Shown: positions 1 through 64,000 of the stretch, in pieces
Position numbering within the stretch: the first letter of the stretch is position 1
Layout: each line of letters opens with the position of its first letter
Source: Thermococcus sp. AM4
Lineage (GTDB): Archaea; Methanobacteriota_B; Thermococci; Thermococcales; Thermococcaceae
Length of the DNA stretch: 64,000 nt
Direction: 5' to 3'
Assembly (NCBI RefSeq): GCF_000151205.2
Contig: NC_016051.1
Span: 620,001 to 684,000, forward strand
Program-made: the position numbers and the translations under genes
Notes under the pieces: generated by a model
Told to the model about the DNA's origin: nothing
The model's database searches: none
The model's input: only the letters and a program-made list of their open reading frames with translations

Positions 1-45
1 AGGACATCACCTGTAGGGGTTACGGTTTTCGGCGTAAAAAGCTTT

Positions 46-1047
46 CTAAGTTCGTTTTTCAAACACGTAGAAGTACCTCTCAAGGCTCTTGTGAACCCTC
101 TGGTAGTACCTCCCGAGCGTTTTGAAGCCGAGCCTTTCAGCTTCTTCCCTGCCATCAAAGCTCACGGGGAACGCTATCGCGAGCCGTCCTCCGGGCCTCA
201 GAACGCGGTAAACGCTCTCCAGCACCTTCCTGTAAAGCTCTTCCCTCTTCCTCCCCGCGAGCGTCGCAGCGGTTCCGTAGGGCGGGTCTGTTGCTACCGC
301 CTCGAACTCCTTTCCGGGGAAGAGCTCCTCAAGCCTCGTCGCGTCGCCGAGCCTGAGCTCGAAATCCTTCACGCCGTAGTGCCTGAGGTTCATCTCGGCC
401 CCTTCGACCATCTCCGGCTTTATATCGACGCCGTAAACCTTGAGCCCGAGCAGGCCCGCCTCGATCAGTATTCCGCCGGCGCCCATCATTGGATCGAGGA
501 GCTCTTTCCTCGCCTTCGTCAGGTTCACCAGCGCGCGCGAGACCCTCGGGTGGAGTGAAATAGGCCGGAAAAAGGGCCTGTGGTGGGCCTTTCTCCTCTC
601 GAAGTCCTTGGGGTCAAAGAAGCGGAGCCTTATTCCAGCGTAGAGCCTCTCGCCGCAGTAAACCCTCACGACTGTGTCGGGCCTCGACAGGTTCACGCGA
701 AAGCCCTGGGAGTGAATCACCGCCCCGAGCTTCCTCGGGAGGTCGAGAACGTTAAAGCGGCAGTTGGCCATCGTTTCAGTATCGACCTTGAAAGAACCGC
801 GAATCGGCCACTCGATCTCACAGGCCTTCTTCAGGAGATCCTCAACGGAATTAGCCTCCACCAAAAGCCGACCGTACTCGTGGGCGAGGCCGAGGCGGTT
901 GAGGAACGGAAAGGCCCTCTCGGAAGCGTCAACCTTCAGGAAGAGGTAGTCCTGGCCGATTACCTTCCCTTCCCCGAGTTCGAGCATGGCCCTTACCTCG
1001 TCCCTCGCCATCTTCGGCAGGTTGCCCAGTATCTCAACGTAGAGCAA
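46..1047 (-). CDS. trmG10: tRNA (guanine(10)-N2)-dimethyltransferase, Trm-G10 type
   Basis: SAM-dependent enzyme methylating N2 of G10 in tRNA. The N-terminal 150 residues fit a THUMP-type RNA-binding domain. The C-terminal Rossmann domain has the SAM-binding stretch LDPMMGAGG at about 185 and the amino-methyltransferase motif DPPYG at about 255, expected for N2-guanine methylation. I chose the TTG at 1047 because GAGGTG lies 5 nt before it and the protein then begins MLYVEILG as in archaeal homologs; an in-frame GTG at 1056 would add three residues. It follows queE by 10 bp, so both tRNA-modification genes are probably cotranscribed. Family assignment is strong; exact specificity is inferred from family. 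Confidence 0.88.
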
Positions 1048-1057
1048 AGCCACCACC

Positions 1058-1819
1058 TCACAGGACGTTCAGGTACTTGTGAACCTGGAAGCTCAGCCCG
1101 ACGTTCTTCCGACCGAGGATCAAAGCGGCCTCGCGGTAGAGCTCCATAAGCTTTTCCTGGCCGATCTCGATCGGCTCCCTCGGCTGGATTACGAGCGGGG
1201 CGAGGCCCCTTAACAGCTCGGCGTACCAGCGGACGTTTTCGAGCTTTGTCTCCGACGTAACGACCAGCTTGGCGTAAACTTTGGCCCCGGCTTCCTTCAG
1301 AATCCTTATGCTCTCGACCTCGCGGAGAACCAGGGAGCGCCAGTCCTCGGTAGCTTTAGCGGTCTCGTCCTTTATATCAACGCTCGCGTAATCGGTGAGA
1401 TGAGCCACTTCCCTGATGAGTTCAGGCAAACCCCCGTGGGTTTCGAGGAAGTTGTCGAAGCCGAGGCTTTTCATCTCTTCCATGAGAGCCTTGAGCGGCT
1501 TCACCTGGAGGGTCGGCTCTCCCCCGGTGTAGCTTATCGAGTGTATATCGCCCGTGTCGAGGCGAGTAACGGCTTCAACGACCTCATCGAGCGAAGCGGG
1601 GTTTGGCCTGTACTCGAACTTCCCCGTGAAGGGCTCCACCTCATACCTCCAGCGGGAAACGCGGGAGGCATCGATGTACTCGCGGGAGTCGCACCAGGCA
1701 CAGTTAAGGTCGCAACCGGCAAATCTAATAAAAATCTGCCTCCTCCCGAAGGCAGAGCCTTCAACGCTCCCCCCTTCGCCCTGCCAGCTGTTGAAGACCT
1801 CGGCCATTATGACTCTCAT
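1058..1819 (-). CDS. queE: 7-carboxy-7-deazaguanine synthase, radical SAM
   Basis: Converts 6-carboxytetrahydropterin to 7-carboxy-7-deazaguanine on the way to preQ0 and archaeosine. The radical SAM cluster motif is CX3CX2C at residues 36-43 (CDLNCAWC). It is preceded by the family signature FNSWQGEGG near residue 10 and followed by [12 protein letters not shown] around 95. Length (253 aa) is normal. The start is the ATG at 1819. A TATA-like CCTTAAAACCCC lies about 22-30 nt upstream, so the transcript is probably leaderless. It is the first gene of a two-gene unit with trmG10. The partner steps QueD (47248) and RaSEA (59248) are encoded elsewhere in this window. Confidence 0.92.
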
Positions 1820-1914
1820 GGATTGAACTACCCGACCGGGGTTTTAAGGATTTGGCTCCGGCTCTCGCGGACTTGTTGGAGTCATCGGGCGAGAAATAAA
1901 AAACTGGAAATCCA

Positions 1915-2424
1915 CTATACCGAAACCGTTAGAGGCTCTGACCATATCTTGAACGAGTCCCTGTAATGGGCATCAAAGGACAGCTCGGCAAACGCCCGTA
2001 TCCTGTACTCCCCTCCGGGCAGTTTCAACTTAACCCTCTCCCTGTGGATCCTACCCGGGCCCAGCGTTGCCCTTATGAGAACATCAACCACGATGTTGGG
2101 GTATATCCCCAGCTGAGTGCCGTTGGCGTCTCTGACTTCAACGAACAGCATCGGCTCCCCGCAGTAAAATGTCACGGGTTCGGAGCCTTCGTTTTTTACG
2201 TAAACCTCGACGAGTATTCCGTCGCTTTCCTTTGTTACGTTCCCTACGTACACCTTTAGCGCCGTCCAGTTGCCTCCGATCGGGGGCATCTCAAGGTTCC
2301 CGGGATCCGCCGCGTTTGAAGCCGTGTCTTCCGCATGGGACGGCATCACGTGACCCAGTGCAGCGGAACCCAGAAGGAGCAGCATCAAAAGGCCCGCTAT
2401 GAATGGCCCCCTCCCAAAACCCAT
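1915..2424 (-). CDS. Secreted protein of unknown function, Ig-like
   Basis: A 169-residue protein with an N-terminal signal peptide (short basic start, then a Leu-rich core GLLMLLLLG, cleavage probably after the following Ala/Gly stretch). The rest reads as beta strands with the pattern of a small Ig-like/BsuPI-type domain (residues about 50-165). I do not recognise a family firmly. The open frame extends 29 codons upstream, but the ATG at 2424 has GGCGGTG before it and a TATA-like CTTAAATAT about 38 nt upstream, and it puts the hydrophobic segment at the N terminus. It lies convergent to nothing and 96 bp from queE. Probably exported or surface-anchored. Confidence 0.6.
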   Translation of the reverse strand: MGFGRGPFIAGLLMLLLLGSAALGHVMPSHAEDTASNAADPGNLEMPPIGGNWTALKVYVGNVTKESDGILVEVYVKNEGSEPVTFYCGEPMLFVEVRDANGTQLGIYPNIVVDVLIRATLGPGRIHRERVKLKLPGGEYRIRAFAELSFDAHYRDSFKIWSEPLTVSV

Positions 2425-2520
2425 TCTTACACCGCCACAGATCTTTATGACGGTGCCGATATTTAAGACTTCCCGTGCAATTACGGGCAAAATTTGAAAA
2501 AAGACGCCCACTCAAAGGTC

Positions 2521-2772
2521 TCAGAGTTCAATGCCCTTCACCTTCTCGCTCACGTAGCCCTCGAGGATCTCAACCCTGACTTCCCTCTCCTCGCCCGTGA
2601 AATCCGCCATGAGCCGAACCGCCCTCGCGTAGTCCCAGAGCCTTCTTTTCGCCCCGGGCGTGACCGCTTCGGCCATCACTATGAGCTCCCTCTCCTCCGG
2701 ATGGGCGCTCATCCACTCGATCACTTTTCTCGCGTCCTCCTCCGTGAAGGTTCCGCGCTTCTTGAAGAGCAC
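2521..2772 (-). CDS. Small conserved-looking hypothetical protein
   Basis: About 83 residues, highly charged, predicted mixed alpha/beta, no membrane segment and no signal peptide. I do not recognise it. The start is uncertain. An ATG at 2799 gives 92 residues without a ribosome site. The GTG at 2772 sits behind AGGTGATCGTG, the same GGTGATC-N3-start pattern seen before several neighbours, so I prefer it. It lies 58 bp downstream of the gene ending at 2831 on the same strand and could share its transcript. Codon use (GC-rich third positions) matches genuine neighbours. Confidence 0.5.
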   Translation of the reverse strand: MLFKKRGTFTEEDARKVIEWMSAHPEERELIVMAEAVTPGAKRRLWDYARAVRLMADFTGEEREVRVEILEGYVSEKVKGIEL

Positions 2773-2830
2773 CACGATCACCTCATTATGTGATTGCATA
2801 ATAACTCAATTGCCGAATTGTGCGATTATG

Positions 2831-3331
2831 TCAGAGGTACTTGAGGAGCAGGCCAACCGCTTCCTCGAAGACCTCCCGGTCCTTCCCCTCAAGGACGCCC
2901 TCCAGGTAGTTGAGCGAGACGAGGTTCAGTATGATGTAGGCCGTGCCCCTGTCGAGCCCGAGGGAGTAGGCGTCGTAGTAAACCCTCTCCTCACCAAGGG
3001 CCCCGTTCATGAGGTCGACGTAGTTCGCTATATCCTCCACGCTCAGCTCGGCCCACTTGGACTCCATCTCGTCGAAATACCTCTCGAGGATCCGTAGTCT
3101 CTCAAGGTCGAGCTTGAGCAGGCCCTCCACGAAGGGGAACTCGCCGACGCGGAAGACCTTCATTCCCTCGTCGTCCCTTATCCCGAGCTGGTCCCAGAGG
3201 ACGACGCCCTCGATGGGGTTGTGGCCGTATTTGCTGGCCAGGTATGAGAACGCCTCCAGCGCGAGGTCGAGATCGTTTATGAAGGTTTCCTCGTCATCGA
3301 AACGGACTATTCTGCTCACGGTACCAACCAT
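2831..3331 (-). CDS. Hypothetical alpha-helical protein
   Basis: A 166-residue acidic, mostly helical soluble protein with no motif I recognise. The open frame extends to 3406, but a TATA-like CTTATAACCC at about 3362-3372 falls inside that extension and 30-40 nt before the ATG at 3331. The shorter, near-leaderless form is therefore more likely. No cysteine clusters, signal peptide or membrane segment are visible. The gene is divergent from the DUF2284 gene at 3519. Confidence 0.55.
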   Translation of the reverse strand: MVGTVSRIVRFDDEETFINDLDLALEAFSYLASKYGHNPIEGVVLWDQLGIRDDEGMKVFRVGEFPFVEGLLKLDLERLRILERYFDEMESKWAELSVEDIANYVDLMNGALGEERVYYDAYSLGLDRGTAYIILNLVSLNYLEGVLEGKDREVFEEAVGLLLKYL

Positions 3332-3448
3332 CTCGCGCACCGATTCCTGGAGCGGTGAACGGGTTATAAGGGTTTGGTAGGAAAGGCTTTTATCGGGAAA
3401 ATCCAAGTTTCAGTGCCCGACGAGTATTGGGTTGCGATGACGTCGGGA

Positions 3449-3480
3449 CCCCCAGGGGGGCGACAGCCCAAACGCCCCCC
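3449..3480. other. GC-rich alternative hairpin in intergenic gap
   Basis: The 187-bp gap between divergent genes holds C5 (3449-3453), G6 (3455-3460) and C6 (3475-3480). The arm GGGGGGCG (3455-3462) pairs perfectly with CGCCCCCC (3473-3480) around a 10-nt loop. The central G run could also pair with the inner GCCC at 3466-3469 or with C5 if the loop opens. It lies upstream of the TATA box (TTAAAAAG, 3491-3498) of the rightward gene, so it is not in that gene's leader. It could be a small structured RNA or a DNA-level element; I cannot decide. Confidence 0.35.
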
Positions 3481-3518
3481 TTCTGAAAGGTTAAAAAGCC
3501 GTCACCGTTTCTTTAATT

Positions 3519-3980
3519 ATGCGGGTGCTCTGGGAGAGGGAAGTTCCAGCTAAAGACATAAGGGTCTCACCGCGGCCGGTGTGGAAGTGTAAAGCCTGCC
3601 CGATGTACGGTAAAAGGCCGAGCTGTCCCCCGCACGTACCCGATTGGAGGGAAGCGAGGGACTGGATAGGAGCCTTCGAGCGCGCCATCCTCGTGAAGTT
3701 CGAGATCGACATGAAGGATTTCGAGAACGAGAAGAGAAGGGCCATCCTCTGGCTTCTCGACAGAGAGCGGGAGCTCTTCCGGCAGGGAAAGCTATACGCG
3801 ATGGCCCTCTTCCCCGGAAACTGCAACCTCTGCCCGGATTGTCCCTTCGAGAGGGGCGAACCCTGCAGGATGCCCGAGAAGGTCAGGCCCAGCGTAGACG
3901 CCATCGGCGTGGAGCTGAGCTCCCTCGTCGAGATAGACTTCTCGGAGAGCGTTCTCTACGGCCTGATAATGGTTGAGTAG
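3519..3980 (+). CDS. DUF2284 Cys-rich metal-binding protein
   Basis: A 153-residue protein with the DUF2284 pattern. An N-terminal cluster CKACPMYGKRPSCPPH (residues 24-39) and a C-terminal cluster CNLCPDCPFERGEPC give eight or more cysteines, suggesting one or two Fe-S centres. Function is unknown in the family; an electron-transfer or corrinoid/metal role has been guessed from other contexts. TATA-like TTAAAAAG about 28 nt before the ATG implies a leaderless start. The next gene begins 8 bp after the stop, so the three genes to 5420 likely form one operon. Whether the Fe-S protein works with the CARF-like/PIN pair is unknown. Confidence 0.8.
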   Translation: MRVLWEREVPAKDIRVSPRPVWKCKACPMYGKRPSCPPHVPDWREARDWIGAFERAILVKFEIDMKDFENEKRRAILWLLDRERELFRQGKLYAMALFPGNCNLCPDCPFERGEPCRMPEKVRPSVDAIGVELSSLVEIDFSESVLYGLIMVE

Positions 3981-3988
3981 GTGGTGTT

Positions 3989-4465
3989 ATGACCGTCCAC
4001 GTGGCTTTGCTCGGAAGAACGCCCTGGGCCCTCGTGAACACCTACTACGCCTCGGTCATGAGGGGTGAGCGGCCGAGGGCCGTTTACGTTGTGACGGAGA
4101 GGAGGTACTCTCGCCACCTCCCGAAGATAGTCGAGGCCCTGAGGGAGATCTCAAGGGCTTACGGCTTCGAGCCGGCGATAGAGACGAGGGTTATAGAGGA
4201 CGACGACTTCCTGATGGCGGAGAGGGTTTTCCGCGAGCTCTTCTCAAGGATAAACGGCGAAGACGTGATCCTCAACATGACCTCCGGAAGGAAGGCCCTC
4301 GTCGCGGCGGCGATAGTCCAGAGCAGAAACTGCAACCTGAGGGAGATCCTCTACATGGCGCTGCTCGACGTGGCCTTTCCGAACAGGCCCTACATGATGC
4401 TGCCGCTTCACATGCAGAGGCTCAAGAACTTCCTCGGTGATGGCGATGATCGAGGTCGTGATTGA
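3989..4465 (+). CDS. Stand-alone CARF-like (Rossmann) ligand-sensor protein
   Basis: A 158-residue protein with the order of elements seen in CARF domains. Strand 1 (VHVALLGRTP, residues 3-12) ends in a GxxP loop. Helices and strands alternate through the middle. A strand-loop-helix ILNMTSGRKALVAAAI (94-109) takes the place of the CARF signature NxTGGTK, here T98-S-G-R-K102. No HTH or nuclease domain is attached. The ribosome site GGTGGTGTT precedes ATG 3989. Its 3' end overlaps the following PIN-like gene by 20 bp, implying translational coupling. CARF domains bind cyclic oligoadenylates in type III CRISPR immunity, but no cas gene or array is visible here. Alternatives are a ring-nuclease-like enzyme or a sensor of another nucleotide. 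Confidence 0.6.
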   Translation: MTVHVALLGRTPWALVNTYYASVMRGERPRAVYVVTERRYSRHLPKIVEALREISRAYGFEPAIETRVIEDDDFLMAERVFRELFSRINGEDVILNMTSGRKALVAAAIVQSRNCNLREILYMALLDVAFPNRPYMMLPLHMQRLKNFLGDGDDRGRD

Positions 4466-5420
4466 GAAGCCCGAGCTCCAGATACTGATAAACCTCCTTC
4501 AGAAAAACGGGATCACCGTGAGCTATCCCCTTTACGAGATACCCCTCTTCTCCGCCAGAGAGAGCGAAAAAGGCTACACCCTCAGCGTCCTCGCGGGGAG
4601 GCACGACTTCAGGGGCAGGCACCCGGAGCTTCCCACGTACTCGGACTTCTACGAAACGTTCATCTCGTCGGGCATCGTGACATACGACAACATAGAGGAG
4701 TTCGCCCACATGCTCGAGGTGTACCGCGTTCTGCGCAAGGGCGTTTCCTTCGCCCCCGACACGAACCTCTTCTACCACCGCTTCATATCCTCCTACCGGC
4801 CGCTCGATGGTTACCAGATCGTCGTTGCAGAGGACGTCAAGAACGAGATCGAGGCCGCGATGAACTATAAGTACAGGCACCAGCAGCTCATCGAGATCTC
4901 GCGCGAGGTGAAGAACGGCCACCTCCTCCGGGAGCTCTCCAACAGAAGGACCAAGAAGGCCAGAAAAGCTGCCTACATAGCCCTCAAGGAGTTCGAGGCC
5001 CTGAGGGACAGGATAATAATCGCCGAGAGGTACGGGAGCGGCCACAACAACGACGAGGTTATCGTGAAGACCCTCAAGCACTTCGACGAGATGAGTCCCT
5101 CTCTGCTCGTCTTCCTGACGGCGGATCTGGCGATAACGGACGTTGCCCGGATGGAGGGCCTCGAGTACTTCCTCTTCGAATACCCCACGGGGCCCCTTGG
5201 AACGCACGAGGTCTCGGCGTACCAGCTGAGGACGCTCATCTTCAACCTGGCGGCTGTTTTTGGCGTTATAGACCTCAACGGGACGATAGTGTACGGCGAG
5301 TTTGGTGGAAAGAGGAAGCTCAACGAGCTCAAGCTCCTGTTCCGGGATGATGAGCTTTTCCAGAGATTCCTGTTCCACCTGAACCTCTGCAGGAAACTCG
5401 AGGCGATAATGAGAGGGTGA
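4446..5420 (+). CDS. PIN-like ribonuclease coupled to CARF-like gene
   Basis: A 324-residue protein. From about residue 100 it shows PIN-type acidic positions in order: D105 in APDTNLFYH, E134 in VKNEIEAA, D203 in NNDEVIVKTL and D227 in LTADLAITD. Such positions bind Mg2+/Mn2+ in PIN RNases. The first 95 residues are an N-terminal extension not typical of VapC toxins, and the protein is more than twice VapC size. The start ATG 4446 is chosen for GGTGAT 4-5 nt upstream; it overlaps the CARF-like gene by 20 bp. Taken together the pair looks like a sensor and its RNase effector on separate chains. PIN assignment is by motif only. Confidence 0.62.
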   Translation: MIEVVIEKPELQILINLLQKNGITVSYPLYEIPLFSARESEKGYTLSVLAGRHDFRGRHPELPTYSDFYETFISSGIVTYDNIEEFAHMLEVYRVLRKGVSFAPDTNLFYHRFISSYRPLDGYQIVVAEDVKNEIEAAMNYKYRHQQLIEISREVKNGHLLRELSNRRTKKARKAAYIALKEFEALRDRIIIAERYGSGHNNDEVIVKTLKHFDEMSPSLLVFLTADLAITDVARMEGLEYFLFEYPTGPLGTHEVSAYQLRTLIFNLAAVFGVIDLNGTIVYGEFGGKRKLNELKLLFRDDELFQRFLFHLNLCRKLEAIMRG

Positions 5421-5509
5421 GCCCTGAGGTACATAAAAGCACTTCGATGTTCATCTTTTCGGTGAGGTAAGATTATAAACATCGCCGCGAAGGTAGAGCG
5501 GTGATGCTC

Positions 5510-6679
5510 ATGGCGCTGAGCGACAGACTCGAGCTGGTTAACCCTTCTGAGATCAGGAAGCTCTTCGACCTGGCCGCGGGTATGGAAGATGTCATTTCTC
5601 TCGGAATCGGCGAACCGGACTTTGACACGCCCGGGCACATAAAGGAGTACGCCAAGGAGGCCCTCGATAAGGGCTATACCCATTACGGTCCGAACGCGGG
5701 CCTGCCGATGCTGAGGAAGGCCGTTGCGAGGAAGCTCAAAAGGCAGAACGGCATCGAGGCCGATCCAAAGGACGAGATAATGATCCTCGTTGGGGCGAAT
5801 CAGGCCTTCCTGATGGGCCTGGCGACCTTTCTAAGGGACGGTGAGGAAGTCCTCATCCCGGGCCCGATGTTCGTTAGCTACGCCCCGGCCGTTATTCTCG
5901 CCGGCGGAAAGCCGGTTGAGGTCCCGACCTACGAGGAGAACGAGTTCCGCCTTTCCGTTGACGACCTCGAGAAGCACGTGAGCGACAGAACGAGGGCGCT
6001 CATCATAAACACCCCCAACAACCCGACCGGTGCGGTTCTGACCAAGAAGGACCTTGAGGAGATCGCGGACTTCGCGGTCGAGCACGACCTCATCGTCTTC
6101 AGCGACGAGGTTTACGAGCACTTCGTCTACGATGGCGCGAGGAACCACAGCATAGCCTCGCTCGACGGCATGTTCGAGAGGACGATAACGATAAACGGCT
6201 TCTCCAAGACCTTCGCCATGACCGGCTGGCGTCTCGGCTTCGTCGCGGCTCCAGCGTGGATAATCGAGAAGATGACCCGCTTCCAGATGTACAACGCCAC
6301 CTGTCCGGTTACGTTCATCCAGTATGCGGCTGCCAAGGCCCTCGAGGACGAGAGGAGCTGGAAAGCCGTTGAGGAAATGAGAACCGAGTACGACAGGAGG
6401 AGGAACCTCGTCTGGAAGCGCCTCAACGAGATGGGCCTCCCAACGGTGAAGCCCAAGGGGGCATTCTACATCTTCCCGAGGATCAGGGACACGGGCTTAA
6501 CCGACAAAGAGTTCAGCGAGCTCATGCTTAAGGAGGCGAAGGTTGCCGTCGTTCCGGGCTCGGCCTTCGGAAAGGCCGGCGAGGGCTACATAAGGATAAG
6601 CTATGCAACGGCCTACGAGAAGCTTGAAGAAGCGATGGACAGGATGGAAAAGGTTTTGAGGGAGAGGAACCTTGTTTAG
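5510..6679 (+). CDS. PLP-dependent aminotransferase (class I, aromatic/aspartate type)
   Basis: A 389-residue fold-type I aminotransferase. Visible family features are the substrate-loop GIGEPDFDTP (about 30), the NTPNNPTGA motif (about 168), SDEVYEHFVY (about 200) and the PLP lysine in SKTFAMTGWR (about 232), plus the carboxylate-binding Arg in YIRISYA near the C terminus. It resembles the Pyrococcus horikoshii aromatic aminotransferase group, but sequence alone does not separate aromatic from aspartate specificity. The ATG at 5510 follows GGTGATGCTC; a TATA box (GATTATAAAC, 5471-5480) lies 30-40 nt upstream, so it has its own promoter. Its stop overlaps the convergent thioesterase gene by 4 bp. 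Confidence 0.88.
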   Translation: MALSDRLELVNPSEIRKLFDLAAGMEDVISLGIGEPDFDTPGHIKEYAKEALDKGYTHYGPNAGLPMLRKAVARKLKRQNGIEADPKDEIMILVGANQAFLMGLATFLRDGEEVLIPGPMFVSYAPAVILAGGKPVEVPTYEENEFRLSVDDLEKHVSDRTRALIINTPNNPTGAVLTKKDLEEIADFAVEHDLIVFSDEVYEHFVYDGARNHSIASLDGMFERTITINGFSKTFAMTGWRLGFVAAPAWIIEKMTRFQMYNATCPVTFIQYAAAKALEDERSWKAVEEMRTEYDRRRNLVWKRLNEMGLPTVKPKGAFYIFPRIRDTGLTDKEFSELMLKEAKVAVVPGSAFGKAGEGYIRISYATAYEKLEEAMDRMEKVLRERNLV

Positions 6680-7071
6680 TTTCCCCTTTCCAGGACGTGC
6701 CTCTCAAGAACGTAGCAGTGGAAGGTACCCTCTAAGACCCTCTCTCCCCTCTCGTTCAGAACCTCCGCCCTCACGATCTTTTTTCTCCCGAGATCCTCGG
6801 CAACCTCGGCCCTCGCGATCAGCTTTTCACCGGCCTTAACGGGCTTGAGGAACCTCACCTCGGCTTTTCCAAGCACGACGGTGGGCTCGTTGACCGCGAG
6901 CATGGCCGCGTAGTCGGCCAGACCAAAGGTGAAACCGCCGTGAACGAGGCCGTACTCGTCAACCGCTATCTCGTCGGTCGTTAAAAGCTCGACCTCGGCT
7001 TTCCCGGGCTCGATCTTCAGGGGCCTCCCAACGAGCCTCTCCGATGCAAGCTCGTGAGTCCTCTGCTCCAT
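6676..7071 (-). CDS. Hotdog-fold acyl-CoA thioesterase (PaaI/DUF4442-like)
   Basis: A 131-residue single hotdog domain. The signature helix segment VHGGFTFGLADYAAM (about 45-60) matches the PaaI-type thioesterase motif (HGG followed by a small-residue helix with D). The substrate is unknown; family members hydrolyse short or aromatic acyl-CoA thioesters. ATG 7071 has GGTGATCGCG upstream. The gene begins 12 bp after the COG1031 radical SAM gene and is probably cotranscribed, although no functional link is known. Confidence 0.8.
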   Translation of the reverse strand: MEQRTHELASERLVGRPLKIEPGKAEVELLTTDEIAVDEYGLVHGGFTFGLADYAAMLAVNEPTVVLGKAEVRFLKPVKAGEKLIARAEVAEDLGRKKIVRAEVLNERGERVLEGTFHCYVLERHVLERGN

Positions 7072-7083
7072 CGCGATCACCGG

Positions 7084-8829
7084 TTAGAGTTCCACGAGAT
7101 CCTTTAAAACTTCCCTCACTCCCGGACCAACGGCCTCAAAGAACTCTTCCCTGCTCCTGAAGGGCCTTTTCGCGAGTATCCTTACGGCGGTTTTCCTGCT
7201 AATCCCGGGGATGAGGCCCAGAACCTTCGGACTCTCGCGGTTCACGTTTATCGGAACCGGAACCCCGGTTATGCTCCTGAAGCCGTGGTCCACTATGAGG
7301 ACGTCGTAGAATCGGTTGAGGGGAATTTCCTTGGGAATGCCCACGATGAGTGGATAGCTGCCTATCTGCCTCCCGTAGGTCAGCCCGTTGTCGAAGACCT
7401 CCGCTCGAACATCCCTCAGCACCGTCCCAACGGGGACGACCCTCTTGAGCATGGGCAGATCGATCTCGTGCCTTATCTTGTGCCTGTAGTGCTGGATTAA
7501 GCGCTTGTGCTTTTCCGTCTTGACCTTGCTCCTCATGTGCCAGAGCGGCGTTCCCGGAAAGACCACCACCTGACGGATGTTTATCCTCCTGACCATCAGC
7601 CCATCGTCGAGGAGTCTCTTGAGGAACTGGAAGGTTATCTCGTAGCTTTTCTTCGTCTCGCCCGGCAGGCCGAAGATAATGTTTATTCCGGGCAAAAGCC
7701 ACGGCATGCCGTTGTAGCCCCTCCTCGCGCCGACCTCGTTGAGGATTTTCACTGCCTCGTAGGTTTCCTCGGCGGTTGCGTTCAGGTTGTTCAGCTTTGC
7801 CACCTTCGGATCCGCGCTCTCGAGGCCGAAAGCAACGACGTTGCCCGGCGTTCCGTACTTTATGAGCGCCTTCGCGATTCTCACGCTCTCTTCCGGGTAG
7901 TTCGCTATGACGGCCGGATTCGCGTTGTCCACGTGGAGCGTTTTTACTTCCGGCGCAACAGAGCGGATTCCAGCGAAGAGCCTCTCTATTGCCTCGGGGT
8001 TGGGAACCGGCACGCGACCGTTCGGCCTCGCCATGTAGGAGAATATGCAGCTCTGCCTTCCAACGCGGAAGTGTCTCACGCCAAGCCCGTATAGGGCCTT
8101 CACCTCGGCCACGACGTCCTCAACCGGCCGGTCTTCAACTTTTCGGTACCTCACCGGCTCGGTGCAGAAGGAACAGCCGCCTATGCCCATCGCCTTCGGA
8201 CAGCCGCGCTGGGTTTCAACTTCGACGATGACGAAGTCAGGGAAGTCGGGAAACTGTTTCACGACCTCCGCTCCGAGGATTGCGTAATCCCTCAGCTCCG
8301 CATAGGTCCTGAAGCGGAAGGGGTCGGCGTCCTTTGGGCTGGTCAGGTAGTCGAAGAGGAAAGCCTCCAGATCGCCGTAGACGACGTGATCGAAAACGCT
8401 CTCGGCAAGCTGGAGTTCCTTGCTCGTGATCTTAACGCCGCCCATCGAGGCCGAGCCCATGAAGGCCGGTCCGCCGAGGATTTTGGTGGCTTTCAAATCC
8501 CTTATGAAGCGCGCCACCTCTTCAACGCTCCCCGGGACGGCGGAGAGGTATTTTCCGGGCGTGTGGAGGCCGCCGATGTAAACCAGCAAATCCGCCCTCT
8601 CCAGGATCTCCCTGACCCTTGGAAAGTTCGGAGTTTTGTTCCTCGTCTCTATTCCCCTCTCACCGAGAAAAGTTGCCCTCAGGTCGTCTATCGTTAGGTA
8701 GAACACCCGAGCGTCCTTCTTGGCTTTTTTTATCGCACCGTAGGCGTATCTCGGATAGATCCCGAGGTATGGCGGAACGCCCAGACCGGCAGGCTCGTCG
8801 GTGTAACCGTCAACGAGAACTACCCTCAT
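7084..8829 (-). CDS. Radical SAM enzyme with C-terminal helix-hairpin-helix (COG1031)
   Basis: A 581-residue protein of the archaeal COG1031 family. The N-terminal 190 residues look like a B12-binding-type Rossmann region (LVYIGGLHTPGK, ILGGPAFMGSASMGG). The radical SAM core begins with CPKAMGIGGCSFC at about 205-217, a C-X7-C-X2-C spacing characteristic of this family. The last 60 residues form a helix-hairpin-helix motif (LGLIPGISRKTAVRILAKR), normally a nucleic-acid binder, pointing to an RNA or DNA substrate. Reaction unknown. ATG 8829 follows CGGAGG. It starts a two-gene unit with the thioesterase. Confidence 0.82.
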   Translation of the reverse strand: MRVVLVDGYTDEPAGLGVPPYLGIYPRYAYGAIKKAKKDARVFYLTIDDLRATFLGERGIETRNKTPNFPRVREILERADLLVYIGGLHTPGKYLSAVPGSVEEVARFIRDLKATKILGGPAFMGSASMGGVKITSKELQLAESVFDHVVYGDLEAFLFDYLTSPKDADPFRFRTYAELRDYAILGAEVVKQFPDFPDFVIVEVETQRGCPKAMGIGGCSFCTEPVRYRKVEDRPVEDVVAEVKALYGLGVRHFRVGRQSCIFSYMARPNGRVPVPNPEAIERLFAGIRSVAPEVKTLHVDNANPAVIANYPEESVRIAKALIKYGTPGNVVAFGLESADPKVAKLNNLNATAEETYEAVKILNEVGARRGYNGMPWLLPGINIIFGLPGETKKSYEITFQFLKRLLDDGLMVRRINIRQVVVFPGTPLWHMRSKVKTEKHKRLIQHYRHKIRHEIDLPMLKRVVPVGTVLRDVRAEVFDNGLTYGRQIGSYPLIVGIPKEIPLNRFYDVLIVDHGFRSITGVPVPINVNRESPKVLGLIPGISRKTAVRILAKRPFRSREEFFEAVGPGVREVLKDLVEL

Positions 8830-8867
8830 GGCCTCCGACTGGGAGGGGGAATTTAAAAGGGTAGCGT

Positions 8868-9794
8868 TCAGCCCGAGAAGGAGATGTAGAGGAAGATCGC
8901 GTAGATCGTCAGGAAGACGAGGCCGGTCTTTCTTCCAACGCGGTTGTTCCTTCTCAAGGAAAAGGTCAGGATTAGCATCACGAGGAGGGTCAGCGGGACC
9001 GTTCTGTGGAGGATCTCGGGATCGACCTTTATCGGCCTTATGAGCGAGGCTATGCCTATAACCATGAGGATGTCCAGTATGTCGGCGCCGATTATGTTGC
9101 CCACGCTTATGTTGGGGAGACGCTTTATGGCTGCCATAACCGCGTTCGTGAACTCGGGCAGGGAGGTTCCGATGGAAACGAGGGTCAGGCCTATGACGAC
9201 CTCTGAAATCCCCGCGGCCCTGGCTATCTCGACGGCGCTGTTGACGACGAGCTTCGCGCCGACGACGACGAGCAGGCCAGAGCCAAGGAGTATGAGGACG
9301 TCCCTCTTTGGATTGCCCCTCTCCGCTTCGATGGCCTCAAGGCTCATGTGCTCGCGGTAGAGGTAGTAGAGGAAGCCGAAGTAGATGAGGATGAGGCTCA
9401 GACCGTCGAGCCTTCCGATCGTGCCGTCGAGCATGAGGAGTGAAACGTACGCCGTTATCGCCACCAGGAAAACGGAGTGCTTCCACGAGGTTTCATCCAC
9501 GTCGAGGGGGAGTATCATCGAGGCGACGCCGAGGATGAGGGCTATATTGGCGAGAGCACTCCCGATGGCGTTGCCCAGGGCTATGTCGCTGCTCCCCCTG
9601 AGGGCGGCTAAAGCCGAGACCGTGACCTCTGGCAGGGTGGTGGCGACGCTCGCGAGGACGAGGGCTATTATGAACTCGCTCACGCCAAAGCCCTTCGCAA
9701 CCCTCGCAGCGGCCTCTATGAAGAGGTCGCTCCCCTTTATCAGGAGAACCAGGCCTACCGCAAAGGCTCCGAGAACGACGATCATTGATTCCAT
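8868..9794 (-). CDS. Na+/Ca2+ exchanger family (CaCA) membrane protein
   Basis: About 308 residues with ten or so hydrophobic segments and the two inverted alpha repeats of the CaCA superfamily: ATTLPEVTVSALAA followed by LGNAIGSALANI (about 50-95), and GTSLPEFTNAV followed by VGNIIGADILDI (about 205-240). The Glu/Asn residues in these repeats coordinate the cation. The paired repeats and short central loop match prokaryotic YrbG-like exchangers. ATG 9794 follows GGTGATGACA and its ribosome site overlaps the stop of the NYN gene at 9800, so it is the last gene of the NYN operon. Confidence 0.88.
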   Translation of the reverse strand: MESMIVVLGAFAVGLVLLIKGSDLFIEAAARVAKGFGVSEFIIALVLASVATTLPEVTVSALAALRGSSDIALGNAIGSALANIALILGVASMILPLDVDETSWKHSVFLVAITAYVSLLMLDGTIGRLDGLSLILIYFGFLYYLYREHMSLEAIEAERGNPKRDVLILLGSGLLVVVGAKLVVNSAVEIARAAGISEVVIGLTLVSIGTSLPEFTNAVMAAIKRLPNISVGNIIGADILDILMVIGIASLIRPIKVDPEILHRTVPLTLLVMLILTFSLRRNNRVGRKTGLVFLTIYAIFLYISFSG

Positions 9795-9799
9795 TGTCA

Positions 9800-10297
9800 T
9801 CACCGGGCTTCCTCGTTTTCGGTCTTCCGCGAGGGCGTCATCTTGATGACGTAATCGGCGGCGTTCTGGAGGGCAACGGAAAAGCCGGGCTCAACGCCTA
9901 TAACCACGGTCTCCTTTCCGCGCCTCTTCGCCTCTATTATGAGGGGCAGAAAATCCGCGTCGCGGGAGGCGAGGGCTATGACGTCCACGTCGGCGGTGTA
10001 GATCATCTCCATCGTCTCGATCGCGACCCTGACGTCGGTGTCGCCGGCAACGATGACCGGCTCGAGCCCCTGGTTCACTATCGCCTCAACGAGCCCCTGG
10101 GGGGCGTACTGGTTCAGTATCACCTTGGCTATCCTGACGCTCCCGATCCTGTTGAGGGCCTCGATTATGTCCTCGAGCTTTATGCCGAACTCCTTTCGCA
10201 GTATGTTGGGGCCGTCTATGATGAGGCCGATCCTCTTCTTGGGCTGTTCCTCCTCCTTCTCGCCCCTCTTGAGTATCCTGAAGAGGCTATTCCTCAT
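9800..10297 (-). CDS. NYN-domain (PIN-like) putative RNase, intact acidic site
   Basis: A 165-residue NYN protein of the archaeal TIGR00288/DUF88 type. Acidic positions expected in the active site are present: IDGPN (about 28-32), VAGDTDVR (about 80) and SRDADFLPL (about 110). NYN domains share the PIN/FLAP nuclease fold and several are RNases. The start ATG 10297 is preceded by GGTGAGGAG and overlaps the upstream paralog by 11 bp. The pair is translationally coupled and followed by an ion exchanger. No RNA target is known. Confidence 0.82.
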
Positions 10298-10796
10298 CCT
10301 CCTCACCGCCGAGAACTATGGCGTAGTCTGCCGCGTGCTTCAGAGCAACCGAAAAGCCGGGCTCAACGCCTATAACAACCGTTTCCTTGCCCTTCTCCTT
10401 GGCCTTGAGTATGACGGGCAGGAACTCAGCGTTCCTCGTGGCTATGGCTATGACGTCGATGTGGGGGTTGTAGATCTCCTTCATCGCCTCGACAGCTAAC
10501 TTAACTCCCGTCTCGCCCGAGACTATCATCGGCTCGAAACCCTGATTTGAAACGGCCTCTATGAGCCCCTGAGGGGCGTACTGGTTGAGAACGACCTTCG
10601 CAACGCGGATGTCCCCGATCTCGGAGAGGACTTCCACGAGATCCTCGAGCTTGACGCCGAGTTCTTTCCTCAGCATGTTGGGGCCGTCTATCAGGAGGGC
10701 TATTCTCTTGCCGCGCGATATCTTGCTCTTCATCTGGCCGATGATCCTTATGCCGCTCTTCGTCATCGATACTATCTTCTCCCACTTGCCGCTCAT
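10287..10796 (-). CDS. NYN-domain paralog with degenerate acidic residues
   Basis: A 169-residue paralog of the downstream NYN gene, alignable throughout ([32 protein letters not shown]). IDGPN is kept, but GDTDVR is GETGVK and SRDADF is TRNAEF, so at least three acidic positions are lost or altered. It may be a non-catalytic partner forming a heteromer with the intact copy, or it may have a different metal-independent role. An N-terminal extension of about 25 residues is basic. ATG 10796 has GGTG upstream and a TATA-like TTTTTAACT further up. It is the first gene of the unit and lies just downstream of tmcA. Confidence 0.8.
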
Positions 10797-10857
10797 GGGG
10801 AACACCGGGGACACCGCTGTTACACGGGGAATAGAGGGAAGGGAGTTAAAAAGCTAT

Positions 10858-13293
10858 TCATGCCTTCAGCAGGCGCTTGTAGTAGTACCAGAGGCCCCTT
10901 ATGATGTCGCGCACCTCAATCATTGTGAAGGTCTCGGTTCTGTCTATGAGCTTCGCCGTCTCCTCCCAGCTGTGGGCCTGGAGAACGCGGTAGATGAGGA
11001 GCCTTATCTGCCTCTCGTCGAGGTAGGGCTTCATCCAGCCGTCGAGGAAGTAGAGCTTCACTATCGGCTTCACCGCATCGACCACGGTATCGTAGGTCAG
11101 GACCTTGCCCGTGAAGGCATCAAGCCTCTTCTTCTGAATCTCCGTGAGGTGAACCGGATAATCAACGGCCTCGCCGAAGGGCGTCTCAAAGAGCCAGCGC
11201 GCTATCTCTGGCTCGAGCTCCCTGTGCGTGTCTCCGAGCCACTCGGTGAGCCTTATCCTGAACTCGTCGTTGGCCTTCTTGATTAGCTTCTTGGCCCTCT
11301 CGCTTATCGGCTTGAGGACTATAGCGGTGAACTCACCGCTGACCGGGTTCCTCGCGGGGCTGAGGTGAACCACCGCGAAGCCGTTCCTGACCCAGAAGCG
11401 GACGAGTTCCTCACTCGCGCCAAATCCCGAACCAATCCAGTCGAGGCCCTTTTCGCGAGCCTCCTTCTCAAGGAGCTCCAGTGCCTTGCTTCCCAGGCCT
11501 CTGTCCATCGCGTCCGGGTGGGTTGCTATCCTCACTATCCTGTAACCCTTCAGCTTCGCGAACTCCTTCAAATAATGGTGCTTGACCATCATGTCCGGGA
11601 TTATGTTTCCGCGAGGCTTGTAGCCCTTGGCCATCTTCTCTATTACTTTCTTCGGGATTCCTCCTTCCTTGGCAATCTGTATCGCCGTCACTATCTTGCC
11701 GTTCTTGAGCCTGAGCACGCGGGCCTCGTGGTGTGGAGCATCAGCGAGTAAAGCCACGTCGCTCGGCCTGTTGCGGTAGTGCGCTAAGATATAGATTCCA
11801 ACGAAGTTTCTGAGGTCCTCCCGGTCGTTCTCGAACCAGTCGTCGAGGTCGGGCTCTTCCAGATAGACCTCCTTCTTCTCAATCAGCTCGAAGTCCTCCT
11901 CGGTGAGCTCCACAGGCTCGGCATCGAGCAGGAGAACGTCGAAGAGCCACCGTTCAATCGGGTCGTTTTCCGCATAGCGAATCGGCTCGTCCATGTGGAG
12001 CTCCTTAAACTCCCTCTTCTCCCTCGCCCTCTTGAGGAACTTCACCGAGAAGCCCCTTCCCGCTCCCTCGTAGCCGTGAATCGTTGAGGAGTAAACGACG
12101 CGCTCCTTGTTGAGGTACTTGTGGAGTATCGGGACGTGGATTCCTGCCGCTTCGTCGAGAATGTAGAGGTCTGCGCTCTTCTTGTAACCATCGGCCGGCG
12201 GGTAATAGCGGAGGCCGATTTTCCTCGCGTAGAGCTCCTTTATCAGCCCGCGCTCTTCAACGACGTAGGGCTTGAAGCCGAGCCTTTCCAAAGCCCTCTT
12301 GGCGAAGCGGAACAGGGCCTGAACGTTCTCAAGCTCGGGGGCGGTAACGACGATTCTCGTCCTCTTCTTTAGGGCCAAAGCTAAACCTATCGCGCCGATT
12401 CCGACGGAAACGCTCTTGCCCCTTCCCCTATCTGCCGTCAGAACGAGCATTCCGCCCTCGACCAGCTCCTCGAAGGCCTTCAAAACCTCGACCTGGCCCT
12501 CGGTTAGGGCCATCTCGTAGAGCTCCTTCGGGAAGAGAGTCTCCTCCGGGATAGGAACTCCCTTTCTCGCTTTAATCCTCGCCTGGCTCTTGCTCCTCTT
12601 CGGCTTTTTCCTGGCCTTTCCGCCCTCGGTGATGATGTAAATTCCATCGTGCTCCGTGAACTTCCTGATGAGCCTTCTATTGAAGCGCTTCTTGACGTCG
12701 TCTATGGTGTAGGGGGGCGTTACAAGGCTCTTGTGAAAGCCCGTCCACATGTTCTTCCACTTCTCGAAGGGGTGAGCCAGTATGAAAATCAGCCCTCCAC
12801 CACGAACGGTCTCGATAATCCTTCCGAGGTCGTTCGGCGAGTAGTCGTAGCTCATATCGAGGATGAGCAAATCGTAGGTCCTTCCGAGGATGTCGCGGGT
12901 GTGCTTGAAGGTAACGGCCTTTACCTCGACGTTTGAGCCAGCCAAGACGTCGAAGTGCTTCCTGAAGGCCTCGTAGCGCTTTCTGCCGAAGGTCTCCTCG
13001 CCGAGCGCGTCGGTGGCGTAGAGGACCTCTATTTTATCCTCGCTCTCGTCGCGGAGGCGCTTCTTCATGAGCTCTTCCAAAATTCCGCTCAGAACCCTCG
13101 CGGAGGCCCCCGCGAGTATTCCGGCCAACTCGGCCTTCCTCAGTGTATCGCCCTCGATTACAATCATTCTCCTGTGGAAGTTCTCAAGGGCCTGGGCTAA
13201 AGCCGTCTCGGTGAGCTTTAAGATTGAGTCCTTAACCTTCTCGCCCTTCGCGTAGTCTCTCACTTCCTTGTCAAAGCGGACCTTCACGGTCAT
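10858..13293 (-). CDS. tmcA: RNA cytidine acetyltransferase TmcA (Nat10/Kre33 family)
   Basis: An 811-residue enzyme that makes N4-acetylcytidine in RNA using ATP and acetyl-CoA. The N-terminal domain carries the conserved region LDMSYDYSPNDL (about 146). Walker A is TADRGRGKS (about 286-294) and Walker B-like LYILDEAAG near 365. A GNAT domain follows (about 520-640, with HPDAMDRGLGSKALELLEKE contacting acetyl-CoA), then a C-terminal tRNA-binding tail. In Thermococcales the homolog acetylates many rRNA, tRNA and mRNA sites. ATG 13293 follows GGGGGGTCGCT. The NYN pair lies 62 bp downstream on the same strand, with its own TATA-like element. Confidence 0.95.
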   Translation of the reverse strand: MTVKVRFDKEVRDYAKGEKVKDSILKLTETALAQALENFHRRMIVIEGDTLRKAELAGILAGASARVLSGILEELMKKRLRDESEDKIEVLYATDALGEETFGRKRYEAFRKHFDVLAGSNVEVKAVTFKHTRDILGRTYDLLILDMSYDYSPNDLGRIIETVRGGGLIFILAHPFEKWKNMWTGFHKSLVTPPYTIDDVKKRFNRRLIRKFTEHDGIYIITEGGKARKKPKRSKSQARIKARKGVPIPEETLFPKELYEMALTEGQVEVLKAFEELVEGGMLVLTADRGRGKSVSVGIGAIGLALALKKRTRIVVTAPELENVQALFRFAKRALERLGFKPYVVEERGLIKELYARKIGLRYYPPADGYKKSADLYILDEAAGIHVPILHKYLNKERVVYSSTIHGYEGAGRGFSVKFLKRAREKREFKELHMDEPIRYAENDPIERWLFDVLLLDAEPVELTEEDFELIEKKEVYLEEPDLDDWFENDREDLRNFVGIYILAHYRNRPSDVALLADAPHHEARVLRLKNGKIVTAIQIAKEGGIPKKVIEKMAKGYKPRGNIIPDMMVKHHYLKEFAKLKGYRIVRIATHPDAMDRGLGSKALELLEKEAREKGLDWIGSGFGASEELVRFWVRNGFAVVHLSPARNPVSGEFTAIVLKPISERAKKLIKKANDEFRIRLTEWLGDTHRELEPEIARWLFETPFGEAVDYPVHLTEIQKKRLDAFTGKVLTYDTVVDAVKPIVKLYFLDGWMKPYLDERQIRLLIYRVLQAHSWEETAKLIDRTETFTMIEVRDIIRGLWYYYKRLLKA

Positions 13294-13373
13294 AGCGACC
13301 CCCCGCTAAAGGGGAGAAAGTTGGCTTAAAAAGGTAGCTCAAACCTTTTAATCTCCACCGCGTAGCTTTGTGC

Positions 13374-13715
13374 ATGAAGGCCGAGATCAAAAACCTCATA
13401 GACAGGGGGACGTACAGGAAGCTGCCCCTCTTTGAGGGAGAACTGCCCGAGAACAGCTACGCCCAGATAGTGGAGATCAAGCCCGGGCAGACGGTCGGGA
13501 GGCACTACCACCTGCACCAGTACGAGCTGTTCTGCATACTGAGCGGCGAGGCAAGGCTCGGCATCGGCGATGAGGAGTACCTCGCGAGGCCGGGCGATAT
13601 ATTCCTCGTCAAGCCGAGAACTGTTCACTGGGTGATCAACGAGCGCGACGAGCCCTTCAGGCTCTTCGTGGTTAAGCTGAACTACCGCGGAGACGACTCG
13701 GTGTGGCTGGATTAA
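13374..13715 (+). CDS. Cupin-domain protein
   Basis: A 113-residue single-domain cupin. Metal-ligand motif 1 is GRHYHLHQYELFCILSG (about 43-59; two His and one Glu) and motif 2 is PGDIFLVKPRTVHWV (about 75-89; His). Substrate unknown; small cupins of this type include sugar isomerases, dioxygenases and sensors. The TATA-like CCTTTTAATC lies about 25 nt before ATG 13374, so the transcript is probably leaderless. It is convergent with, and overlaps by 4 bp, the RelE-like gene. Confidence 0.8.
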   Translation: MKAEIKNLIDRGTYRKLPLFEGELPENSYAQIVEIKPGQTVGRHYHLHQYELFCILSGEARLGIGDEEYLARPGDIFLVKPRTVHWVINERDEPFRLFVVKLNYRGDDSVWLD

Positions 13716-13993
13716 CGATAGGCACTTTCCCGGGGTCTTAGGTCCGTTACCACTATCACTTTTTCCTCCCAGTAGACCGTGTAGAAAAGGCGGTAGTCCC
13801 CAATCCGAAACCGATACGTATTGGTGTGACGGCTTTTGGTTCCTTTCACTGGCTTTACATCAAAGGGAGGTTTGGGAAAAGGGTTGTGCTCCAGAACCCT
13901 TAAGAACTCCGAGAGCTTTTTCCTCTGGCTCTCTTTCAGGTATTTCTTGGCGTTCCTGATGACATTCCTGTCCACCACAACCTGAAAGGGCAT
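13712..13993 (-). CDS. relE: RelE/ParE-family toxin
   Basis: A 93-residue RelE-like protein. Features are an N-terminal basic helix (RNVIRNAKKYLKE), the central strand TYRFRIGDYRLFYTVY (about 58-73) and a C-terminal basic/aromatic end (LRPRESAYR). Archaeal RelE toxins cleave mRNA in the ribosomal A site. It is 9 bp downstream of the antitoxin gene and starts with ATG after AGGTGATTGA. Size, order and spacing fit the archaeal RelBE arrangement. Confidence 0.82.
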   Translation of the reverse strand: MPFQVVVDRNVIRNAKKYLKESQRKKLSEFLRVLEHNPFPKPPFDVKPVKGTKSRHTNTYRFRIGDYRLFYTVYWEEKVIVVTDLRPRESAYR

Positions 13994-14002
13994 TCAATCA
14001 CC

Positions 14003-14224
14003 TCATGCCTCAAGCTCCCTGAGGGCCTCCTCAAGGCTCATGCCTTTCTCTGGGTTTTTCCTAAGTTCCTCTGCTTTCCTGAGGAGTTCCTCGTAAAGTT
14101 CCTCGTTCACGATCTCAGGCTCCTCAGACTCGGCTATTAGCCTCAGAAGCTCCTCTTCAATTTCATCGAGCTTCTTCCGCATCTCTCTGATATCATTGAG
14201 AAGCCTGATGACACTCACTCCCAT
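14003..14224 (-). CDS. relB: RelB-like antitoxin
   Basis: A 73-residue, strongly acidic, all-helical protein lacking a clear DNA-binding domain, like Pyrococcus RelB which wraps around RelE. Long amphipathic helices span residues 5-35 and 40-72. It precedes the RelE-like gene by 9 bp on the same strand. The TATA-like TTTTTAACT sits about 25 nt upstream of the ATG. Identification rests on context and composition; the sequence itself is low in diagnostic motifs. Confidence 0.72.
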   Translation of the reverse strand: MGVSVIRLLNDIREMRKKLDEIEEELLRLIAESEEPEIVNEELYEELLRKAEELRKNPEKGMSLEEALRELEA

Positions 14225-14314
14225 GATACCACCGTGTTCCGTACGCTATGGAGTTAAAAAGGGTTTTGGAAAAGCTTAATTTCTCCCGGCGCAATCCACA
14301 TTGGTGGGACGAAA

Positions 14315-15019
14315 ATGGAGAGAACGATCGGCATCCTCGGCGGCATGGGCCCGCTCGCGACTGCGGAACTCTTCCGGAGGATAGTGGTGAAAACGCCTGC
14401 AAAGCGGGATCAGGACCATCCGAGGATCATCATCTACAACAACCCGAAGATACCCGACAGAACCGCCTTCATCCTCGGTAAAGGCCCGGATCCAAGGCCC
14501 GAGCTCATCGACAGCGCGAAAAAGCTCGAGAGCTGGGGCGCGGACTTTATCATAATGCCCTGCAACACGGCACATTTCTTCGCAGAAACGATCCAGAGGG
14601 CGATAAGAATTCCCCTCGTGAGCATGGTCGAGGAAACGGCTGAGCGCGTGAAGGAGATGGGCCTCAGGAAGGTGGGCCTCCTCGCGACGGACGGAACGGT
14701 TAAGGGCCTGGTCTACCACCGTGCCCTTTTGAAGAGGGGAATAAGCATAGCCGTGCCCGGGAAGAACGATCAGAGGCTCGTCATGAGGGGCATCTACGAG
14801 GGGGTAAAGGCCGGAAACCTCGAACTGGGCCGGGAACTGCTCCTGAAGGTCGCGAAGAAGCTCGAAAAGAGGGTGGAGGGGATAATAGCCGGCTGTACTG
14901 AGGTCAGCGTTGCGCTCAGGCCAGAGGATTTGAGCGTTCCCCTAATCGACCCCATGGACGTCATAGCGGAAAAGGCGGTGAAGTTAGCCCTCGGCCTTGA
15001 GGAGCTCAGAGCTCGATGA
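14315..15019 (+). CDS. Aspartate racemase (Cys/Cys type)
   Basis: A 234-residue member of the PLP-independent Asp/Glu racemase family. The two-fold related domains carry both catalytic cysteines: MPCNTAHFF (about 82) and IAGCTEVS (about 193). The N terminus has [11 protein letters not shown]. It matches Pyrococcus/Thermococcus aspartate racemases in length and motifs and interconverts L- and D-aspartate. The 3' end overlaps the convergent MBL gene by 14 bp. A second family member with a Thr in place of the first Cys lies at 29038. Confidence 0.9.
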
Positions 15020-15830
15020 CCATTCCGGAGTGGAGCCTGTGGAAGCGCTCGCCGTAGGCCTCAAGGAAGGCTGCCTCGGCTCTTAAACCTGTGCAGTGGC
15101 CTGTGTAGACCTCCTCAATGCCGAGCCTCTGGAACTCCTTTACGGTTCTCTTTATCCTTTCCCCGCTCGCCTCAATCAGGTGAAAGCCACCTATAACGGC
15201 CCTAATCCGCTCCTCCCCCGTTAATCGTGTCGCGTGCTTCACTATGCTCACTATTCCCGCGTGACTGCAGCCGCTCACAACCACGAGGCCTTTCGGCGTT
15301 TTGGCAACGAGGCTCATGTCGTCCCTCAGTTCGTCCCTAACGACCCTTCCGTTCTCGATTGTGTAGACCTCGAGCTCGGCCCTCTCGAAGTTTTCTCTCT
15401 CCGCTATCTCGCCGGTTGAGAGGACGTTTTCCGTTATCGGGAGCGGGTCGGCGGTGAGGTAGAGCTCAGCGAGTTCTTCAACTTCCTCCCGCCTGAAGGG
15501 AACGCCGACCTCGCGGAGGTATGGCCTCGTGATGAAGTGCCTCCTGAAAATCGAGGGATGCGCTATCACCGGAACGCGCCTTCCGATGGCCCTTAAAATT
15601 CCCAAGAGCCCGCCGGTGTGGTCGTAGTGGCAGTGGCTCAGGAAGACATAGTCTATCGAGGAGGGCTCTATTCCGAGGAGCTTCATGTTGTAAAGCACTG
15701 GCTCGGCGCTCTGGCCGGCATCGAAGAGGATTCTCTTTCCATCTGCCTCGATGAGGAAGCTCACCCCGTGCTGGGCCAAGAAGGGGCTCTCGTAGCCGGA
15801 GTAGTCCTCGACGAGTACGTACACCTTCAA
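15006..15830 (-). CDS. MBL-fold metallohydrolase (COG1237)
   Basis: About 274 residues. The metallo-beta-lactamase motif [11 protein letters not shown] (about 68-78) provides the Zn ligands, with SGCSHAGI (about 192) and GGFHL (about 222) as further ligand regions. It belongs to the group annotated as RFA-P-synthase-related or COG1237 hydrolases, whose substrates are mostly unknown. GGTGAG lies 4 nt before a TTG at 15830, which I prefer; an in-frame GTG at 15842 adds four residues. The TATA-like TATTTTATT is immediately upstream. Confidence 0.8.
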
Positions 15831-15863
15831 GCGGCTCACCACAATAAAATAGGGAAAGGGCGT

Positions 15864-17363
15864 TTATGCCTTTCGCCTCCACAGGAACGCCGTGAGAAGG
15901 GGCAGTGCAATCAAAAGCCCGGGCCCGCAGAGCTTCCAGCCGCCCTTTGAGGAGGTAGTGGTTGTTGTGGTTGTGGTAGCGGCGGTCGTGGTTGTTGTCG
16001 TTGTAGTTGTGGTGCTTGTAGTTGCTGTAGTGGTCGTGGAGCCCGAGCCCCCGGATGAAGTGGTCGTTGTGGTCGGGTTTTCAGAGGGACAGAGGGCCTT
16101 AAGGCCGTCCCTGATCGTCTTGACCCGGGGAGTAACTTCCTGAACTGAGACGCTCGCGGGGACGGGCTTTCCTCCGGAGCGGACCCACGTTTTGGGATTG
16201 ACGCCCTCGACCGGAAAGTCGAGCCTCTGAACCGTGACGCGGCAGTTAGTAAAGCTCCCGTTTTGTGAGAAAATCCCCAGGAAGAAACTCGACTTCGCTA
16301 AGCTCCCCGTACCGAGGCTCGTTCCGTTCAGTCCGCCCGCGAAGACTATCTCACCAGAAGGGAGGGGCTTGAGGGCCCTTATCCAGTCAATACCCCTGCT
16401 CCCGAGGAGAACGGACTCCCCAACGGTTCCGTGTTCGTCCATGAAGAGAAGCCACGCCTGTGGGGTCGGGGCGGAGTATGTTATGCCGCTGAGGACCAGC
16501 TTTCCATCGGGAAGGAGCGAAACCGCGTTTGCCCAGTCCTCGCGCGGACCCCCGATGAGCCGGGCCCAGAGGAGCCTTCCGTCGGGGTTCGTCCTGATCA
16601 CGAGCAGGTTGACGTTGGTCCTGTTGTTGGAGATGGTACTGTAACCTACGAGCGTTACTCCTTTAGCATCGACTTCCAGGTCGTAAAGCCTGTCCATACC
16701 TCTGAAGCCGTAAGTCCTCTCCCAGAGCAGCTTTCCGTCTGCATCTACCTTCGCCAGCCAGAAGTCAGGTGAGCCGGTGGCGTTGGACTGGGCGATTCCC
16801 GCTATGTAAATCCCCTGGCCCGGAAAAACCCTCATCGTGACGGGGACGACCCTGAGGCTGGTGTTGATGATGTAAGCACTCTCCACGAGCCCCTCTGAAT
16901 TCAGCCTGAGCAGGAGGGGCTTCTCGCTGGCGGAGGAGAGGGCGAGAATTCCACCTCCGTAGGGAACGGCGGAGTAGATCATCTCGGTGTTGTATACCCT
17001 GCTCCACTTCACGTTCCCTTCCTTATCAACCAGAAAGATCCAGCCCCCCCGGAAGGAGGCGCTTCCGCCGGCGATGAGTATTGAGCCGTCCGGGAGCACT
17101 TTAACGCTCGAGACGAGATCCCTGCCGGTCCCGCCGTAGGCCTTCTCCCAGAGAACCTTTCCGTCTTCCCTGAATGAGACGAGTACAACGTCGAAGTCGC
17201 CGATGCCGGTTCCGTTGGAGATCCCTGCGGCGACTATGGCGTTTCCACCAGCGTCCACCGCGATAAAAGAGCCGAGTCCAGGGGTGGTTCCCTCCATCAT
17301 GACGGCCCCTCTGGCAAAGCCAGCCGTTAGCAGAAGGATGAGCACGAGTAACCTGACCTTCAA
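15864..17363 (-). CDS. Secreted beta-propeller protein with CGP-CTERM anchor
   Basis: About 499 residues. It has a signal peptide (KVRLLVLILLLTAGFARG), then at least six repeats of a blade-like unit typified by DGKVLWEKAYGGTGRDL and DGRLLWARLIGGPREDW, suggesting a beta-propeller. A Thr/Ser/Gly-rich stalk of about 45 residues follows, ending in the CGP-CTERM tail (LCGPGLLIALPLL plus basic end), a Thermococcales surface-sorting signal. The start is a TTG at 17363 with GGTGAAGGGA just before it; the longer frame upstream would bury the signal peptide. A TATA-like TTATTATC lies near 17393. Probably a glycosylated cell-surface protein with unknown ligand. Confidence 0.82.
   Translation of the reverse strand: MKVRLLVLILLLTAGFARGAVMMEGTTPGLGSFIAVDAGGNAIVAAGISNGTGIGDFDVVLVSFREDGKVLWEKAYGGTGRDLVSSVKVLPDGSILIAGGSASFRGGWIFLVDKEGNVKWSRVYNTEMIYSAVPYGGGILALSSASEKPLLLRLNSEGLVESAYIINTSLRVVPVTMRVFPGQGIYIAGIAQSNATGSPDFWLAKVDADGKLLWERTYGFRGMDRLYDLEVDAKGVTLVGYSTISNNRTNVNLLVIRTNPDGRLLWARLIGGPREDWANAVSLLPDGKLVLSGITYSAPTPQAWLLFMDEHGTVGESVLLGSRGIDWIRALKPLPSGEIVFAGGLNGTSLGTGSLAKSSFFLGIFSQNGSFTNCRVTVQRLDFPVEGVNPKTWVRSGGKPVPASVSVQEVTPRVKTIRDGLKALCPSENPTTTTTSSGGSGSTTTTATTSTTTTTTTTTTAATTTTTTTTSSKGGWKLCGPGLLIALPLLTAFLWRRKA
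15950..16063 (-). repeat. Thr-codon (ACN) low-complexity tract
   Basis: Imperfect ACC/ACG/ACA/ACT codon repeats encode the Thr/Ser stalk of the preceding protein, interrupted by Ala, Gly and Ser codons. Synonymous codons vary, so the tract is kept for the protein rather than as a simple DNA repeat; it may still vary in length between strains. Confidence 0.85.
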
Positions 17364-17410
17364 TCCCTTCACCCGGAGTGGAATCGAGGGGGATAATAAA
17401 AAGTTGCCGC

Positions 17411-17797
17411 TCACTCGAACTCGTCCGAAACCTCAAGGCCGTTGCCGTTCTCCTCTTCCAGCTCCCTTATTTCAAAAACCTTGAGTGGAACCCTCTTGAG
17501 GGCCTTCCCCACCACGGCCTTCGCTATCCTCTCGGCGTGCTCTATACTCTGGGCGTTGAAGACCTTGAGCGTGAGGTATATTCCAACCAGCCCGACGGAA
17601 CCTATCACGAAGGCGCTCTCGAAATGGGCGCCGCAGACGGGACACTGGGAGTAGCCGATCTCGACCCTCACGAAGTCGAGGTTCTCCTTGTTGAGGGCCT
17701 TCGCAACCTTGCTCACCGCGACGTTTATCGCGTCCTCGCTCGTTTCCACGTCCTTGACGATTATCGGGGCCTCGAGCACAACGACGTAGTCCCCCAT
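17411..17797 (-). CDS. UPF0212 / DUF555 family protein
   Basis: A 128-residue archaeal protein, matching the UPF0212 family from the start MGDYVVVLEAPIIV, through the single CPVC knuckle in SQCPVCGAHFE (about 50-60), to the conserved FNAQSIEHAERIAKAV (about 80-95). Function unknown; one CxxC could bind metal as a dimer. It is followed closely by the surface-protein gene and preceded by the DUF357 gene 9 bp away, which probably heads the operon. Confidence 0.88.
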   Translation of the reverse strand: MGDYVVVLEAPIIVKDVETSEDAINVAVSKVAKALNKENLDFVRVEIGYSQCPVCGAHFESAFVIGSVGLVGIYLTLKVFNAQSIEHAERIAKAVVGKALKRVPLKVFEIRELEEENGNGLEVSDEFE

Positions 17798-17806
17798 GGT
17801 CTCACC

Positions 17807-18094
17807 TCACCCGAAGGCAAAGAGCCTGTCGTCTTCACCCCTGAAGACGCCGAGCCTCACACCGGCGTCGATAAAACCGTGGGCGTAGTTCAGCGCCGCG
17901 AAGGCGGTCACGTAATCACCCCTCTCGTAGTAGTATTTGGCGTCCTCAAAATAGCTCCTCGCCATCGTCAAAAAATCCTCGGCAACTCTGTGGAGGAGGC
18001 TTTTCTCGTGAACTGCAACTTCGAGGGCCTTGAGCGCCTCCTCGGTTATTCTAAAATACCTCTCGAGCTTCTCCTCGGTGATCTCTCGCCCCAC
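17807..18094 (-). CDS. DUF357 family helical protein
   Basis: A 95-residue all-helical protein of archaeal family DUF357 with conserved [20 protein letters not shown] (about 48-67) followed by [10 protein letters not shown]. Function unknown. A TATA-like element (GGTTTATAAAACC, near 18124-18136) lies 30-40 nt upstream and is arranged back-to-back with the promoter of the HAD gene. First gene of a unit with the UPF0212 gene. Confidence 0.85.
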
Positions 18095-18123
18095 CGGTCT
18101 CGCCTCGCTGAGGGTTGGGCCGC

Positions 18124-18160
18124 GGTTTTATAAACCTTGCCCACCATCACCGTTAAATAT
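18124..18160. promoter_or_regulatory. Divergent TATA pair for DUF357 and HAD genes
   Basis: Leftward TATA TTTATAAAA at 18126-18135 and rightward TATA TTAAATAT at 18153-18160 lie 20 bp apart. Each is 30-40 nt from the ATG of its gene (18094 and 18191). No clear operator repeat is visible between them. Confidence 0.65.
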
Positions 18161-18190
18161 CCGAACCCCGTAACTCCAAGGGGTGAGGCC

Positions 18191-18919
18191 ATGATAAAGG
18201 TCGTCTTCTTCGACCTTGACGACACGCTCATCGACACGAGCAAGCTGGCGGAGATCGCGAGGCGAAACGCGATAGAGAACATGATAAGGGCCGGCATGCC
18301 CGTCGATTTTGGAATAGCCTACCACGAGCTCCTCGAGCTCATAAACGAGTACGGGAGCAACTTCAGCAGACACTTCGACTACCTCCTGAGGCGCCTCGAC
18401 CTCCCCCACAACCCCCGCTGGATCGCCGCAGGGGTTATAGCCTACCACAACACGAAGATCTCCCATCTCAAAACAGTTCGGGGGGTTAAGAGAACCCTCC
18501 TCCGCCTCAAGGAGATGGGTCTCAGGCTTGGGGTGATCACGGACGGAAACCCCATCAAACAGTGGGAGAAGATCCTCAGGACGGAGATAGAGGACTACTT
18601 CGATGCCGTTCTCATCTCAGACTTCGTGGGCGTCAAGAAGCCCCACAGGAAGATCTTTGAGAAGGCTCTCCGGAAGTTCGAGGTCCAGCCGGCCGAAGCC
18701 CTAATGGTCGGGGACAGGCTTTACTCCGACATATACGGGGCCAAGAGGGTTGGGATGCACACGGTCTGGTTCAAATACGGGAAGTACGCCAACAGGGAGC
18801 TCGAATACCTCGAATACGCCGACTTCGTTATCAGGTCTCTTGAAGAAGTGCCGAAGATCGTGAGGGGACTCGACGATGAGGAGAAAGAGCGTGCAGATTC
18901 GGAAGTTCATGCTGATTGA
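18191..18919 (+). CDS. HAD-superfamily hydrolase (TIGR02253-like)
   Basis: A 242-residue subfamily IA HAD phosphatase. Motif I is [10 protein letters not shown] (about 6-15), motif II ITDGNP (about 116), motif III lysine in [11 protein letters not shown] (about 145-155) and motif [15 protein letters not shown] (about 172-184). These give a Mg2+-dependent phosphomonoesterase; the physiological substrate is not evident, though archaeal relatives are sometimes annotated as glyceraldehyde-3-phosphate phosphatase. ATG 18191 follows GGGGTGAGGCC. The 3' end overlaps the ASCH gene by 44 bp. Confidence 0.87.
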
Positions 18920-19457
18920 CTCCGCCTACAAGTCGAGGATCCTGCGGGGAGACAAGGTTACAACCATACGCTACGGCAGCTACGAGGCGAAGCCGGGGAG
19001 CGAGGTCTACCTCGTGGTAACGCCGAGCGACACTGCCATAGCGAAGGTCAGAATCACGAAGGTCGAGCGGAAGAAGGTTAGGGAGCTCACCAACGAAGAT
19101 GCAAAGCTCGACGGCTTCTCTGACGTTAGAGAGCTCCTCCGCGAGCTGAACAAAATATATGGAGACCTCTACGGGGACGACGAGGTCACGGTGATAGGCT
19201 TCGAGGTCGTCAAGACCTTCAAGGACGGAATCCCGCTGAAATGGCTCAAGGGTCTCAACTACCGCGAGCCGGAGGAGATAGCGCGCCTTTACCTCGAAAA
19301 CCAGGAAAAGTTAAACTTCAACCGCGAAACGGACTTCATAATGCGCAGGATTTACAACGAAGGTCTCGGAAAGGCCGTCAGAACCTTCGGGCCGAAGAGG
19401 GTCCAGCAGGCGCTCCTCAAGGTTTACCACGGGCTTTACAACGAGGGGCTGATTTAG
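18876..19457 (+). CDS. ASCH-domain protein
   Basis: A 193-residue protein whose residues 8-110 fit an ASCH domain: [20 protein letters not shown], then a GSEVYLV strand, [10 protein letters not shown] and [13 protein letters not shown] is a PUA-like fold thought to bind RNA; some members act on modified nucleosides. A C-terminal helical region of about 80 residues is extra. The 5' end overlaps the HAD gene by 44 bp; an ATG at 18909 or a nearby GTG are alternative starts that would shorten the overlap. Confidence 0.78.
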
Positions 19458-19491
19458 AAAAGCTTTTGAGGAACTCTCACTTTCTCCAAAC

Positions 19492-20070
19492 ATGCCCGAT
19501 GAACCCCTCAAGGACTGGAAGTTCCTGCTTAACACGGCACTACTGGCTCTCGTTCTTACCCTCCAGCTTGTGGGAGCGTTCAAAGGAATAAACGAGACCG
19601 TTAATTCGGTCATTCCCCTCATCGAGGCCCCCTGGACGAGGTTCCTAACGGCACTCGGGAGCGATTACTTCTTCCTTCCCCTCTTAGCTCTCCTTGTTTT
19701 CTTTGACTGGAGGAAAAACGGGCCTTCGCGGAAAACTCTGGCCTTTCTGATCGCCGCTTTCATGGGGCTTGGAATCGTTGCGGCGATGAAGGTAATCCTC
19801 GCCGAACCCAGGCCAAGACCCCTACCCGGCTCAGATTTCCTCAGTTCTGGAGCGTTTCCCTCGGGCCACACCTTCAGGGCGGCAATAATAGCGACCTATG
19901 TTTCAGACCGCTGGGGGAAGCTGGCCCCGCTTGCATGGGCTTATGCGATTGGAATAGGTCTCACAAGGCTTCTCCTGCACTATCACTGGCTCAGCGACGT
20001 ACTCTTCAGCCTTCTCCTTGCCCCCTGGCTTTACAGCGTTGCCAAAGCCGCTGTTGGGGTGAGAGGATGA
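19492..20070 (+). CDS. PAP2-family membrane phosphatase
   Basis: A 192-residue membrane protein with about five or six TM segments. It has the three phosphatidic acid phosphatase motifs: KVILAEPRPRP (about 100-110), PSGHT (about 124-128; catalytic His) and TRLLLHYHWLSDV (about 160-172). Likely dephosphorylates a lipid or polyprenyl pyrophosphate on the outer membrane face. The stop overlaps the start of the next gene (ATGA-type overlap, 20067-20070), so they are coupled. Confidence 0.88.
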   Translation: MPDEPLKDWKFLLNTALLALVLTLQLVGAFKGINETVNSVIPLIEAPWTRFLTALGSDYFFLPLLALLVFFDWRKNGPSRKTLAFLIAAFMGLGIVAAMKVILAEPRPRPLPGSDFLSSGAFPSGHTFRAAIIATYVSDRWGKLAPLAWAYAIGIGLTRLLLHYHWLSDVLFSLLLAPWLYSVAKAAVGVRG

Positions 20071-20528
20071 ACCCCCTGATTGAGGTTTTCGTTCTCTCGC
20101 TGGTTCCCACGTTCGAGGGTCGCTACGCGATAGTCTACGGCATAGGACGGGGTTATCCCCTCTGGGAGACCCTATTGAGTGCCTCCCTCGGCGTTCTGCT
20201 CCTCTCACTCCTCCTGCCGGCGGTGTTGCCTTACATAGACCGGATAATGCTCTGGCTCGAAAAAACTCCCCTCAGAAAGGTAGCACACCTCTACCTCTAC
20301 TACGTCGAGCGCGTGAGGAAAAAGGCGCACCCCTACGTGGAAAAGTGGGGCTTCATCGGCCTCACAATCTTCGTTGCCATCCCACTGCCCGGGACGGGGA
20401 TATGGACAGGGGCTTTGGCCGCTTACCTCCTCGGAATCGAGAAAAAGCAGACGGTTCCGGCCTTAATCCTCGGCGGGCTTCTCAGCATGGCGATAACGGT
20501 CCTGCCGGCGCTGGGGCTGTTGGGATAG
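20067..20528 (+). CDS. Small membrane protein, COG2426 (putative small multidrug export)
   Basis: A 153-residue protein with four or so TM segments and the family motifs LVPTFEGRYAIVYG (about 13-26) and PLPGTGIWTGALAAYLLG (about 108-125). It belongs to PF06695; the transport role is only an annotation guess. It is translationally coupled to the PAP2 gene, which suggests envelope-lipid handling. The 3' 66 bp overlap the end of the convergent ATPase gene. Confidence 0.82.
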   Translation: MNPLIEVFVLSLVPTFEGRYAIVYGIGRGYPLWETLLSASLGVLLLSLLLPAVLPYIDRIMLWLEKTPLRKVAHLYLYYVERVRKKAHPYVEKWGFIGLTIFVAIPLPGTGIWTGALAAYLLGIEKKQTVPALILGGLLSMAITVLPALGLLG

Positions 20529-21917
20529 CAACCCCTGGAAATCTCTCAGGTCCCATATAAACCAGCCTTCTTTCCTCAGCTCCCCTTTTCCTTCAACTCT
20601 CTTGGCAACCAGCCCGTAGCTCTTCTTCCAGCCATCAAGCCCCACAAGCTCGGCCTTTCTCTTTAAATCTTTCAAAATCCCCCGAGCTTCCCTTTCACTC
20701 AAATCCTTCCACTTCACCTCAACGAAGAGCCCCTTCTTCTCCCGCTCGTTCAGCGCTATGAGGTCAATTTCCTCACTCTTACGCCACCACCTGCCGATTT
20801 TTGTAAAGCGGAAGCCCGTCAGCTTAAGAAACACCTCCGGATCCCTTACCAGCCTTTCGAAGACCGAGCCGAGGTAGAGGTTAAAGTCCCCCGCCGAGCG
20901 TTTCCAGACCTCCTCCGCAAGGCCCGCTTCAAGGTAACTCTTGTTCGGCAGAACGTAGCGGAACCAGAAGGCGAAGTAGCTGTCGGCTATCGAGTAGAGG
21001 CCCCTCTTGCTTGCCTCTTTCACGGTCGCCGTAACCGGCACTTCGCGCTCAACCACACCGAGCCTCTGGAGAACGGCTAAATACTTGGACACGAGACTCT
21101 TGTCGAGGCCAGTAGCGTTCACTATCTCCCCGAACCTGCTCCTTCCGCTCGCTACCGCCTGCAGTATCGCGAAGTAGTTCGCCGGTTCGCGTAGTTCTTC
21201 CCTGAGAAGGAACTCCGCCTCCTCGTAGAGGAAGGAACCCTTCGAGAGCACCCTCTCAACTACGTTCTCGTCAAAGTTTTTCTCCGGGCTGAACTGGAGC
21301 AGGTAAGCCGGGATACCTCCAGTAACGCCCCAGACCTTCACGAGGTCTTCAACGGTGTAGCCGGGCAGAAACTCCCCGATGTGGAAGAAGGGAATCTCGG
21401 TCAAACGCCACTGGCCCGTTCTCCTCCCGTAGAGCGGGCTCTTGTAGGCCAGAACCTCGCTTTCCATCGCCGAGACGCTTGAACCGCAGAGGACGAGCAT
21501 TATCTTCGTCTTCGAGAGCTTTAAATCCCAAGCCCTCTGGAGGAGCGAGAGGACCGGGCGGTGGTGCTCGGCCAGCAGTGGGAACTCGTCGATTATCAGG
21601 ATCACCCTTTTATCGCCTATCCTCTCGGCGAAGGCCATTAAGAGTTCATCGATTTCCTCAAAGGAAATCCTCTCAAAGAGCGTATCCCCTAAAAACTCGG
21701 CCAGAAGTCTCTGAAGCTCCCTCAGGTTATCATGGTATGGTTTCTCCGTTGCGAGAAAGTAGACGTGAGGCTTATCCCTTGCGAAGTGAAGGAGCAACTC
21801 GGTCTTGCCGATTCTTCGCCGGCCGTAGATTACAAGGAATTCGGCCCTATCGCTGTTGTAGGCCCTCTCAAGAAACTCCAGTTCGCGCCTTCTGTTTATG
21901 AACTTTTGTCTACTCAT
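20463..21917 (-). CDS. Archaeal ATPase with C-terminal DUF234 (PD-(D/E)xK-like) domain
   Basis: A 484-residue STAND-like archaeal ATPase. Walker A-like YGRRRIGKTELL is at about 35-46 and Walker B LIIDEFPLL near 120. A winged-helix segment follows (about 265-310). The C-terminal domain has EEIDLIA then FVEVKWK (about 385-410), the acidic-Lys pattern of a restriction-endonuclease-like fold. The last 20 residues run antisense into the COG2426 gene and look like read-through past a natural end. ATG 21917 is about 30 nt after a TATA box (GTTTAAATAG). Function unknown; family members are common in archaeal accessory loci. Paralog at 21964-23308. Confidence 0.82.
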   Translation of the reverse strand: MSRQKFINRRRELEFLERAYNSDRAEFLVIYGRRRIGKTELLLHFARDKPHVYFLATEKPYHDNLRELQRLLAEFLGDTLFERISFEEIDELLMAFAERIGDKRVILIIDEFPLLAEHHRPVLSLLQRAWDLKLSKTKIMLVLCGSSVSAMESEVLAYKSPLYGRRTGQWRLTEIPFFHIGEFLPGYTVEDLVKVWGVTGGIPAYLLQFSPEKNFDENVVERVLSKGSFLYEEAEFLLREELREPANYFAILQAVASGRSRFGEIVNATGLDKSLVSKYLAVLQRLGVVEREVPVTATVKEASKRGLYSIADSYFAFWFRYVLPNKSYLEAGLAEEVWKRSAGDFNLYLGSVFERLVRDPEVFLKLTGFRFTKIGRWWRKSEEIDLIALNEREKKGLFVEVKWKDLSEREARGILKDLKRKAELVGLDGWKKSYGLVAKRVEGKGELRKEGWFIWDLRDFQGLLSQQPQRRQDRYRHAEKPAED

Positions 21918-21963
21918 GAGTATAATACCCACGCTTCAACTATTTAAACGTTTCTACCAACCG

Positions 21964-23308
21964 TCAGAGCATGGCGTCGAAGTCCTCCAAGTCCCAAACG
22001 AACCAGCCCTCTTTTCTCAGCCCTTCCTTTCCCCTAACACTCTTCGCAACGAGACCGTAGCTTTTCTCCCACCCGTCAAGCCCAACGAGCTCAGCCTTCC
22101 GCTCCAAGTCCTTCAAAATTCCCCGCGCTTCCCTCTCGCTCAGGCTCTTCCACTTCACCTCGATAAAAAGCACCCGCTTTTCCCGCTCGTTCAGAGCAAC
22201 CAAATCAATCTCCTCACCCTTACGCCACCAGCGGCCAATTTTCGTAAACCTGAACGGCAGCTTTCCATCCCTGTTCAGCTCGATTAGAAACTGTCTGGCA
22301 ACTTTCTCAAACACCGGGCCGAGGTAATGGTCGTAGTCCCGCTTAATCTCCCCGACGTCAAAGACCCCCCTCCTCGATGGCCGAGAGGTTTGGATATATG
22401 AAGCGGAACCAGAAGGCGAGGAAGTTGTCGGCCACGTGGTAGCGGCCCCTCTTCGAGTTCGGTTTTTCGGTTACCGGAACCTCCCTGAGGACGAGGCCGG
22501 TCTCGATTAGGTTTCTCAGGTAGGGGGTTACATCTGAGTGTCTCATTCCGATGAAGTCCCTTATCTCCTTCGGCGTCGTTCTGCCGAGGGCTATCGCCTC
22601 AAGGATTCGCCTGTAGGTCCTCGTCTCCGTGAACTCGTACCTCAGCAGGAAATCCACCTCGTCGCGGAAGAAGCTTACCGGGTTTCTCAGCTCCCCCTCA
22701 AGCCACTCCCAGAAGGGCAGCCTGACCTGCGCTACGTAGAACGGAATCCCGTTGGTCATGCCATAGACCTCCAAGAGCTCCTCCCAGCTTGCGCGGGGAA
22801 AGAACTCCCTCAGATGGAAGAACCTCAGGGGGTTGAGCTTCATTGAGCCCGTCCTTCTTCCATAGAGGGGACTTTTGTAGCTGAGCACCTTCTCCGTCAT
22901 AATGCTCACAGAGGAGCCGAGGAGGATGAGCTTCGTTTTTGAGTTCAAAAGGTCGGTGTCAATTGCCCGCTGGAAGAGACTCAAAACAGATGGGTCTTCC
23001 TTAATCAGGTTGGGAAACTCGTCGATGATTATTATCCGGCCCTTGAGGGCGTGGAGCAAACTCTCCCAGTTCTCCCCGGCGTATTTCACCTCCGGAAAAA
23101 CTCTGCTCGCAGTCTCTCGAAAGTGCCTCAGGTTGTCCCCCTCAACGGCCAGGTAGTAAACGTGGGGAACGTCTTTAACGGCTTCGAGAACGAGACGAGT
23201 CTTTCCGACGCGCCTCCGGCCGTAGATAACGATTAGCTCAAAGTTCTCGCCCGAGAGCCGTTCTCTCAGTGCCCTAAGCTCCTCCTCCCTGTCCACGAAC
23301 CTGACCAT
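21964..23308 (-). pseudogene. Second archaeal ATPase/DUF234 gene, frameshifted
   Basis: Two adjacent frames are one gene split by a frameshift. The first (22358-23308) has Walker A YGRRRVGKTRLV, Walker B IIIIDEFPNL and the wHTH. The second (21964-22314) has the DUF234 nuclease-like domain EEIDLVA/FIEVKWK. Removing one G from the G6 run (C6 on the plus strand, 22365-22370) joins them into ...EEGVFDVGEIKRDY..., which aligns with the intact paralog (YLGPVFEKV versus YLGSVFERL). The second half could still be translated from a GTG at 22314. It may be a true mutation, phase-variable tract or sequencing error. Confidence 0.82.
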
Positions 23309-23343
23309 GTGATAATCACCGTTATGATAATCTCAATTATCAC
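23309..23343 (-). promoter_or_regulatory. Triple ATTATCA repeat at ATPase promoter
   Basis: Immediately upstream of the ATG at 23308 are three copies of TGATAAT/ATTATCA: 23310-23316, 23325-23331 and, inverted, 23336-23342. The outer copies form the inverted repeat GTGATAAT...ATTATCAC. Their A/T-richness means one may also serve as TATA element, but the regular arrangement directly at the start suggests an operator. Confidence 0.5.
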
Positions 23344-23421
23344 TTTAAGCCTTTCGCCCGGCCGCAAGCCTTTTATAACTGCGGGACGTATTGAGGTCAT
23401 CACGATGATGAAGTGGTAACA

Positions 23422-23610
23422 ATGTTAAGACACCAGATGAGCGTTGGTCTGCTCTGTGCGGCAGCGGGCCAGGCAGTAGGTACACTGGCAGAGTGGAGCC
23501 ATGTGAACCCCAACGCGGACAGGTACATCATGGTGGAAGGAAACCTGGCAGATGGGCTGAGTATAATTGCCAAGGCGGGAAGCCAGACGTGGACAATAAA
23601 GGTGGGGTGA
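23422..23610 (+). CDS. Small unknown protein in accessory region
   Basis: A 62-residue protein (65 from an in-frame GTG at 23413). An Ala/Gly-rich hydrophobic stretch (VGLLCAAAGQAVGTLA) is followed by a polar half with two Trp. I do not recognise it. A TATA-like TTTTATAAC (23370-23378) lies 45-50 nt upstream and GTGGT precedes the ATG. It could be a small membrane-associated or virion-type protein; evidence is only the promoter, ribosome site and neighbouring accessory ORF. Confidence 0.45.
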   Translation: MLRHQMSVGLLCAAAGQAVGTLAEWSHVNPNADRYIMVEGNLADGLSIIAKAGSQTWTIKVG

Positions 23611-23665
23611 TCCCCTTCTTTTTTATACTACTGAAGTGTAGTTAAGAGTAGGTGAGGTGGAAGAA

Positions 23666-25528
23666 ATGGTGCCGATACCGGACAAGGCGCATGAAAGAAG
23701 AATTGGGAGAACCAGCGAGCACAGCCACGAGTCGGCACTCCTTGCAACATGCTGTCCCGACTGGCACGGCCTCGTGCTCCCTCCGCTAAAGGAGGCAGCA
23801 AAGAAAGACTGGAGAGGCATATGGGGAGACGTCTATAAGCTAGACTACACAGCCGCGGAAGAAGAGCAGGACCGCTGGAGCTACGGCGCGCTGAACGTGA
23901 TGATGCGCACGCTCCTGAAGAAGAAGTACGATCCGGGCAGCTGGGCATATTTGACACAGCCAGTTGAAGAAGCACTTAAGCACGTTACAAAGAAAGACAA
24001 GGAGATATACTCGGGGAAAACTTTCTGGGTGTACAAGGATTTTGACGAGATTGACGTGAAGAAGGCGCTCAGGGACGCAGAGGCGTGGATGAGGATAAAC
24101 TCAGATAAATTCCCGCCAGAGGCTATAGAGGACTTTAAGAAGCTGTTCCCGGTGGCGGTAGAGGCGGCAAAACCCATTGGCAAGTTCATGAAGGTATTGG
24201 CAGAGAAGGCGCGGGAAGAGATGAAAAGAAGGGGCAATCCGCGCTATACTCCTGCAGACTACCTGAGGGACATGGTAAAGGAGCAGGGAATACCTCCGCA
24301 GCTGCACCTGCCCAACTACCTGACGCAGGAGGAGATAGAGAAGATACATCTGGCGCACAGGCTGTTGTACGAGCTCCTGGGGATGCATGCGAGGGTCATG
24401 TTTGAGAAGAAGAGCGGGATGGAGGAGCTGCTGGGAGAGGAGAGAGTCAGGGAATTGGAAGAGGAAGTGCAGCGGCTGAAGAGGGGAGAACACCTGAAGA
24501 AGATCTTCGGGGAGACACCCACGAGAAAAACCGCTGCAGTGCCAAGACCGCCTGTTGTGCAGAAGCGAACAGCGCCTCCACGTCGGGTTCAGGAAGAGAA
24601 ACAAAAGACTACAACGCAGCAACCAGCGAAGAAGGTACCATTCACCATAGATGACGTGGATATGAGCAAGGTGGAGAAGCCACAAGTTACCGGTAGAATC
24701 GTGGCGATATTCGAAGAAAGAACGTTTGCCGAAGAATTCGCATCACTCAAGGGGGGCAAAGTGATTCAGACACCCGAAGGGAAATACGCTGTTGTACTGG
24801 AAGACCGTGCAAAGCAGCAGATGTCCGGGAAACAATCTGCCCCAAAACCATCGGAGGGCCTAAAAGGAAGGGATACAGCGGAGAAAGAAACGCACACACC
24901 AGCGAAGCCTAAAAGGCACTGGGTTGAAGAGGTGTTGGGAGTTCCAAAGGGACTGATAAAGAGGCATCCCGAGACCGGCTATGAATACGTGGAGAAGGGT
25001 GGGAAGATTATCGTGCTGCCAACTAAGGACCCCAGGGAGCTGGGAATGAAGGGGCCAGATCCCGCCAAGTCTGCGATTTTTAAGATAGTCCTGCCCTCAA
25101 TTGTCGCGCACAGCAAAAAGCCTGCCGAAGAAATTCTGGAGCTTGCTAAGATATACAAAGAACTGGAAGAGGAAATACGGGCGGGAAAAATAAAATCAGA
25201 GAATGAGGTGAAAGAACAAACGAAGAAAAAAATCAAAGAGCTTGAACAAAAAGGTTACACCACGGCCAGCGTACAGGCAGGATTCCTCACGCAATCTGTT
25301 TGGAGCGGACTTGAAAAAAGTATAGAAATGGAGCACGTTGCGGGGGAATACAGATATATCGCGCTAGTGCTGTACGACGCAGCGAAACTTGTTGATGATA
25401 TGCTCAAAAATCCGGAGAAGTACGGCCTGAAAAAGAGAAACCTAGAAAAGGCACTATACAGAGGCTCGGCGTCAGAGAAGATATTCAAGAAATACATAGT
25501 CGGTAGATACCTCAGATTCCACGGATAA
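23666..25528 (+). CDS. Large unknown protein, likely of mobile-element origin
   Basis: About 620 residues, no family recognised. Three parts are visible. Residues 1-280 are helical, ending in a coiled coil (about 255-280). A Pro/Thr/Gln/Lys linker (about 285-325) leads to a small alpha/beta domain (about 330-385). After a second linker (about 385-415), a C-terminal charged helical domain follows (about 415-620) with a predicted coiled coil near 500-530. A His/Cys patch (HSHESALLATCC) is near the N terminus. The ATG at 23666 follows GAGGTGG; TATA TTTTTATACT is about 40 nt up. No nuclease, helicase or integrase motif seen. Confidence 0.6.
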   Translation: MVPIPDKAHERRIGRTSEHSHESALLATCCPDWHGLVLPPLKEAAKKDWRGIWGDVYKLDYTAAEEEQDRWSYGALNVMMRTLLKKKYDPGSWAYLTQPVEEALKHVTKKDKEIYSGKTFWVYKDFDEIDVKKALRDAEAWMRINSDKFPPEAIEDFKKLFPVAVEAAKPIGKFMKVLAEKAREEMKRRGNPRYTPADYLRDMVKEQGIPPQLHLPNYLTQEEIEKIHLAHRLLYELLGMHARVMFEKKSGMEELLGEERVRELEEEVQRLKRGEHLKKIFGETPTRKTAAVPRPPVVQKRTAPPRRVQEEKQKTTTQQPAKKVPFTIDDVDMSKVEKPQVTGRIVAIFEERTFAEEFASLKGGKVIQTPEGKYAVVLEDRAKQQMSGKQSAPKPSEGLKGRDTAEKETHTPAKPKRHWVEEVLGVPKGLIKRHPETGYEYVEKGGKIIVLPTKDPRELGMKGPDPAKSAIFKIVLPSIVAHSKKPAEEILELAKIYKELEEEIRAGKIKSENEVKEQTKKKIKELEQKGYTTASVQAGFLTQSVWSGLEKSIEMEHVAGEYRYIALVLYDAAKLVDDMLKNPEKYGLKKRNLEKALYRGSASEKIFKKYIVGRYLRFHG

Positions 25529-25604
25529 AACAACTTCCTCCGGAGCTCGGACAGTAGGCGAAAGCCGCCCTTACCTTTGGCTCGAAGAACAGCACGGGTT
25601 CCAT
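25512..25604 (-). pseudogene. Truncated 5' end of an unidentified gene
   Basis: A 30-codon frame starts MEPVLFFEPK with GGTGGTATC just before its ATG (25604) and a TATA-like TTTTTATCC about 30 nt further upstream. It then runs into the 3' end of the accessory ORF and stops. A good start context with almost no coding body suggests a gene whose remainder was removed or displaced when the neighbouring segment arrived. I cannot name the family. Confidence 0.45.
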
Positions 25605-25676
25605 GATACCACCATGACGGGTAGGTAGAAGGATAAAAAACATTTCCCTACAAAAAAAGGAAATTGACGGCGAAGC

Positions 25677-26999
25677 TCACTTCGTCGCCCTCGTTATGCC
25701 GACGTCCTTGACGAGGACGTAGGGCGTGATTACGGGCCTCGAAACCTCCCACCAGTGCACCTGGAACGGCTCGTTGCCTATCGCCACGACGTTGCTCAGA
25801 ATCCTCTGGAGGTTGTCGCTCACCCTAATGTTCCGTATCGGCTTGAACTCGCCGTTCTCAATCAGGAAGATTCCGTCGCGCGGTATCGTCGAGAAATCCC
25901 CTGTAACGTAGTTCTGGAAGCGCGTGTACCAGACGTTGGTGATGTAGATGCCCCGCTTAACCTCGCTGAACAGCTCGGCCTTGGAGTAGTCGCCCGGTTC
26001 GAGAACGAGGTTCCAGGGCCTCGGCATTATCAAGCCGGCGTTGGCGGTTGTCTCCGTTCCGTACTTCTTGGCGAGGCTCGTGTTGAGGAGGAACGTCTTG
26101 AATGTCCCGTTCTCTATGACGGTGGTTTCCCTCGTCGGAACGCCCTCGTCGTCGAACTTCCTCGTGCCGTAGCCGTTGGGCAGGTTTCCAACGTCCTTGA
26201 GCGTTACCAGCTCGCTCGCGACCTTCTGGCCGAGCTTTCCGGCCAGGAACGAGAAGCCCGCCTCGGCCGCGTAGGCTGAGAGCATGAAGCCCATGTAGCT
26301 GAGCAGGTTCGCGAAGGCGAGCGGGTCGAAGATGACGTCGAACCTTCCCTCGGGCCCCTGAACAGGGTCTTTCGCCATGTGGGCAATCTCGCCGGCCTTC
26401 CTTCCGGCAAGCTCGGGGTCGAACTTCTTGAGAACCCTCGCGGAGCAGGTTCCATGTCCGCTCTCAAGGTCGCCCACAAAAGCGCGAACGCTTATCTCTA
26501 TCCCCGTGCCCTCGTCGAAGGCCTCCACCCCGTTGCTCGTGGTCAGGTAAAGCCTGTTGTGGTCGGTGTAGAGAACCCCTGCCACGCGCTTGGCACCTTC
26601 GCTCAGGGCGGTGTTTATGGCAATCTCGACGTAGTCGTTCGGCTCGTCGAGCTCAACTATCGCCTTATCAAAGGTCTCTGGGATGTCTTTATACTGGAAC
26701 GGCCCCTCGGCGATGCCGTAGTAGTCCTCCTTGGGCGAGAGGTTCTCGATGTTCTTCTTGAGGGTCTTCAGAACCCGCTCGACGTTCTCCTCGCTCAGCT
26801 CGGTTACCGTTGTGCTCGCTATCCTCTTGTCCTTCTCCACGAAGAGTTCAACCTTCCTCTCGTGCCAGTGCTTGGCGACCGTTATCTCGTTGTTCGCAAA
26901 GCGCACCTGTCTTCTGTTCGTTTCATAGCTCAGAACGACGACGTCGCCGAAGCCCAGCTCTTCGGCCTTCTTGAGTATGAACTCGTTAAGCTCGAACAT
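25677..26999 (-). CDS. tldE: TldE/PmbA-family metalloprotease homolog
   Basis: A 440-residue member of the TldD/PmbA family without the HExxxH motif, hence the TldE/PmbA (non-metal) partner. Family regions include RQVRFANNEITV (about 30), FDVIFDPLAFANLL (about 220), PNGYGTRKFDDEGVPT (about 275) and VTGDFSTIPRDGIFLIENGE (about 365). TldD and TldE form a heteromeric protease that in E. coli matures microcin B17 and degrades the antitoxin CcdA. ATG 26999 follows GAGGTGGTGGCG. It begins 11 bp after tldD, so the two are cotranscribed. Confidence 0.9.
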   Translation of the reverse strand: MFELNEFILKKAEELGFGDVVVLSYETNRRQVRFANNEITVAKHWHERKVELFVEKDKRIASTTVTELSEENVERVLKTLKKNIENLSPKEDYYGIAEGPFQYKDIPETFDKAIVELDEPNDYVEIAINTALSEGAKRVAGVLYTDHNRLYLTTSNGVEAFDEGTGIEISVRAFVGDLESGHGTCSARVLKKFDPELAGRKAGEIAHMAKDPVQGPEGRFDVIFDPLAFANLLSYMGFMLSAYAAEAGFSFLAGKLGQKVASELVTLKDVGNLPNGYGTRKFDDEGVPTRETTVIENGTFKTFLLNTSLAKKYGTETTANAGLIMPRPWNLVLEPGDYSKAELFSEVKRGIYITNVWYTRFQNYVTGDFSTIPRDGIFLIENGEFKPIRNIRVSDNLQRILSNVVAIGNEPFQVHWWEVSRPVITPYVLVKDVGITRATK

Positions 27000-27009
27000 C
27001 GCCACCACC

Positions 27010-28428
27010 TCACGGCCTCCTCAGGGGTATGTCCCTAAGCCTCGCGTGCGCTCCACCCATCCAGACGGGGACGCCCTGCCCCGGCTCACCCTTGCCACAG
27101 GTTCCGGGGTAGAACTCAACGTCTTTGCCTACGGCGTCAACACTGCTCCAAAGGGCTCTCGTGGTTATCTCAAGGATTGGCCTCCTGACAGGGTGCTTTA
27201 TCTCGCCGTTCTCGATGAGGTAGGCTTCCCTGCCGATGTACCTCTGCTGGTAGCGCCTGTCGTCTATGTTCCACTCGTTGAAGGACACCATGTAGACGCC
27301 GAGCTTTACGTCCTCAATCAGCTCTTCGAAGGAGTGGTCACCGGGGGCTAAGTAGGTGTTGGCCATCCTCACTATCGGCTCGCGGTTGTAGTTTATCGCC
27401 CTCGCGGCCGCGTTCGAGCGCTGGCCGAGCTTTGCCGCGTACTCCCTGTTGGTTAGGAACTCGGTTATGATTCCGTTCCTAATCAGGTAGCGCGGTCTCG
27501 CCTTCACGCCCTCGTCGTCATACAGATAGAAGCCCCAGCTGTTCGGAATCGTCGGGTCGTCTATGACAGTGACTACCTCGCTCCCGATTCTCTCGCCGAA
27601 CATATCGGGCTTGACGAAGCTCTCCCCTGCCTGAGCGGCTTCCCTGCCGAAAATCCTGTCGGACTCGTAGGGGTGGCCGACGCTCTCGTGAACCGCTATA
27701 CCAGCAACTTCCGGGCTTATGACGAGGTCAACCCTTCCCTCCGGTGGCTTCTTGCCCTCCGTGATGAGCCTCTTCAGGGCTTTGACGTCCTTCACCGCCC
27801 AGTTCCAAGGCTCGTCCTTCTCAATTAGCTCGAAACCGCCGGAGAAGGCCCTCTGGACGAAGGGCGCCTGCTCCATCTGGCCGTTCTCGAAGACGACGAG
27901 ATTGTAAACCACGGAAACGCGCGGGATTTTGCTCTTCACGTAGGCACCTTCACTGTTGACGAAGACCTTCTTCCAGAGCTGGTCGGAGTACATTAAATAG
28001 CGCATCGGCACGTTGACACCGGTGGCCTTGACTTCCTCCTCGATTTTCCGGAGGATTTCGAGCTTCTCCTCAGGGGAAATGTCGCGGAAGTCCTTCTTCA
28101 TCTTGACCTTGTAGGAAACGCGGTGGAAGTCCTCATCGCTGAACTCAATCGGCTCGTTTCTGACCTGGGAAGCGGCCTTCGCCAGCTTGACGGCCCTCTT
28201 AACGGCCTCGGCGACGCTTTCCTTAGTTAGGACGTTCGTGCTCGCGAATCCCATTCCGCCGTTGGCGAGGACCCTTATCCCTATTCCCCTGTCGGCCTCG
28301 ATGCCCATTCCCTCGGGAGAACCGTTCTTCATGGCCAGGTGAGTCCCGCTCTTCTCCTCGTAGCGGGCCTCGGCGTAGGAAGCGCCAAGCTCAAGGGCCT
28401 TCTCGACCGCGAACTCCAAAAGCTCCAT
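27010..28428 (-). CDS. tldD: TldD-family metalloprotease
   Basis: A 472-residue catalytic subunit. The zinc motif HESVGHPYESD (about 248-258) fits HExxxH, and the downstream GFYLYDDEGVKARPR and FYPGTCGKGEPGQGVP regions are conserved, the latter supplying a Cys ligand in the family. It degrades unfolded or flexible peptides with TldE. ATG 28428 follows GAGGTGATGTGC; a TATA-like AGTATAAAAG (about 28470) lies upstream. In a region rich in toxin-antitoxin genes the family's role in antitoxin turnover is notable but unproven here. Confidence 0.92.
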   Translation of the reverse strand: MELLEFAVEKALELGASYAEARYEEKSGTHLAMKNGSPEGMGIEADRGIGIRVLANGGMGFASTNVLTKESVAEAVKRAVKLAKAASQVRNEPIEFSDEDFHRVSYKVKMKKDFRDISPEEKLEILRKIEEEVKATGVNVPMRYLMYSDQLWKKVFVNSEGAYVKSKIPRVSVVYNLVVFENGQMEQAPFVQRAFSGGFELIEKDEPWNWAVKDVKALKRLITEGKKPPEGRVDLVISPEVAGIAVHESVGHPYESDRIFGREAAQAGESFVKPDMFGERIGSEVVTVIDDPTIPNSWGFYLYDDEGVKARPRYLIRNGIITEFLTNREYAAKLGQRSNAAARAINYNREPIVRMANTYLAPGDHSFEELIEDVKLGVYMVSFNEWNIDDRRYQQRYIGREAYLIENGEIKHPVRRPILEITTRALWSSVDAVGKDVEFYPGTCGKGEPGQGVPVWMGGAHARLRDIPLRRP

Positions 28429-28513
28429 GCACATCACCTCGGATTACTGCATAGAATAGTTCACGGGGGAGTATAAAAGTCTTTTCGCTCAGATGACAGT
28501 CGAAAGGAGAGGA

Positions 28514-28525
28514 AGGCTTAAGCCT
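28514..28525. promoter_or_regulatory. 12-bp palindrome AGGCTTAAGCCT
   Basis: Perfect palindrome in the 128-bp gap between divergent tldD and the small ORF at 28557. It is 32 bp upstream of that ORF's ATG and contains a TTAA core, so it may overlap the TATA region. Confidence 0.3.
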
Positions 28526-28556
28526 AATCTGAAATTAAAGGGGAGATGGTGAGACA

Positions 28557-28708
28557 ATGGACGGAGCTGTGAGTCTGAAACAAAGAAGCTCGCTGAAGAG
28601 GAGGTTAGTGAAGAAGAGCTTAGAGAACTTGGAAGACTCTCGAAGGAAACGCTGGAAAACGGGATTCCCTGGGAAGAGGCTAAGAAAGAGCTGGGACTAA
28701 AAGATTAA
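28557..28708 (+). pseudogene. Small acidic antitoxin-like ORF, probably frameshifted
   Basis: From the ATG at 28557 (ribosome site GGTGAG) the frame gives 47 very basic residues. The adjacent frame, open from 28559 to the TAA at 28706, reads as a normal acidic helical protein (KLAEEEVSEEELRELGRL, ending WEEAKKELGLKD) but lacks a start. A one-base loss between about 28560 and 28575 would explain both. It resembles the C-terminal half of short antitoxins of the VapB/UPF0330 kind; no toxin gene follows. Confidence 0.4.
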
Positions 28709-28998
28709 AACTTCTCCTCGCACTCACAGGGCCTCTTCCCGCAGTAGGGGCAGACTCCGGGATATTTTTTCTTTGCGGCCTCCTCCAGGTCAACGCCAAG
28801 CAGGTTTGCAAGGCTCGCGAGCCACGCCAGAACGTCGGCAAATTCTTCCTCCATCGCCTCGCGGTCGTTCTTCCTTATCGCCTCGCTCAGCTCTCCCACT
28901 TCCTCGACGAACCAGAGGAAGGTTTTCTCCACTCCTCTCTTAGAGTCCTTGTGGAAGTAAATCTCCCGAATCATCTCCTGGAATTCCCTGATTTCCAT
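28705..28998 (-). CDS. MazG-like nucleotide pyrophosphohydrolase
   Basis: A 97-residue all-alpha NTP-PPase. The metal-binding pattern is EEVGELSEAI (about 31-40) followed by EEEFADVLAWLASLAN (about 49-64). A C-terminal CPYCGKRPCEC tail (about 82-92) could bind zinc and is an extra feature of this subgroup. It hydrolyses (possibly non-canonical) NTPs to NMP and PPi. The 3' end overlaps the convergent small ORF by 4 bp. Confidence 0.85.
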   Translation of the reverse strand: MEIREFQEMIREIYFHKDSKRGVEKTFLWFVEEVGELSEAIRKNDREAMEEEFADVLAWLASLANLLGVDLEEAAKKKYPGVCPYCGKRPCECEEKF

Positions 28999-29037
28999 TC
29001 TCTCACCCGAGGAAAGGGAAGAAGAGGGCCTTAAAAA

Positions 29038-29718
29038 TCACTCGCTCGCGACTTCAATCAGTTTGCGCATGTGAATCTCCGCCGTGTCAAAGACCTCAAC
29101 GGGGACGTCGCCGGGCCTTATCGCGAGGGGAAGCTCTGTGCAGCCGAGGATTACGCCTTCAATCCCCCTCTCCTCCCGGTACCTCTCCACCAAGGACAGG
29201 AGGTAGGGCTTGCTCCTGAGATCTTCGAAAGCTAACTCCTCGAAGATTATCCTGTTCACTTCTTCGATCTCATCCCCCTCAGGCACAACTACTTCGAATC
29301 CCGCCTTGAGAAGTGCCTCCCGGTAAAAATCAGCGGTCATAGTTGTCTTCGTCCCGAGAAGGAGAACCTTCCGCACTCCCCTCCGCTTCATCTCCTCGAT
29401 GAGGGCGTCGATTATGCTGACCATTGGAACGCTTACAGCCCTCTGGACGTCGGGAAAGACTATGTGAGGCGTGTTCGCGGTGAGCGCTATTACCTCAGCC
29501 CCCGCCCTCTCGAGGGCCCTTGCGGCGTTTATTAGAATTCTCTTTCTTCCCTCCCAGCCATCGGGGGCGTTGAGGAACTCATCGAAGTTTATCGAGTAGA
29601 CTATCAGCTCGGGGAAGGTGAAGGGGCCGAACTTTTCCCGGCTCAAGCGGATGTAGTTCCTGTAGTAGTAACACGTCGACTCAGGCGTCGTCCCACCGAT
29701 GAGCCCGATCCTCTTCAT
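29038..29718 (-). CDS. Asp/Glu racemase-family protein with Thr/Cys pair
   Basis: A 226-residue racemase-fold protein. The N terminus GLIGGTTPESTCYYY resembles the YgeA/EcL-DER branch. The first catalytic Cys is replaced by Thr (ALTANTPHI, about 80), while the second is present (LGCTELPLAI, about 190). In E. coli YgeA the same Thr/Cys pair acts preferentially on L-substrates. So the activity probably differs from the Cys/Cys racemase at 14315. ATG 29718 follows GGTGATGCTC; the longer frame to 29769 lacks a ribosome site. Confidence 0.82.
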   Translation of the reverse strand: MKRIGLIGGTTPESTCYYYRNYIRLSREKFGPFTFPELIVYSINFDEFLNAPDGWEGRKRILINAARALERAGAEVIALTANTPHIVFPDVQRAVSVPMVSIIDALIEEMKRRGVRKVLLLGTKTTMTADFYREALLKAGFEVVVPEGDEIEEVNRIIFEELAFEDLRSKPYLLSLVERYREERGIEGVILGCTELPLAIRPGDVPVEVFDTAEIHMRKLIEVASE

Positions 29719-29848
29719 GAGCATCACCGAAGGGGATACGCCGGCCCCGATATGAACCTTTTGGTTCAAAACGAAAGGTTTTAGTCAGGGGCAACTAACG
29801 GAATAAGGGTTTAAACCGGAAAAACGAAAAGTCTTTCGAGGTGAGAAC

Positions 29849-30364
29849 ATGCCCGTGACGACCAAGACCGGCGATAAGGGATTAACCGGCCTCTTCACCG
29901 GCGAGAGGATCGTTAAGCACTCCATGATAATGGAGGCAAACGGGACGATTGACGAGCTCGACAGCTTCATCGGCGAGGCAAAGCACTACGTGCCTGAGGA
30001 GATGAGAGAAATCCTCGAAAAGGTCCAGGTCCAGCTCTACGACCTCATGGCAGAACTCGCGAGCAAGGGAAAGTACGCGAAGGTCGGGGATAATGAGATT
30101 CGCTGGCTCGAAGAGCTTACGAGGAAGTACGAGGACGAGCTCCAGCTCAGGGCCTTCGTCCTGCCTGGCTCAACGGTGGCGAGTGCGAAGCTCGACGTCT
30201 GCAGAGCGATAGCGCGAAGGGCCGAGCGGAAGGTCGCGAAGCTCTACCTTGAGGTCGGCATAGGAGAGAAGGCGCTCGTCTACCTCAACAGGCTCAGCGA
30301 TTTGCTCTTCGTGATGGCGAGGCTCATAGAAAAGCGCGAGAGGAAGCTGAAGGAGGTCAAATAG
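29849..30364 (+). CDS. Cob(I)alamin adenosyltransferase, PduO type
   Basis: A 171-residue four-helix bundle enzyme transferring adenosyl from ATP to cobalamin. Conserved elements are TTKTGDKGLTGLFTGERI (about 4-21), NGTIDELDSFIGEA (about 31-44), FVLPGSTVASAKLDVCRAIARRAER (about 108-132) and LNRLSDLLFVMAR (about 147-159). Length is typical. GAGGTGAG precedes the ATG; TATA-like GTTTAAACC is 30 nt upstream. It serves salvage of B12 for adenosylcobalamin-dependent enzymes, none of which lie in the window. Confidence 0.92.
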   Translation: MPVTTKTGDKGLTGLFTGERIVKHSMIMEANGTIDELDSFIGEAKHYVPEEMREILEKVQVQLYDLMAELASKGKYAKVGDNEIRWLEELTRKYEDELQLRAFVLPGSTVASAKLDVCRAIARRAERKVAKLYLEVGIGEKALVYLNRLSDLLFVMARLIEKRERKLKEVK

Positions 30365-30716
30365 AGCGCCGGTACTCCTCCATTGCCTCCTCGTAGCGGT
30401 CGCTGAGGAGTTCGTTTGCCCTGCTTTCCACGTCTTTCAATGCCTTCTCGGCCTCTTCAAGGCTCGGGCTGACGACGGCAACTCCGAGCCCGCCGATTCG
30501 CTTTATCGCTATCACCTTCTTCCCGTTGCGGATGAAGACCTCTACGCTCCCCTCAAGGCCCAGCTCTCCAGCCTTCTTCTCGATGTAGTGCAGAACGTCC
30601 TCTATGTGCGCCCCGAGCCTCTCGTTGCCCTCAAGGCTGAGGCCGTCCTGAGTGATGACCATCTCGTAGATTTCCGGCTTGTCCCTCCACAAAAATGAAA
30701 GAATGCGAATGGGCAT
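30357..30716 (-). CDS. Roadblock-like small protein (partner of next gene)
   Basis: A 119-residue alpha/beta protein: a strand pair (IYEMVITQDGLSLE), helix (HIEDVLHYIEKKAGEL), strands (VEVFIRNGKKVIAIKR, VAVVSPS) and a final helix. This order resembles Roadblock/LC7 domains though the sequence is divergent. ATG 30716 follows GAGGTGGTCGCC. It begins 10 bp after the clear Roadblock gene at 30727, so the two are coexpressed and may form a heterodimer. Confidence 0.55.
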   Translation of the reverse strand: MPIRILSFLWRDKPEIYEMVITQDGLSLEGNERLGAHIEDVLHYIEKKAGELGLEGSVEVFIRNGKKVIAIKRIGGLGVAVVSPSLEEAEKALKDVESRANELLSDRYEEAMEEYRRSI

Positions 30717-30726
30717 GGCGACCACC

Positions 30727-31095
30727 TCAGTAGAGCATCTCCTCGAGCTTCGGAAGGACCTTCCTGAGCTCAAGCTTCATCCTGCCGAGGTTGAGGTCGG
30801 CGTCGCCGATGACTATCAGGTAGTAGTCGCTTCCTATCGGGTTGGTGAACATCCTGGCGTTCTTGAACTCGAGAATGGCCTCCCTGAGCTCCCCTGCCCC
30901 GAACTGGTCGCCCATCAGCTTTATGGCAGAAACGAGCTCGTGGAGGACCCCGGCGATGGCCTCGCGGTCGAGGTTCTTCTTCATCGCCGACTCGATGACG
31001 AGGCCGTCCTTGTCGACCACTATCGTTCCTATGACCCCGTCGATTTCCAGCATGTCCGTGAGTATTTTACCCATCACGAGGTCCACCGCGCTCAT
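30727..31095 (-). CDS. Roadblock/LC7 domain protein (MglB-like)
   Basis: A 122-residue single Roadblock/LC7 domain: helix 1 with MLEIDGVIGTIVVDKDGLVIES (about 15-36), helix 2 (REAIAGVLHELVSAIKLMG), strands ILEFKNARMFTNPIGSDYYLIVIGD (about 70-94) and C-terminal helix. In bacteria such proteins are GAPs or partners for Ras-like GTPases; no GTPase gene is adjacent here. The run TTAAAAG/AAAAAGTATTTAAAAG just upstream (31125-31148) contains the likely TATA box. Confidence 0.85.
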   Translation of the reverse strand: MSAVDLVMGKILTDMLEIDGVIGTIVVDKDGLVIESAMKKNLDREAIAGVLHELVSAIKLMGDQFGAGELREAILEFKNARMFTNPIGSDYYLIVIGDADLNLGRMKLELRKVLPKLEEMLY

Positions 31096-31148
31096 TCTAC
31101 CACCCCCACGAGCTCGTCAACTAAAGTTACAAAAAGTATTTAAAAGTT

Positions 31149-32411
31149 TTACGGACCAGAATTGGTCAATGAAGGTTTAGAATCCGTTACTACCTCGTTA
31201 ATGAGGATTTCACGGTGTTTAATCCAGTAGTAAATCACCACGACCGCCATTCCGACCCAGATGCCCAGGGTAACGAGCCACGCGGGGCAGTGGTTCAGCA
31301 GCGGGCCGACGAGCACGAGACCGAGGGGCGTGGCAACCCTCGTGAGGATCCCAAGGGCGGAGAAGACCCTGCCGCGAACCTCGCTAGGAACGGCGCGCTG
31401 AATCTTCGACTGTATCGGAATGTCTATGAAGGCCTCGGTTATCCCCCAGAGAAGGGCCACCGCGCTGAGGAGCAGAAACGCCTCTCTCCTCTCAAGCCCC
31501 GCCAGCGGGGAGATGAGCCAGATGAATACCAGCATGATGATGCCGTTGACGAACATCGCCCTGAAGAGAAAACGCCCGGCCTTCTTCCCGAACTTCACCG
31601 CTATGAGAACGTTTCCCAGCAAGGCCCCACCCATGAAGAAGCTTTCCATGAGGCCGAACTGGACGCTCGTGAACCTGAGCACTTCCCTCATCGCGTAGGG
31701 GAGAAGCACTGCTCCGAAGGGCGCCCCGAAGATTCCCATGAATATCGCGAAGGTCATCAGGGTCTTAAGGTAGCTGTGTCTGAAAATGAAGCGGACGCCC
31801 TCCTTTATGTCGCTCAACACCTGACCGATGCCCTCAATCGGCTTCGCCTTCCATTCGTACCGTATGAGCATCTCAAACAGGCCCGAGCCGAAGAAGCTTA
31901 CCGCGTTTATCAGCATCGCGAGCTTAATCCCGCCGATTCCGTAGATTAAACCGCCAAGGGCCGGCCCAAGGAGGCGCGCTATTATGGTCAGCGAGGCGAC
32001 CGTCGAGTTGGCCTTTTCAAGGAGCTCCTTATCCACCAAATCCGGGAACATGGCCCCGGTTCCAGCGGAGAAGAACGAGCCAAGGATTGCCATGACGACC
32101 TGAACGGCGAGGAGCTGGGAGATGCCGAGGAAGTTGAGGGCTATGACGCCGAAGAGGAGAACTCCCCTGAGCAGATCGAAGCCGACCATGAGCCACTTTC
32201 TGTTGTAGCGGTCGCCGACGACGCCGGCGAAGGGCATGACGATAATTGAGGGAATTATCTCGGCGAGAATGAAGAGCGTCATCATCGAACCGCTGTGGGT
32301 CTGGTCGAGCACGTAGAGTGGCAATGCGACGTCCTGAACCGCCCAGCCGAGCTGGGAGATGAAGCGACCGATGGCGAAGAGCCAGAAGTTCCTGCCGAGG
32401 CCTTCTCCCAT
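31149..32411 (-). CDS. MFS transporter (EntS/macrolide-exporter-like)
   Basis: A 420-residue protein with about 12 TM segments and MFS signatures: loop 2-3 GVVGDRYNRKWLM (about 62-74) and the equivalent PSEVRGRVFSALGI in the second half (about 335). It belongs to the MFS_3 group, which exports siderophores, macrolides or other lipophilic compounds. ATG 32411 follows GGTGATCAGT. An A/T-rich promoter region separates it from the DUF4097 gene 60 bp upstream, so it may be separately regulated. Confidence 0.87.
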   Translation of the reverse strand: MGEGLGRNFWLFAIGRFISQLGWAVQDVALPLYVLDQTHSGSMMTLFILAEIIPSIIVMPFAGVVGDRYNRKWLMVGFDLLRGVLLFGVIALNFLGISQLLAVQVVMAILGSFFSAGTGAMFPDLVDKELLEKANSTVASLTIIARLLGPALGGLIYGIGGIKLAMLINAVSFFGSGLFEMLIRYEWKAKPIEGIGQVLSDIKEGVRFIFRHSYLKTLMTFAIFMGIFGAPFGAVLLPYAMREVLRFTSVQFGLMESFFMGGALLGNVLIAVKFGKKAGRFLFRAMFVNGIIMLVFIWLISPLAGLERREAFLLLSAVALLWGITEAFIDIPIQSKIQRAVPSEVRGRVFSALGILTRVATPLGLVLVGPLLNHCPAWLVTLGIWVGMAVVVIYYWIKHREILINEVVTDSKPSLTNSGP

Positions 32412-32472
32412 ACTGATCACCGTGTTCTTTAATTCTTTAGTTGGCGAATTAAGTGATTAAACAATTAAATGA

Positions 32473-33129
32473 TCAAACCAGCTCAACCCGGACGTCGCCG
32501 TTCACGGTCTTCACCCGGATCAGGAAGTCCCCTGTTCCGATAACGCCGTCGGGAATCCCGACCAGCTCCACGTCGCCGTTGACCCTCTTCGCCTCAACCC
32601 TCGCGTCGCAGAACTCCGTTAGCCGAAGGGTTATGTCGCCGTTGACACAGCTCACCGAGACGTCCCCTTCAAGTCCCTCCATGACCACCGTTATGTCCCC
32701 GTTCACGGTGGAGACCTCCAGCTGACCGGCAACGGGAAGGTGTGCCTCTATCTCGCCGTTCACGCTCTTTATGATTTCTGCCTCGCAGTCCCTCAGCTTT
32801 ATCTCCCCGTTCACCGTGGTTACCTTCGTGAAGCGAACTCCCTCAGCTATGAGCTCCCCGTTGACGTTTTTGGCCTTCACAGGGACCCCCTTTGGAACCT
32901 TGAGCTCCATCTCGACCCAGCCTTCCTCGGCCTTGACGATGCCCACGAATTTGAACCTTCTCTTCGGCTCCTCCCTTATGACGAGCTTCCCTCTCTCGTT
33001 CTCGATTATCACATCCACCTCGCCGTGCTTGACGTAGTTCACCTCAACGTGGTCGTTTTCCCAGCCCTCAATCTCAATCCGGCCGTTGGTGGCCTTCAAA
33101 TCCACTTCCCGGACGTTTTCAAACATCAT
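32473..33129 (-). CDS. DUF4097-type beta-helical protein
   Basis: About 218 residues. Repeats built on VNG (NVNGELIAEG, TVNGEIKL, SVNGEIEA, TVNGDITV, CVNGDITL, RVNGDVEL, TVNGDVRV), one about every 18-20 residues, give a right-handed beta-helix as in DUF4097 proteins. No signal peptide. Bacterial relatives sit in operons with a PadR/ArsR-type regulator and membrane proteins and respond to envelope stress. GGTGAGTTCG precedes two possible ATGs (33129, 33126). It overlaps the preceding paralog by 11 bp. Confidence 0.8.
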   Translation of the reverse strand: MMFENVREVDLKATNGRIEIEGWENDHVEVNYVKHGEVDVIIENERGKLVIREEPKRRFKFVGIVKAEEGWVEMELKVPKGVPVKAKNVNGELIAEGVRFTKVTTVNGEIKLRDCEAEIIKSVNGEIEAHLPVAGQLEVSTVNGDITVVMEGLEGDVSVSCVNGDITLRLTEFCDARVEAKRVNGDVELVGIPDGVIGTGDFLIRVKTVNGDVRVELV

Positions 33130-33774
33130 CGAACTCACCCCAAGTATCAACCACAATGACACCTTTCACGCTTGAGAGCTGAATCCTGTGCTCGCCACTC
33201 CCGAGGAGCCGTCCCGAATTCAGGATGACCCCGTCAGCGTTCCCCGCGACCTCCACAGTCGCATCACAGTCTTCGGGCAGGAACAGTTTGAGGGAACCCA
33301 TGACGACCGAAACGTCGATTGGAGCCTCCAGTTCAAGCACCTTGAGCTCCAGGCTCCCCATGGAGACCGCTATCTCAGTTTTCTCCAGGACGTAAAGGGA
33401 GCCTCTGAGCCTCGCAGGGCCAACCGCGAGATTTCCGACTGAGCAACCTGCGAGCTCTACGGTGGCCTCTCCAATCGCAAGGGAGCCGAAGCTAGCCCCT
33501 TCGGCGTGTAGGGACACTCTTTTCATCCCTCCAGATATTTCCACACCTTTTGGAACCCTCACGACCAGCCGGGCGCGTTCTTTGGCTTTCCTCGGAAGGT
33601 TTCTGAGCTTCCAGCCGGTGGACGTCAAGATGCTGAGCTCTTCGGAGTGCTCCTTCAGGAAAACGCCGACTCCGGCTCGGCTTCAACGTGAACCGTTCCG
33701 TCGGGCGAAGGCAGTACCTCCACATCTGCATCAACGAGTTTCATCCAGACCCTTTCGACGCCGCTGAACTTCAT
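33119..33774 (-). pseudogene. DUF4097-like gene with frameshift near its 5' end
   Basis: The ATG at 33774 opens a 39-codon frame (MKFSGVERVWMKLVDADVEV...) that stops at 33655. The neighbouring frame continues the protein (VGVFLKEHSEELSIL, then a beta-helical body with SLAIGEATVELAG-type repeats) to 33119. Joining them needs a one-base correction between about 33665 and 33685. The downstream part alone has only a poor TTG start (33628). Without the first 40 residues the helix cap is lost. The gene sits between a small ORF and the intact paralog, all overlapping, so it was part of a coupled operon. Confidence 0.6.
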
Positions 33775-33884
33775 AGCCAGCCCCCCACGAGCTCAAAATC
33801 AAAGAGAGGAACCTCCGGGCCACTCCTCCCTTCCAGCCCTTCGCTTTCCTCTGCCGGGGCCTCCGTCCCAGCTCCCTTCTTCAC
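33771..33884 (-). CDS. Possible 37-residue acidic small protein
   Basis: A GTG at 33884 preceded by GAGGT starts a 37-codon frame, MKKGAGTEAPAEESEG and on to VPLFDFELVGGWL. Its TGA overlaps the next ATG (ATGA, 33771-33774). This coupling fits the tightly overlapping operon. Composition: acidic, low-complexity first half, then a hydrophobic C-terminal motif. No family recognised; it could be a degenerate 3' remnant, but the start and overlap look purposeful. Confidence 0.4.
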   Translation of the reverse strand: MKKGAGTEAPAEESEGLEGRSGPEVPLFDFELVGGWL

Positions 33885-33889
33885 TAACC

Positions 33890-35176
33890 TCACCCCACGT
33901 AGTTCATCAGCTCGTCGAGGAGTTCCTTGACGCGCCGGGTTAGCCTTGCCCTGTCAACTCCGAGGCCCTCGATGAGGCCGGCGCTCTGCTCGTCCACTAT
34001 TTCCTTCGCCTTCTTTATCACGAGGCGGTAGGCTTCCTCGCTCTCGATCGTATGGGTCCTTCCGCCTGCCCGGATCTTAACCACCCCGTCCCTGGCCGAG
34101 ATGACAACGTCCTCGATGCGTATCTTGGCCCGCCCCCTGCCAACGGTAACCGAGATATCCCCCGAGCGGAGCGAGACGGCTTCGCCGAGGCTGAGCGTTT
34201 CGTTTCCGCTCCTGTAAACGACCCTGTTTCCGTCTACCTCTATGGAGAACTCCTCCGTCTCTATCTTCAACCGGTCGCCGACCTTGGTGAGCTGGAAGCC
34301 GTTGCGGAGTTCCCTGATTGTGAGCATGCCTTCCGGCTTCCTCGGCTTCCCCTCGCGGATTTTGAAGGGACCGATTTTCACCTCCTCGCCGTGGGGCGTC
34401 TCTATGACCTCGATGAAGGGAACCTTGACGTACTCAAAATCCTCTCCCTCGTAGACCTTGATGATTCCGAGATCCACAACGCTCTCCCCCTTCTTCCTGT
34501 AGAGCCTGTCCGGGTTTATGAGCCGGTTGGCCTCTTTGACGAAGTTTTCGTCCGCTTTCGTTTTCCTTCCAACGCTCAGCTCGCCCCACACAGCTACCGG
34601 GCTCGAGAGGGCTTTCCGTATAACCCCGAGGGGAGTTTCGGCCTCAACCTCAAGTTCCCCATCGATCACCCAGCCAACGCGCTTTCCGCCGACCTTTACG
34701 GGGTAAGCTCTGCCGTTTCCCTTCAGCTTTACCTCGCCGAAGTCAGCCCCCTCGAACTCGTAGGCCTTCTTCTCGACCCTCCACTCAAAGCTCCTCCTCT
34801 CCCCCCGACCGATGAGGAGCCCCGCTATGGCGAGAACGACGGAGTAAGCGAAGGCCCTCCCGGCGAGGGCGTGGAGACTGTAGGGCATGCCGAGCCACTT
34901 GCCCACGTAGAGGAACAGGCTCGTCCAGAGCGAGGCCTTGGCAAGGGCAAAGAGGATCCCGCTGATCGTTACGCCCAGCCATCTGCCAACGCTAAGCAGC
35001 TCAAAGGCGAAGATCAGCGCTATTATCGCGTAAACGAGGTAGCGGTTGTAGTCCTCAAGGCCGAGGCTGTCTCTGAAGAGCCAGATGATCAGAAGAACCG
35101 CCGTAAGCTTCTTGAGGTACTCGGCAACCCTAAAGCGAGGACTCTCATCAACGAACGGGACGTAGCGATAGCTCAT
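33890..35176 (-). CDS. Membrane protein of ArsR/DUF4097 operon
   Basis: A 428-residue protein with about five hydrophobic segments in the first 130 residues (LTAVLLIIWLF, YLVYAIIALIFAFELL, ISGILFALAKASLW, YSVVLAIAGLLIG). A soluble domain of about 290 residues follows, mostly beta strands with GDISVTVGRGRAKI and DVVISARDGVVKIRAG, similar in feel to the DUF4097 proteins downstream. No family firmly recognised. GGAGGTGGAAGA precedes the ATG, which overlaps the regulator stop (ATGA). Probably an envelope-monitoring protein working with the beta-helical partners. Confidence 0.7.
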   Translation of the reverse strand: MSYRYVPFVDESPRFRVAEYLKKLTAVLLIIWLFRDSLGLEDYNRYLVYAIIALIFAFELLSVGRWLGVTISGILFALAKASLWTSLFLYVGKWLGMPYSLHALAGRAFAYSVVLAIAGLLIGRGERRSFEWRVEKKAYEFEGADFGEVKLKGNGRAYPVKVGGKRVGWVIDGELEVEAETPLGVIRKALSSPVAVWGELSVGRKTKADENFVKEANRLINPDRLYRKKGESVVDLGIIKVYEGEDFEYVKVPFIEVIETPHGEEVKIGPFKIREGKPRKPEGMLTIRELRNGFQLTKVGDRLKIETEEFSIEVDGNRVVYRSGNETLSLGEAVSLRSGDISVTVGRGRAKIRIEDVVISARDGVVKIRAGGRTHTIESEEAYRLVIKKAKEIVDEQSAGLIEGLGVDRARLTRRVKELLDELMNYVG

Positions 35177-35583
35177 TCTTCCACCTCCTCCAGAGCGGTT
35201 ATAATCTCAAGCAGGCGCAAAAACAAACGTCCATCGGGCGAGATCTCATACTTGTCGCCTTTCCTCACCATCCTCGTCCTGAGGAGGAGCTTGAGATGGT
35301 GCGAAACTGTCGGGCTTTCGACGCCGAGGGCCTCTTTAATCTCCTTGAAGCCCATCGGCCGTTTGGACAGCATCTTGAGGATCCTAATCCTGTCCGGGTT
35401 TGCCAGAGCTTTTAGGGTCTTTGCTGCCTTCTCCTCGTCGAGTTCCGGAAGCTGGCCGTCGCTCAGCTTCTTCCTGAGCCTCTCCTTTATGGAGAGCATT
35501 ACCTCGTCAACTGGATCAACGCTCTCCTCAAGCAGGGCCAGCTTCCTCCTCAGCTCCTCAAGCTGGGCCTTCAGCTCGTCCAT
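35173..35583 (-). CDS. ArsR-family wHTH regulator
   Basis: A 136-residue regulator. An N-terminal coiled coil (about 1-25) and linker lead to an ArsR-type winged helix (about 50-130): LKALANPDRIRILKML, MGFKEIKEALGV, SPTVSHHLKLLL (recognition helix) and a wing KGDKYEIS. No metal-binding Cys pair is present, so the signal is probably not a metal. It is the first gene of an operon with the membrane and DUF4097 proteins. A perfect inverted repeat near its start site (35609-35626) suggests autoregulation. Confidence 0.88.
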   Translation of the reverse strand: MDELKAQLEELRRKLALLEESVDPVDEVMLSIKERLRKKLSDGQLPELDEEKAAKTLKALANPDRIRILKMLSKRPMGFKEIKEALGVESPTVSHHLKLLLRTRMVRKGDKYEISPDGRLFLRLLEIITALEEVEE

Positions 35584-35608
35584 GCTACCACCAGGTACAG
35601 ACTTTTGT

Positions 35609-35626
35609 AGTACAATTTTCTGTACT
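35609..35626. promoter_or_regulatory. Inverted repeat AGTACA-N6-TGTACT at ArsR promoter
   Basis: Two perfect 6-bp arms separated by 6 bp lie between the TATA box (TATATAAAAG, about 35643-35652, read leftward) and the ATG at 35583, about where transcription should begin. A third half-site GTACA occurs at 35595-35599. The position would block polymerase, as expected for an ArsR-type autorepressor. Confidence 0.6.
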
Positions 35627-35684
35627 TAATTAGCGCGGTAGGTATATAAAAGTTTATCGGTCCGGGAAATGGGAAAGAAAAGGA

Positions 35685-36179
35685 TCAGCCAAGCCGGGTT
35701 TCCAGGGTCTTTATCTCCTCGTCGAGCAGATCCCTGATCTGCCTGAGGAGGTCAAGGTACTCCCTCAATGTTTCCTTGTCTATCTTCCTGTCCCTGCCCA
35801 TCTCCTCGATCTTCTTCTTGAGCCTCTCGTGGTAGCTTATCGCGGTGTAAAGCGAGCGGAGGGCGAGCTCGTTGGACGTTCTGAGGTACTCCCAGCCCTT
35901 GTCGGTGAGTCGGTACTTCACCCGCCTCAGTTTGCCGCGGTATTCCTCCCTCGGTTCGAGGAGGCCCTCCTCAACCATCTTGTTGAGGAGCGTGTAGAGG
36001 TTGCTGTGGCTCGGCTTCCAGATCCCAACGGTGAACTTCTCGAGCTCCTTGAGTATCTCGTAGCCGTGGGTCTCGCCCTTGAGACCAACGATGACGAGGA
36101 TGATGTTCTTCAGCGGGACCGTGAACAGGCCCTTGATGATTCTCCTCTCCACGTCTGTCGTCGGGATCACCCCTAACAT
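35685..36179 (-). CDS. PadR-family transcriptional regulator
   Basis: A 164-residue PadR regulator. The N-terminal wHTH has IVGLKGETHGYEILKELE (about 30-47), PSHSNLYTLLNKMVEEGLLEPRE (about 55-77) and wing VKYRLTDKGWEYL. A C-terminal coiled-coil dimerisation domain runs from about 105 to 164. ATG 36179 is about 20-30 nt after TATA TTTATAAAC (36198-36206), so almost leaderless. It is divergent from the MMPL transporter, which it most likely controls. Confidence 0.88.
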   Translation of the reverse strand: MLGVIPTTDVERRIIKGLFTVPLKNIILVIVGLKGETHGYEILKELEKFTVGIWKPSHSNLYTLLNKMVEEGLLEPREEYRGKLRRVKYRLTDKGWEYLRTSNELALRSLYTAISYHERLKKKIEEMGRDRKIDKETLREYLDLLRQIRDLLDEEIKTLETRLG

Positions 36180-36195
36180 GGAGATGACCAAAAAC

Positions 36196-36247
36196 CTTTA
36201 TAAACTATTCCCCATCATGACATGTCGGAAATAGACATGTTTAAAAA
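36196..36247. promoter_or_regulatory. Divergent PadR/MMPL promoter with paired GACATGT sites
   Basis: Leftward TATA TTTATAAA (about 36198-36205) serves the PadR gene; rightward TATA GTTTAAAAA (about 36239-36247) serves the transporter. Between them GACATGTC (36219-36226) and GACATGTT (36234-36241) are repeated with a 15-bp period, each built on the palindrome ACATGT. One regulator dimer could repress both directions. Confidence 0.6.
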
Positions 36248-36279
36248 CGAAGTGTTAAAGTGCAACATAGGTGGTGGCA

Positions 36280-39200
36280 ATGGCGTGGAACGACTGGATA
36301 GTTAAACACGCAAAGCTCATCGTCGCGGCATGGATAGTTATCATAATCCTCGCGACGCCGCTGGCGATGAAGCTGAGCAGCGTTACCAACTACAGCATGA
36401 GCCAGTTCATGCCCAAGCACGTTGAAAGCGTTGAAGTGCAGAACAACATGAGCAAGTACTTCCCGAGCTTCGCCCAGAACGACAACATGACATACATCAT
36501 CATAACGGGCATCAACGTGAACAGTCCCGAGGCAAAGGCCGCCTACGAGCGCTTCAAGGTTGAGGCGAGGCAATACGGGAGCAACTTCACCTCATACTAC
36601 GACGCTATAGAGCTCCTCCACAACCAGTCCTACGCGATCGCCCTGAACCTAACGAAAACGACCGCCAACCTGACGGGCGTTCTCTACACCTCCGCCCTCA
36701 ACGCGAGCAACGCCTACGGAATGACCCTGAACCAGATCAAAAACCTCAGCGAGCAGGTTAAGACCCTCAACGCAACGATTCCCCAGCTCGCGCAGGCTTA
36801 TCTGGCGCTCAAAGCCAACCTGACCGAGCTTTACAACCGGAGCGTCACGCTCAGAAACGCGCTCAACCAGACGGATTTGGCCTACGTCGAGCTTCACAGG
36901 AACCTAACCCGGGCGAGCGAACAGCTGAAGGTCCTGAACTCGACCATAGCGAGCCTTAACGTCGGCCTCTACAACCTGAGCGATGCCTACGCCAAGACAT
37001 ACCTCGGCGTTCTCGGAACCTACGGGGCGCTCGTCCAGGCAGGGGCTTACGAAAGGGGCCTCGACAACGTGACGGCAGGAGCGATAGCGGCCAGGCTTGG
37101 CGTTCCGGTTGAGTTCGTATACGCGGTATACAACGCGACTTACCCTGCTTACTCCGCCTACGGGGCAACGGCCATAACCGACGCTTTCCTGGCCAACGTT
37201 ACGAAGTTTATGGTTCTGAATCAGATAAGCGACCCGATGGAGAAGAACCTCGCGGAGGCTTACTCTGTTGCGTTCTACCGGGGAGTTCTGGCCTTTGACG
37301 GACAGGCAGGCAATAACTACGCCCTCATTGGGCTCGGCGAGAACGCGGTCAGGCCCGTTGAGGAGATAGCGAGCAACGCGCTCGGGAACCTGCCGGCGGT
37401 CATCGAGATGGCCGGCGGGAACTACACGGTTCCGGGCTTCGGTGAGGTTCCGGCCCAAACCCTCGCCTACATCGTCAACGTCTCGATAGGCCTCGGAAGG
37501 GAGCCGGGCGCTTTAGCGGTTGAGAACGCCACCATAGAGGTCGCGAAGGCAATCCTGACCGGCAGTCCTCTCCTTCAGATGCCCAACGCCGACGAGATAC
37601 TGAGGACGCTCCTCGTCTACGGCCCGACCAAGGAGCTCGAAACAAATCTCCTCACGAACGCCCTGAAGGAGAAGCTTCCGGCCGAACAGAGACCGTTAGC
37701 GGAGCCCATCGTGAAGACAGTCCTTACCTTCGATTCCAACGCCACCGGCGTTCTGGCGAAGAACCCCGCTTTACTGAAGAAGGCAACGGTTTCACTGCTC
37801 GTTGAGTTCATGAAGGAGAAAGGCGTTGAGCTTCCGGAGAGCGTCATAGACGAGGTCTACGACTCCAACGGAAACGTTGCGCCGATAGCGAAAGGGCTGC
37901 TCATCCAGAAGACCGCCGAAAAGCTGGGGGACGAGAAGATAGCCGAGGCAATCGTGAACGTCGTGCTCAAGAACCCTGAGGGACTCGCGAAGGGGGCCGG
38001 CGTGAAAGAGGCCGTTGAGGAGATCATCGCGGGGATGGCAGGAAACGCGCCGGTCGACCTTAAGAGGGTTGTTGATGAGATCTACGCAGGAAAGAGCCCG
38101 GACGAGATAGCCTACGAGCTCTTTGGGGAGGGGGTTAACGAGAAGCTCGCCAACGTGACGGCCCCGGAGGACGTCAAAGAGGCCCTGAAGGAGATAATGC
38201 TCACCGTTGCCAGGGACTATCCGATGAGCGATTCCCAGATCGAAGCCCTCGTCAAGGAGAAGACTGTGAAGCTCGTCGAGAAGTTCGTGAAGGAGATAAA
38301 CCTCGGGGTCGAGCTCAACATAAACGCCACCAGGCTCGTTGATATAGCCTTCCGGTTCAGGGACGACCCGAGCAAGATAACAAGGGAGGACGTCAAGCCG
38401 ATAGAGGAGGAGATATACCCATCGCTGTACGAGATAGCCAAGAGCTACATTGGCATGCTCAAGAGCCCGGACAACACGACGATGCTCATAACGATGATGC
38501 CCAAGAGGATCAACGCAACCGACCTCGAGAAGAGGACGAAGTTCCAGTACGACAACACCCTCAAGGCCAAGGAAGTTCTCCTCAAGGAGATGAGGAAGCA
38601 CTTCCTCAACGCCAAAGCCTACATCAGCGGAACGCCCGTTCAGACCTACGAGATGATCCACTACGGCAAGGAGGACAACGCAAAGACCACCAAGTTCAGC
38701 TTCATCGGAGCCCTGATAGTGCTCCTCATAATCCTTGGAGTTGCCCTCCTGGCGACGCTCCTGCCCTTCACCGGTGTCGCGACGGCAACGCTAACAGCTC
38801 TCGGAATCCTCTACCTCCTCGCCAAGGGAGACGTGCTAAACATTGGAAGCTGGGCCCAGATGATAACGGTGACGACTGCCCTGGGTCTCGGAATAGACTA
38901 CTCGACCTACTACCTCTACCGCTTCAAGGAGTACCTGGCCGAAGGCTACGAGCACACCAAGGCGGCGAGTGAGGCTTTGAAGAGGGCGAAGGACGCGGTT
39001 TTGGCGAGCGCCTCGACCGACATCATAGCCTTCGCCAGCTTCATCTTAGCGTGGGAGTTCCCGATCTTCAAGCAGATGGGCATGGTGGCGCCGATAGCGG
39101 TCATAGTTGTGCTCGTCGCGAGCCTGACGTTCATTCCGGCAATCACAGTGCTCATCGGCGACAAGCCGATATTCTGGTGGCCGAGGCACATAAGGCACGT

Positions 39201-40335
39201 CAGGGAGGAAGACCTCCATGAGGAGAGCAGGATCGCCAAGTGGTCCATAAAGCACGCGAAAGCGGTACTCCTCATCTTCCTGCTCCTGCTCGCGCCGGCA
39301 GTCTACGCCTTCGCCAACTTCAACGGCACCCACGACGTCAAGCTCTTCCTGCCCAAGGACAGCGAGACTTACCACTTCCTTGAGATAAGCCAGAGCAAGC
39401 TCGGGGCCGATGTAATGGGCGCCACCTACATCATCGTCAAGTTCGACCACAACGTTACCGATAAGGACCTCGCGACCATCAACGAGATCGTGAGCGACAT
39501 AGAAAAGATCGACGGCGTCAAGTACGTCTACACCGTGACACAGCCCTTTGGAAAGCCCATAAACGCGAGCCTTGAGCGGCTGAAGGTCATAGGCGCCGAC
39601 AAGTACATCTCGACCACCGGAAACATGGTGCTCATCGAGGTCGTCAGCAAGTACGAGGCAACGACGAAGCCCGCCCACAGGATGGTCGAGCGGATCAGGG
39701 ACCTCATGAAGGGCTACGAATCCAGCGGAAAGATCGTTAAGGGCATGGTCGGCGGCGGGGCCGCTTTGGACCTCGACCTCAGCAACCTCATCAACAACAT
39801 ATTCTGGCACAGGATCCTTCCAGTTGCGCTGATACTGATGTTCCTCTCGCTGATTCCGACCCTCAGGGGCCTGCCGGCGGTCGTCTCGACGATGGCCACC
39901 ATCGGCACAGGAGTGCTCCTCAGCATAGCGATCTCGACCTGGCTCTTCCAGAAGGTCTTTGGCCAGGAAATCATGTGGTTCCTGCCGCTGATGGTCTTCG
40001 TCGTGCTCATGGGAGTCGGCATAGACTACAACAGCTTCTACCTCGTCAAGGCCAGGGACGAGTTCGAGCGCCGCTCGCCGGAGGAAGCCCTCATAGTTGC
40101 GGCCGGAACTATGGATCTTGTGGTCATCGGCCTGGCTCTCGTGCTCGCGACGACCTACGGGGCACTGGTGACCAGCTCCACCTGGGGAACGAGGGAGATA
40201 GGCTTCGCCTTAGCGGCGGGCGTCTTACTGACGGCAACGTTCGCGGTCTACTTCCTCGGGCCAGCAATGATGAGCCTCTTCGGCGAGAAAGCCTGGTGGC
40301 CACTCCACAAGTCCGGGAAGAAGGAGAAGAAGTGA
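36280..40335 (+). CDS. MMPL/RND-family transporter with giant extracytoplasmic loop
   Basis: A 1351-residue RND/MMPL exporter. After TM1 (LIVAAWIVIIILATPLAM) comes an extracytoplasmic region of roughly 770 residues with many N-x-S/T sequons, coiled-coil and helical stretches. Then come TM2-6 (about 808-970, beginning FIGALIVLLIILGVALL, with GLGIDYSTYYLYRF). The second half repeats the plan: TM7 near 995, a loop of about 170 residues, then TM8-12 with GVGIDYNSFYLV (about 1248). Both Asp motifs fit proton-driven transport. The substrate may be lipid or hydrophobic. GGTGGTGGCA precedes ATG 36280. Likely repressed by the divergent PadR. Confidence 0.88.
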   Translation: MAWNDWIVKHAKLIVAAWIVIIILATPLAMKLSSVTNYSMSQFMPKHVESVEVQNNMSKYFPSFAQNDNMTYIIITGINVNSPEAKAAYERFKVEARQYGSNFTSYYDAIELLHNQSYAIALNLTKTTANLTGVLYTSALNASNAYGMTLNQIKNLSEQVKTLNATIPQLAQAYLALKANLTELYNRSVTLRNALNQTDLAYVELHRNLTRASEQLKVLNSTIASLNVGLYNLSDAYAKTYLGVLGTYGALVQAGAYERGLDNVTAGAIAARLGVPVEFVYAVYNATYPAYSAYGATAITDAFLANVTKFMVLNQISDPMEKNLAEAYSVAFYRGVLAFDGQAGNNYALIGLGENAVRPVEEIASNALGNLPAVIEMAGGNYTVPGFGEVPAQTLAYIVNVSIGLGREPGALAVENATIEVAKAILTGSPLLQMPNADEILRTLLVYGPTKELETNLLTNALKEKLPAEQRPLAEPIVKTVLTFDSNATGVLAKNPALLKKATVSLLVEFMKEKGVELPESVIDEVYDSNGNVAPIAKGLLIQKTAEKLGDEKIAEAIVNVVLKNPEGLAKGAGVKEAVEEIIAGMAGNAPVDLKRVVDEIYAGKSPDEIAYELFGEGVNEKLANVTAPEDVKEALKEIMLTVARDYPMSDSQIEALVKEKTVKLVEKFVKEINLGVELNINATRLVDIAFRFRDDPSKITREDVKPIEEEIYPSLYEIAKSYIGMLKSPDNTTMLITMMPKRINATDLEKRTKFQYDNTLKAKEVLLKEMRKHFLNAKAYISGTPVQTYEMIHYGKEDNAKTTKFSFIGALIVLLIILGVALLATLLPFTGVATATLTALGILYLLAKGDVLNIGSWAQMITVTTALGLGIDYSTYYLYRFKEYLAEGYEHTKAASEALKRAKDAVLASASTDIIAFASFILAWEFPIFKQMGMVAPIAVIVVLVASLTFIPAITVLIGDKPIFWWPRHIRHVREEDLHEESRIAKWSIKHAKAVLLIFLLLLAPAVYAFANFNGTHDVKLFLPKDSETYHFLEISQSKLGADVMGATYIIVKFDHNVTDKDLATINEIVSDIEKIDGVKYVYTVTQPFGKPINASLERLKVIGADKYISTTGNMVLIEVVSKYEATTKPAHRMVERIRDLMKGYESSGKIVKGMVGGGAALDLDLSNLINNIFWHRILPVALILMFLSLIPTLRGLPAVVSTMATIGTGVLLSIAISTWLFQKVFGQEIMWFLPLMVFVVLMGVGIDYNSFYLVKARDEFERRSPEEALIVAAGTMDLVVIGLALVLATTYGALVTSSTWGTREIGFALAAGVLLTATFAVYFLGPAMMSLFGEKAWWPLHKSGKKEKK

Positions 40336-40450
40336 CCAACCTCTTTTCTTTTTGATTTTGTTCATTCCGTTTCTCGTTTTGTTTCGTGAGTAGGTGCTTG
40401 GCAGGAACTCAGTCGAAGGGTTTATTATCATCGGCGGATTACTCCTCCAT

Positions 40451-40624
40451 ATGAGCGAGATAGTTGTGAAGATACCTGAGGGAGTAGATGAAAGGCTCGC
40501 GAAACTCGCCATAGAACGGGCACTGAAAAGGCTGAAGGTTGCCAACGAAACTTTTGGAACGCTCAAACCGAGGAGAGACACCGATGAGCTTATTACCGAG
40601 GCCGATGAGACATGGACCGCGTGA
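40451..40624 (+). CDS. VapB-like antitoxin (orphan)
   Basis: A 57-residue protein: a beta strand (EIVVKIPEGV), a helix (ERLAKLAIERALKRL) and an acidic tail ending DELITEADETWTA. This is a common layout of archaeal VapB-like antitoxins that precede PIN toxins. The TATA-like TTTATTATC lies about 25-30 nt upstream, giving a leaderless start. It overlaps a 22-codon remnant that begins exactly like a PIN toxin. Confidence 0.6.
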   Translation: MSEIVVKIPEGVDERLAKLAIERALKRLKVANETFGTLKPRRDTDELITEADETWTA

Positions 40625-40680
40625 TGCTCGATTCTAACATGGGCTTTATCTTCAAAGTTACTGCTTCGACACCCTTTTAA
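40612..40680 (+). pseudogene. Vestigial VapC toxin (first 9 residues only)
   Basis: Overlapping the antitoxin stop, ATG 40612 starts MDRVMLDSN, the canonical first strand and catalytic Asp of a PIN-domain toxin. Homology then ends and the frame stops after 22 codons at the promoter of the next gene. The rest of the toxin (about 120 residues) is missing, so this is a deletion remnant. Confidence 0.55.
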
Positions 40681-40702
40681 ACGCTGAGCTTTAGTTCTAA
40701 CC

Positions 40703-41590
40703 ATGAACATCGCCGAGATGCTCGCGCTCATAGCTTTAGGCTACGTCCTCAAGCGATTGATTAAATCGGAGGAGCCCTTCGATTACCTTCGGATTCTGGT
40801 GAACGATATCCTCCTCGCCCTGTTCATCTTCGGCAACGTCGCGAGCAAAGATTTGGCCTATCTCCTCAGCATTAAGACGGTCTTCCTCTACGTCTTTATC
40901 ATAATAGGAATAAGTCTCTCAACCTCGTACCTCTACGGCCGCTTCAAGCTCAAGAACGACCCCTGGGCCGGGGCCCTGATGGTGCTCTCGGTTTACCCCA
41001 ACACGGCCGCCCTGGGCTTTCCAATCGCGAGCCTCTTCCTCAGCGACATAACGCCGGCGATACTCTACTCGACGACCAACTCGATGATAGTCATTCCGAT
41101 TGTGACGTTCATAGCGGCCCACTACTCCAGCGGGGGCGCGAGCGTCAGGGAGAGCTTTCTGAAGGCACTCAAGTTCCCGCCGACGCTGGCCAATTTAATC
41201 GCTTTGGCACTCGTTATCGCGGGAGTAAAGCTTCCCGCCGGAATCATCGGGCCGGTAAAGACAATCGGCTGGCTCAGCATACCTCTCCTCCTCATCTACT
41301 TCGGCTCGAGGATAACGCTGAGGGCCTTCGACGTCAGAAAGCTCCTTGAGGTCGGAACCTTCAGGATTGCGATTCCCTTCGCCTTCGTCTTCCTCACCCT
41401 CCGCTGGGAGAGGCCCGAGGTTTTCTACTCCGTCCTCGTCGAGGCGAGCATGCCCCCGGCAATAGCGGCCAACGCGATTCTGGCCCAGTACAAGCTCAAG
41501 GCGGAGGAAGCGATAAGCGTGACCTTCGTGTTAACCCTTCTCACAATTGCACTCTTCGTTGCACTCCGGCTCATCCTTGGGCTTGGATGA
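40703..41590 (+). CDS. AEC-family (auxin efflux carrier-like) transporter
   Basis: A 295-residue membrane protein with about ten TM segments in two five-helix halves. The family positions include the broken-helix region VYPNTAALGFPIASLFL (about 97-113) and its repeat near EASMPPAIAANAILA (about 250-264). AEC carriers export small organic acids; substrate unknown. TATA CTTTTAAAC (40674-40682) lies about 25 nt before the ATG, so the transcript is leaderless. Confidence 0.87.
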   Translation: MNIAEMLALIALGYVLKRLIKSEEPFDYLRILVNDILLALFIFGNVASKDLAYLLSIKTVFLYVFIIIGISLSTSYLYGRFKLKNDPWAGALMVLSVYPNTAALGFPIASLFLSDITPAILYSTTNSMIVIPIVTFIAAHYSSGGASVRESFLKALKFPPTLANLIALALVIAGVKLPAGIIGPVKTIGWLSIPLLLIYFGSRITLRAFDVRKLLEVGTFRIAIPFAFVFLTLRWERPEVFYSVLVEASMPPAIAANAILAQYKLKAEEAISVTFVLTLLTIALFVALRLILGLG

Positions 41591-41686
41591 AGTTTTCTGA
41601 CGATTTTCCGGGTTTTTGGCATTTATCTCGAAATTATTTCGAAAATTTTTGCAAAACGCTCGGCATCAGTGCGAAAACATCGCCCA

Positions 41687-41700
41687 TTAGGTTTACCTAA
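41687..41700. promoter_or_regulatory. DtxR-like box TTAGGTTTACCTAA
   Basis: A perfect inverted repeat (TTAGGT-TT-ACCTAA) lies just upstream of the likely TATA element (ATAATAAG, about 41708-41716) of the lipoprotein operon. It strongly resembles half-site consensus (TTAGG...CCTAA) of DtxR/IdeR-type metal-dependent regulators. Control by iron or manganese is an inference from that resemblance. The remaining 175-bp gap holds no gene. Confidence 0.55.
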
Positions 41701-41765
41701 GGAAAGGATAATAAGGACGTGTGACGTAACCCCATCACAAGATTTCCCTGTACGGAGGTGGTAGG

Positions 41766-44225
41766 TTGAGGAAGGTACTGCTCGGGGGACTGCTCGTGCT
41801 TTTGGTTTTTGTGGCTGGCTGTATTGGCGGCCAGTCCCCCGGAACCGAGGAGAAACCGTCCCAGACTGGAACCGCGTTTTCTTCAACGACCACCGAGAGT
41901 ACTCCACCGCCTTCGGAAACGACGTCTTCAACCGAAACGACACCCAGACAGACCGAAACACAGGCACCTTCAGAAGACTGGGCGTATCAGGACCTGTCCC
42001 TTACCCCCGAAAACGAGCCAGAATACAGCCTTCACCGCGGTGCAATTTCGGACAGCGGCGCCAGCGTTGAGGTTCTTCTGATAAAGGGCCCCGCGAAGTT
42101 CGTGAAGACGAGCGCCAACTGGGAAGCCTCTTCCGGCGAATCAAGTGCCAACAACGTGGTCTTTCAGGTGGGTCATGACGTCTATTACTTCGAACTCGGT
42201 CCGAACGGCGTCTATTACGAGGGTGGCCGGGTTGTGGGGGATCTCTTCGACTTCGTGAGGTTCACGGAAGATAAGTACCTTGGATGGGAGAACGGTGTCG
42301 TTCGCGTTTACTCGAAGTCCCTCAACAAATACCGCGAGAAGAGGGGCGTCATGGCCTACGCGGCCACGCTGATAAACGGAAAGTTCGCGATCGTTACCTC
42401 AATCGAGGACAACCTCACGGTGACCACCTTCGTGAACGGCGAAGCAAGCAGCGAGGAGTACTCCTTCGACTGTCCGATTCTCTCGATGCATCCAGCTTTC
42501 ACGGGAGACACAATCTCGGGCTTCTACATGGCCACGACCTGCGGCGTTTACTACGTCAGCCCGAACCTCGAGACCTATGACTCGGGTATAGGGGATTCCG
42601 CCTGGATAATCATCTCGAACGATCACGATGACTTCGGAACGATCGTAGTCTATTCAAAGGACCTCAACGAGGTCGTTGGTCCGCACTACAGCGCCGATCA
42701 CGATTCAATACTCCACAGCAAGCCGCTCTCCGTGAGCTACCGCCCGGACGCGGCCTCGGTCAGCGGGCTCTACCTGGCCCTCGCAAGGGGCACGAAGTTA
42801 TACCTCTATGAACTGGGCGAAGACGGCGCCTATCACGACTTTGGAGTTCTGAACTTCCCCTACCCGATTAGGGACGTCAAGATAAACCAGCTCTCCGGCA
42901 ACCAGATTGAATTAGGCGTCGCGTGGAAGGAGGGCTTCGCCCACATAGTCGGAAAACCGGACGATTTCAGGGGAGAGCACTCCTTTAGCATTGGGGGAGA
43001 GATAACAACGACCGGAACTCAGACGTCTACACCCCCGGCACAGAACGAGCTCGGGGGGATACTTGACCTATTCACGATCGAAAAGGTCAGCTTCGGCGAA
43101 CTGTGGGGGGCGAAGGTGCACCTCAAGAAGACCCCTGATTATCGCAACGTCCACGACTGGCTCCAGATCAAAGTCTACGAGCCGGCGGGTCTTCCCGATG
43201 CCTACTTTGCCTTCGGCAGGTACATGGTCCATGTGACCTCTTCCTTCAAGAACCTCGTCGAGTCGAGGAAAGACTTCACCAAGTACGACGTTACGGAGGT
43301 TTATGAGCTGCCGTCAACGCCCAAGGACTTCACCTTCGGCATCTACGACACGAGCGACATCTTCATGGCCGGCCGGGACGGAAAGCTGTACCTGATCTAC
43401 GACGGCGAACGGACGAAGGAGCCCGTCGGAGACGAAGAGATAAGGCTCTGGAAGCCGAAGGCGTACGTTACATGGAACATCGATGCGGATGGCGTTAACG
43501 CGATGTCCAGGGGGGACAACAACTACTTCGTGGCCTGGAAGGGCGATAAGCTTTACGTCATTCGCTACACGGACGATCAGCTCTACAACGCCGAGGAAGA
43601 GGGCCTGCCCGAAGTCCAGCCGGAAACGGTGAGCTTTCCCGAGGCAATAGTGGCAGTCTACGCCCTCCACTACGGCAGGGGAATTCTCGTGAGGACCGAG
43701 ACTGGCCTCTACCTCTACGACCCAACCGGCTACTACGACTACGGCCCAGGAAAGGTCTACACTCTGCTCCAGAACGTTCCCGGGAGGGCCGCTTTCCAGA
43801 TCTACACGGATGACCTATACGTCTACGAAAACGGAAAGTTCCTCATGGTATCCATGACCTCCAAATACGATTCAAACGACAAACAGATCCCCGCCGTTGA
43901 GGTTTATCCGTCCACCGTCCAGATGCCGGGTGTTGTGGCCTTTTCCGGAATGTACAACACCTACGACACCCAGCTCGCCGTTGGGTTCGAGGGTAGGATA
44001 GCCCTCTACAACGTCACGGCCAACTATTACTACGACGAGAACGACAACAGGGTCTACTTCCTCAACCTGACCCTCGATCAGTCCTTCAGTGTCCCCTTCA
44101 CCCCGGACTACGTGTACGGCGAGGACGAGTGCTACTGTCACGTCAGGTTCCACGCCGACTACTTCTACGCCTGGGCCGGCAACGACTACTACGTCCTCTT
44201 CGGCCCGAAGAACAGGAGGTGGTGA
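41766..44225 (+). CDS. Large surface lipoprotein, propeller-like
   Basis: An 819-residue lipoprotein. The signal peptide ends in a lipobox VAGCIGG (Cys at about 19), followed by a Ser/Thr/Pro-rich linker (about 25-75). Then come two long beta-rich regions (about 75-430 and 440-815) separated by a short Thr-rich linker. Repeated units end in YLYELGEDG, KLYVIRYTDD, GLYLYDPTG, suggesting propeller blades. The second half aligns with the protein at 44730. The TTG start is set by GGAGGTGGTAGG. First gene of a three-gene surface operon behind a DtxR-like box. Ligand unknown. Confidence 0.75.
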   Translation: MRKVLLGGLLVLLVFVAGCIGGQSPGTEEKPSQTGTAFSSTTTESTPPPSETTSSTETTPRQTETQAPSEDWAYQDLSLTPENEPEYSLHRGAISDSGASVEVLLIKGPAKFVKTSANWEASSGESSANNVVFQVGHDVYYFELGPNGVYYEGGRVVGDLFDFVRFTEDKYLGWENGVVRVYSKSLNKYREKRGVMAYAATLINGKFAIVTSIEDNLTVTTFVNGEASSEEYSFDCPILSMHPAFTGDTISGFYMATTCGVYYVSPNLETYDSGIGDSAWIIISNDHDDFGTIVVYSKDLNEVVGPHYSADHDSILHSKPLSVSYRPDAASVSGLYLALARGTKLYLYELGEDGAYHDFGVLNFPYPIRDVKINQLSGNQIELGVAWKEGFAHIVGKPDDFRGEHSFSIGGEITTTGTQTSTPPAQNELGGILDLFTIEKVSFGELWGAKVHLKKTPDYRNVHDWLQIKVYEPAGLPDAYFAFGRYMVHVTSSFKNLVESRKDFTKYDVTEVYELPSTPKDFTFGIYDTSDIFMAGRDGKLYLIYDGERTKEPVGDEEIRLWKPKAYVTWNIDADGVNAMSRGDNNYFVAWKGDKLYVIRYTDDQLYNAEEEGLPEVQPETVSFPEAIVAVYALHYGRGILVRTETGLYLYDPTGYYDYGPGKVYTLLQNVPGRAAFQIYTDDLYVYENGKFLMVSMTSKYDSNDKQIPAVEVYPSTVQMPGVVAFSGMYNTYDTQLAVGFEGRIALYNVTANYYYDENDNRVYFLNLTLDQSFSVPFTPDYVYGEDECYCHVRFHADYFYAWAGNDYYVLFGPKNRRW

Positions 44226-44261
44226 GCTTTCTTTTTTCCTTCCGCTTGAGGAGGTGCCGGT

Positions 44262-44711
44262 ATGGGGTTTATGGATTCCCTGAAGAGTGCCGCTTCCAGC
44301 TTCGTCAAATCCATACGCCACAAGACCTTCAAGATACCGGCAGAGGAACTTGCCGAGAAGTGGGAGAGACTCAGGCCCTACGGGGTTGAGATAGAGGCAG
44401 ACACGAAATACGGCGGGAAGTACAACACCTCGGCCTGGTTCGTCATCGAGGACGTTACCGTCAAGGAGGTAGAGGTAGGGATCTTCCGGAAGTCCCGGAA
44501 AAAGAAGATCACCGTGAAGTGCTACCGCGAGATTGAGCCCTACGATGAATACGAAGAGGAGGAAGAGGAGACAGACTGGTTCGATTTCTCAAGGGAAGAG
44601 GACACAATAGAGAGAAGGGAGCTCACGTTCTGGGAGGGAGACAAGGTCAAGATACGCATGACCGAGGCGGACTATGAAAAGATGGTTGAGCGGGAGGGGA
44701 ACCTGCTCTGA
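44262..44711 (+). CDS. Unknown cytoplasmic protein in lipoprotein operon
   Basis: A 149-residue protein with no signal peptide. It is predicted alpha/beta at the start and has a very acidic stretch (YDEYEEEEEETDWFDF, about 91-106) before a strand-rich end. The segment SAWFVIEDVTVKEVEVGIF could be an amphipathic strand pair. Not recognised. GAGGTGCCGGT precedes the ATG. Its position between two secreted paralogs suggests a cytosolic or membrane-peripheral partner. Confidence 0.65.
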   Translation: MGFMDSLKSAASSFVKSIRHKTFKIPAEELAEKWERLRPYGVEIEADTKYGGKYNTSAWFVIEDVTVKEVEVGIFRKSRKKKITVKCYREIEPYDEYEEEEEETDWFDFSREEDTIERRELTFWEGDKVKIRMTEADYEKMVEREGNLL

Positions 44712-44729
44712 CGGACGGAGGTGGAGGTA

Positions 44730-46175
44730 GTGAAGAAAGCCCTGCTGGTTTTTGGATTGATACTGCTGCTCCTGGCGGCGGGTTACTTCACCGGGTTCAT
44801 AGACAAGTCCACCGTTGACGACCTGCTCAAGAACCTCCAGAGGGGCTCGAATACCGGCACGACGGGGGAGAAAGAAGAGAGCCATAAATCGGAAACTCCA
44901 TCGATGACGGAAACCTTTTCAGAAACCTCGACGGCTCCGGGAGAGAGTTCCAGCGAAACGACCAGTGCGGAATGGGATCAAACCGAGACATCAAGCCCGG
45001 GGCAGGGAACAACGCCAACAGAGGGTGAACTCAAGAACTTTTTCGATCACTCCTACTCCCTGGGAACGCTGAGCTTTACCGAGGGGGACTACGATTACAA
45101 GGGGATGAAGATCATCCCGGAGAAGGGAAGGCTCTACTACTTCCCGTACACCTCCAGCCTCGTCTATCTCGTGTCTGGCAAGATAATACTCGCCGTTTCC
45201 CCCTGGGACGATGACTTCCTCATGGGATCAAAGGCAACCCCCGAGATAGGCCAGTCGTCCAAGTTCCTGATCGTGCTTCCGATTGAGCCCGAGAAGCTCT
45301 CCATCCTCACGGGGGAGGGCACGATCCCGAGCATTATAGCGACGGACGGAGAGGGCAGGCTCCACATCTTCATAGACCCCCAGCAAGTTGAGGGGGACGA
45401 GATAAACTGGTACATCCCTGCTGGACACGTAGTCTACAACTTCGACGCGACCGGAGTTGGCATCGGGGAGTACGGCACCTACCGGGAGGACTACAACATC
45501 TACCTCGCGTGGAAGGGAAGGGAGCTGCGGGTGTACACATACTCACACAGAACCCTTGAGGACATCGAAGAGGGCAAAAACGTAACCGTCGAGCCCGCCG
45601 TGTACACCCTGCCCGAGGAGATCAGGGACGCGAACGCGATGCTCTACGATAACTTCATCCTCGTCCTCACCGAGGGAGGAACCTACCTGGTGCCGAGCCC
45701 CTACGGCCGCTACGCCAACGACACGAACGTTTACAGGATTGACGGCAGAGTGGACATGATTACCGGCTGTGGAACCTGGGGAGAGGCCTCGGCCGATCCG
45801 ACCAACATGAGCTTCACGGTGTATTCCTCGGGCAGACTCTACGTCCTCAGAGTTCTTTACTCGGAGGAGGGACGGAAGGTCACCGTAACGAGGGAGGCAT
45901 CCATGAACGCCCCCAACATCGTTGGGATATTCAGCCCCATGACGATAGACGGCTCCCAGATCGTTGCCGTTTCGGACTCGAGCGGGGCACTCAAGGTGTA
46001 CCACGTTAACTGGAGCAAAGAAACCGGCAGAAAAGAATTCAACCTCCTCCAGCAGTTCAAGCCGGGCGTTCCCCTCGTGGAGTTCAGGTTCGGGAACTTC
46101 CTCGGGGCGATGGCGAACGGAGTCGGCAGGGACGGGGCGTTCTACATGATAGTAATGCGGCAGAGCAACACCTGA
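44730..46175 (+). CDS. Membrane-anchored propeller-like surface protein
   Basis: About 481 residues. An N-terminal signal anchor (KKALLVFGLILLLLAAGYFTGF) lacks a lipobox Cys. A Ser/Thr/Glu linker follows (about 40-100), then a beta-rich domain (about 105-480). Stretches such as NIYLAWKGRELRVYTYS and GGTYLVPSPYGRYANDTNVY align with the second half of the 819-residue lipoprotein (NYFVAWKGDKLYVIRYT, GLYLYDPTGYYDYGPGKVY). So the two are paralogs. The GTG at 44730 has GGAGGTGGAGGTA in front; an in-frame GTG at 44721 is inside that site. Confidence 0.72.
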   Translation: MKKALLVFGLILLLLAAGYFTGFIDKSTVDDLLKNLQRGSNTGTTGEKEESHKSETPSMTETFSETSTAPGESSSETTSAEWDQTETSSPGQGTTPTEGELKNFFDHSYSLGTLSFTEGDYDYKGMKIIPEKGRLYYFPYTSSLVYLVSGKIILAVSPWDDDFLMGSKATPEIGQSSKFLIVLPIEPEKLSILTGEGTIPSIIATDGEGRLHIFIDPQQVEGDEINWYIPAGHVVYNFDATGVGIGEYGTYREDYNIYLAWKGRELRVYTYSHRTLEDIEEGKNVTVEPAVYTLPEEIRDANAMLYDNFILVLTEGGTYLVPSPYGRYANDTNVYRIDGRVDMITGCGTWGEASADPTNMSFTVYSSGRLYVLRVLYSEEGRKVTVTREASMNAPNIVGIFSPMTIDGSQIVAVSDSSGALKVYHVNWSKETGRKEFNLLQQFKPGVPLVEFRFGNFLGAMANGVGRDGAFYMIVMRQSNT

Positions 46176-46225
46176 CCGGCGATTTCTTTTTAACCCCTTC
46201 GATTTTTATTTTAACGGTGGTTGGA

Positions 46226-47242
46226 ATGGAGCGCGTCGTTGAGGTTCTCAGGGAGATCCTGGAGATTCCGTCCCCGACCGGCTACACGAAGGAGGTTCTC
46301 GCGCACATTGAGAAAAAACTTGACGATGCCGGAATAAAGACGAGGTACACCAACAAGGGAGCGCTTTTGGCCTACAACCATCCCGAGCCGGAGCTCGTCA
46401 TAGCGGGCCACGTTGACACGCTCGGCGCGATGGTCAAGGGAATTTTGCCGGACGGACACCTGAGCTTCACGAGAATCGGCGGGCTTCTCCTCCCGACCTT
46501 CGAGGGCGAATACTGCACGATAATAACCCGCTCCGGGAAGAGGTTCAGGGGAACGCTCCTCCTCAAGAACCCGAGCGTTCACGTCAACAAGGACGCCGGA
46601 AAGAAGGAGCGCAAGGAAGAGAACATGTACATCCGTCTCGACGAGCTCGTTGAGAAGAAAGAAGACACAGAAAAGCTTGGCATAAGGCCAGGGGACTTCA
46701 TAGCCTTCGATCCAAAGTTCGAGTACGTGAACGGCTTCGTCAAGGCCCACTTTTTAGACGACAAGGCGAGCGTCGCGGTCATGATTGACCTCCTCCTTGA
46801 TCTGGCGGACGAGCTCGAAAAGCTCCCGGTGGCGTTCTTCTTCTCGCCCTACGAGGAGGTCGGCCACGGCGGTTCCGCCGGTTACCCGCCAACGGCGAGA
46901 GAGCTCCTCGTGGTTGATATGGGCGTCGTGGGCGAGGGCGTTTACGGGAAGGAAACTGCCGTTTCGATAGCGGCGAAGGACTCAACCGGGCCCTACGACT
47001 ACGAGATGACGACAAAGCTCATCGAGCTGGCGGAGAAGAAGGACATACCGCACGTCGTTGACGTCTTCCCCTACTACGGCTCCGACGGTTCCGCTGCTCT
47101 GAGGGCCGGCTGGGACTTTCGCGTCGCCCTCATCGGACCGGGCGTCCACGCAAGTCATGGCATGGAGCGGACGCACGTTAAGGGCCTGCTCGCGACGAAA
47201 GAGCTCATAAGGGCCTACATCGAGGAGCGATTCCGCCGGTGA
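46226..47242 (+). CDS. M42-family metallopeptidase
   Basis: A 338-residue M42 aminopeptidase. Metal/catalytic motifs are AGHVDTLGAMV (about 59; His and Asp), FLDDKASVAVMID (about 177; bridging Asp), SPYEEVGHGGSAG (about 207; catalytic Glu pair), a conserved Asp in VVDMGVVGEG and GVHASHGMERTH (about 308; His). M42 enzymes form tetrahedral dodecamers that trim peptides. ATG 46226 follows CGGTGGTTGG. It is followed by queD 5 bp downstream. Confidence 0.9.
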   Translation: MERVVEVLREILEIPSPTGYTKEVLAHIEKKLDDAGIKTRYTNKGALLAYNHPEPELVIAGHVDTLGAMVKGILPDGHLSFTRIGGLLLPTFEGEYCTIITRSGKRFRGTLLLKNPSVHVNKDAGKKERKEENMYIRLDELVEKKEDTEKLGIRPGDFIAFDPKFEYVNGFVKAHFLDDKASVAVMIDLLLDLADELEKLPVAFFFSPYEEVGHGGSAGYPPTARELLVVDMGVVGEGVYGKETAVSIAAKDSTGPYDYEMTTKLIELAEKKDIPHVVDVFPYYGSDGSAALRAGWDFRVALIGPGVHASHGMERTHVKGLLATKELIRAYIEERFRR

Positions 47243-47247
47243 CGGTT

Positions 47248-47595
47248 ATGAAGGCCAGAATCGTTGAGCGCTTCAAGTTCGAGGCGGCACATTCGGTGGT
47301 CGTCGAGGGAAAGCCGGAGGAGATCCACGGCCACACCTTCAGGCTGGAGATAGCTGTGGAAGGGCCGCTGAAGAACGGCTACGTCATGGACTTCATCCAA
47401 CTCAGGAAGATCGTCGGCCGGGTTGTGGGGAAGCTGGACCACAGGAACCTCAACCACATCCTCGATAACCCCACCACCGAGAACCTCGCGCTCTGGATTG
47501 CAGGGGAGGTCTCGCGGGCCCTTCCGGGAGAAGTTCGACTCAAGCGGCTGACCCTCTGGGAGGGGGACGACAACGGCGTCGAGCTGGAGTTTTAG
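47248..47595 (+). CDS. queD: 6-pyruvoyl-tetrahydropterin synthase family, QueD-like
   Basis: A 115-residue T-fold protein. Zn ligands are in FEAAHSVV (about 12-19) and IHGHTFRLEIAVEG (about 26-39); the catalytic region includes KLDHRNLNHI (about 66-75) and PTTENLALWIAGEV (about 79-92). QueD makes 6-carboxytetrahydropterin, the substrate of QueE (gene at 1058), on the archaeosine route; archaeal PTPS-family members can also serve pterin synthesis. The motif lacks an obvious Cys before the HGH, which leaves the exact reaction uncertain. ATG 47248 follows GGTGACGGTT. Convergent 4-bp overlap with the ABC gene. Confidence 0.82.
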   Translation: MKARIVERFKFEAAHSVVVEGKPEEIHGHTFRLEIAVEGPLKNGYVMDFIQLRKIVGRVVGKLDHRNLNHILDNPTTENLALWIAGEVSRALPGEVRLKRLTLWEGDDNGVELEF

Positions 47596-48200
47596 CCGAT
47601 TCTCTTTAATTTGCCCCTCTCAAGGAGGTACACCGCGTCGCATTTCGGCTTCAGAAGCTCGATGAAATGGGTAACGCTCACGACCGTCTTTCCTTTCTCC
47701 CCGAAGAGATCGTAAACCGACAGCATAGCTTCTCTCGACTCGACATCGAGGGAAACCAGCGGCTCGTCGAGGAGGACGAGCTCCGGATTTCCGACGAGGG
47801 CGCACACAAGATCGAGCTTTTTCACGGTGCCGTGGGATAGTTTCTCAACGGGAACGTCCATGAACTCCCGGAGACCGAGCATGGAAACGAGGCCATCTAT
47901 CCACTTCGGGTCAGCCCTCCCCGAGAGAGCCGAGAAGAGCTCGATATCGTCCCTGACGGTCAGCCGGGAGTAGAGGGCCGGCCGCTGGGCCACGAAGCCT
48001 ATCCCCGAGACGTTGAGCTCAACCGTCCCCTCGAAGTCCGTCAAACCGGCGATGATCCTGAGGAGGGTGCTCTTTCCGCTTCCGTTCCTGCCAACTATGC
48101 ACACCGAATCCCCCTTTCCCACCTCGAGATCGACGCCATCCAGCACCAGGTTCCCACCATAGCGCTTCCTGACGTTCCTGAGGATCACTGCACGCTCCAT
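47592..48200 (-). CDS. ABC transporter ATP-binding protein
   Basis: A 202-residue ABC ATPase. Walker A is VGRNGSGKSTL (about 37-47), Q-loop FVAQRPAL (about 69), signature VEKLSHGTVKKLDL (about 117), Walker B ELVLLDEPLVSLD (about 138) and H-loop VSVTHFIELL (about 175). The signature LSHG departs from the usual LSGG. It starts inside the 3' end of the permease gene (16-bp overlap). With the permease and secreted protein it makes an ABC-2 exporter. Confidence 0.92.
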   Translation of the reverse strand: MERAVILRNVRKRYGGNLVLDGVDLEVGKGDSVCIVGRNGSGKSTLLRIIAGLTDFEGTVELNVSGIGFVAQRPALYSRLTVRDDIELFSALSGRADPKWIDGLVSMLGLREFMDVPVEKLSHGTVKKLDLVCALVGNPELVLLDEPLVSLDVESREAMLSVYDLFGEKGKTVVSVTHFIELLKPKCDAVYLLERGKLKRIG

Positions 48201-49225
48201 TTCAAAGCCCTCCCGTGAACGATTAAGACCGCTATCGAGAGGAGAACGACCGAGACGACGTTGATTGCGATGTAATCGATGTAAAGCGACGGATTAACGG
48301 GGCGGAACATGAAGGACCTCATTAAGACCGCGGAATAGTAAGTCGGCGTCAGTCTCGCGACCCTCTGAAGGGCTTCCGGGAAAAAGCCGACTGGATAGAA
48401 AAGGCCGGAGATGAAGATTATAAACCCCATCAACACGTGGAGGAACGTTTTGGCGTGGGGCTCAAACCTAAGGAGCATCGTGACGAGAAGGCCAAGGAGG
48501 GAAAAGAACAGCGTGTTCAGGAGCAGAATGGCCAGGGAAGGCCAGTTCAGGGGCATCTCGACCTTCATGACCCAGTAAACGGCCATGATTATCAGGCTCT
48601 GAAGAAGGACCAGGAGGAGCATGACGACGAGCCGCAGAAGGACGTTTCTGCCTGCAACGCCGTACAATTGAAGACGGGGAAGAACCGGCCTCTCGGAGAT
48701 GCAGTTGTCGGCGACAAGCTCAAAGCCGATCAGCATGGCGACGAACAGAAGAACCCCCGGAAAGAAGAACTCGGGCAGGGAGACGGCCTCGTTGATCCCC
48801 ACCGCCCTCACGCTAGAACTCCCCAGTTCAATCCGGAGCAGCCGAAGCAGGTTCTCAGAGAGCGATGCCACGGGGTTCATAGAGCGGTCGTAATAGACCA
48901 CGTACTCCCCGTGTTCGAGGCCGTTGAAGCGCTTGACCTCGATTACGACGTAGTACTCCTCGCGCTGGAGTCCGTCGATGGCCCGGCTGAGGTTCGGCAC
49001 GAGGTGGGGGTGCGAAAACGTCCGCGCGAGCTGCATGATGGCGTGAACCTGCTCAGGGCTTGCGTTCGCGGTTATCACTATCGCAACTGGAGTGTCCTCT
49101 GGTATAGCCGTTCTGTAAGTGCCCGAGACCGCACCTAGAAAAAGGGGTACGAAGAGAAGAAAGAACAGCACCGATTTCCTGCGGGCGATTAGTTTGATCT
49201 CCTTGAGCAGCAGTTCAAGCTGCAT
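48185..49225 (-). CDS. ABC-2 type permease
   Basis: A 346-residue permease. One N-terminal TM (VLFFLLFVPLFLGAVSG), an extracytoplasmic domain of about 140 residues, then five TM segments (from FFFPGVLLFVAMLIGFELVA to the C terminus). This ABC2_membrane_3 plan fits exporters of drugs, polysaccharide or peptides. ATG 49225 follows GGGGTGAGC; upstream in-frame codons to 49249 lie within the preceding gene. Partner of the ATPase at 47592. Confidence 0.87.
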   Translation of the reverse strand: MQLELLLKEIKLIARRKSVLFFLLFVPLFLGAVSGTYRTAIPEDTPVAIVITANASPEQVHAIMQLARTFSHPHLVPNLSRAIDGLQREEYYVVIEVKRFNGLEHGEYVVYYDRSMNPVASLSENLLRLLRIELGSSSVRAVGINEAVSLPEFFFPGVLLFVAMLIGFELVADNCISERPVLPRLQLYGVAGRNVLLRLVVMLLLVLLQSLIIMAVYWVMKVEMPLNWPSLAILLLNTLFFSLLGLLVTMLLRFEPHAKTFLHVLMGFIIFISGLFYPVGFFPEALQRVARLTPTYYSAVLMRSFMFRPVNPSLYIDYIAINVVSVVLLSIAVLIVHGRALKWSVQ

Positions 49226-49229
49226 GTGC

Positions 49230-50207
49230 TCACCCCGGCGGGACCTCATTCAGGAACTTCCCGAAGGCCTCGAACCTCTCCTCATCGCTCCGTACGCGGA
49301 TTAAAACCGCCCTTCCGTCGGAAATCACCGAAACGTCATCGCTCAAGAACCTTGAGGCCTCAGCGTTGCCCAGGGATCGCGCACTAGCCGAAAGCTGAAG
49401 GCGAAACGCCTCGTACACGTTTGCAAGATCCCTGGCTGTACGATCGTCCCTGGCCATCAAGCACACGACGATGCCAACGTTATCTCCACCAGCCCTATAG
49501 GAGAAACCGATGTAATCAACGCCCTCCGCTAGATCCCCTCCCGGGGAACCGGGTTCGGCATCGAGCCGGTTCAGCATCTTCCTAAAGTTGTACACGGCCG
49601 TTATTTCCCCCGTGCCAATTTTTTCCACGACCTTCCTGAACTCCCCGGCCCAGCCGTTTCCCCCGAGCTTGAGGTTCAGTATCTTCACCACCAGCCCAAG
49701 ATCCCCCAGTATGAAGAAACCATCATCAACGACGAGGCCTGTCCTGTACCCATCCCTCTTTTTCCACCAGAGAACCGTAAAGCCCCTGTAGGTGAAGTTA
49801 TACGGCCCCCTCCAGCGATCCTCCTTTGTGACGGCCAGTATTCTGCTCGTAATCCTGGCAGTATCGTTGAAGCCGCCCTCAACGTAGAGGGCCGCGATTA
49901 TGGTCGGCTCGTAGTCCTTGACCACGAGCACCCCGTAATTCACACGCGAGTAGTCGATCCCAATCGAACGGTTGAGCTCGCCCATGAAAGATCCGTACCG
50001 ATCGCCCCATCCAAATGAAGCGAGTATTCGCCGGGTTGAGTCATCGTGGAGTACCTGGCCATCAAAGTAAACCGCACCGAGGGAACCAGCCGGAACGAGT
50101 TTAAGCCATTCCCCCTCCTTGTACGAAACATCCCCAGAATAAAGGGTGCTCAGAAGGAGCACGACTACAAGCGGGAGTATCAACCACCGACCGAGCCCCC
50201 TCTCCAT
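49230..50207 (-). CDS. Secreted/anchored unknown protein of ABC operon
   Basis: A 325-residue protein with an N-terminal signal anchor (WLILPLVVVLLLSTLYSG) and a long extracytoplasmic domain with several N-x-S/T sequons (NRS, NDT, NFT). It looks alpha/beta; strands such as NYGVLVVKDYEP and GEITAVYNFRKML recur. No family recognised. It precedes the permease by 4 bp, so it is probably an accessory or substrate-binding factor of the exporter, or its cargo sensor. Confidence 0.7.
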   Translation of the reverse strand: MERGLGRWLILPLVVVLLLSTLYSGDVSYKEGEWLKLVPAGSLGAVYFDGQVLHDDSTRRILASFGWGDRYGSFMGELNRSIGIDYSRVNYGVLVVKDYEPTIIAALYVEGGFNDTARITSRILAVTKEDRWRGPYNFTYRGFTVLWWKKRDGYRTGLVVDDGFFILGDLGLVVKILNLKLGGNGWAGEFRKVVEKIGTGEITAVYNFRKMLNRLDAEPGSPGGDLAEGVDYIGFSYRAGGDNVGIVVCLMARDDRTARDLANVYEAFRLQLSASARSLGNAEASRFLSDDVSVISDGRAVLIRVRSDEERFEAFGKFLNEVPPG

Positions 50208-50269
50208 CCAGAGCCCTCCACAGTACGTTTTTCCGGAGGAACAAAAACATTGCGGTGCGTAACAGGAGC

Positions 50270-50743
50270 TCAGGTACCCTCGGTTTTAAGCTCGCTTACG
50301 CTCTCCACCAGCGCCACGCTGCCCTTTCCGTTTTCAAACGAAACCTTTCCAGGGAGGGAAACCTTAACAGGCACGGATTTCTCCTTCCGTTCCGTAACCT
50401 GCCAGCTTATCAGATCGCCCTCTCCAACGTCGAGGGCCCGGATTAGGCCGACCGGCCCCTCGATGATGTACCTGGCTGATTTTTTCGGGGTGTAAACGCG
50501 CCACTTCCTGGCCGTCGTGAAATCCACAACGCGTCTCGTTGAATCGAGCCAGATCACGTCGATGTCGCTCAGCATAAAAAACATGTGAATCGAGGCGTTG
50601 AGCCTGCTTTCAACCGGGAGGACGAAAACGAGGGCGTAGTTCACGTTGCCAACGAGCATTAGCCCTTTGAATCGCTTGAGGAATGTATCCGCCAGCTCAA
50701 CCCGACCGTGCCATGCCCTGCCCTTGGTTTCGTTGATTATCAT
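50270..50743 (-). CDS. DUF192 family protein
   Basis: A 157-residue protein whose residues about 12-115 match DUF192: [51 protein letters not shown] and [10 protein letters not shown]. The fold is a small beta-barrel; function is unknown. The C-terminal 45 residues are a basic extension. ATG 50743 is about 25 nt downstream of a TATA (CTTATTAAG, read leftward), making a leaderless transcript; the frame upstream of it lacks a ribosome site. Confidence 0.82.
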
Positions 50744-50763
50744 GTCATAGGGTTGTTCCCGCC

Positions 50764-50800
50764 CCTTAATAAGCCTTGTGAGGCGAAAAGCTTTTAAATA
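50764..50800. promoter_or_regulatory. Back-to-back TATA boxes for DUF192 and prefoldin genes
   Basis: Leftward CTTATTAAG (about 50765-50773) and rightward CTTTTAAATA (50791-50800) lie 17 bp apart. The rightward box is 50 nt before the prefoldin ATG, leaving a leader of roughly 25 nt that contains the strong site GGGGGTGATGGG. Confidence 0.65.
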
Positions 50801-50849
50801 CAAAAGGTAACTAAAATATGGGGGCGAAAAAGGGAAGGGGGTGATGGGA

Positions 50850-51275
50850 ATGGCCGAGGAGAAGAAGGTTAGGACCCTTGAGCAGATTCAGGACGAGATC
50901 AGAAGCTACCTCGGTGAGATTGAGTACCTCAGGAGCCAGATTGGAGCAATCGACGCTACCATCGCCGACCTCAGGATAGTCGACGCGACCCTCGCCTACA
51001 TCAAGGAGAAGGGCAAGGGCAAGGCAATCTACATCCCGCTCGGGAGCGGCATAGCGATAAAGGGCAAGATTGAGAACCCCGACGACGTCATCATGGACGT
51101 TGGAGCCGGAATCCTCGTCGGGGCAACAATCGACGAGGCCAGGGAGAACATCGAGAAGAGGATTAACGCCCTCATGAACCTCCGCCTGGCCCTGCTGAGG
51201 AAGATTGAGGAGGACACCAGGAAGGTCAACGAGCTCCTCAAGGAGCTCCAAGAGATGCAGCCCGAGAAGAAGTGA
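50850..51275 (+). CDS. pfdA: Prefoldin alpha subunit
   Basis: A 141-residue prefoldin alpha: long N- and C-terminal coiled-coil helices (about 5-55 and 95-138) around a four-strand beta region ([16 protein letters not shown] and [16 protein letters not shown], about 57-90). Alpha dimers seed the hexameric chaperone that passes unfolded proteins to the thermosome. ATG 50850 follows GGGGGTGATGGG. It is followed 37 bp later by a beta-like subunit, so a prefoldin operon. Confidence 0.92.
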
Positions 51276-51312
51276 TCCCTCCTCGGTCATTCTTTTTTAT
51301 GGGGGTGAGAGC

Positions 51313-51603
51313 GTGGAGGCAGTGAAGGCTTACGAGCTCGAACTTGAGCTCAGGCAGGTTAGGGAGCTCAGGAAGGCGATAGAGCTCAAGATGAAGGAAC
51401 TTGAATACGCTGAGGGGATTATAACGGCAACCAAGGCCGAGAGGAAGCTCTACAGGGCCTTCGCGGACCTGCTCGTTGAGGTAACGAAGGACGAGGCAAT
51501 CGAGCACATCGAGAGAATGCGCCTTGCCTACAAGAGGGAACTCGAAAGGCTCAAGGAGAAGGAAAAGGAGATAATAGAGAAGCTCTCCAAGCTCAGGACT
51601 TGA
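51313..51603 (+). CDS. Prefoldin beta-like small coiled-coil protein
   Basis: A 96-residue protein of two long helices (about 1-40 and 58-96) with a short central strand segment (YAEGIITATKAERKLYRAFADLLVEVTKDEA), the reduced plan of prefoldin beta. It is shorter than the usual 115-120 residues, so a divergent beta or beta-like subunit. GTG start 51313 is fixed by GGGGGTGAGAGC. Its 3' end overlaps the convergent oxidoreductase gamma gene by 11 bp. Confidence 0.75.
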   Translation: MEAVKAYELELELRQVRELRKAIELKMKELEYAEGIITATKAERKLYRAFADLLVEVTKDEAIEHIERMRLAYKRELERLKEKEKEIIEKLSKLRT

Positions 51604-52144
51604 GCTCTTTCGCTATCTCAAAGCCCTTCTTGAGGGCCTTGACGTTTATTTCCTCGGTCCCCCTTGGAACGGCGTCGCGGACGGCCTTCTCTATCGCTTC
51701 CCTGCTCACTATCCCTGTCACGCCGACGAGTATGCCGAGGGTTAGAATGTTCATCGTCAGGCTTAGCCCGGTGGTTTCCTCGGCTATCTCGGTCAGGGGC
51801 AAAGCGATGACGTTGAGCCTCTTCTCGAACTCCTCATCGCGGTGGGGAACGAGGTCTTTCTCAACTATTACCGTTGCTCCTTCCTTCACCGTGTGAAGGT
51901 ACTTGCTGTAGGCCTCCTGCGAGAAGAAGACGGCGTAGTCTGGGTGGAGCGTCTTGGGGTAGTCAATCGGCTCGTCGCTTATAACCACCTCGGCCCTGCT
52001 CGCACCGCCCCTCGATTCCGGCCCGTAGCTCTGAGTCTGGACCGCATAGAGGTTCTCGTAGACAGCGGCGGCCCTTCCAAGGATAACGCTCGCCAGAATG
52101 ACACCCTGGCCGCCGAACCCGCTGAAGAGAACTTCCTTCCTCAT
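51593..52144 (-). CDS. 2-oxoacid:ferredoxin oxidoreductase gamma subunit (second, XOR-like set)
   Basis: A 183-residue gamma domain: FSGFGGQGVILASVILG (about 5-21), QTQSYGPESRGGASRAEVVISDEPIDYP (about 38-65) and TEIAEETTGLSLTMNILTLG (about 120-140). It binds near the CoA site. Last gene of the alpha-beta-gamma set 54134-51593, which has no delta ferredoxin of its own. By order this corresponds to the P. furiosus XOR enzyme of unassigned substrate. The start overlaps the beta gene by 4 bp. Confidence 0.88.
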   Translation of the reverse strand: MRKEVLFSGFGGQGVILASVILGRAAAVYENLYAVQTQSYGPESRGGASRAEVVISDEPIDYPKTLHPDYAVFFSQEAYSKYLHTVKEGATVIVEKDLVPHRDEEFEKRLNVIALPLTEIAEETTGLSLTMNILTLGILVGVTGIVSREAIEKAVRDAVPRGTEEINVKALKKGFEIAKELKS

Positions 52145-52989
52145 TGCTCCCACCCCATCATCTTCTTGGCCCTCTTTATGTACTCCTGATACTCCCTCAC
52201 GAGGCCGGGCCTGTCCCTGTCCGCGAACTCGCCGATGACTATCTTGCCCTCAAGCTCCTCCTCGCTCATCTTCTTAGCTTTGGCGAGCGGGACGGTTATC
52301 TTCTGGTACCAGCGGATTAGCTCTGGTGCCGTCTTCATCCTGTTCCTCCTTCCGAAGCTTATCGGACAGGGCGAAAGGAACTCAACGAGCGTGAAGCCCT
52401 CCTTCTGGAGAGCCTTCTTTATGCTGTTGATTCCCTGGAGGTAGTTGAAAACCGTCCAGCGAGCGACATAGTTCGCCCCGGCGGAAACCGCCAGGTTGGC
52501 TATGTCGAAGGGGTTCTCGAACTGGCCGTAGGGAGCGGTAGTCCCGCGCAGGCCCTTTAGAGCGGTCGGGGCGACCTGTCCGCCGGTCATTCCGTAGGTG
52601 AAGTTGTTGATGAGGATTACCGTGACGTCAAGGTTCCTCCTGATGGCGTGGATGAAGTGGTTTCCGCCTATTGCCGCGGCATCTCCATCGCCCATGAAGG
52701 CGATTATCTTCAAATCGGGGTTGGCGAGCTTTATGCCCGTGGCAAAGGCCAAGGCCCTCCCATGGGTCGTGTGAAGGCCGTCGAAGTTGACGAAGCCCGG
52801 AACGCGGGAGGAACAGCCTATTCCGCTCACCCAGACTATCTCGTCCTGGTTGAGGCCGAGGTCGTCTATGGCCCTTAGTGTGAACTGGAGAACGCTACCG
52901 ATTCCACAGCCCGGACAGAAGATAGTGGGCAACATGTCCTTTCTCAGGTACTTGTCGCGGATTTCGTAAGCGGACTTCAGGTACATCAT
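52141..52989 (-). CDS. 2-oxoacid:ferredoxin oxidoreductase beta subunit (XOR-like set)
   Basis: A 282-residue TPP-binding subunit. Fe-S/TPP motifs: FCPGCGIGSVL (about 24-34), SGIGCSSRVPGF (about 55; further Cys), GDGDAAAIGGNHFIHAIRRN (about 100-119) with VILINNFTYGMTGGQVAPT (about 124-142). A late Cys is in LSPCPISFGRRNRMKTAPEL (about 209). It transfers electrons from the TPP adduct to a [4Fe-4S] centre. The 5' end overlaps the alpha gene by 4 bp. Confidence 0.9.
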   Translation of the reverse strand: MMYLKSAYEIRDKYLRKDMLPTIFCPGCGIGSVLQFTLRAIDDLGLNQDEIVWVSGIGCSSRVPGFVNFDGLHTTHGRALAFATGIKLANPDLKIIAFMGDGDAAAIGGNHFIHAIRRNLDVTVILINNFTYGMTGGQVAPTALKGLRGTTAPYGQFENPFDIANLAVSAGANYVARWTVFNYLQGINSIKKALQKEGFTLVEFLSPCPISFGRRNRMKTAPELIRWYQKITVPLAKAKKMSEEELEGKIVIGEFADRDRPGLVREYQEYIKRAKKMMGWEQ

Positions 52990-54134
52990 CCCACCACCCT
53001 TTCGACTATCTCCATCGGCGTGTGCACCTCACCGCCTATCTTGACTATCAGCTCGACCTCCGCCTTTCCGTTGGCGCCTTCCCTGACGAGGTGGTAGAGC
53101 TGTCCGAGGTTCATCTCCGGCACGTATATCTTTCTCACGCGCGCTGCCAGCTCCTCGATGTAGTCGAAGTCGAAGGGCCATATCGTGTTGAGCTTCAGCA
53201 GGCCGGCCTTGACTCCCTTCTCGCGGAGTATCTTGACGGCCCTCACTGCGGAGCGCGAAACTATTCCGGTCGTGACTATCGCGATTTCCGCGTCTTCGAG
53301 CATGAACTCCTCCCTGCTGATTATCTCGTCCTTGTGGTCGAGTACCTTTCTGAAAATCCTCTTTATGAGCCTCTCGTGGATTTCCGCCTCAACCGTCCTC
53401 GGCCTTCCGCGCTCGTCGTGCGTTAGGCCCGTAACGTAGGTTCTGTAACCCTTCCCGAAAATCGGCATCGGTGGAACGCCGTCGCCATGAGGGTCGCCGA
53501 AGGGGAGCTTCGCTTCCTCATCGTTCTGGGGAAGCTTGCGGTAAACGGTCTCAATCTCCTCCGGCTTCGGAATGTAAACGCGCTCGCGCATGTGGGCTAT
53601 CTCGGCATCGGTGAGCAGAACGACCGGCGTCCTGTACTTTTCAGCCAAGTTGAAGGCCCTAATCGTGAAGTCAAAGGCTTCCTGAACGGTTGACGGGGAG
53701 AGAACTATCAGCATGTGGTCGCCGTGCGTTCCCCAGATGGACTGCATTATGTCGCCCTGAGCCGGTAAAGTTGGCTGGCCCGTTGAAGGCCCACCGCGCT
53801 GGACGTCAACGACAACAATCGGCGTTTCAGTCATCACGGCGTAGCCGAGGTTTTCCTGCATCAGCGAGAAGCCGGGACCGCTCGTTGCGGTCATCGCTTT
53901 CGCTCCCGCCCAGGAAGCGCCTATTATCGCCGCTATGCTCGCTATCTCGTCCTCCATCTGTATGCTAACTCCATCGACGAGGGGCATGTAGAGGGCCATC
54001 GCCTCGAATATCTCGCTCGCGGGGGTTATCGGGTAGCCAGCGTAGAAGCGACAGCCGGCCAGTATAGCCGCCCTCGCTATGGCCTCATCGCCCTGGATGA
54101 AGTCGGACTTGCCGACCGGAAACGGGTACCTCAT
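52986..54134 (-). CDS. 2-oxoacid:ferredoxin oxidoreductase alpha subunit (XOR-like set)
   Basis: A 382-residue alpha subunit with a TPP-pyrimidine domain (GCRFYAGYPITPASEIFE, about 28-45; MTATSGPGFSLMQENLGYAV, about 80-99; RGGPSTGQPT, about 114) and a C-terminal domain II (VTTGIVSRSAVRAVKILREKGVKAGLLKL). Specificity for this enzyme is unknown. ATG 54134 follows GTGGTAGC; it overlaps the DUF2283 stop by 4 bp, so it is coupled to a toxin-like module upstream. Confidence 0.9.
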   Translation of the reverse strand: MRYPFPVGKSDFIQGDEAIARAAILAGCRFYAGYPITPASEIFEAMALYMPLVDGVSIQMEDEIASIAAIIGASWAGAKAMTATSGPGFSLMQENLGYAVMTETPIVVVDVQRGGPSTGQPTLPAQGDIMQSIWGTHGDHMLIVLSPSTVQEAFDFTIRAFNLAEKYRTPVVLLTDAEIAHMRERVYIPKPEEIETVYRKLPQNDEEAKLPFGDPHGDGVPPMPIFGKGYRTYVTGLTHDERGRPRTVEAEIHERLIKRIFRKVLDHKDEIISREEFMLEDAEIAIVTTGIVSRSAVRAVKILREKGVKAGLLKLNTIWPFDFDYIEELAARVRKIYVPEMNLGQLYHLVREGANGKAEVELIVKIGGEVHTPMEIVERVVG

Positions 54135-54337
54135 GCTACCACCCCGCTCGGAATCCTGAGGACAAGCTCCCTGAAGTCAACGGACTTAGACGCGTCGAGG
54201 ATTTCTATTTCCACGACTTCCCCTTTTTCGTTCAGGTGCGCGATAACGCCCTCGCCGAGGTCAACCGAATCGACGACTTCGTCATCCCTGAGCCGGATAA
54301 CCAAGACGTCAGCATCTTGCGAGTACTCTATCTTCAT
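54131..54337 (-). CDS. DUF2283 family small protein (possible antitoxin)
   Basis: A 68-residue DUF2283 protein: MKIEYSQDADVLVIRL, then DSVDLGEGVIAHLNEKGEVVEIEILDAS. Members often sit next to DUF4258 proteins, an association interpreted as toxin-antitoxin-like. ATG 54337 follows GGTGGTGGT and overlaps the DUF4258 gene by 29 bp. The stop overlaps the XOR alpha start, so the pair is placed inside the oxidoreductase transcription unit. Confidence 0.78.
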   Translation of the reverse strand: MKIEYSQDADVLVIRLRDDEVVDSVDLGEGVIAHLNEKGEVVEIEILDASKSVDFRELVLRIPSGVVA

Positions 54338-54653
54338 AAACACCACCACCCATGAAGTAACGCTCTTTACGCGGTCTATACACCGTCACAACTATGGGAA
54401 CGCCATTCTCATACTCGTAGATAACCCTGATAATATGGTCATTCTCTGCTTTATGTGCTATAAACCTGTCGTGGTGCCCCGTTAGGACCTCTTCAGGATA
54501 CAGTATCGCTTCCACGAGCTTTTCAAGCGAGAGTTTCCAGTGCCTTGCGCGGGAAAGTGCGTGGTGTGTTATTAGGATTTGGCACTCTTCCTCATTCGTC
54601 TGAATTACTATGATTCTGCCTTTGGGGTGGTCTCTCTCCTCAACAACCTTCAC
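54309..54653 (-). CDS. DUF4258-like protein (possible toxin)
   Basis: A 114-residue protein. After an N-terminal region (KGRIIVIQTNEEE), it has ITHHALSRARHWKLSLEKLVEAILYPEEVL (about 28-57) and HIIRVIYEYENGVPIVVTVYRP (about 73-94), the H..A..R...RG-like plus strand layout of DUF4258, which is RelE/BrnT-like in outline. The GTG start at 54653 overlaps the stop of the KGOR gamma gene. Paired with DUF2283 downstream. Toxicity is not shown by sequence alone. Confidence 0.65.
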   Translation of the reverse strand: MKVVEERDHPKGRIIVIQTNEEECQILITHHALSRARHWKLSLEKLVEAILYPEEVLTGHHDRFIAHKAENDHIIRVIYEYENGVPIVVTVYRPRKERYFMGGGVYEDRVLARC

Positions 54654-55162
54654 TTCAGCCCCTCCTCATAACCGGCCCTGAAGGCCTTGATGTTTATCTC
54701 CTCGGTTCCCTTCGGAACGCGCCTTCTAATCGCTTCCTCAACGCTTTCTTTCTTCACAACGCCCGTCTTCGCCACGAGGTAGCCGAGCGCGACCATGTTG
54801 ACCGTCAGGGCAAGCCCGGTTGTCTCTTCGGCGATTCTGGTGAAGGGCGCGCCGACGTAGTCCCTATCGGGCTTTACAAGGTCGGTCTCGATGATTAGAA
54901 GCCCGTCCTCCTTCAGCGAGTCCTTGACGGTGTCGTAGCCGAGCTGGTGAAGCGCGACGAGAACGTCCGCCCTAGTGACCATTACGTCGTAAATAGGCTC
55001 CTTTGAGATTATGACGTCCGCTATGGAGTGGCCTCCCCTGCTCGCGGAGCTGTAGTCCTGGGTCTGAAGGACGTTCAAGCCCTCAATCGCGGCGGCCTCG
55101 CCGAGGATTACTCCGGCCAAAACAACTCCCTGACCGCCGATTCCGGCGAGCCTAATCTGCAT
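54650..55162 (-). CDS. korC: 2-oxoglutarate:ferredoxin oxidoreductase gamma subunit
   Basis: A 170-residue gamma subunit: RLAGIGGQGVVLAGVILGEAA (about 4-24 region), TQDYSSASRGGHSIADVII (about 34-52) and EETTGLALTVNMVALG (about 112-127). By position it completes the delta-alpha-beta-gamma KGOR set that starts at 58130, although the HEPN and MNT genes lie between beta and gamma. KGOR oxidises 2-oxoglutarate to succinyl-CoA with ferredoxin. Confidence 0.85.
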   Translation of the reverse strand: MQIRLAGIGGQGVVLAGVILGEAAAIEGLNVLQTQDYSSASRGGHSIADVIISKEPIYDVMVTRADVLVALHQLGYDTVKDSLKEDGLLIIETDLVKPDRDYVGAPFTRIAEETTGLALTVNMVALGYLVAKTGVVKKESVEEAIRRRVPKGTEEINIKAFRAGYEEGLK

Positions 55163-55165
55163 CCC

Positions 55166-55543
55166 TCACACCTCCAGATACTCCTTCGTGAACTCCAAAA
55201 ACTCCTCCGCGCCTTTCAAAACGTCCCGGGCGTCTTCCTCGGTGTACTCGACGAAAACGTCATAATCGGCCGTATGCCTCATGTTCAGGGCCTTTGAATA
55301 CGCTGTGTAGAGCTTAGCCGGAAGTATCCCAGTCTTCACGAACTCCTTTCCGAGCTGGGCATGAACCCCCGCGTGGCTCTTGGGATTGACTCCCTTTGAG
55401 AGCAGAAGCGCCCTGGCGCAGTAGAACATCGAGTAGTACGCGCTTGAGATTGCGAAACCGTAGTAGCCCTTGGAGTAAAGCTCCCAGGAAGCTTTGAGCC
55501 TCTCCTCGGCCCTTCTGATGAGTGCCCCGATTTCCTCGTTCAT
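55166..55543 (-). CDS. HEPN-domain protein (MNT-HEPN pair)
   Basis: A 125-residue all-helical HEPN protein (PF05168 type): RAEERLKASWELYSKGYYGFAISSAYYSMFYCARALLLSKG (about 11-51) and the motif MRHTADYDVF (about 87-96) with the Arg and nearby His that serve RNase activity in HEPN toxins. It overlaps the MNT gene stop by 4 bp and ends 3 bp before korC. HEPN toxins are typically AMPylated and silenced by their MNT partner. Confidence 0.86.
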   Translation of the reverse strand: MNEEIGALIRRAEERLKASWELYSKGYYGFAISSAYYSMFYCARALLLSKGVNPKSHAGVHAQLGKEFVKTGILPAKLYTAYSKALNMRHTADYDVFVEYTEEDARDVLKGAEEFLEFTKEYLEV

Positions 55544-55818
55544 ACCGCTATGCCCTCCCTCACGGCGGTCTCGTAGAGGCTGTCCTTTCTCGTGTGAAGG
55601 ACAATCATGACCGAAATCCCCAACTCAAGCGTTAGCCCGGCGCTGAGCTCTCCTGCCCTGTCCCAGTCCTCAGGCTCTATCTTATCAAGCACCACGAGGA
55701 CGTCGAGGTCGCTCTCGGGTTTAGCGTCACCCCTCGCCCGGGAACCGAAGATTACAACTTCCTCAACCCTGTCCCCAAAGGCTTCCTTCACTTTCTTCCC
55801 AACGGTCTCAAACATCAT
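55540..55818 (-). CDS. Minimal nucleotidyltransferase (MNT) antitoxin
   Basis: A 92-residue MNT protein. The nucleotidyltransferase motif is FGSRARGDAKPESDLDVLV (about 23-41), giving G-S-x10-D-x-D, with a possible third Asp/Glu in the late strand LELGISVMIVLH. Start is ATG 55818 or 55815, both overlapping the end of the KGOR beta gene (11 bp). So the TA pair is translationally coupled to an energy-metabolism gene. Confidence 0.87.
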   Translation of the reverse strand: MMFETVGKKVKEAFGDRVEEVVIFGSRARGDAKPESDLDVLVVLDKIEPEDWDRAGELSAGLTLELGISVMIVLHTRKDSLYETAVREGIAV

Positions 55819-56668
55819 CGCCACCCTTAAGGCCAAAGTGCTCCTGAACCTCGTCAATCAGCTTGTTGAGCTCCTCTGTGAACTCGGGCCTCTGCCTGTT
55901 GACGAACTCTCCGATGACGAACTTGCCTTCAAGCTCCTCAGGCGACATCTTCCTGGCCTTGCTTATCGGAACGCTGTTCTTCAGGAACCAGCGGAGCATT
56001 TCGGCGGGCTCTTTCATCCTGTTCCTCCTTCCGAACTGAACGGGACACTGCGAGATGACCTCGACGAGCGAGAAACCCTTAACAGTTAGGGCCTTCTTGA
56101 TGCTCTCGATGAGCTGGTAAACGTGGGCTGTGGTCCATCTGGCTACATAGCTCGCCCCTGCCGCCGCTATCGTCTCGGAAATCTGGAGCGGGTGCTCGAT
56201 GTTGCGGTAGGGTGTTGTCGTCGTTTTTGCCCCGAAGGGCGTCGTCGGAGCGACCTGTCCGCCGGTCATTCCGTAGATGAAGTTGTTGACGAGAATCACC
56301 GTTATGTCGATGTTCCTTCTGGCTGCATGAAGCAGGTGGTTTCCGCCTATACTAGCTAAATCGCCGTCTCCGCTTATGACGACGACCTTCTTGTCCGGCA
56401 AACCGACCTTAACTCCCGTAGCGAAGGCTATCGCCCTTCCGTGCGTCGTGTGGAGGGTATCTGCCAAGAAGTAGGGGGAGGCTATCCACGCGGAACAGCC
56501 TATTCCGCTCACGACAACCAAATCCCTCGGGTCGAGCTTGAGCTGGTCAACCGCGTTGGCGAAGGCGTTCAGAACCGTTCCACCGCCACAGCCGGGACAT
56601 AGAGCGGTTGGCAGGGCCTCCTTGCGGAGGTACTTAACCATCGGGTACTTAGAATAAATCTCGGGCAT
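55808..56668 (-). CDS. korB: 2-oxoglutarate:ferredoxin oxidoreductase beta subunit
   Basis: A 286-residue TPP subunit parallel to the one at 52141: LCPGCGGGTVL (about 23-33), SGIGCSAWIASPYF (about 54), SGDGDLASIGGNHLLHAARRN (about 98-118), NNFIYGMTGGQVAPTTPF (about 128-145) and SQCPVQFGRRNRMKEP (about 209). It abuts the alpha gene stop exactly and overlaps the MNT gene at its 3' end. Confidence 0.92.
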   Translation of the reverse strand: MPEIYSKYPMVKYLRKEALPTALCPGCGGGTVLNAFANAVDQLKLDPRDLVVVSGIGCSAWIASPYFLADTLHTTHGRAIAFATGVKVGLPDKKVVVISGDGDLASIGGNHLLHAARRNIDITVILVNNFIYGMTGGQVAPTTPFGAKTTTTPYRNIEHPLQISETIAAAGASYVARWTTAHVYQLIESIKKALTVKGFSLVEVISQCPVQFGRRNRMKEPAEMLRWFLKNSVPISKARKMSPEELEGKFVIGEFVNRQRPEFTEELNKLIDEVQEHFGLKGGDDV

Positions 56669-57858
56669 CAGGCAACACCCCTTATCTCGCGCAGGATTTC
56701 CTCAACGGTTAAGGGAACGCCACCAATCTTGTTCACGCCCTTGAGCAGGACGTCGTCGTTGACGTAGCGCTGGACCTCGAGAATCATCTGGCCGAGGTTC
56801 ATCTCCGGGACGAGTATAGCCCTAACGCGCTTTCCGAGCTCCTTCATCCTCTCTCCGGGGAACGGGTGGACAGTCTTCGGCACGAAGAGGCCGACCTTTA
56901 TTCCTTCCTCCCTTGCCTTCAGAACGGCTCCGAGGGCAGGTCTTGCCGTTACTCCCCAGCTGACGACGAGTATTTCGGCATCGTCGGTGAAGTGCTCCTC
57001 GTACTTCTCATAGACGTGCCGGTTCTTCTCTATCTTCCTGTGGAGCCTCCTCACGAGCCTGTCGTGGACTTCCGGCGTGTAAACATCGCGCAGGCCGTTC
57101 TCCTTGTGGGTTGAACCTGTTACATGGGTGAAGTAGCCGTGGCCGAAGAGGGGCATCGGCGGAACGCCATCTCCGTGCGGGTCGCCGAAGGGGAGCTTCG
57201 CTTCCTCCTCGTTGGCAGGAAGCTTGCGGTAGGTTATTTCAACCTCATCAACGTCGGGAATCTTGATGAGCTCCCTTGTGTGGGCGAGAACACCGTCGAA
57301 GAGGAACACCACTGGAGTCCTGAGCCTCTCGGCGATGTTGAATGCCCTGATGATTTCCCAGAAGGCGTCTTGCCCGCTCGTCGGCGAAAGGGCTACAATC
57401 GGGTGGTCGCCGTGCGTTCCCCATCTGGCCTGGAAGAAGTCGCCCTGTGCTCCCTTCGTGGCCTGGCCCGTTGAAGGCCCGCTCCTCTGGACGTCAACCA
57501 GAACGAGCGGGGTCTCGGTCATTACTGCGTAGCCAAGGTTTTCCTGCATCAGCGAGAAACCCGGGCCAGCCGTTGCGGTCATGACCTTGAAGCCCGTCCA
57601 GGAGGCACCTACCATCGCCGCGATGCTTCCAATCTCGTCCTCCATCTGGAGGTAGTAGCCACCGAGCTTCGGAAGCTCCCTCGCCATCGTCTCCGCTATC
57701 TCGCTCGACGGAGTTATCGGGTAGCCAGCGTAGAATCGACAGCCGGCGAAGAGCGCACCGTAGGCAACTGCCTCGTTGCCCTGCATGAAGTAGTTGCCGG
57801 GCTTGTAGAGCTTCCTGAGGAGCCTAATCTGCTCCGGCTCGTCACCGCGGATTATCAT
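56668..57858 (-). CDS. korA: 2-oxoglutarate:ferredoxin oxidoreductase alpha subunit
   Basis: A 396-residue alpha subunit: NYFMQGNEAVAYGALFAGCR, then YAGYPITPSSEIAE (about 47-60), MTATAGPGFSLMQENLGYAV (about 95-114), RSGPSTGQATKGAQGDF (about 130-146) and a C-terminal domain II. It is longer than the XOR alpha by an N-terminal segment. ATG 57858 follows AAGGTGGTGACC, inside the end of the delta gene. KGOR is suggested by gene order shared with P. furiosus. Confidence 0.9.
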   Translation of the reverse strand: MIIRGDEPEQIRLLRKLYKPGNYFMQGNEAVAYGALFAGCRFYAGYPITPSSEIAETMARELPKLGGYYLQMEDEIGSIAAMVGASWTGFKVMTATAGPGFSLMQENLGYAVMTETPLVLVDVQRSGPSTGQATKGAQGDFFQARWGTHGDHPIVALSPTSGQDAFWEIIRAFNIAERLRTPVVFLFDGVLAHTRELIKIPDVDEVEITYRKLPANEEEAKLPFGDPHGDGVPPMPLFGHGYFTHVTGSTHKENGLRDVYTPEVHDRLVRRLHRKIEKNRHVYEKYEEHFTDDAEILVVSWGVTARPALGAVLKAREEGIKVGLFVPKTVHPFPGERMKELGKRVRAILVPEMNLGQMILEVQRYVNDDVLLKGVNKIGGVPLTVEEILREIRGVA

Positions 57859-57860
57859 GG

Positions 57861-58130
57861 TCACCACCTTACCGCGATGGCGAAGTCCGGGCAGAGGAGC
57901 TCACAGAGTTTGCACTTGACGCACTTCTCCGCGTGAACAGGGACCGGGTAGTGTACACCCTTCTCGCTGAGCTCCTTGCTCCACTCGAAGACCTTCCTCG
58001 GGCACATCTCGACACAAATTCCACAGCCCTTGCAGAGAAATGTATCAACGTCAATCTCAACGATTCCTTCCGCCTTTCCGACGACAAGATATCCGTTTTT
58101 TTCAACAACAGTATTCGCGTTTTCCGCCAT
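57861..58130 (-). CDS. korD: 2-oxoglutarate:ferredoxin oxidoreductase delta (ferredoxin) subunit
   Basis: An 89-residue two-[4Fe-4S] ferredoxin subunit with CKGCGICVEMCP (about 33-44) and CVKCKLCELLCP (about 71-82). First gene of the whole unit down to 51593. ATG 58130 follows GGGGTGAGGCC. TATA-like CTTTAAAT (read leftward, 58171-58179) lies about 40 nt upstream. A perfect 14-bp palindrome (58190-58203) lies just behind the TATA. Both oxidoreductases may share this single delta subunit. Confidence 0.92.
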   Translation of the reverse strand: MAENANTVVEKNGYLVVGKAEGIVEIDVDTFLCKGCGICVEMCPRKVFEWSKELSEKGVHYPVPVHAEKCVKCKLCELLCPDFAIAVRW

Positions 58131-58189
58131 AGGCCTCACCCCACCAACAGGCGCTTTTACGTTTGTCAACATTTAAAGCTTTCGTGGAG

Positions 58190-58203
58190 GGACATCGATG
58201 TCC
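58190..58203. promoter_or_regulatory. 14-bp palindrome GGACATCGATGTCC upstream of KGOR operon
   Basis: A perfect palindrome about 10 bp upstream of the TATA/BRE region of korD, a position typical of archaeal activator sites. It does not fit the known Thermococcales SurR (GTT-N3-AAC) or TGR (TATCAC-N5-GTGATA) motifs. The 140-bp gap holds no other feature that I can support. Confidence 0.45.
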
Positions 58204-58273
58204 AGAGAAAGTTCATCCGCGAACCCCAGTTTCATGGAGTAAAAGTTTTGGAGAACAGAGCTCCTCCAAAAAA

Positions 58274-59248
58274 TCACCAGGTAACCAACTGCCAGTCAAG
58301 TAAACCGTTCTCGACGATGTAGCTCCACCGCTCCCTGCACTCCGGCTTGAGGTTTTCGATGTATTTCAAATCCTGCGTCGCCGAGAACTTCTTTATCGCC
58401 CTGCCGATAACCCTGTCGTAGTCTGTCAGGCAGTTGTGGGGGCCTCTCTTCGAGCCCGCTCCAACGGGATCGCTCAGGATTCTCTTGTTCGGAAACTTTT
58501 TCTTCGCCCAGATTAGAACCTCGACCGCGCTCCAGAGCCACGGCGGGCGGTACTCGTTCTTCTCCCAGAGCCTCTCGTAGAGGGTCCTCTTCTGAATGTC
58601 CGTGATGTTTATCGAGAAGGTGTCGGTGTAGGGCTCGGCCCTGATTATGCTCTCCTTGACGTCCTCGATGGCCGTTCTCTCGCTCAGGAAAATCGGCTTC
58701 AGCAGGAGGTAGGTTTTGACCTTCGCTCCGGCCTTTCTCGTTATCTCTGAGGCCCTCACGAAGTCCTCGAAGGTGTTGCCCTTGTTTATCGAGACGTCGG
58801 CGACGTCGTCGTTGGCCGTTTCCAGCCCTATGGCAACCTCGAAGTGCTTGTCCGGGACTATCTCGGCCAGCTCTTTAACCGCGTCGTAGCGAACCAGCTC
58901 ACTCCTGCTCTCGATGACGATTTCCTCAACGTTGTCCATCTCGGCTAAGAGCTCAAAGATTTTTCTCCTCGTTTCCGGTTTGAGCTCACCGTTGTCGAGG
59001 AAAGAACCCGATGTGAACATTCTCACCGCGAAAGGACCTTTTTTATCTCTGATTTTCTCCAGCGCTTCCTTCACGTAGTCAACTATCGCTTCCTGACTCC
59101 ACTTCACCCTCGGCGCGGCCGTTGGATAGGCGCACATGTAGCAGGCCTTCCCTATTCTGAACCGGTAGCAACCTATCGTGGGCAGGATTATGAAGAGCGC
59201 CGTTCCCGGTTTGCCAGCGACGTTGTCCTCGCTCGTCCAGTAGGTCAT
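58274..59248 (-). CDS. raSEA: Archaeosine synthase beta subunit RaSEA (radical SAM)
   Basis: A 324-residue radical SAM enzyme of the TIGR01210/COG1244 family, shown in T. kodakarensis to act with ArcS in forming archaeosine at tRNA position 15. The Cys motif GCYRFRIGKACYMCAYP (about 27-43) has the family's long first spacing. Other family regions: FTSGSFLDNGELKP (about 83-96), IESRSELVRYDAVKELAEI (about 116-134), IGLETANDDV (about 144) and INKGNTFEDFVRASE. The window also encodes QueE and QueD of the same pathway. Confidence 0.9.
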   Translation of the reverse strand: MTYWTSEDNVAGKPGTALFIILPTIGCYRFRIGKACYMCAYPTAAPRVKWSQEAIVDYVKEALEKIRDKKGPFAVRMFTSGSFLDNGELKPETRRKIFELLAEMDNVEEIVIESRSELVRYDAVKELAEIVPDKHFEVAIGLETANDDVADVSINKGNTFEDFVRASEITRKAGAKVKTYLLLKPIFLSERTAIEDVKESIIRAEPYTDTFSINITDIQKRTLYERLWEKNEYRPPWLWSAVEVLIWAKKKFPNKRILSDPVGAGSKRGPHNCLTDYDRVIGRAIKKFSATQDLKYIENLKPECRERWSYIVENGLLDWQLVTW

Positions 59249-59344
59249 GCTCTCACCTGAGGGGCGTTGGGACAGGGGTTTTTAAAGGTGAGCCATGTCA
59301 AAACGTATTTAAGGGTGGTAATAAAACCAAAAAATGGTGAGAAT

Positions 59345-59563
59345 ATGGAAGTAATGGTAAAACGCCTCGACTCCCAAGGCAGACTTCTCATTCCCCGTGA
59401 GATTAGGGAGAAGCTTGGCGACGAAGTCATAATAGTTGACCTTGGAGACAGGGTGGAGCTCCTTCCGAGGAAAAGGGTGGACCTGAAGAAGTTCTTCGAC
59501 AGCGTTGAGATTGATGAGCTGAAGGAGTGGGAGGAGCTCAAGAAGGAGCTGTGGATGGAATGA
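59345..59563 (+). CDS. AbrB/VapB-type antitoxin
   Basis: A 72-residue swapped-hairpin AbrB-domain protein: VKRLDSQGRLLIPREIREKLG (about 5-25), VIIVDLGDRVELLPRKR (about 29-45), and a C-terminal helix that would cover the toxin (LKKFFDSVEIDELKEWEELKKEL). It binds its own promoter in related loci. GTGAGAAT precedes ATG 59345, and its TGA overlaps the toxin ATG. Confidence 0.85.
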   Translation: MEVMVKRLDSQGRLLIPREIREKLGDEVIIVDLGDRVELLPRKRVDLKKFFDSVEIDELKEWEELKKELWME

Positions 59564-59977
59564 GGTTTATTGATGCCAACGTCTTCATATACGCGTTTCT
59601 AAGGCCGAAGAGGGAGCCTTCGGAGAACGTTAAGGAAATCAAGGAGCGGGCCAAGGCAATACTCACAAGGGTGAGTGATGGCGAGCGTGTTGTAACTACG
59701 GTCGTCCATCTGAGCGAGGTGGCCAACGTCGTTGAAAGTAGGGGAGGAAAGAAGAAGGCCGTTGAGGTCATTCTGGCGGTTTTAACGGGTGAGAACATTG
59801 AAGTTCTTCCGGTCTCTCCCAGTGATTACTTGAAGGCAACTCTCATAGCCGAGGAGAAAAACCTCGGCGTGAACGACGCTTTGGCCTACGTTAATGATGA
59901 AAGAGCTCGACATAGGAGAGATTTATACATTCGATAGGAACTTTGAAAAGCTCGATGTCAGGGTGGTGAAGGTTTAA
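59560..59977 (+). pseudogene. VapC PIN toxin, C terminus frameshifted
   Basis: The toxin begins MRFIDANVFIYAFL with the first Asp, has HLSEVANVVE (second acidic residue, about 60) and LGVNDALAYV (third Asp, about 107). After AYV the frame turns into NDERARHRRDLYIR and stops early. Dropping one A at 59893-59894 restores MMKELDIGEIYTFDRNFEKLDVRVVKV, including the fourth PIN Asp in TFDRNF. As read, the toxin lacks its last 27 residues and is probably inactive. Could be a sequencing error. Confidence 0.75.
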
Positions 59978-60010
59978 ATCTCCTTGCGTCGAGAAATGGT
60001 TGGTGGGAAA

Positions 60011-60205
60011 ATGGAGGAAGTTACCGAAGTCCACATTGTAATTAAAACATCTCAAAAAAACGTTGAACGGCTAAAGATTGAACTGGCGATGCTACAGGGA
60101 AAACTAAACGTGGAGGAGGCACTCAAACGCGCGAAGGGGATTATGAAGGGAGCAAAGCCCTGGCAGGAGCTGGAGGCAGAGATGTATGATGAGCTTGTTC
60201 CTTGA
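60011..60205 (+). CDS. VapB-like antitoxin
   Basis: A 64-residue protein: short strand region (EVTEVHIVIKTSQKN) then helices with VERLKIELAMLQGKLNVEEALKRAKGIMKG and an acidic tail PWQELEAEMYDELVP that could occupy the toxin site. It lacks an AbrB domain, so it belongs to a different VapB class from the preceding one. It overlaps the PIN toxin gene by 20 bp. GGTTGGTGGG lies before the ATG. Confidence 0.72.
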   Translation: MEEVTEVHIVIKTSQKNVERLKIELAMLQGKLNVEEALKRAKGIMKGAKPWQELEAEMYDELVP

Positions 60206-60650
60206 TAGCAACGTGTTTATTGAGAACTTTCGTGGGAATAGTGTAGCCGAACAACTTGTCGAGAAGCTGTTCACGGGGAGATACTCCCTGTTTATAAACG
60301 ACGTAGTTTACAATGAAGTTCTTTTTATGTATCTCAAGCACAGAACAGGTAAGGGATACTGGGGCTTAAAAAAGCATCCAGAGCTTGTTAAAAAGGCCGG
60401 CAATGAGTTTGTCGACTTTATATTGCCCCTTCTCGCGTTTCCGAAATTCCTGGATACAACGAATGAGATAATAGTTGAGGCGCTTACAATTGTCACCACC
60501 TATGGTCTCCTTCCAAGCGACGCTCTAATCCTTGCAACCGCCAAATACTACGGCCTCGACGGAATAGTGAGCCTTGATTCTGATCTGCTTACCGTTGCAC
60601 CACGGGAAGGTCTTTTAGCGATTTCAAAAGTTGAGGACTTGGAGGTGTAG
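60186..60650 (+). CDS. VapC PIN-domain toxin
   Basis: A 154-residue PIN protein with all four expected acidic positions: LFLDSNVFIENF (about 4-15), VVYNEVLFMY (about 39-48), LLPSDALILATAKYYG (about 109-124) and IVSLDSDLL (about 128-136). It probably cleaves RNA. It overlaps its antitoxin by 20 bp and ends 2 bp before the surE TTG start. No frame defect, in contrast to the copy at 59560. Confidence 0.85.
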   Translation: MMSLFLDSNVFIENFRGNSVAEQLVEKLFTGRYSLFINDVVYNEVLFMYLKHRTGKGYWGLKKHPELVKKAGNEFVDFILPLLAFPKFLDTTNEIIVEALTIVTTYGLLPSDALILATAKYYGLDGIVSLDSDLLTVAPREGLLAISKVEDLEV

Positions 60651-60652
60651 CC

Positions 60653-61435
60653 TTGAGAATCCTCCTCACCAACGATGATGGAATCTACTCCAATGGACTT
60701 CGTTCGGCGGTGAAAGCCCTTAGTGAGCTCGGCGAGGTCTACGTCGTTGCCCCCCTCTTCCAGAGGAGCGCGAGCGGTAGGGCCATGACGCTCCACAGGC
60801 CGATAAGGGCCAAGCGCCTCGATGTTCCCGGCGCGAAAGTGGCTTACGGAATAGACGGGACTCCAACGGATTGCGTGATTTTCGCTTTGGCTCGCTTCGG
60901 TGGCTTCGATTTAGCGGTCAGCGGGATTAACCTCGGCGAGAACCTGAGCACGGAGATAACAGTCTCAGGGACGGCCTCAGCAGCGATAGAGGCCTCAACT
61001 CACGGGATTCCGAGCATAGCGATTAGCCTCGAGGTGGAGTGGAAGAAAACCCTCGGCGAGGGTGAAGGGGTTGACTTCTCGGTCTCAGCGCACTTCCTCA
61101 GGAGAATAGCCGGTGCTGTCCTCGAGAGGAGCCTTCCGGAGGGCGTTGACATGCTCAACGTCAACGTTCCGAGCGACGCGACGGAGGAGACGGGGATAGC
61201 AATCACCAGACTCGCGAGAAAGCGCTACTCTCCGACGGTCGAAGAGCGCATTGACCCTAAGGGCAATCCCTACTACTGGATTGTCGGCAAACTTGTCCAA
61301 GACTTCGAGCCGGGGACAGATGCCTACGCCCTGAAGGTCGAGCGAAAGGTCAGCATCACGCCGATAAACATCGACATGACGGCGAGGGTGGAGTTTGGGA
61401 AATTAAAGGAGCTGTTCTTAACTCCCTCTGGATAG
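60653..61435 (+). CDS. surE: 5'/3'-nucleotidase SurE
   Basis: A 260-residue SurE. Metal and catalytic motifs are ILLTNDDGIYSNGL (about 3-16), FQRSASGRAMTLHRP (about 37-51), YGIDGTPTDCV (about 64-74) and SGINLGENLSTEITVSGTASAA (about 88-109). It hydrolyses nucleoside monophosphates. The start is TTG 60653, fixed by GGAGGTGTAGCC. It is probably cotranscribed with the toxin gene in front of it. Confidence 0.93.
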   Translation: MRILLTNDDGIYSNGLRSAVKALSELGEVYVVAPLFQRSASGRAMTLHRPIRAKRLDVPGAKVAYGIDGTPTDCVIFALARFGGFDLAVSGINLGENLSTEITVSGTASAAIEASTHGIPSIAISLEVEWKKTLGEGEGVDFSVSAHFLRRIAGAVLERSLPEGVDMLNVNVPSDATEETGIAITRLARKRYSPTVEERIDPKGNPYYWIVGKLVQDFEPGTDAYALKVERKVSITPINIDMTARVEFGKLKELFLTPSG

Positions 61436-61600
61436 GGCTGGTGGGGGCATTTACTCTCTCGACCATCAGAAACTTTTGTGTTTTCTGAGTTGGACCGCTG
61501 GTTTTTTCCAAAGTCTCCAAGTCCAGCAACACCCCTAATCCCAGAACCTGAAACATGTTTGGTAATATGGACCCCCAACCGGAAATACTTTGCGATCCAT

Positions 61601-61623
61601 AGGTTTTTCGCGATGTAAAACCT
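61601..61623. promoter_or_regulatory. Inverted repeat AGGTTTT-N9-AAAACCT before PEGA protein gene
   Basis: Two perfect 7-bp arms (61601-61607 and 61617-61623) lie about 15 bp upstream of TATA ATTTATAAC (about 61637-61645) and 55 bp before the ATG. The rest of the 240-bp gap after surE contains no supportable gene. Confidence 0.4.
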
Positions 61624-61677
61624 TTGGGATTCACAAAATTTATAACTTCCGTGAAGATATTCTAACCGGTGAACGCC

Positions 61678-63993
61678 ATGAAGCGGCTAGCAACCATCAT
61701 AGCGGCTTTCGTGTTGTTTAGCGTTTTCGGATTTGCCATGGCCAGCGCTACCACCGTTGCAGTGGACTTAAGTCACGGTGAGAATGCCAAGTATCTAGTT
61801 GACCCAGTCGTTGACAAGAACAATCAGAGCCACATTCTCGCGCCTTCAATCGTTGAAGGCGTCGGAGACATGCAGTGGGCCTACTTCGGAAGCCCCGACA
61901 TGTTCCCCAACAACACCAAGATCAAGAACCTTGGAGACACCATAACCCCAGAGGCTCTCAAGGACGTTGACATACTCATCCTCGGCCAGCCAACAAGCCC
62001 ATTCACACCCGATGAGATACAGGCCATCAGGGACTGGTTCGCCCAGGGCGGCAAAGTCCTCTGGGTAGCAGCTGACAGCGACTACGGAAGCGGCGTCCAG
62101 GCCCAGGACATAGCGGACAGCCTCCTCGAGCAGCTCGGATACGGAAACCTTAGAGTCGACCTCTGTTCAGTTGAAGACCCGAGCAGCAACGCCGGCGCAG
62201 GATACCGTGTTGTTGGTCACGTTAACCCCGATCCTGACACACCCTTCAGGGGAATGCTCACCGAGGGCTTCCTCCACGGTGGAAAGGTCCTCTACCACGG
62301 TCCTGGTGTTGTTGCCTGGGTTGACGAGAACGGAACCTGGCACCCGCTCAACGAGACCTCAAAGCCGCCACTCACCTACAGGATTGTGGTGACCAGCGAG
62401 AACGGTACGATCGTCGAGAACAACGACCCAATGGCCAACGCTTACCTCGCCGGTGACACTGGAGTGTTTACCCTTCTCGCGGCCCAGATCGTCCCGCTCA
62501 ACGGTACCCAGAGCCTGCTCATCGTCAGCGGCGAGAGCCCGTACGGTGATTATGAGCCAACCTGGAGCCCGCTTTACCACGGGGTCGCGCTTGACGGTCC
62601 ACAGTTCGTCAGCAACATACTCCACTGGGCGGCGGTAGTCGCCAAGTACGGTGCGCCCGAGAAGGTGTTCTCGATCTCGGATCCCGTTGGTGACGACCAC
62701 GGTCCGGGAACCTACACATATCCAACCGACCCCGTCTTCAACAAGACCGGACTCTTCGACCTTACCGGTGTGGACATCCTCAAGGCCGGTGACAAGTACA
62801 TATTCAGCTTCCACTTCAAGAACCTCGGAGGCAACCCGTGGAACGGACCGAACGGCTTCAGCCTGCAGATAATCGAAGCCTACTTCGACTTCAAGGACGG
62901 AGGCAACACCTCAGCAATAAAGATGGCCGACAATGGACCCGGAAGCAACGTTAACCTCGACCCGAACCACCCGTGGGACCTCGCCTTCAGGGTTTACGGA
63001 TGGGGCAAGGCCCTCGTTCTTCCGAACGGAACCGTTCTTGACGACATCGACGTGTTCGCCGACCAGGGCCAGAACACCATCAACGTTGTCGTTCCGGCCA
63101 AGTACTTCGGCGACGGCCTCAAGGTTGAGGGCATCAAGTTCCCGAGGCTTGCCGTTCTCGTTGGCAGCCAGGACGGTTACGGTGTTGACCAGTGGCGTGA
63201 TGTTCAGGTTAACGCTTCCCAGTGGAGGATTGGTGGTGGTGACGCTGACGCTATTATAGCTGGCGTTGCCCCGCGCGTCATGGACCTCCTCGTCCCAGAC
63301 TGGTTCTCCCCAAGCCAGGAGGAGCAGCTCAGCAGCTACAACGCCAGCGCAGGAAAGAGGGCCACCGTTGACATGATCCCGGTCGTTCCAACCGGCTACC
63401 TCACGATAACCAGCGATCCGGTTAACGCCACCGTTACCATCGACGGAACCGTCGTCGGAAAGACCCCCATAGAGAAGCTTGAACTCCCGGCCGGACTTCA
63501 CAACGTCGTCCTCAAGCTCGACGGCTACAAGGATGAGGAGTTCAGCGTCTCAATCCAGGCCGGAAAGACCCTCGAGGTTCCGGTGACCCTCTCAAAGCTC
63601 ACCGGAATGCTTACCATAATCACCGACCCGAGCGGCGCCGAGGTCTACATCGACGGCAAGAAGGTTGGAGAGACCCCGCTCGAGCAGTACGTCCTTCCGA
63701 TCGGAACCCACAAGGTCGTGATCAAGAAGGACGGCTACAAGGAGGAGAGCTTTGACGTCTCCATCCAGGCCAACAAGGAGCTGAAGTTCACCTACACCCT
63801 CAGCCCGATTCAGACAACTACTACCACGACCACTACCACGACCACCACAACAACTACAACTACCACCAGCACCACCGAGTCCACAACGACTACCACTACC
63901 ACGACCACTACCGGTGGTGGCAAGGGCTTCTGCGGTCCGGCCGCCATAGTCGGCCTCGCAATAATCCCGCTCCTCCTCAGGAGGAGGAAGTGA
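61678..63993 (+). CDS. Surface protein with glucodextranase-C-like, PEGA domains and CGP-CTERM
   Basis: A 771-residue secreted protein. Parts in order: signal peptide (RLATIIAAFVLFSVFGFAMASA), an N-terminal Rossmann-like domain (about 25-315, with DVDILILGQPTSPF and GGKVLWVAADSDYG), a domain resembling the glucodextranase C-terminal (sugar-binding) module (about 325-520, VFSISDPVGDDHGPGTYTYP), two PEGA repeats (about 560-625 and 630-700; TIDGTVVGKTP and YIDGKKVGETP), a Thr stalk (about 705-745) and the CGP-CTERM tail (FCGPAAIVGLAIIPLLLRR). ATG 61678 follows GGTGAACGCC. Likely a cell-surface carbohydrate-binding or S-layer-associated protein. Confidence 0.87.
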   Translation: MKRLATIIAAFVLFSVFGFAMASATTVAVDLSHGENAKYLVDPVVDKNNQSHILAPSIVEGVGDMQWAYFGSPDMFPNNTKIKNLGDTITPEALKDVDILILGQPTSPFTPDEIQAIRDWFAQGGKVLWVAADSDYGSGVQAQDIADSLLEQLGYGNLRVDLCSVEDPSSNAGAGYRVVGHVNPDPDTPFRGMLTEGFLHGGKVLYHGPGVVAWVDENGTWHPLNETSKPPLTYRIVVTSENGTIVENNDPMANAYLAGDTGVFTLLAAQIVPLNGTQSLLIVSGESPYGDYEPTWSPLYHGVALDGPQFVSNILHWAAVVAKYGAPEKVFSISDPVGDDHGPGTYTYPTDPVFNKTGLFDLTGVDILKAGDKYIFSFHFKNLGGNPWNGPNGFSLQIIEAYFDFKDGGNTSAIKMADNGPGSNVNLDPNHPWDLAFRVYGWGKALVLPNGTVLDDIDVFADQGQNTINVVVPAKYFGDGLKVEGIKFPRLAVLVGSQDGYGVDQWRDVQVNASQWRIGGGDADAIIAGVAPRVMDLLVPDWFSPSQEEQLSSYNASAGKRATVDMIPVVPTGYLTITSDPVNATVTIDGTVVGKTPIEKLELPAGLHNVVLKLDGYKDEEFSVSIQAGKTLEVPVTLSKLTGMLTIITDPSGAEVYIDGKKVGETPLEQYVLPIGTHKVVIKKDGYKEESFDVSIQANKELKFTYTLSPIQTTTTTTTTTTTTTTTTTTSTTESTTTTTTTTTTGGGKGFCGPAAIVGLAIIPLLLRRRK
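63808..63912 (+). repeat. Thr-codon (ACN) low-complexity tract
   Basis: ACT/ACC/ACG/ACA codon runs, broken by AGC and TCC/GAG codons, encode the Thr/Ser stalk before the CGP-CTERM tail. Alternation of synonymous codons argues for selection on the protein. Confidence 0.85.
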
Positions 63994-64000
63994 ACCCTTT

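Follow-up and report, generated by a model that had tools for sequence, protein, structure and literature searches.

The 64-kb stretch of DNA analyzed here (the window) contains two overlapping plus-strand genes that encode a CARF protein (P0001) and a PIN nuclease partner (P0002). Both open reading frames (ORFs) lie exactly where the original prediction had placed them and share 20 bp, as it had claimed. An alternative GTG start at position 4437 would extend P0002 to 327 amino acids. The CARF gene starts 8 bp behind the stop codon of a gene for a predicted metal-binding protein (DUF2284). Comparison with three relatives yielded dN/dS values of ~0.04–0.16 for both genes, which indicates that they are under purifying selection. 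An antisense ORF (positions 4422–5378; 318 amino acids) was discarded because homologues and dN/dS favor the plus-strand genes. No CRISPR-like array was found within the window, in agreement with the earlier remark that no CRISPR locus was in sight. Elsewhere in the window, two similar, overlapping genes on the minus strand (9800–10306 and 10287–10814; 168 and 175 amino acids) have an NYN/PIN-like nuclease-fold appearance as judged by eye.

Table 1 Features of the CARF-PIN locus, in window coordinates
Feature	Position	Strand	Basis or remark
DUF2284 (predicted metal-binding protein), constant upstream neighbor	3519..3980	+	PF10050, E 9.7e-32
CARF gene P0001, 158 aa, clade CARF_m1	3989..4465	+	PADLOC, AF2, Foldseek
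CARF motif I, L8-G9-R10-T11-P12-W13	4010..4027	+	Homologue alignment
CARF motif II, T98-S99-G100-R101-K102	4280..4294	+	Homologue alignment
PIN nuclease partner P0002, 324 aa	4446..5420	+	PF13638, PDLC01973, AF2
N-terminal linker domain of P0002, ~residues 1-50	4446..4595	+	Aligns with linker of fused protein
PIN acid D105 (DTN motif)	4758..4760	+	Invariant
PIN acid E134	4845..4847	+	Invariant
PIN acid D203	5052..5054	+	Invariant
PIN acid D227 (TAD motif)	5124..5126	+	Invariant
C-terminal extension of P0002, residues 246-324	5181..5417	+	Colinear with fused CARF-PIN (hhalign, alignment)

The upstream gene encodes a CARF protein

P0001 matches the PADLOC CARF_m1 model PDLC01971 with an E-value of 2.7e-73 and, in a phmmer search, the ring nuclease Sso2081 (E 0.0043). 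The AlphaFold2 (AF2) model of the protein has a pLDDT of 82.6, with residues 121–158 poorly modeled. A structural search with this model returned 28 PDB matches at E ≤ 1e-3; every one is a CARF protein. Can2, Csa3, Csm6, SiRe_0806, Card1, and Sso2081 were among the Foldseek matches. Judged by profile and predicted structure, P0001 is a true CARF protein with the CARF Rossmann fold and belongs to clade CARF_m1, which bears out the CARF-like sensor originally predicted. Matches to TAL effectors in a PDB profile search were discarded; their single repeats fall below significance and the sum arises from tandem repetition.

The predicted motif M97-T98-S99-G100-R101-K102 is present in P0001. T98, G100, and K102 are invariant in the 67 distinct homologues, S99 occurs in 65 of them, and R101 in 66. 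Motif II corresponds to residues of Sso2081 that contact the ligand: in that enzyme G104-R105-K106 binds cA4, and G9-T10-S11 positions the scissile phosphate (PMC10018336). The equivalent of the latter site has diverged. L8, G9, R10, and W13 of motif I are invariant in all 67 Thermococcales split homologues, which have GR[S/T] at this position (67/67) and thus lack the Crn1-type GTS, whereas 16 of 17 single-chain fusions described below have GTS. Because GRK is kept while R10 and W13 replace GTS, it is fair to infer from these alignments that the Thermococcales split CARFs may have changed ligand or lost ring cleavage. With motif I altered, the CARF might also have no nucleotide ligand at all, or might serve as an inhibitor of the PIN protein.

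The downstream gene encodes a predicted PIN nuclease

P0002 matches PF13638 (PIN_4) with an E-value of 1.4e-3, which is below the Pfam cut-off, and the C-terminal half of the CARF_PIN model PDLC01973 with an E-value of 1.2e-17. Its AF2 model (pLDDT 92) adopts a predicted PIN fold, and the top five PDB matches of the model are all chains of SiRe_0806, a CARF-PIN protein. The N-terminal linker domain is modeled as strands and helices. The four ordered PIN acids that had been picked out from the sequence (D105, E134, D203, and D227) show no substitution in any of the 68 distinct PIN homologues. They also hold in an alignment extended to haloarchaeal and fused relatives, where just 12 columns stay invariant across all three groups (both split forms and the fusions); conservation of this degree is more than chance. 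phmmer matches of P0002 to fluorescent proteins (E ≥ 0.13) were regarded as noise. The PIN protein of the Thermococcales split family has no relative in the viral contigs searched.

Single-chain fusions join the same parts in the same order

We surveyed 94 Thermococcales genomes, 18 of which encode a longer ORF with an N-terminal match to P0001. Seventeen of these fusions are full-length (~480–530 amino acids), and one copy is shortened to 340 amino acids (G032:C1:1589144-1590061); remnants of a fused gene are found at G058:C31:9352-9699. In ten fusions phmmer also matches P0002 to the C-terminal half, and the remaining full-length fusions are linked to P0002 by alignment and profile comparison. 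Profile alignment with hhalign connects the CARF family with the fusion N-terminus (99.5%, E 7.9e-23) and the PIN family with the C-terminus (96.7%, E 4.2e-10). Taken together, CARF, linker, and PIN align with the fusion over its whole length and in the same order. PADLOC places both halves in CARF_m1, and both retrieve SiRe_0806. Several fusion neighborhoods contain cas genes (Cmr1, Cas10, and Cas3-like ORFs, named from their translations). In the window the two domains are not joined in one chain. Because single-chain fusions with this domain order occur close to type III cas genes in other Thermococcales, the proposal that the two genes form a split sensor/RNase module is well supported by sequence and model comparison.

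The pair is conserved in genomes without detectable Cas10

Cas10 was counted in 66 good non-Pyrococcus genomes. The pair is present in 65 of these 66, with the count made on the PIN partner, which is interrupted in one (G076). In that genome ~1 kb of inserted DNA separates the parts of the PIN gene (L091:4974-6913). Cas10 is detected in 23 of the 65 pair-bearing genomes and goes undetected in 42, of which 10 also lack Cas1. The 42 include the complete genome from which the window is taken: none of three models (TIGR02577, PF22335, and TIGR02578) detects Cas10 there, the sole TIGR02578 match covering model positions 4–77 of 753 (74 positions) in a 213-amino-acid frame, and the single Cas1 lies ~150 kb outside the window. 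The searches could have overlooked a divergent Cas10 or another cyclase in genomes scored as negative. The fused form tracks Cas10 (18/18; Fisher p 5e-10, a value that overstates independence because the genomes are related); the split form does not. The pair is thus kept without a need for type III CRISPR; a response to cyclic oligoadenylate from a distant type III source, which the original prediction offered as one possibility, is not supported as its normal role.

The pair is missing in Pyrococcus and in genome G034, and no trace of it was found beside DUF2284 in those examined. A phylum-wide search found the split PIN confined to the window's own family. Defense genes are not usually conserved as widely as this pair is in Thermococcus, and its near-universal presence could point to a housekeeping role.

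The CARF gene lies directly behind the DUF2284 gene in 77 of 80 genomes; the exceptions are two genomes with no usable DUF2284 match on the contig and genome G045. The outer neighbors differ between lineages. CARF and PIN genes adjoin, and usually overlap, in all examined loci where both are intact. DUF2284 occurs in 91 of the 94 genomes, some of them without the pair, and is therefore a neighbor rather than a proven partner. Its candidacy as an obligate third component was discarded, as it is present in Pyrococcus and G034 with no trace of the pair adjoining it. In 23 genomes the gap between DUF2284 and CARF widens to ~470 bp. The seven gaps that were translated each contain an ORF of ~150 amino acids (for example L080:4565-5017; shortened in G070, L076), and the one profiled has four hydrophobic segments.

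A second split form resides on haloarchaeal plasmids

Independent searches of haloarchaeal plasmids with PIN and CARF recovered the same 12 records. In the 11 records opened, the CARF and PIN genes overlap by 1 or 4 nt, and a search of these 11 plasmids for Cas10 found none. Several pairs sit in defense islands, with neighbors that include BREX PglX, a BREX ATP-binding protein, DrmE, UvrD helicases with PD-(D/E)XK nucleases, and csa3. On Haloferax alexandrinus plasmid pBNX82-4, the annotation places csa3, which encodes a CARF regulator, immediately upstream of the pair (L168:5816-6466). The haloarchaeal CARFs likewise have no GTS motif and match PADLOC model PDLC01972; the haloarchaeal PIN has no relative in the phages searched. 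A tree resolves three groups (Thermococcales split, haloarchaeal split, and fused), although it is unrooted and the ancestral form, split or fused, cannot be read from it. The haloarchaeal group lies nearer the fused proteins, and the two split forms may therefore represent separate events.

A proposed ligand-gated nuclease and its alternatives

We consider it reasonably likely that the two genes encode a ligand-gated PIN nuclease that operates independently of type III CRISPR. The CARF protein would probably form a dimer whose subunit interface binds a small nucleotide or oligonucleotide. Its partner, in complex with it, would supply the rest of a CARF_m1-PIN protein, namely the linker domain, the PIN active site, and the C-terminal extension. 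Ligand binding should turn on RNA cutting by the PIN domain, which may lead to growth arrest or defense. Cas10 goes undetected in most carriers, including the genome of the window, which makes a type III cyclic oligoadenylate an improbable signal. The other suggestion of the original prediction, a different nucleotide signal with a putative CRISPR-independent role, fits these data. One candidate, by analogy with the CARF regulator RtcR, is RNA with 2',3'-cyclic-phosphate ends. Cyclic di-AMP from a DacZ-type cyclase is possible but undistinguished, since the cyclase domain occurs in 90 of 94 genomes. It was rejected as a pair-specific source because it does not track the pair and is found in Pyrococcus too. 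No mCpol, an alternative cyclase, was found in the window's genome.

The layout of the locus, in which a small upstream gene overlaps one for a PIN nuclease, recalls toxin-antitoxin modules such as VapBC-like operons. The PIN protein would then be a constitutive RNase that the CARF restrains directly or by destroying an activating nucleotide, until stress frees it. The CARF does resemble Sso2081, a stand-alone ring nuclease, but the GTS important for ring cleavage by that enzyme is missing, no antitoxin family in Pfam or NCBIfam matches the CARF, and the fused homologues are built as sensor-effectors. We regard this arrangement as unlikely. Still less probable is an ordinary accessory effector of type III CRISPR acting in trans, which would bind cyclic oligoadenylate from a Cas10 encoded elsewhere or occasionally present. 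The conserved GRK, the determination of the SiRe_0806 structure with cA4, and the Cas10-bearing carriers agree with such an effector; the larger number of carriers without Cas10, some without Cas1 as well, a motif I unlike that of the fused form, and a fixed site behind DUF2284 rather than in a cas locus do not. Core-genome distribution and purifying selection would suit a domesticated pair with a housekeeping task in the maturation or decay of cellular RNA, in which the CARF serves as a subunit that is structural or binds RNA ends. This seems the most doubtful of the three, since examined Pyrococcus genomes and G034 show no trace of the pair next to DUF2284 and the haloarchaeal cousins reside on plasmids amid defense genes.

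The ligand-gated nuclease that we favor can be extended to a fuller proposal that has, in our estimate, an even chance of being correct. The pair would be a near-universal component of the Thermococcus core genome that responds to a cellular or infection-induced nucleotide made by something other than Cas10; the defense islands of haloarchaeal plasmids would hold a second split version of it. The role for which CARF sensors are chiefly known is the detection of cyclic oligoadenylates made by Cas10. If our reading is true, the pair would represent a CARF signaling pathway that works without type III CRISPR. Since the pair is present in nearly all Thermococcus-type genomes, the majority of which have no Cas10, the existence of other CARF ligands can be tested directly.

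Comparison with known systems

A 2014 paper (PMC4012209) anticipated both CARF-PIN proteins and functions of CARF domains beyond CRISPR, and the CARF halves are already catalogued, since both stand-alone groups are PADLOC models. The two-gene CARF-PIN pair appears to be undescribed: the searchable papers, a scope that does not include the 2020 CARF classification, yielded no account of it. Among the stand-alone CARF_m1--CARF models (PDLC01971 and PDLC01972), P0001 matches the former and the haloarchaeal partners the latter; the PIN partner has no match to any stand-alone PADLOC model.

The closest relative in design is CARF_m1--CARF_PIN (PDLC01973), which agrees with the pair in its parts and their order (CARF, linker, PIN, and C-terminal extension), in the four acids, and in the GRK of motif II. 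These fusions are one chain and, in 16 of 17 cases, have GTS in motif I, in contrast to both split groups. SiRe_0806 from Sulfolobus islandicus (PDB 9jxw and 9jxx), for which the literature searched yielded no publication, is the closest PDB structure to the PIN half by fold and one of the CARF proteins retrieved with the CARF half. It differs from the pair in being a single, cA4-bound chain, and identity in the structural alignments is ~13% for PIN and 18–21% for CARF. The Crn1 ring nuclease Sso2081 is, like P0001, a small stand-alone CARF with GRK in motif II; P0001 differs from it in having GR[S/T] in place of GTS, an invariant W13, and an adjoining PIN gene. RtcR provides a precedent for a CARF that answers a ligand not made by Cas10, namely tRNA fragments with 2',3'-cyclic phosphate ends (PMC7790460), but it is a sigma-54 activator that regulates RNA repair rather than a partner of a nuclease.

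Follow-up and report, generated by a model that had tools for sequence, protein, structure and literature searches.

Two adjoining genes of the window (the whole stretch of Thermococcus sp. AM4 DNA that was analysed, 64,000 nucleotides) encode NYN-domain proteins of the TIGR00288 family, namely a degenerate upstream copy, here called UP, and an intact downstream copy, DN. The gene order on the minus strand is tmcA, UP, DN and a calcium/sodium antiporter gene, with tmcA, for an RNA cytidine acetyltransferase, lying 61 bp upstream of UP (Table 1). A preliminary description, made from the sequence alone, had reported an 11-bp overlap between UP and DN; this is borne out, provided that DN starts at the ATG at position 10297, as the upstream GTG at 10306 would extend the overlap to 20 bp. 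Translational coupling of the two genes is possible. The same description had the two proteins aligning end to end, which is true of the domain (66% identity over 131 amino acids) but not of the N- and C-terminal ends, which align poorly. UP and DN are the only two TIGR00288 members found in the genome of Thermococcus sp. AM4. Elsewhere in the window, a ParE/RelE-family toxin gene (13712-13993, minus strand) has a small gene upstream of it (14003-14224, minus strand) that matches no family and sits in the place of an antitoxin.

Table 1. Features of the UP/DN locus, numbered from the first letter of the window, and of a third NYN paralogue in other genomes, numbered by locus.
Feature	Position	Strand	Length	Remark
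UP, upstream NYN copy	10287..10796	-	169 aa	degenerate TIGR00288 protein
DN, downstream NYN copy	9800..10297	-	165 aa	intact TIGR00288 protein
UP/DN overlap	10287..10297	-	11 bp	UP stop and DN start (ATG)
UP motif GETGVK	10500..10517	-		second acidic motif replaced
UP motif TRNAEF	10422..10439	-		third and fourth acids replaced
DN motif GDTDVR	10028..10045	-		intact; opposite UP GETGVK
DN motif SRDADF	9950..9967	-		intact; opposite UP TRNAEF
tmcA, NAT10/TmcA RNA cytidine acetyltransferase	10858..13293	-		NAT10/TmcA Pfam domain matches
calcium/sodium antiporter gene (TIGR00367)	8868..9803	-		overlaps DN stop by 4 bp
third NYN paralogue, six Thermococcaceae genomes	L353:3413-3904, L354:3516-3992, L355:3234-3704, L356:3670-4164, L357:3282-3758, L358:3617-4117			

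Both proteins score above the curated cut-off of TIGR00288 (216.8 bits for UP and 204.4 for DN; cut-off 178.45) and above that of Pfam NYN (PF01936; 77.7 and 84.3 bits, respectively, against 24.2), in agreement with the NYN-domain identity first given to them. The TIGR00288 model is itself a "hypothetical equivalog", and its name does not separate intact from degenerate copies. Among solved structures, sequence comparison returned 2qip, the structure of Vibrio VPA0982, as the one believable relative (E 0.0066). AlphaFold models of the single chains, folded from an alignment that left out L266, L275 and L289, reached a pLDDT of 87.4 for UP and 89.3 for DN. The predicted models align to 2qip with Z 18.4 (2.3 Å over 136) for UP and Z 18.2 (2.5 Å over 139) for DN, and both also align to MARF1 NYN structures, Z again being about 18; Regnase entries were not among the matches listed, which carries no weight either way. 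As modelled, both UP and DN retain the NYN fold.

It is at the active site that the two copies differ. DN possesses D28, N31, D86, D88, D113 and D115, whereas UP keeps D37 and N40 but carries E95, G97, N122 and E124 in place of the four further aspartates, with E95 and E124 standing opposite D86 and D115 of DN. When the family profile is compared with VPA0982, residues 17, 95 and 118 of the 2qip chain face DN acids; allowing for a uniform shift of 3 in the numbering, they are D14, D92 and D115 of VPA0982, which the source text gives as conserved active residues matching D358, D426 and D452 of MARF1 (PMC11346440). Their counterparts are D28, D88 and D113 in DN and D37, G97 and N122 in UP. All three, together with D115, are aspartates in DN in 89 of 89 genomes, whereas UP retains the first of the three assigned catalytic aspartates and has G97, N122 and E124 in every one of the 89. 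The Gly and Asn offer no carboxylate to a metal ion. UP still has the acids D37, E95 and E124, by which it may retain some residual metal binding, and a rearranged site built on these three could in principle leave it a nuclease, with E95 and E124 acidic and fixed in 89/89. Yet Gly and Asn occupy the positions of the catalytic D92 and D115 of VPA0982, and the Regnase-1 double Asp-to-Asn mutant of the catalytic centre is described as inactive (PMC4772114), so that we regard such an activity as highly improbable. Thus, UP is a member of TIGR00288 and of the NYN group by descent and fold, like DN above the curated cut-offs, but differs from the family in being without its acids and does not have the catalytic aspartates of an active NYN RNase.

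The pair occurs in 89 of the 94 Thermococcales genomes searched, each of the 89 having at least two TIGR00288 matches, and the remaining five, one of which is >90% complete, have neither gene. In all 89 pairs the genes are adjacent, on one strand and in the order UP then DN. The preliminary description had UP with replaced acids beside a DN with all of them, proposed to follow this loss through the Thermococcales homologues and named UP orthologues with an intact site as evidence to the contrary. Its motifs are confirmed and its expectation is sustained: UP has E, G, N and E at the four acid positions in 89/89 genomes, a constancy beyond chance, DN reads D/N/D/D/D/D in 89/89, and no UP orthologue with an intact site was found among the 89 pair-bearing genomes. 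The complete UP set (D37, N40, E95, G97, N122 and E124) is present in 88 of 89; the exception, L139, differs at the first motif owing to its N-terminus, upstream of the E, G, N and E positions. For this census, genome G091 was represented by L250 in place of L159 (contig C77). That contig, which lies within a Thermococcus metagenome bin and carries an Archaeoglobi-like single-copy TIGR00288 gene (L003, L100 and L159), is probably contamination. Outside Thermococcaceae, all acids are present in 94 of 108 distinct sequences.

Both copies are under strong purifying selection, with a dN/dS of about 0.04. For genome pairs with dS 0.1-1.5, the median is 0.041 for UP (204 pairs) and 0.036 for DN (324 pairs); selection therefore constrains the degenerate copy no less than the intact one. 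A tree of 108 rows, for which exclusion of the four acid columns was intended, recovers UP (23 rows, 99/99) and DN (23 rows, 99/98) as sister clades and places the class's single-copy sister families outside them. Accordingly, the duplication predates the Thermococcaceae radiation, and on this phylogeny a single event in the ancestor of the family gave rise to both UP and DN. Recent decay, with one copy on its way to being lost, has a probability close to nil: within Thermococcales nothing speaks for it, and only elsewhere in TIGR00288 does a single-copy protein, L219, suggest decay. It is refuted by replacements that are common to all 89 orthologues, and the low dN/dS and the depth of the UP clade also stand against it. 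Given the fixed replacements, the sister clades and the purifying selection, UP is by sequence an ancient, maintained pseudo-nuclease, which gives the pseudo-enzyme of the preliminary description a conserved basis in 89/89 genomes.

The two genes also behave as one unit. None of the 94 Thermococcales genomes has just one of them. In 58 of 60 loci, UP and DN overlap when DN is given the possible start closest to the UP stop, a choice that favours small overlaps and may differ from the true DN start; at 35 loci the overlap is exactly 4 bp. In genus g3 (L115-L121, L160), the UP and DN frames overlap by tens of bases, far above most other genera, the distance from the nearest possible DN start to the UP stop downstream of it being 59 to 119 bases at the seven loci tallied. 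That UP and DN form a functional unit is supported indirectly, since they are never apart, keep the same order, overlap and show a complementary loss of family-invariant residues that is described below.

The neighbours of the pair are far less stable than the pair itself. In 60 of the 89 genomes, with about 9 kb each and some shorter contigs, the distance between tmcA and UP is at most 300 bases at 40 loci, up to 1 kb at five more and greater at one; 14 of the 60, all belonging to genera g3 and g4, in which the neighbours have changed completely, have no tmcA in the stretch of some 9 kb around the pair. Because the pair persists in those 14, the link to tmcA is weak and looks like lineage-restricted regional synteny. 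The adjacent acetyltransferase had earlier been taken to suggest a role in RNA quality; the adjacency stands (within 1 kb in 45 of 60), but as a functional clue it is downgraded. In T. kodakarensis, TmcA (TK0754) is reported to be needed for the ac4C modification and for the organism to grow normally at 93 °C (PMC6393311), and position alone ties the UP-DN pair to tmcA. The antiporter gene, which adjoins the pair in 27 of the same 60 genomes, probably lies outside the UP-DN system. In other archaea, guilt by association yielded no common theme, the neighbours of the single-copy gene being UPF0425 and RNA 3'-phosphate cyclase in Methanobacteriaceae and TatD, HerA-like, ATP-grasp and rhomboid proteins elsewhere.

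Mirror-tree coevolution was likewise rejected as evidence for the pair, as the distance correlation of UP with DN (0.864) is equalled by that of UP with the antiporter (0.868; 25 genomes). This want of a pair-specific signal would suit an independent UP, that is, an RNA- or nucleotide-binding protein physically unconnected with DN, the tandem being a duplication relic kept by operon structure. UP also has a conserved N-terminal segment of its own (W5 and E6 in 83 of 84 sequences) and the UP-only His154. However, the genes have never been separated, despite the complete change of neighbours in g3 and g4, and no genome keeps just one, which makes an independent UP distinctly unlikely.

In two further explanations, one product of the pair would hold the other in check. 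A type II toxin-antitoxin pair was rejected: such pairs have a sporadic, mobile distribution, whereas UP and DN are present in 89 of 94 genomes, always together, as sister clades with one origin each. Alternatively, UP could be an inhibitor or buffer that binds active DN, as in a housekeeping nuclease-inhibitor pair. An inhibitor-first gene order is common for antitoxins, and UP is encoded first, overlaps DN, has the same fold and strictly co-occurs with it. Yet the pair is distributed vertically and occurs almost throughout the family, the five genomes that have no UP having no DN either; UP and DN evolve equally slowly; and single-copy relatives tolerate the intact gene on its own, so that there is no intrinsic need for an inhibitor. 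On balance, this explanation is an unlikely one.

A comparison with 95 single-copy relatives shows what each copy has given up. In 49 columns, 95% or more of these relatives share the same residue; eight of the 49 have been lost from one copy or the other, and none from both. The five lost in UP only are the four acids and an Asn, now His154; the three lost in DN only are a Leu, now Ile26, a Lys, now Glu122, and a Glu, now Arg125. Zero overlap between five and three losses among 49 columns has a chance expectation of about 72%, and the pattern was spotted post hoc; the zero overlap by itself is not significant, and the complementarity therefore rests on which residues were lost and not on their count. 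The Lys and Glu lost from DN are invariant in 95/95 single-copy relatives and in 89/89 UP (K131, E134), being as constant as the catalytic acids, and they stand one turn apart on the fourth helix of the domain. Predicted secondary structure puts them near the C-terminal end of this helix, which bears the third and fourth acids at its N-terminal end, and the Lys/Glu patch would thus lie at the end opposite the active site. Near the end of the neighbouring helix, UP has Lys or Arg106 where DN and the relatives have an acid. Charges at positions 106 and 131 (UP numbering) are consequently alike within each chain and opposite between UP and DN, a pattern that could mark an interface or a shared RNA-binding surface.

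Degenerate NYN copies have arisen elsewhere as well. In Methanobacteriaceae, a separate TIGR00288 duplication gave a clade (99/89) that is nested among the family's own copies in the 108-row tree. This second copy (L226-L239) is distant from the intact one and occurs in 14 of the 149 genomes of the class that were searched. The third acid is Asn in 12 of 13 distinct sequences, and four of those 12 also have Glu at the fourth acid, giving the same TRNAEF motif as in UP. The patch Lys, however, is lost in 13/13; these copies are therefore no simple copy of the Thermococcaceae model, and the loss in an independent lineage counts against a model in which the dead copy retains its tail. A third NYN paralogue, examined in six Thermococcaceae genomes, has its first Asp replaced by Asn (NGPN) and its fourth by His or Asn, the second and third being kept (6/6). 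It has long branches and falls nearest DN in a quick tree, which used part of the rows of the 108-row tree and left out L065, a long branch. Genome G077 has broken copies of this paralogue as well. L219/L312 (G205) is a degenerate single-copy protein with the motif TRGADF, from a class of which 121 of 149 sampled genomes have no TIGR00288 match; an intact partner was not found in that genome, and L219 may be decaying.

The reading that we favour, as somewhat better than an even chance, is that UP and DN make up one heteromeric RNase in which DN is catalytic and UP is non-catalytic but required. The preliminary description, which had already proposed an active/pseudo-enzyme heteromer whose dead subunit would perhaps bind RNA, is thus supported in part. 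DN, with its complete acid set, would be the catalytic subunit, a metal-dependent NYN endoribonuclease. UP would be a non-catalytic subunit of the same fold, held by selection and produced together with DN from the overlapping genes; DN would depend on it to recognise or position RNA. The ancestor would have been a self-associating NYN RNase that was split by complementary loss: UP would have lost the catalytic end, with all four acids and an Asn, and DN, at the other end of the fourth helix, the Lys/Glu patch, so that each can fill only one of the two roles. Mutual binding of UP and DN, cutting of RNA by DN and none by UP, and this assignment of roles are what we infer. Counting against a heteromer, the NYN domain of MARF1 is reported as a monomer in solution (PMC6294520), which means that NYN domains need not associate.

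A bolder proposal, which we consider unlikely, extends this to the family. TIGR00288 NYN RNases in general would be asymmetric dimers in which one catalytic centre is enough; the Thermococcaceae would have divided the two roles by complementary loss, and the recruitment of dead subunits would be recurrent in the family, as the degenerate paralogues of Methanobacteriaceae and the third Thermococcaceae paralogue would indicate. UP would then keep the ancestral Lys/Glu patch without catalysis, and DN would keep catalysis with an inverted patch (E122, R125), the nearby acid having been inverted in UP (K/R106). With charges that are alike within a chain but opposite in its partner, a heteromer would be preferred to either homomer.

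If the favoured heteromer is true, it would be the first concrete hypothesis of how members of TIGR00288, a widespread archaeal family, work. That the site is replaced identically in every pair-bearing genome points to a dead copy dedicated to partnering the live one. Thermococcus strains are genetically tractable, and a true heteromer would be open to a clean genetic test there. It would also be an evolved, natural version of a Regnase-1-like dimer mechanism; to our knowledge, the mechanism of a dead and a live PIN chain acting together is otherwise known from a laboratory mixture only.

Paralogous catalytic and structural or inactive subunits are found in the archaeal exosome (Rrp41/Rrp42) and the tRNA-splicing endonuclease, which are experimentally proven complexes. 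UP and DN resemble them as active and inactive paralogues, with those systems likewise belonging to archaeal RNA processing; they differ in that the folds of those systems are unrelated to NYN and in that the UP-DN complex is a prediction. Active/inactive paralogue pairs are thus already known, and what appears new is that such a pair evolved within the NYN family, with complementary loss; the titles and abstract beginnings of the open-licence literature yielded no description of the UP-DN pair. MARF1 and the CRISPR-associated NYN RNases share the fold and the catalytic Asp positions with the pair (PMC11346440, PMC6294520), but the relevant passages of these sources describe them as single active proteins and mention no adjoining degenerate paralogue. 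There is also a likeness to Regnase-1 (MCPIP1), whose PIN domain is reported to work as a head-to-tail dimer, with dimer-blocking mutations abolishing cleavage (PMC4772114). In the same account, a dead D226N/D244N (DDNN) chain rescues partners whose basic residues are impaired, because the catalytic centre is needed by the primary chain only (PMC4772114). Thus, a dead subunit can act as the secondary chain, presenting residues to the live one. Regnase-1 is a homodimer, and its dead chain was made in the laboratory, whereas UP and DN are separate dead and live genes; by analogy, UP has the look of a naturally dead secondary chain.
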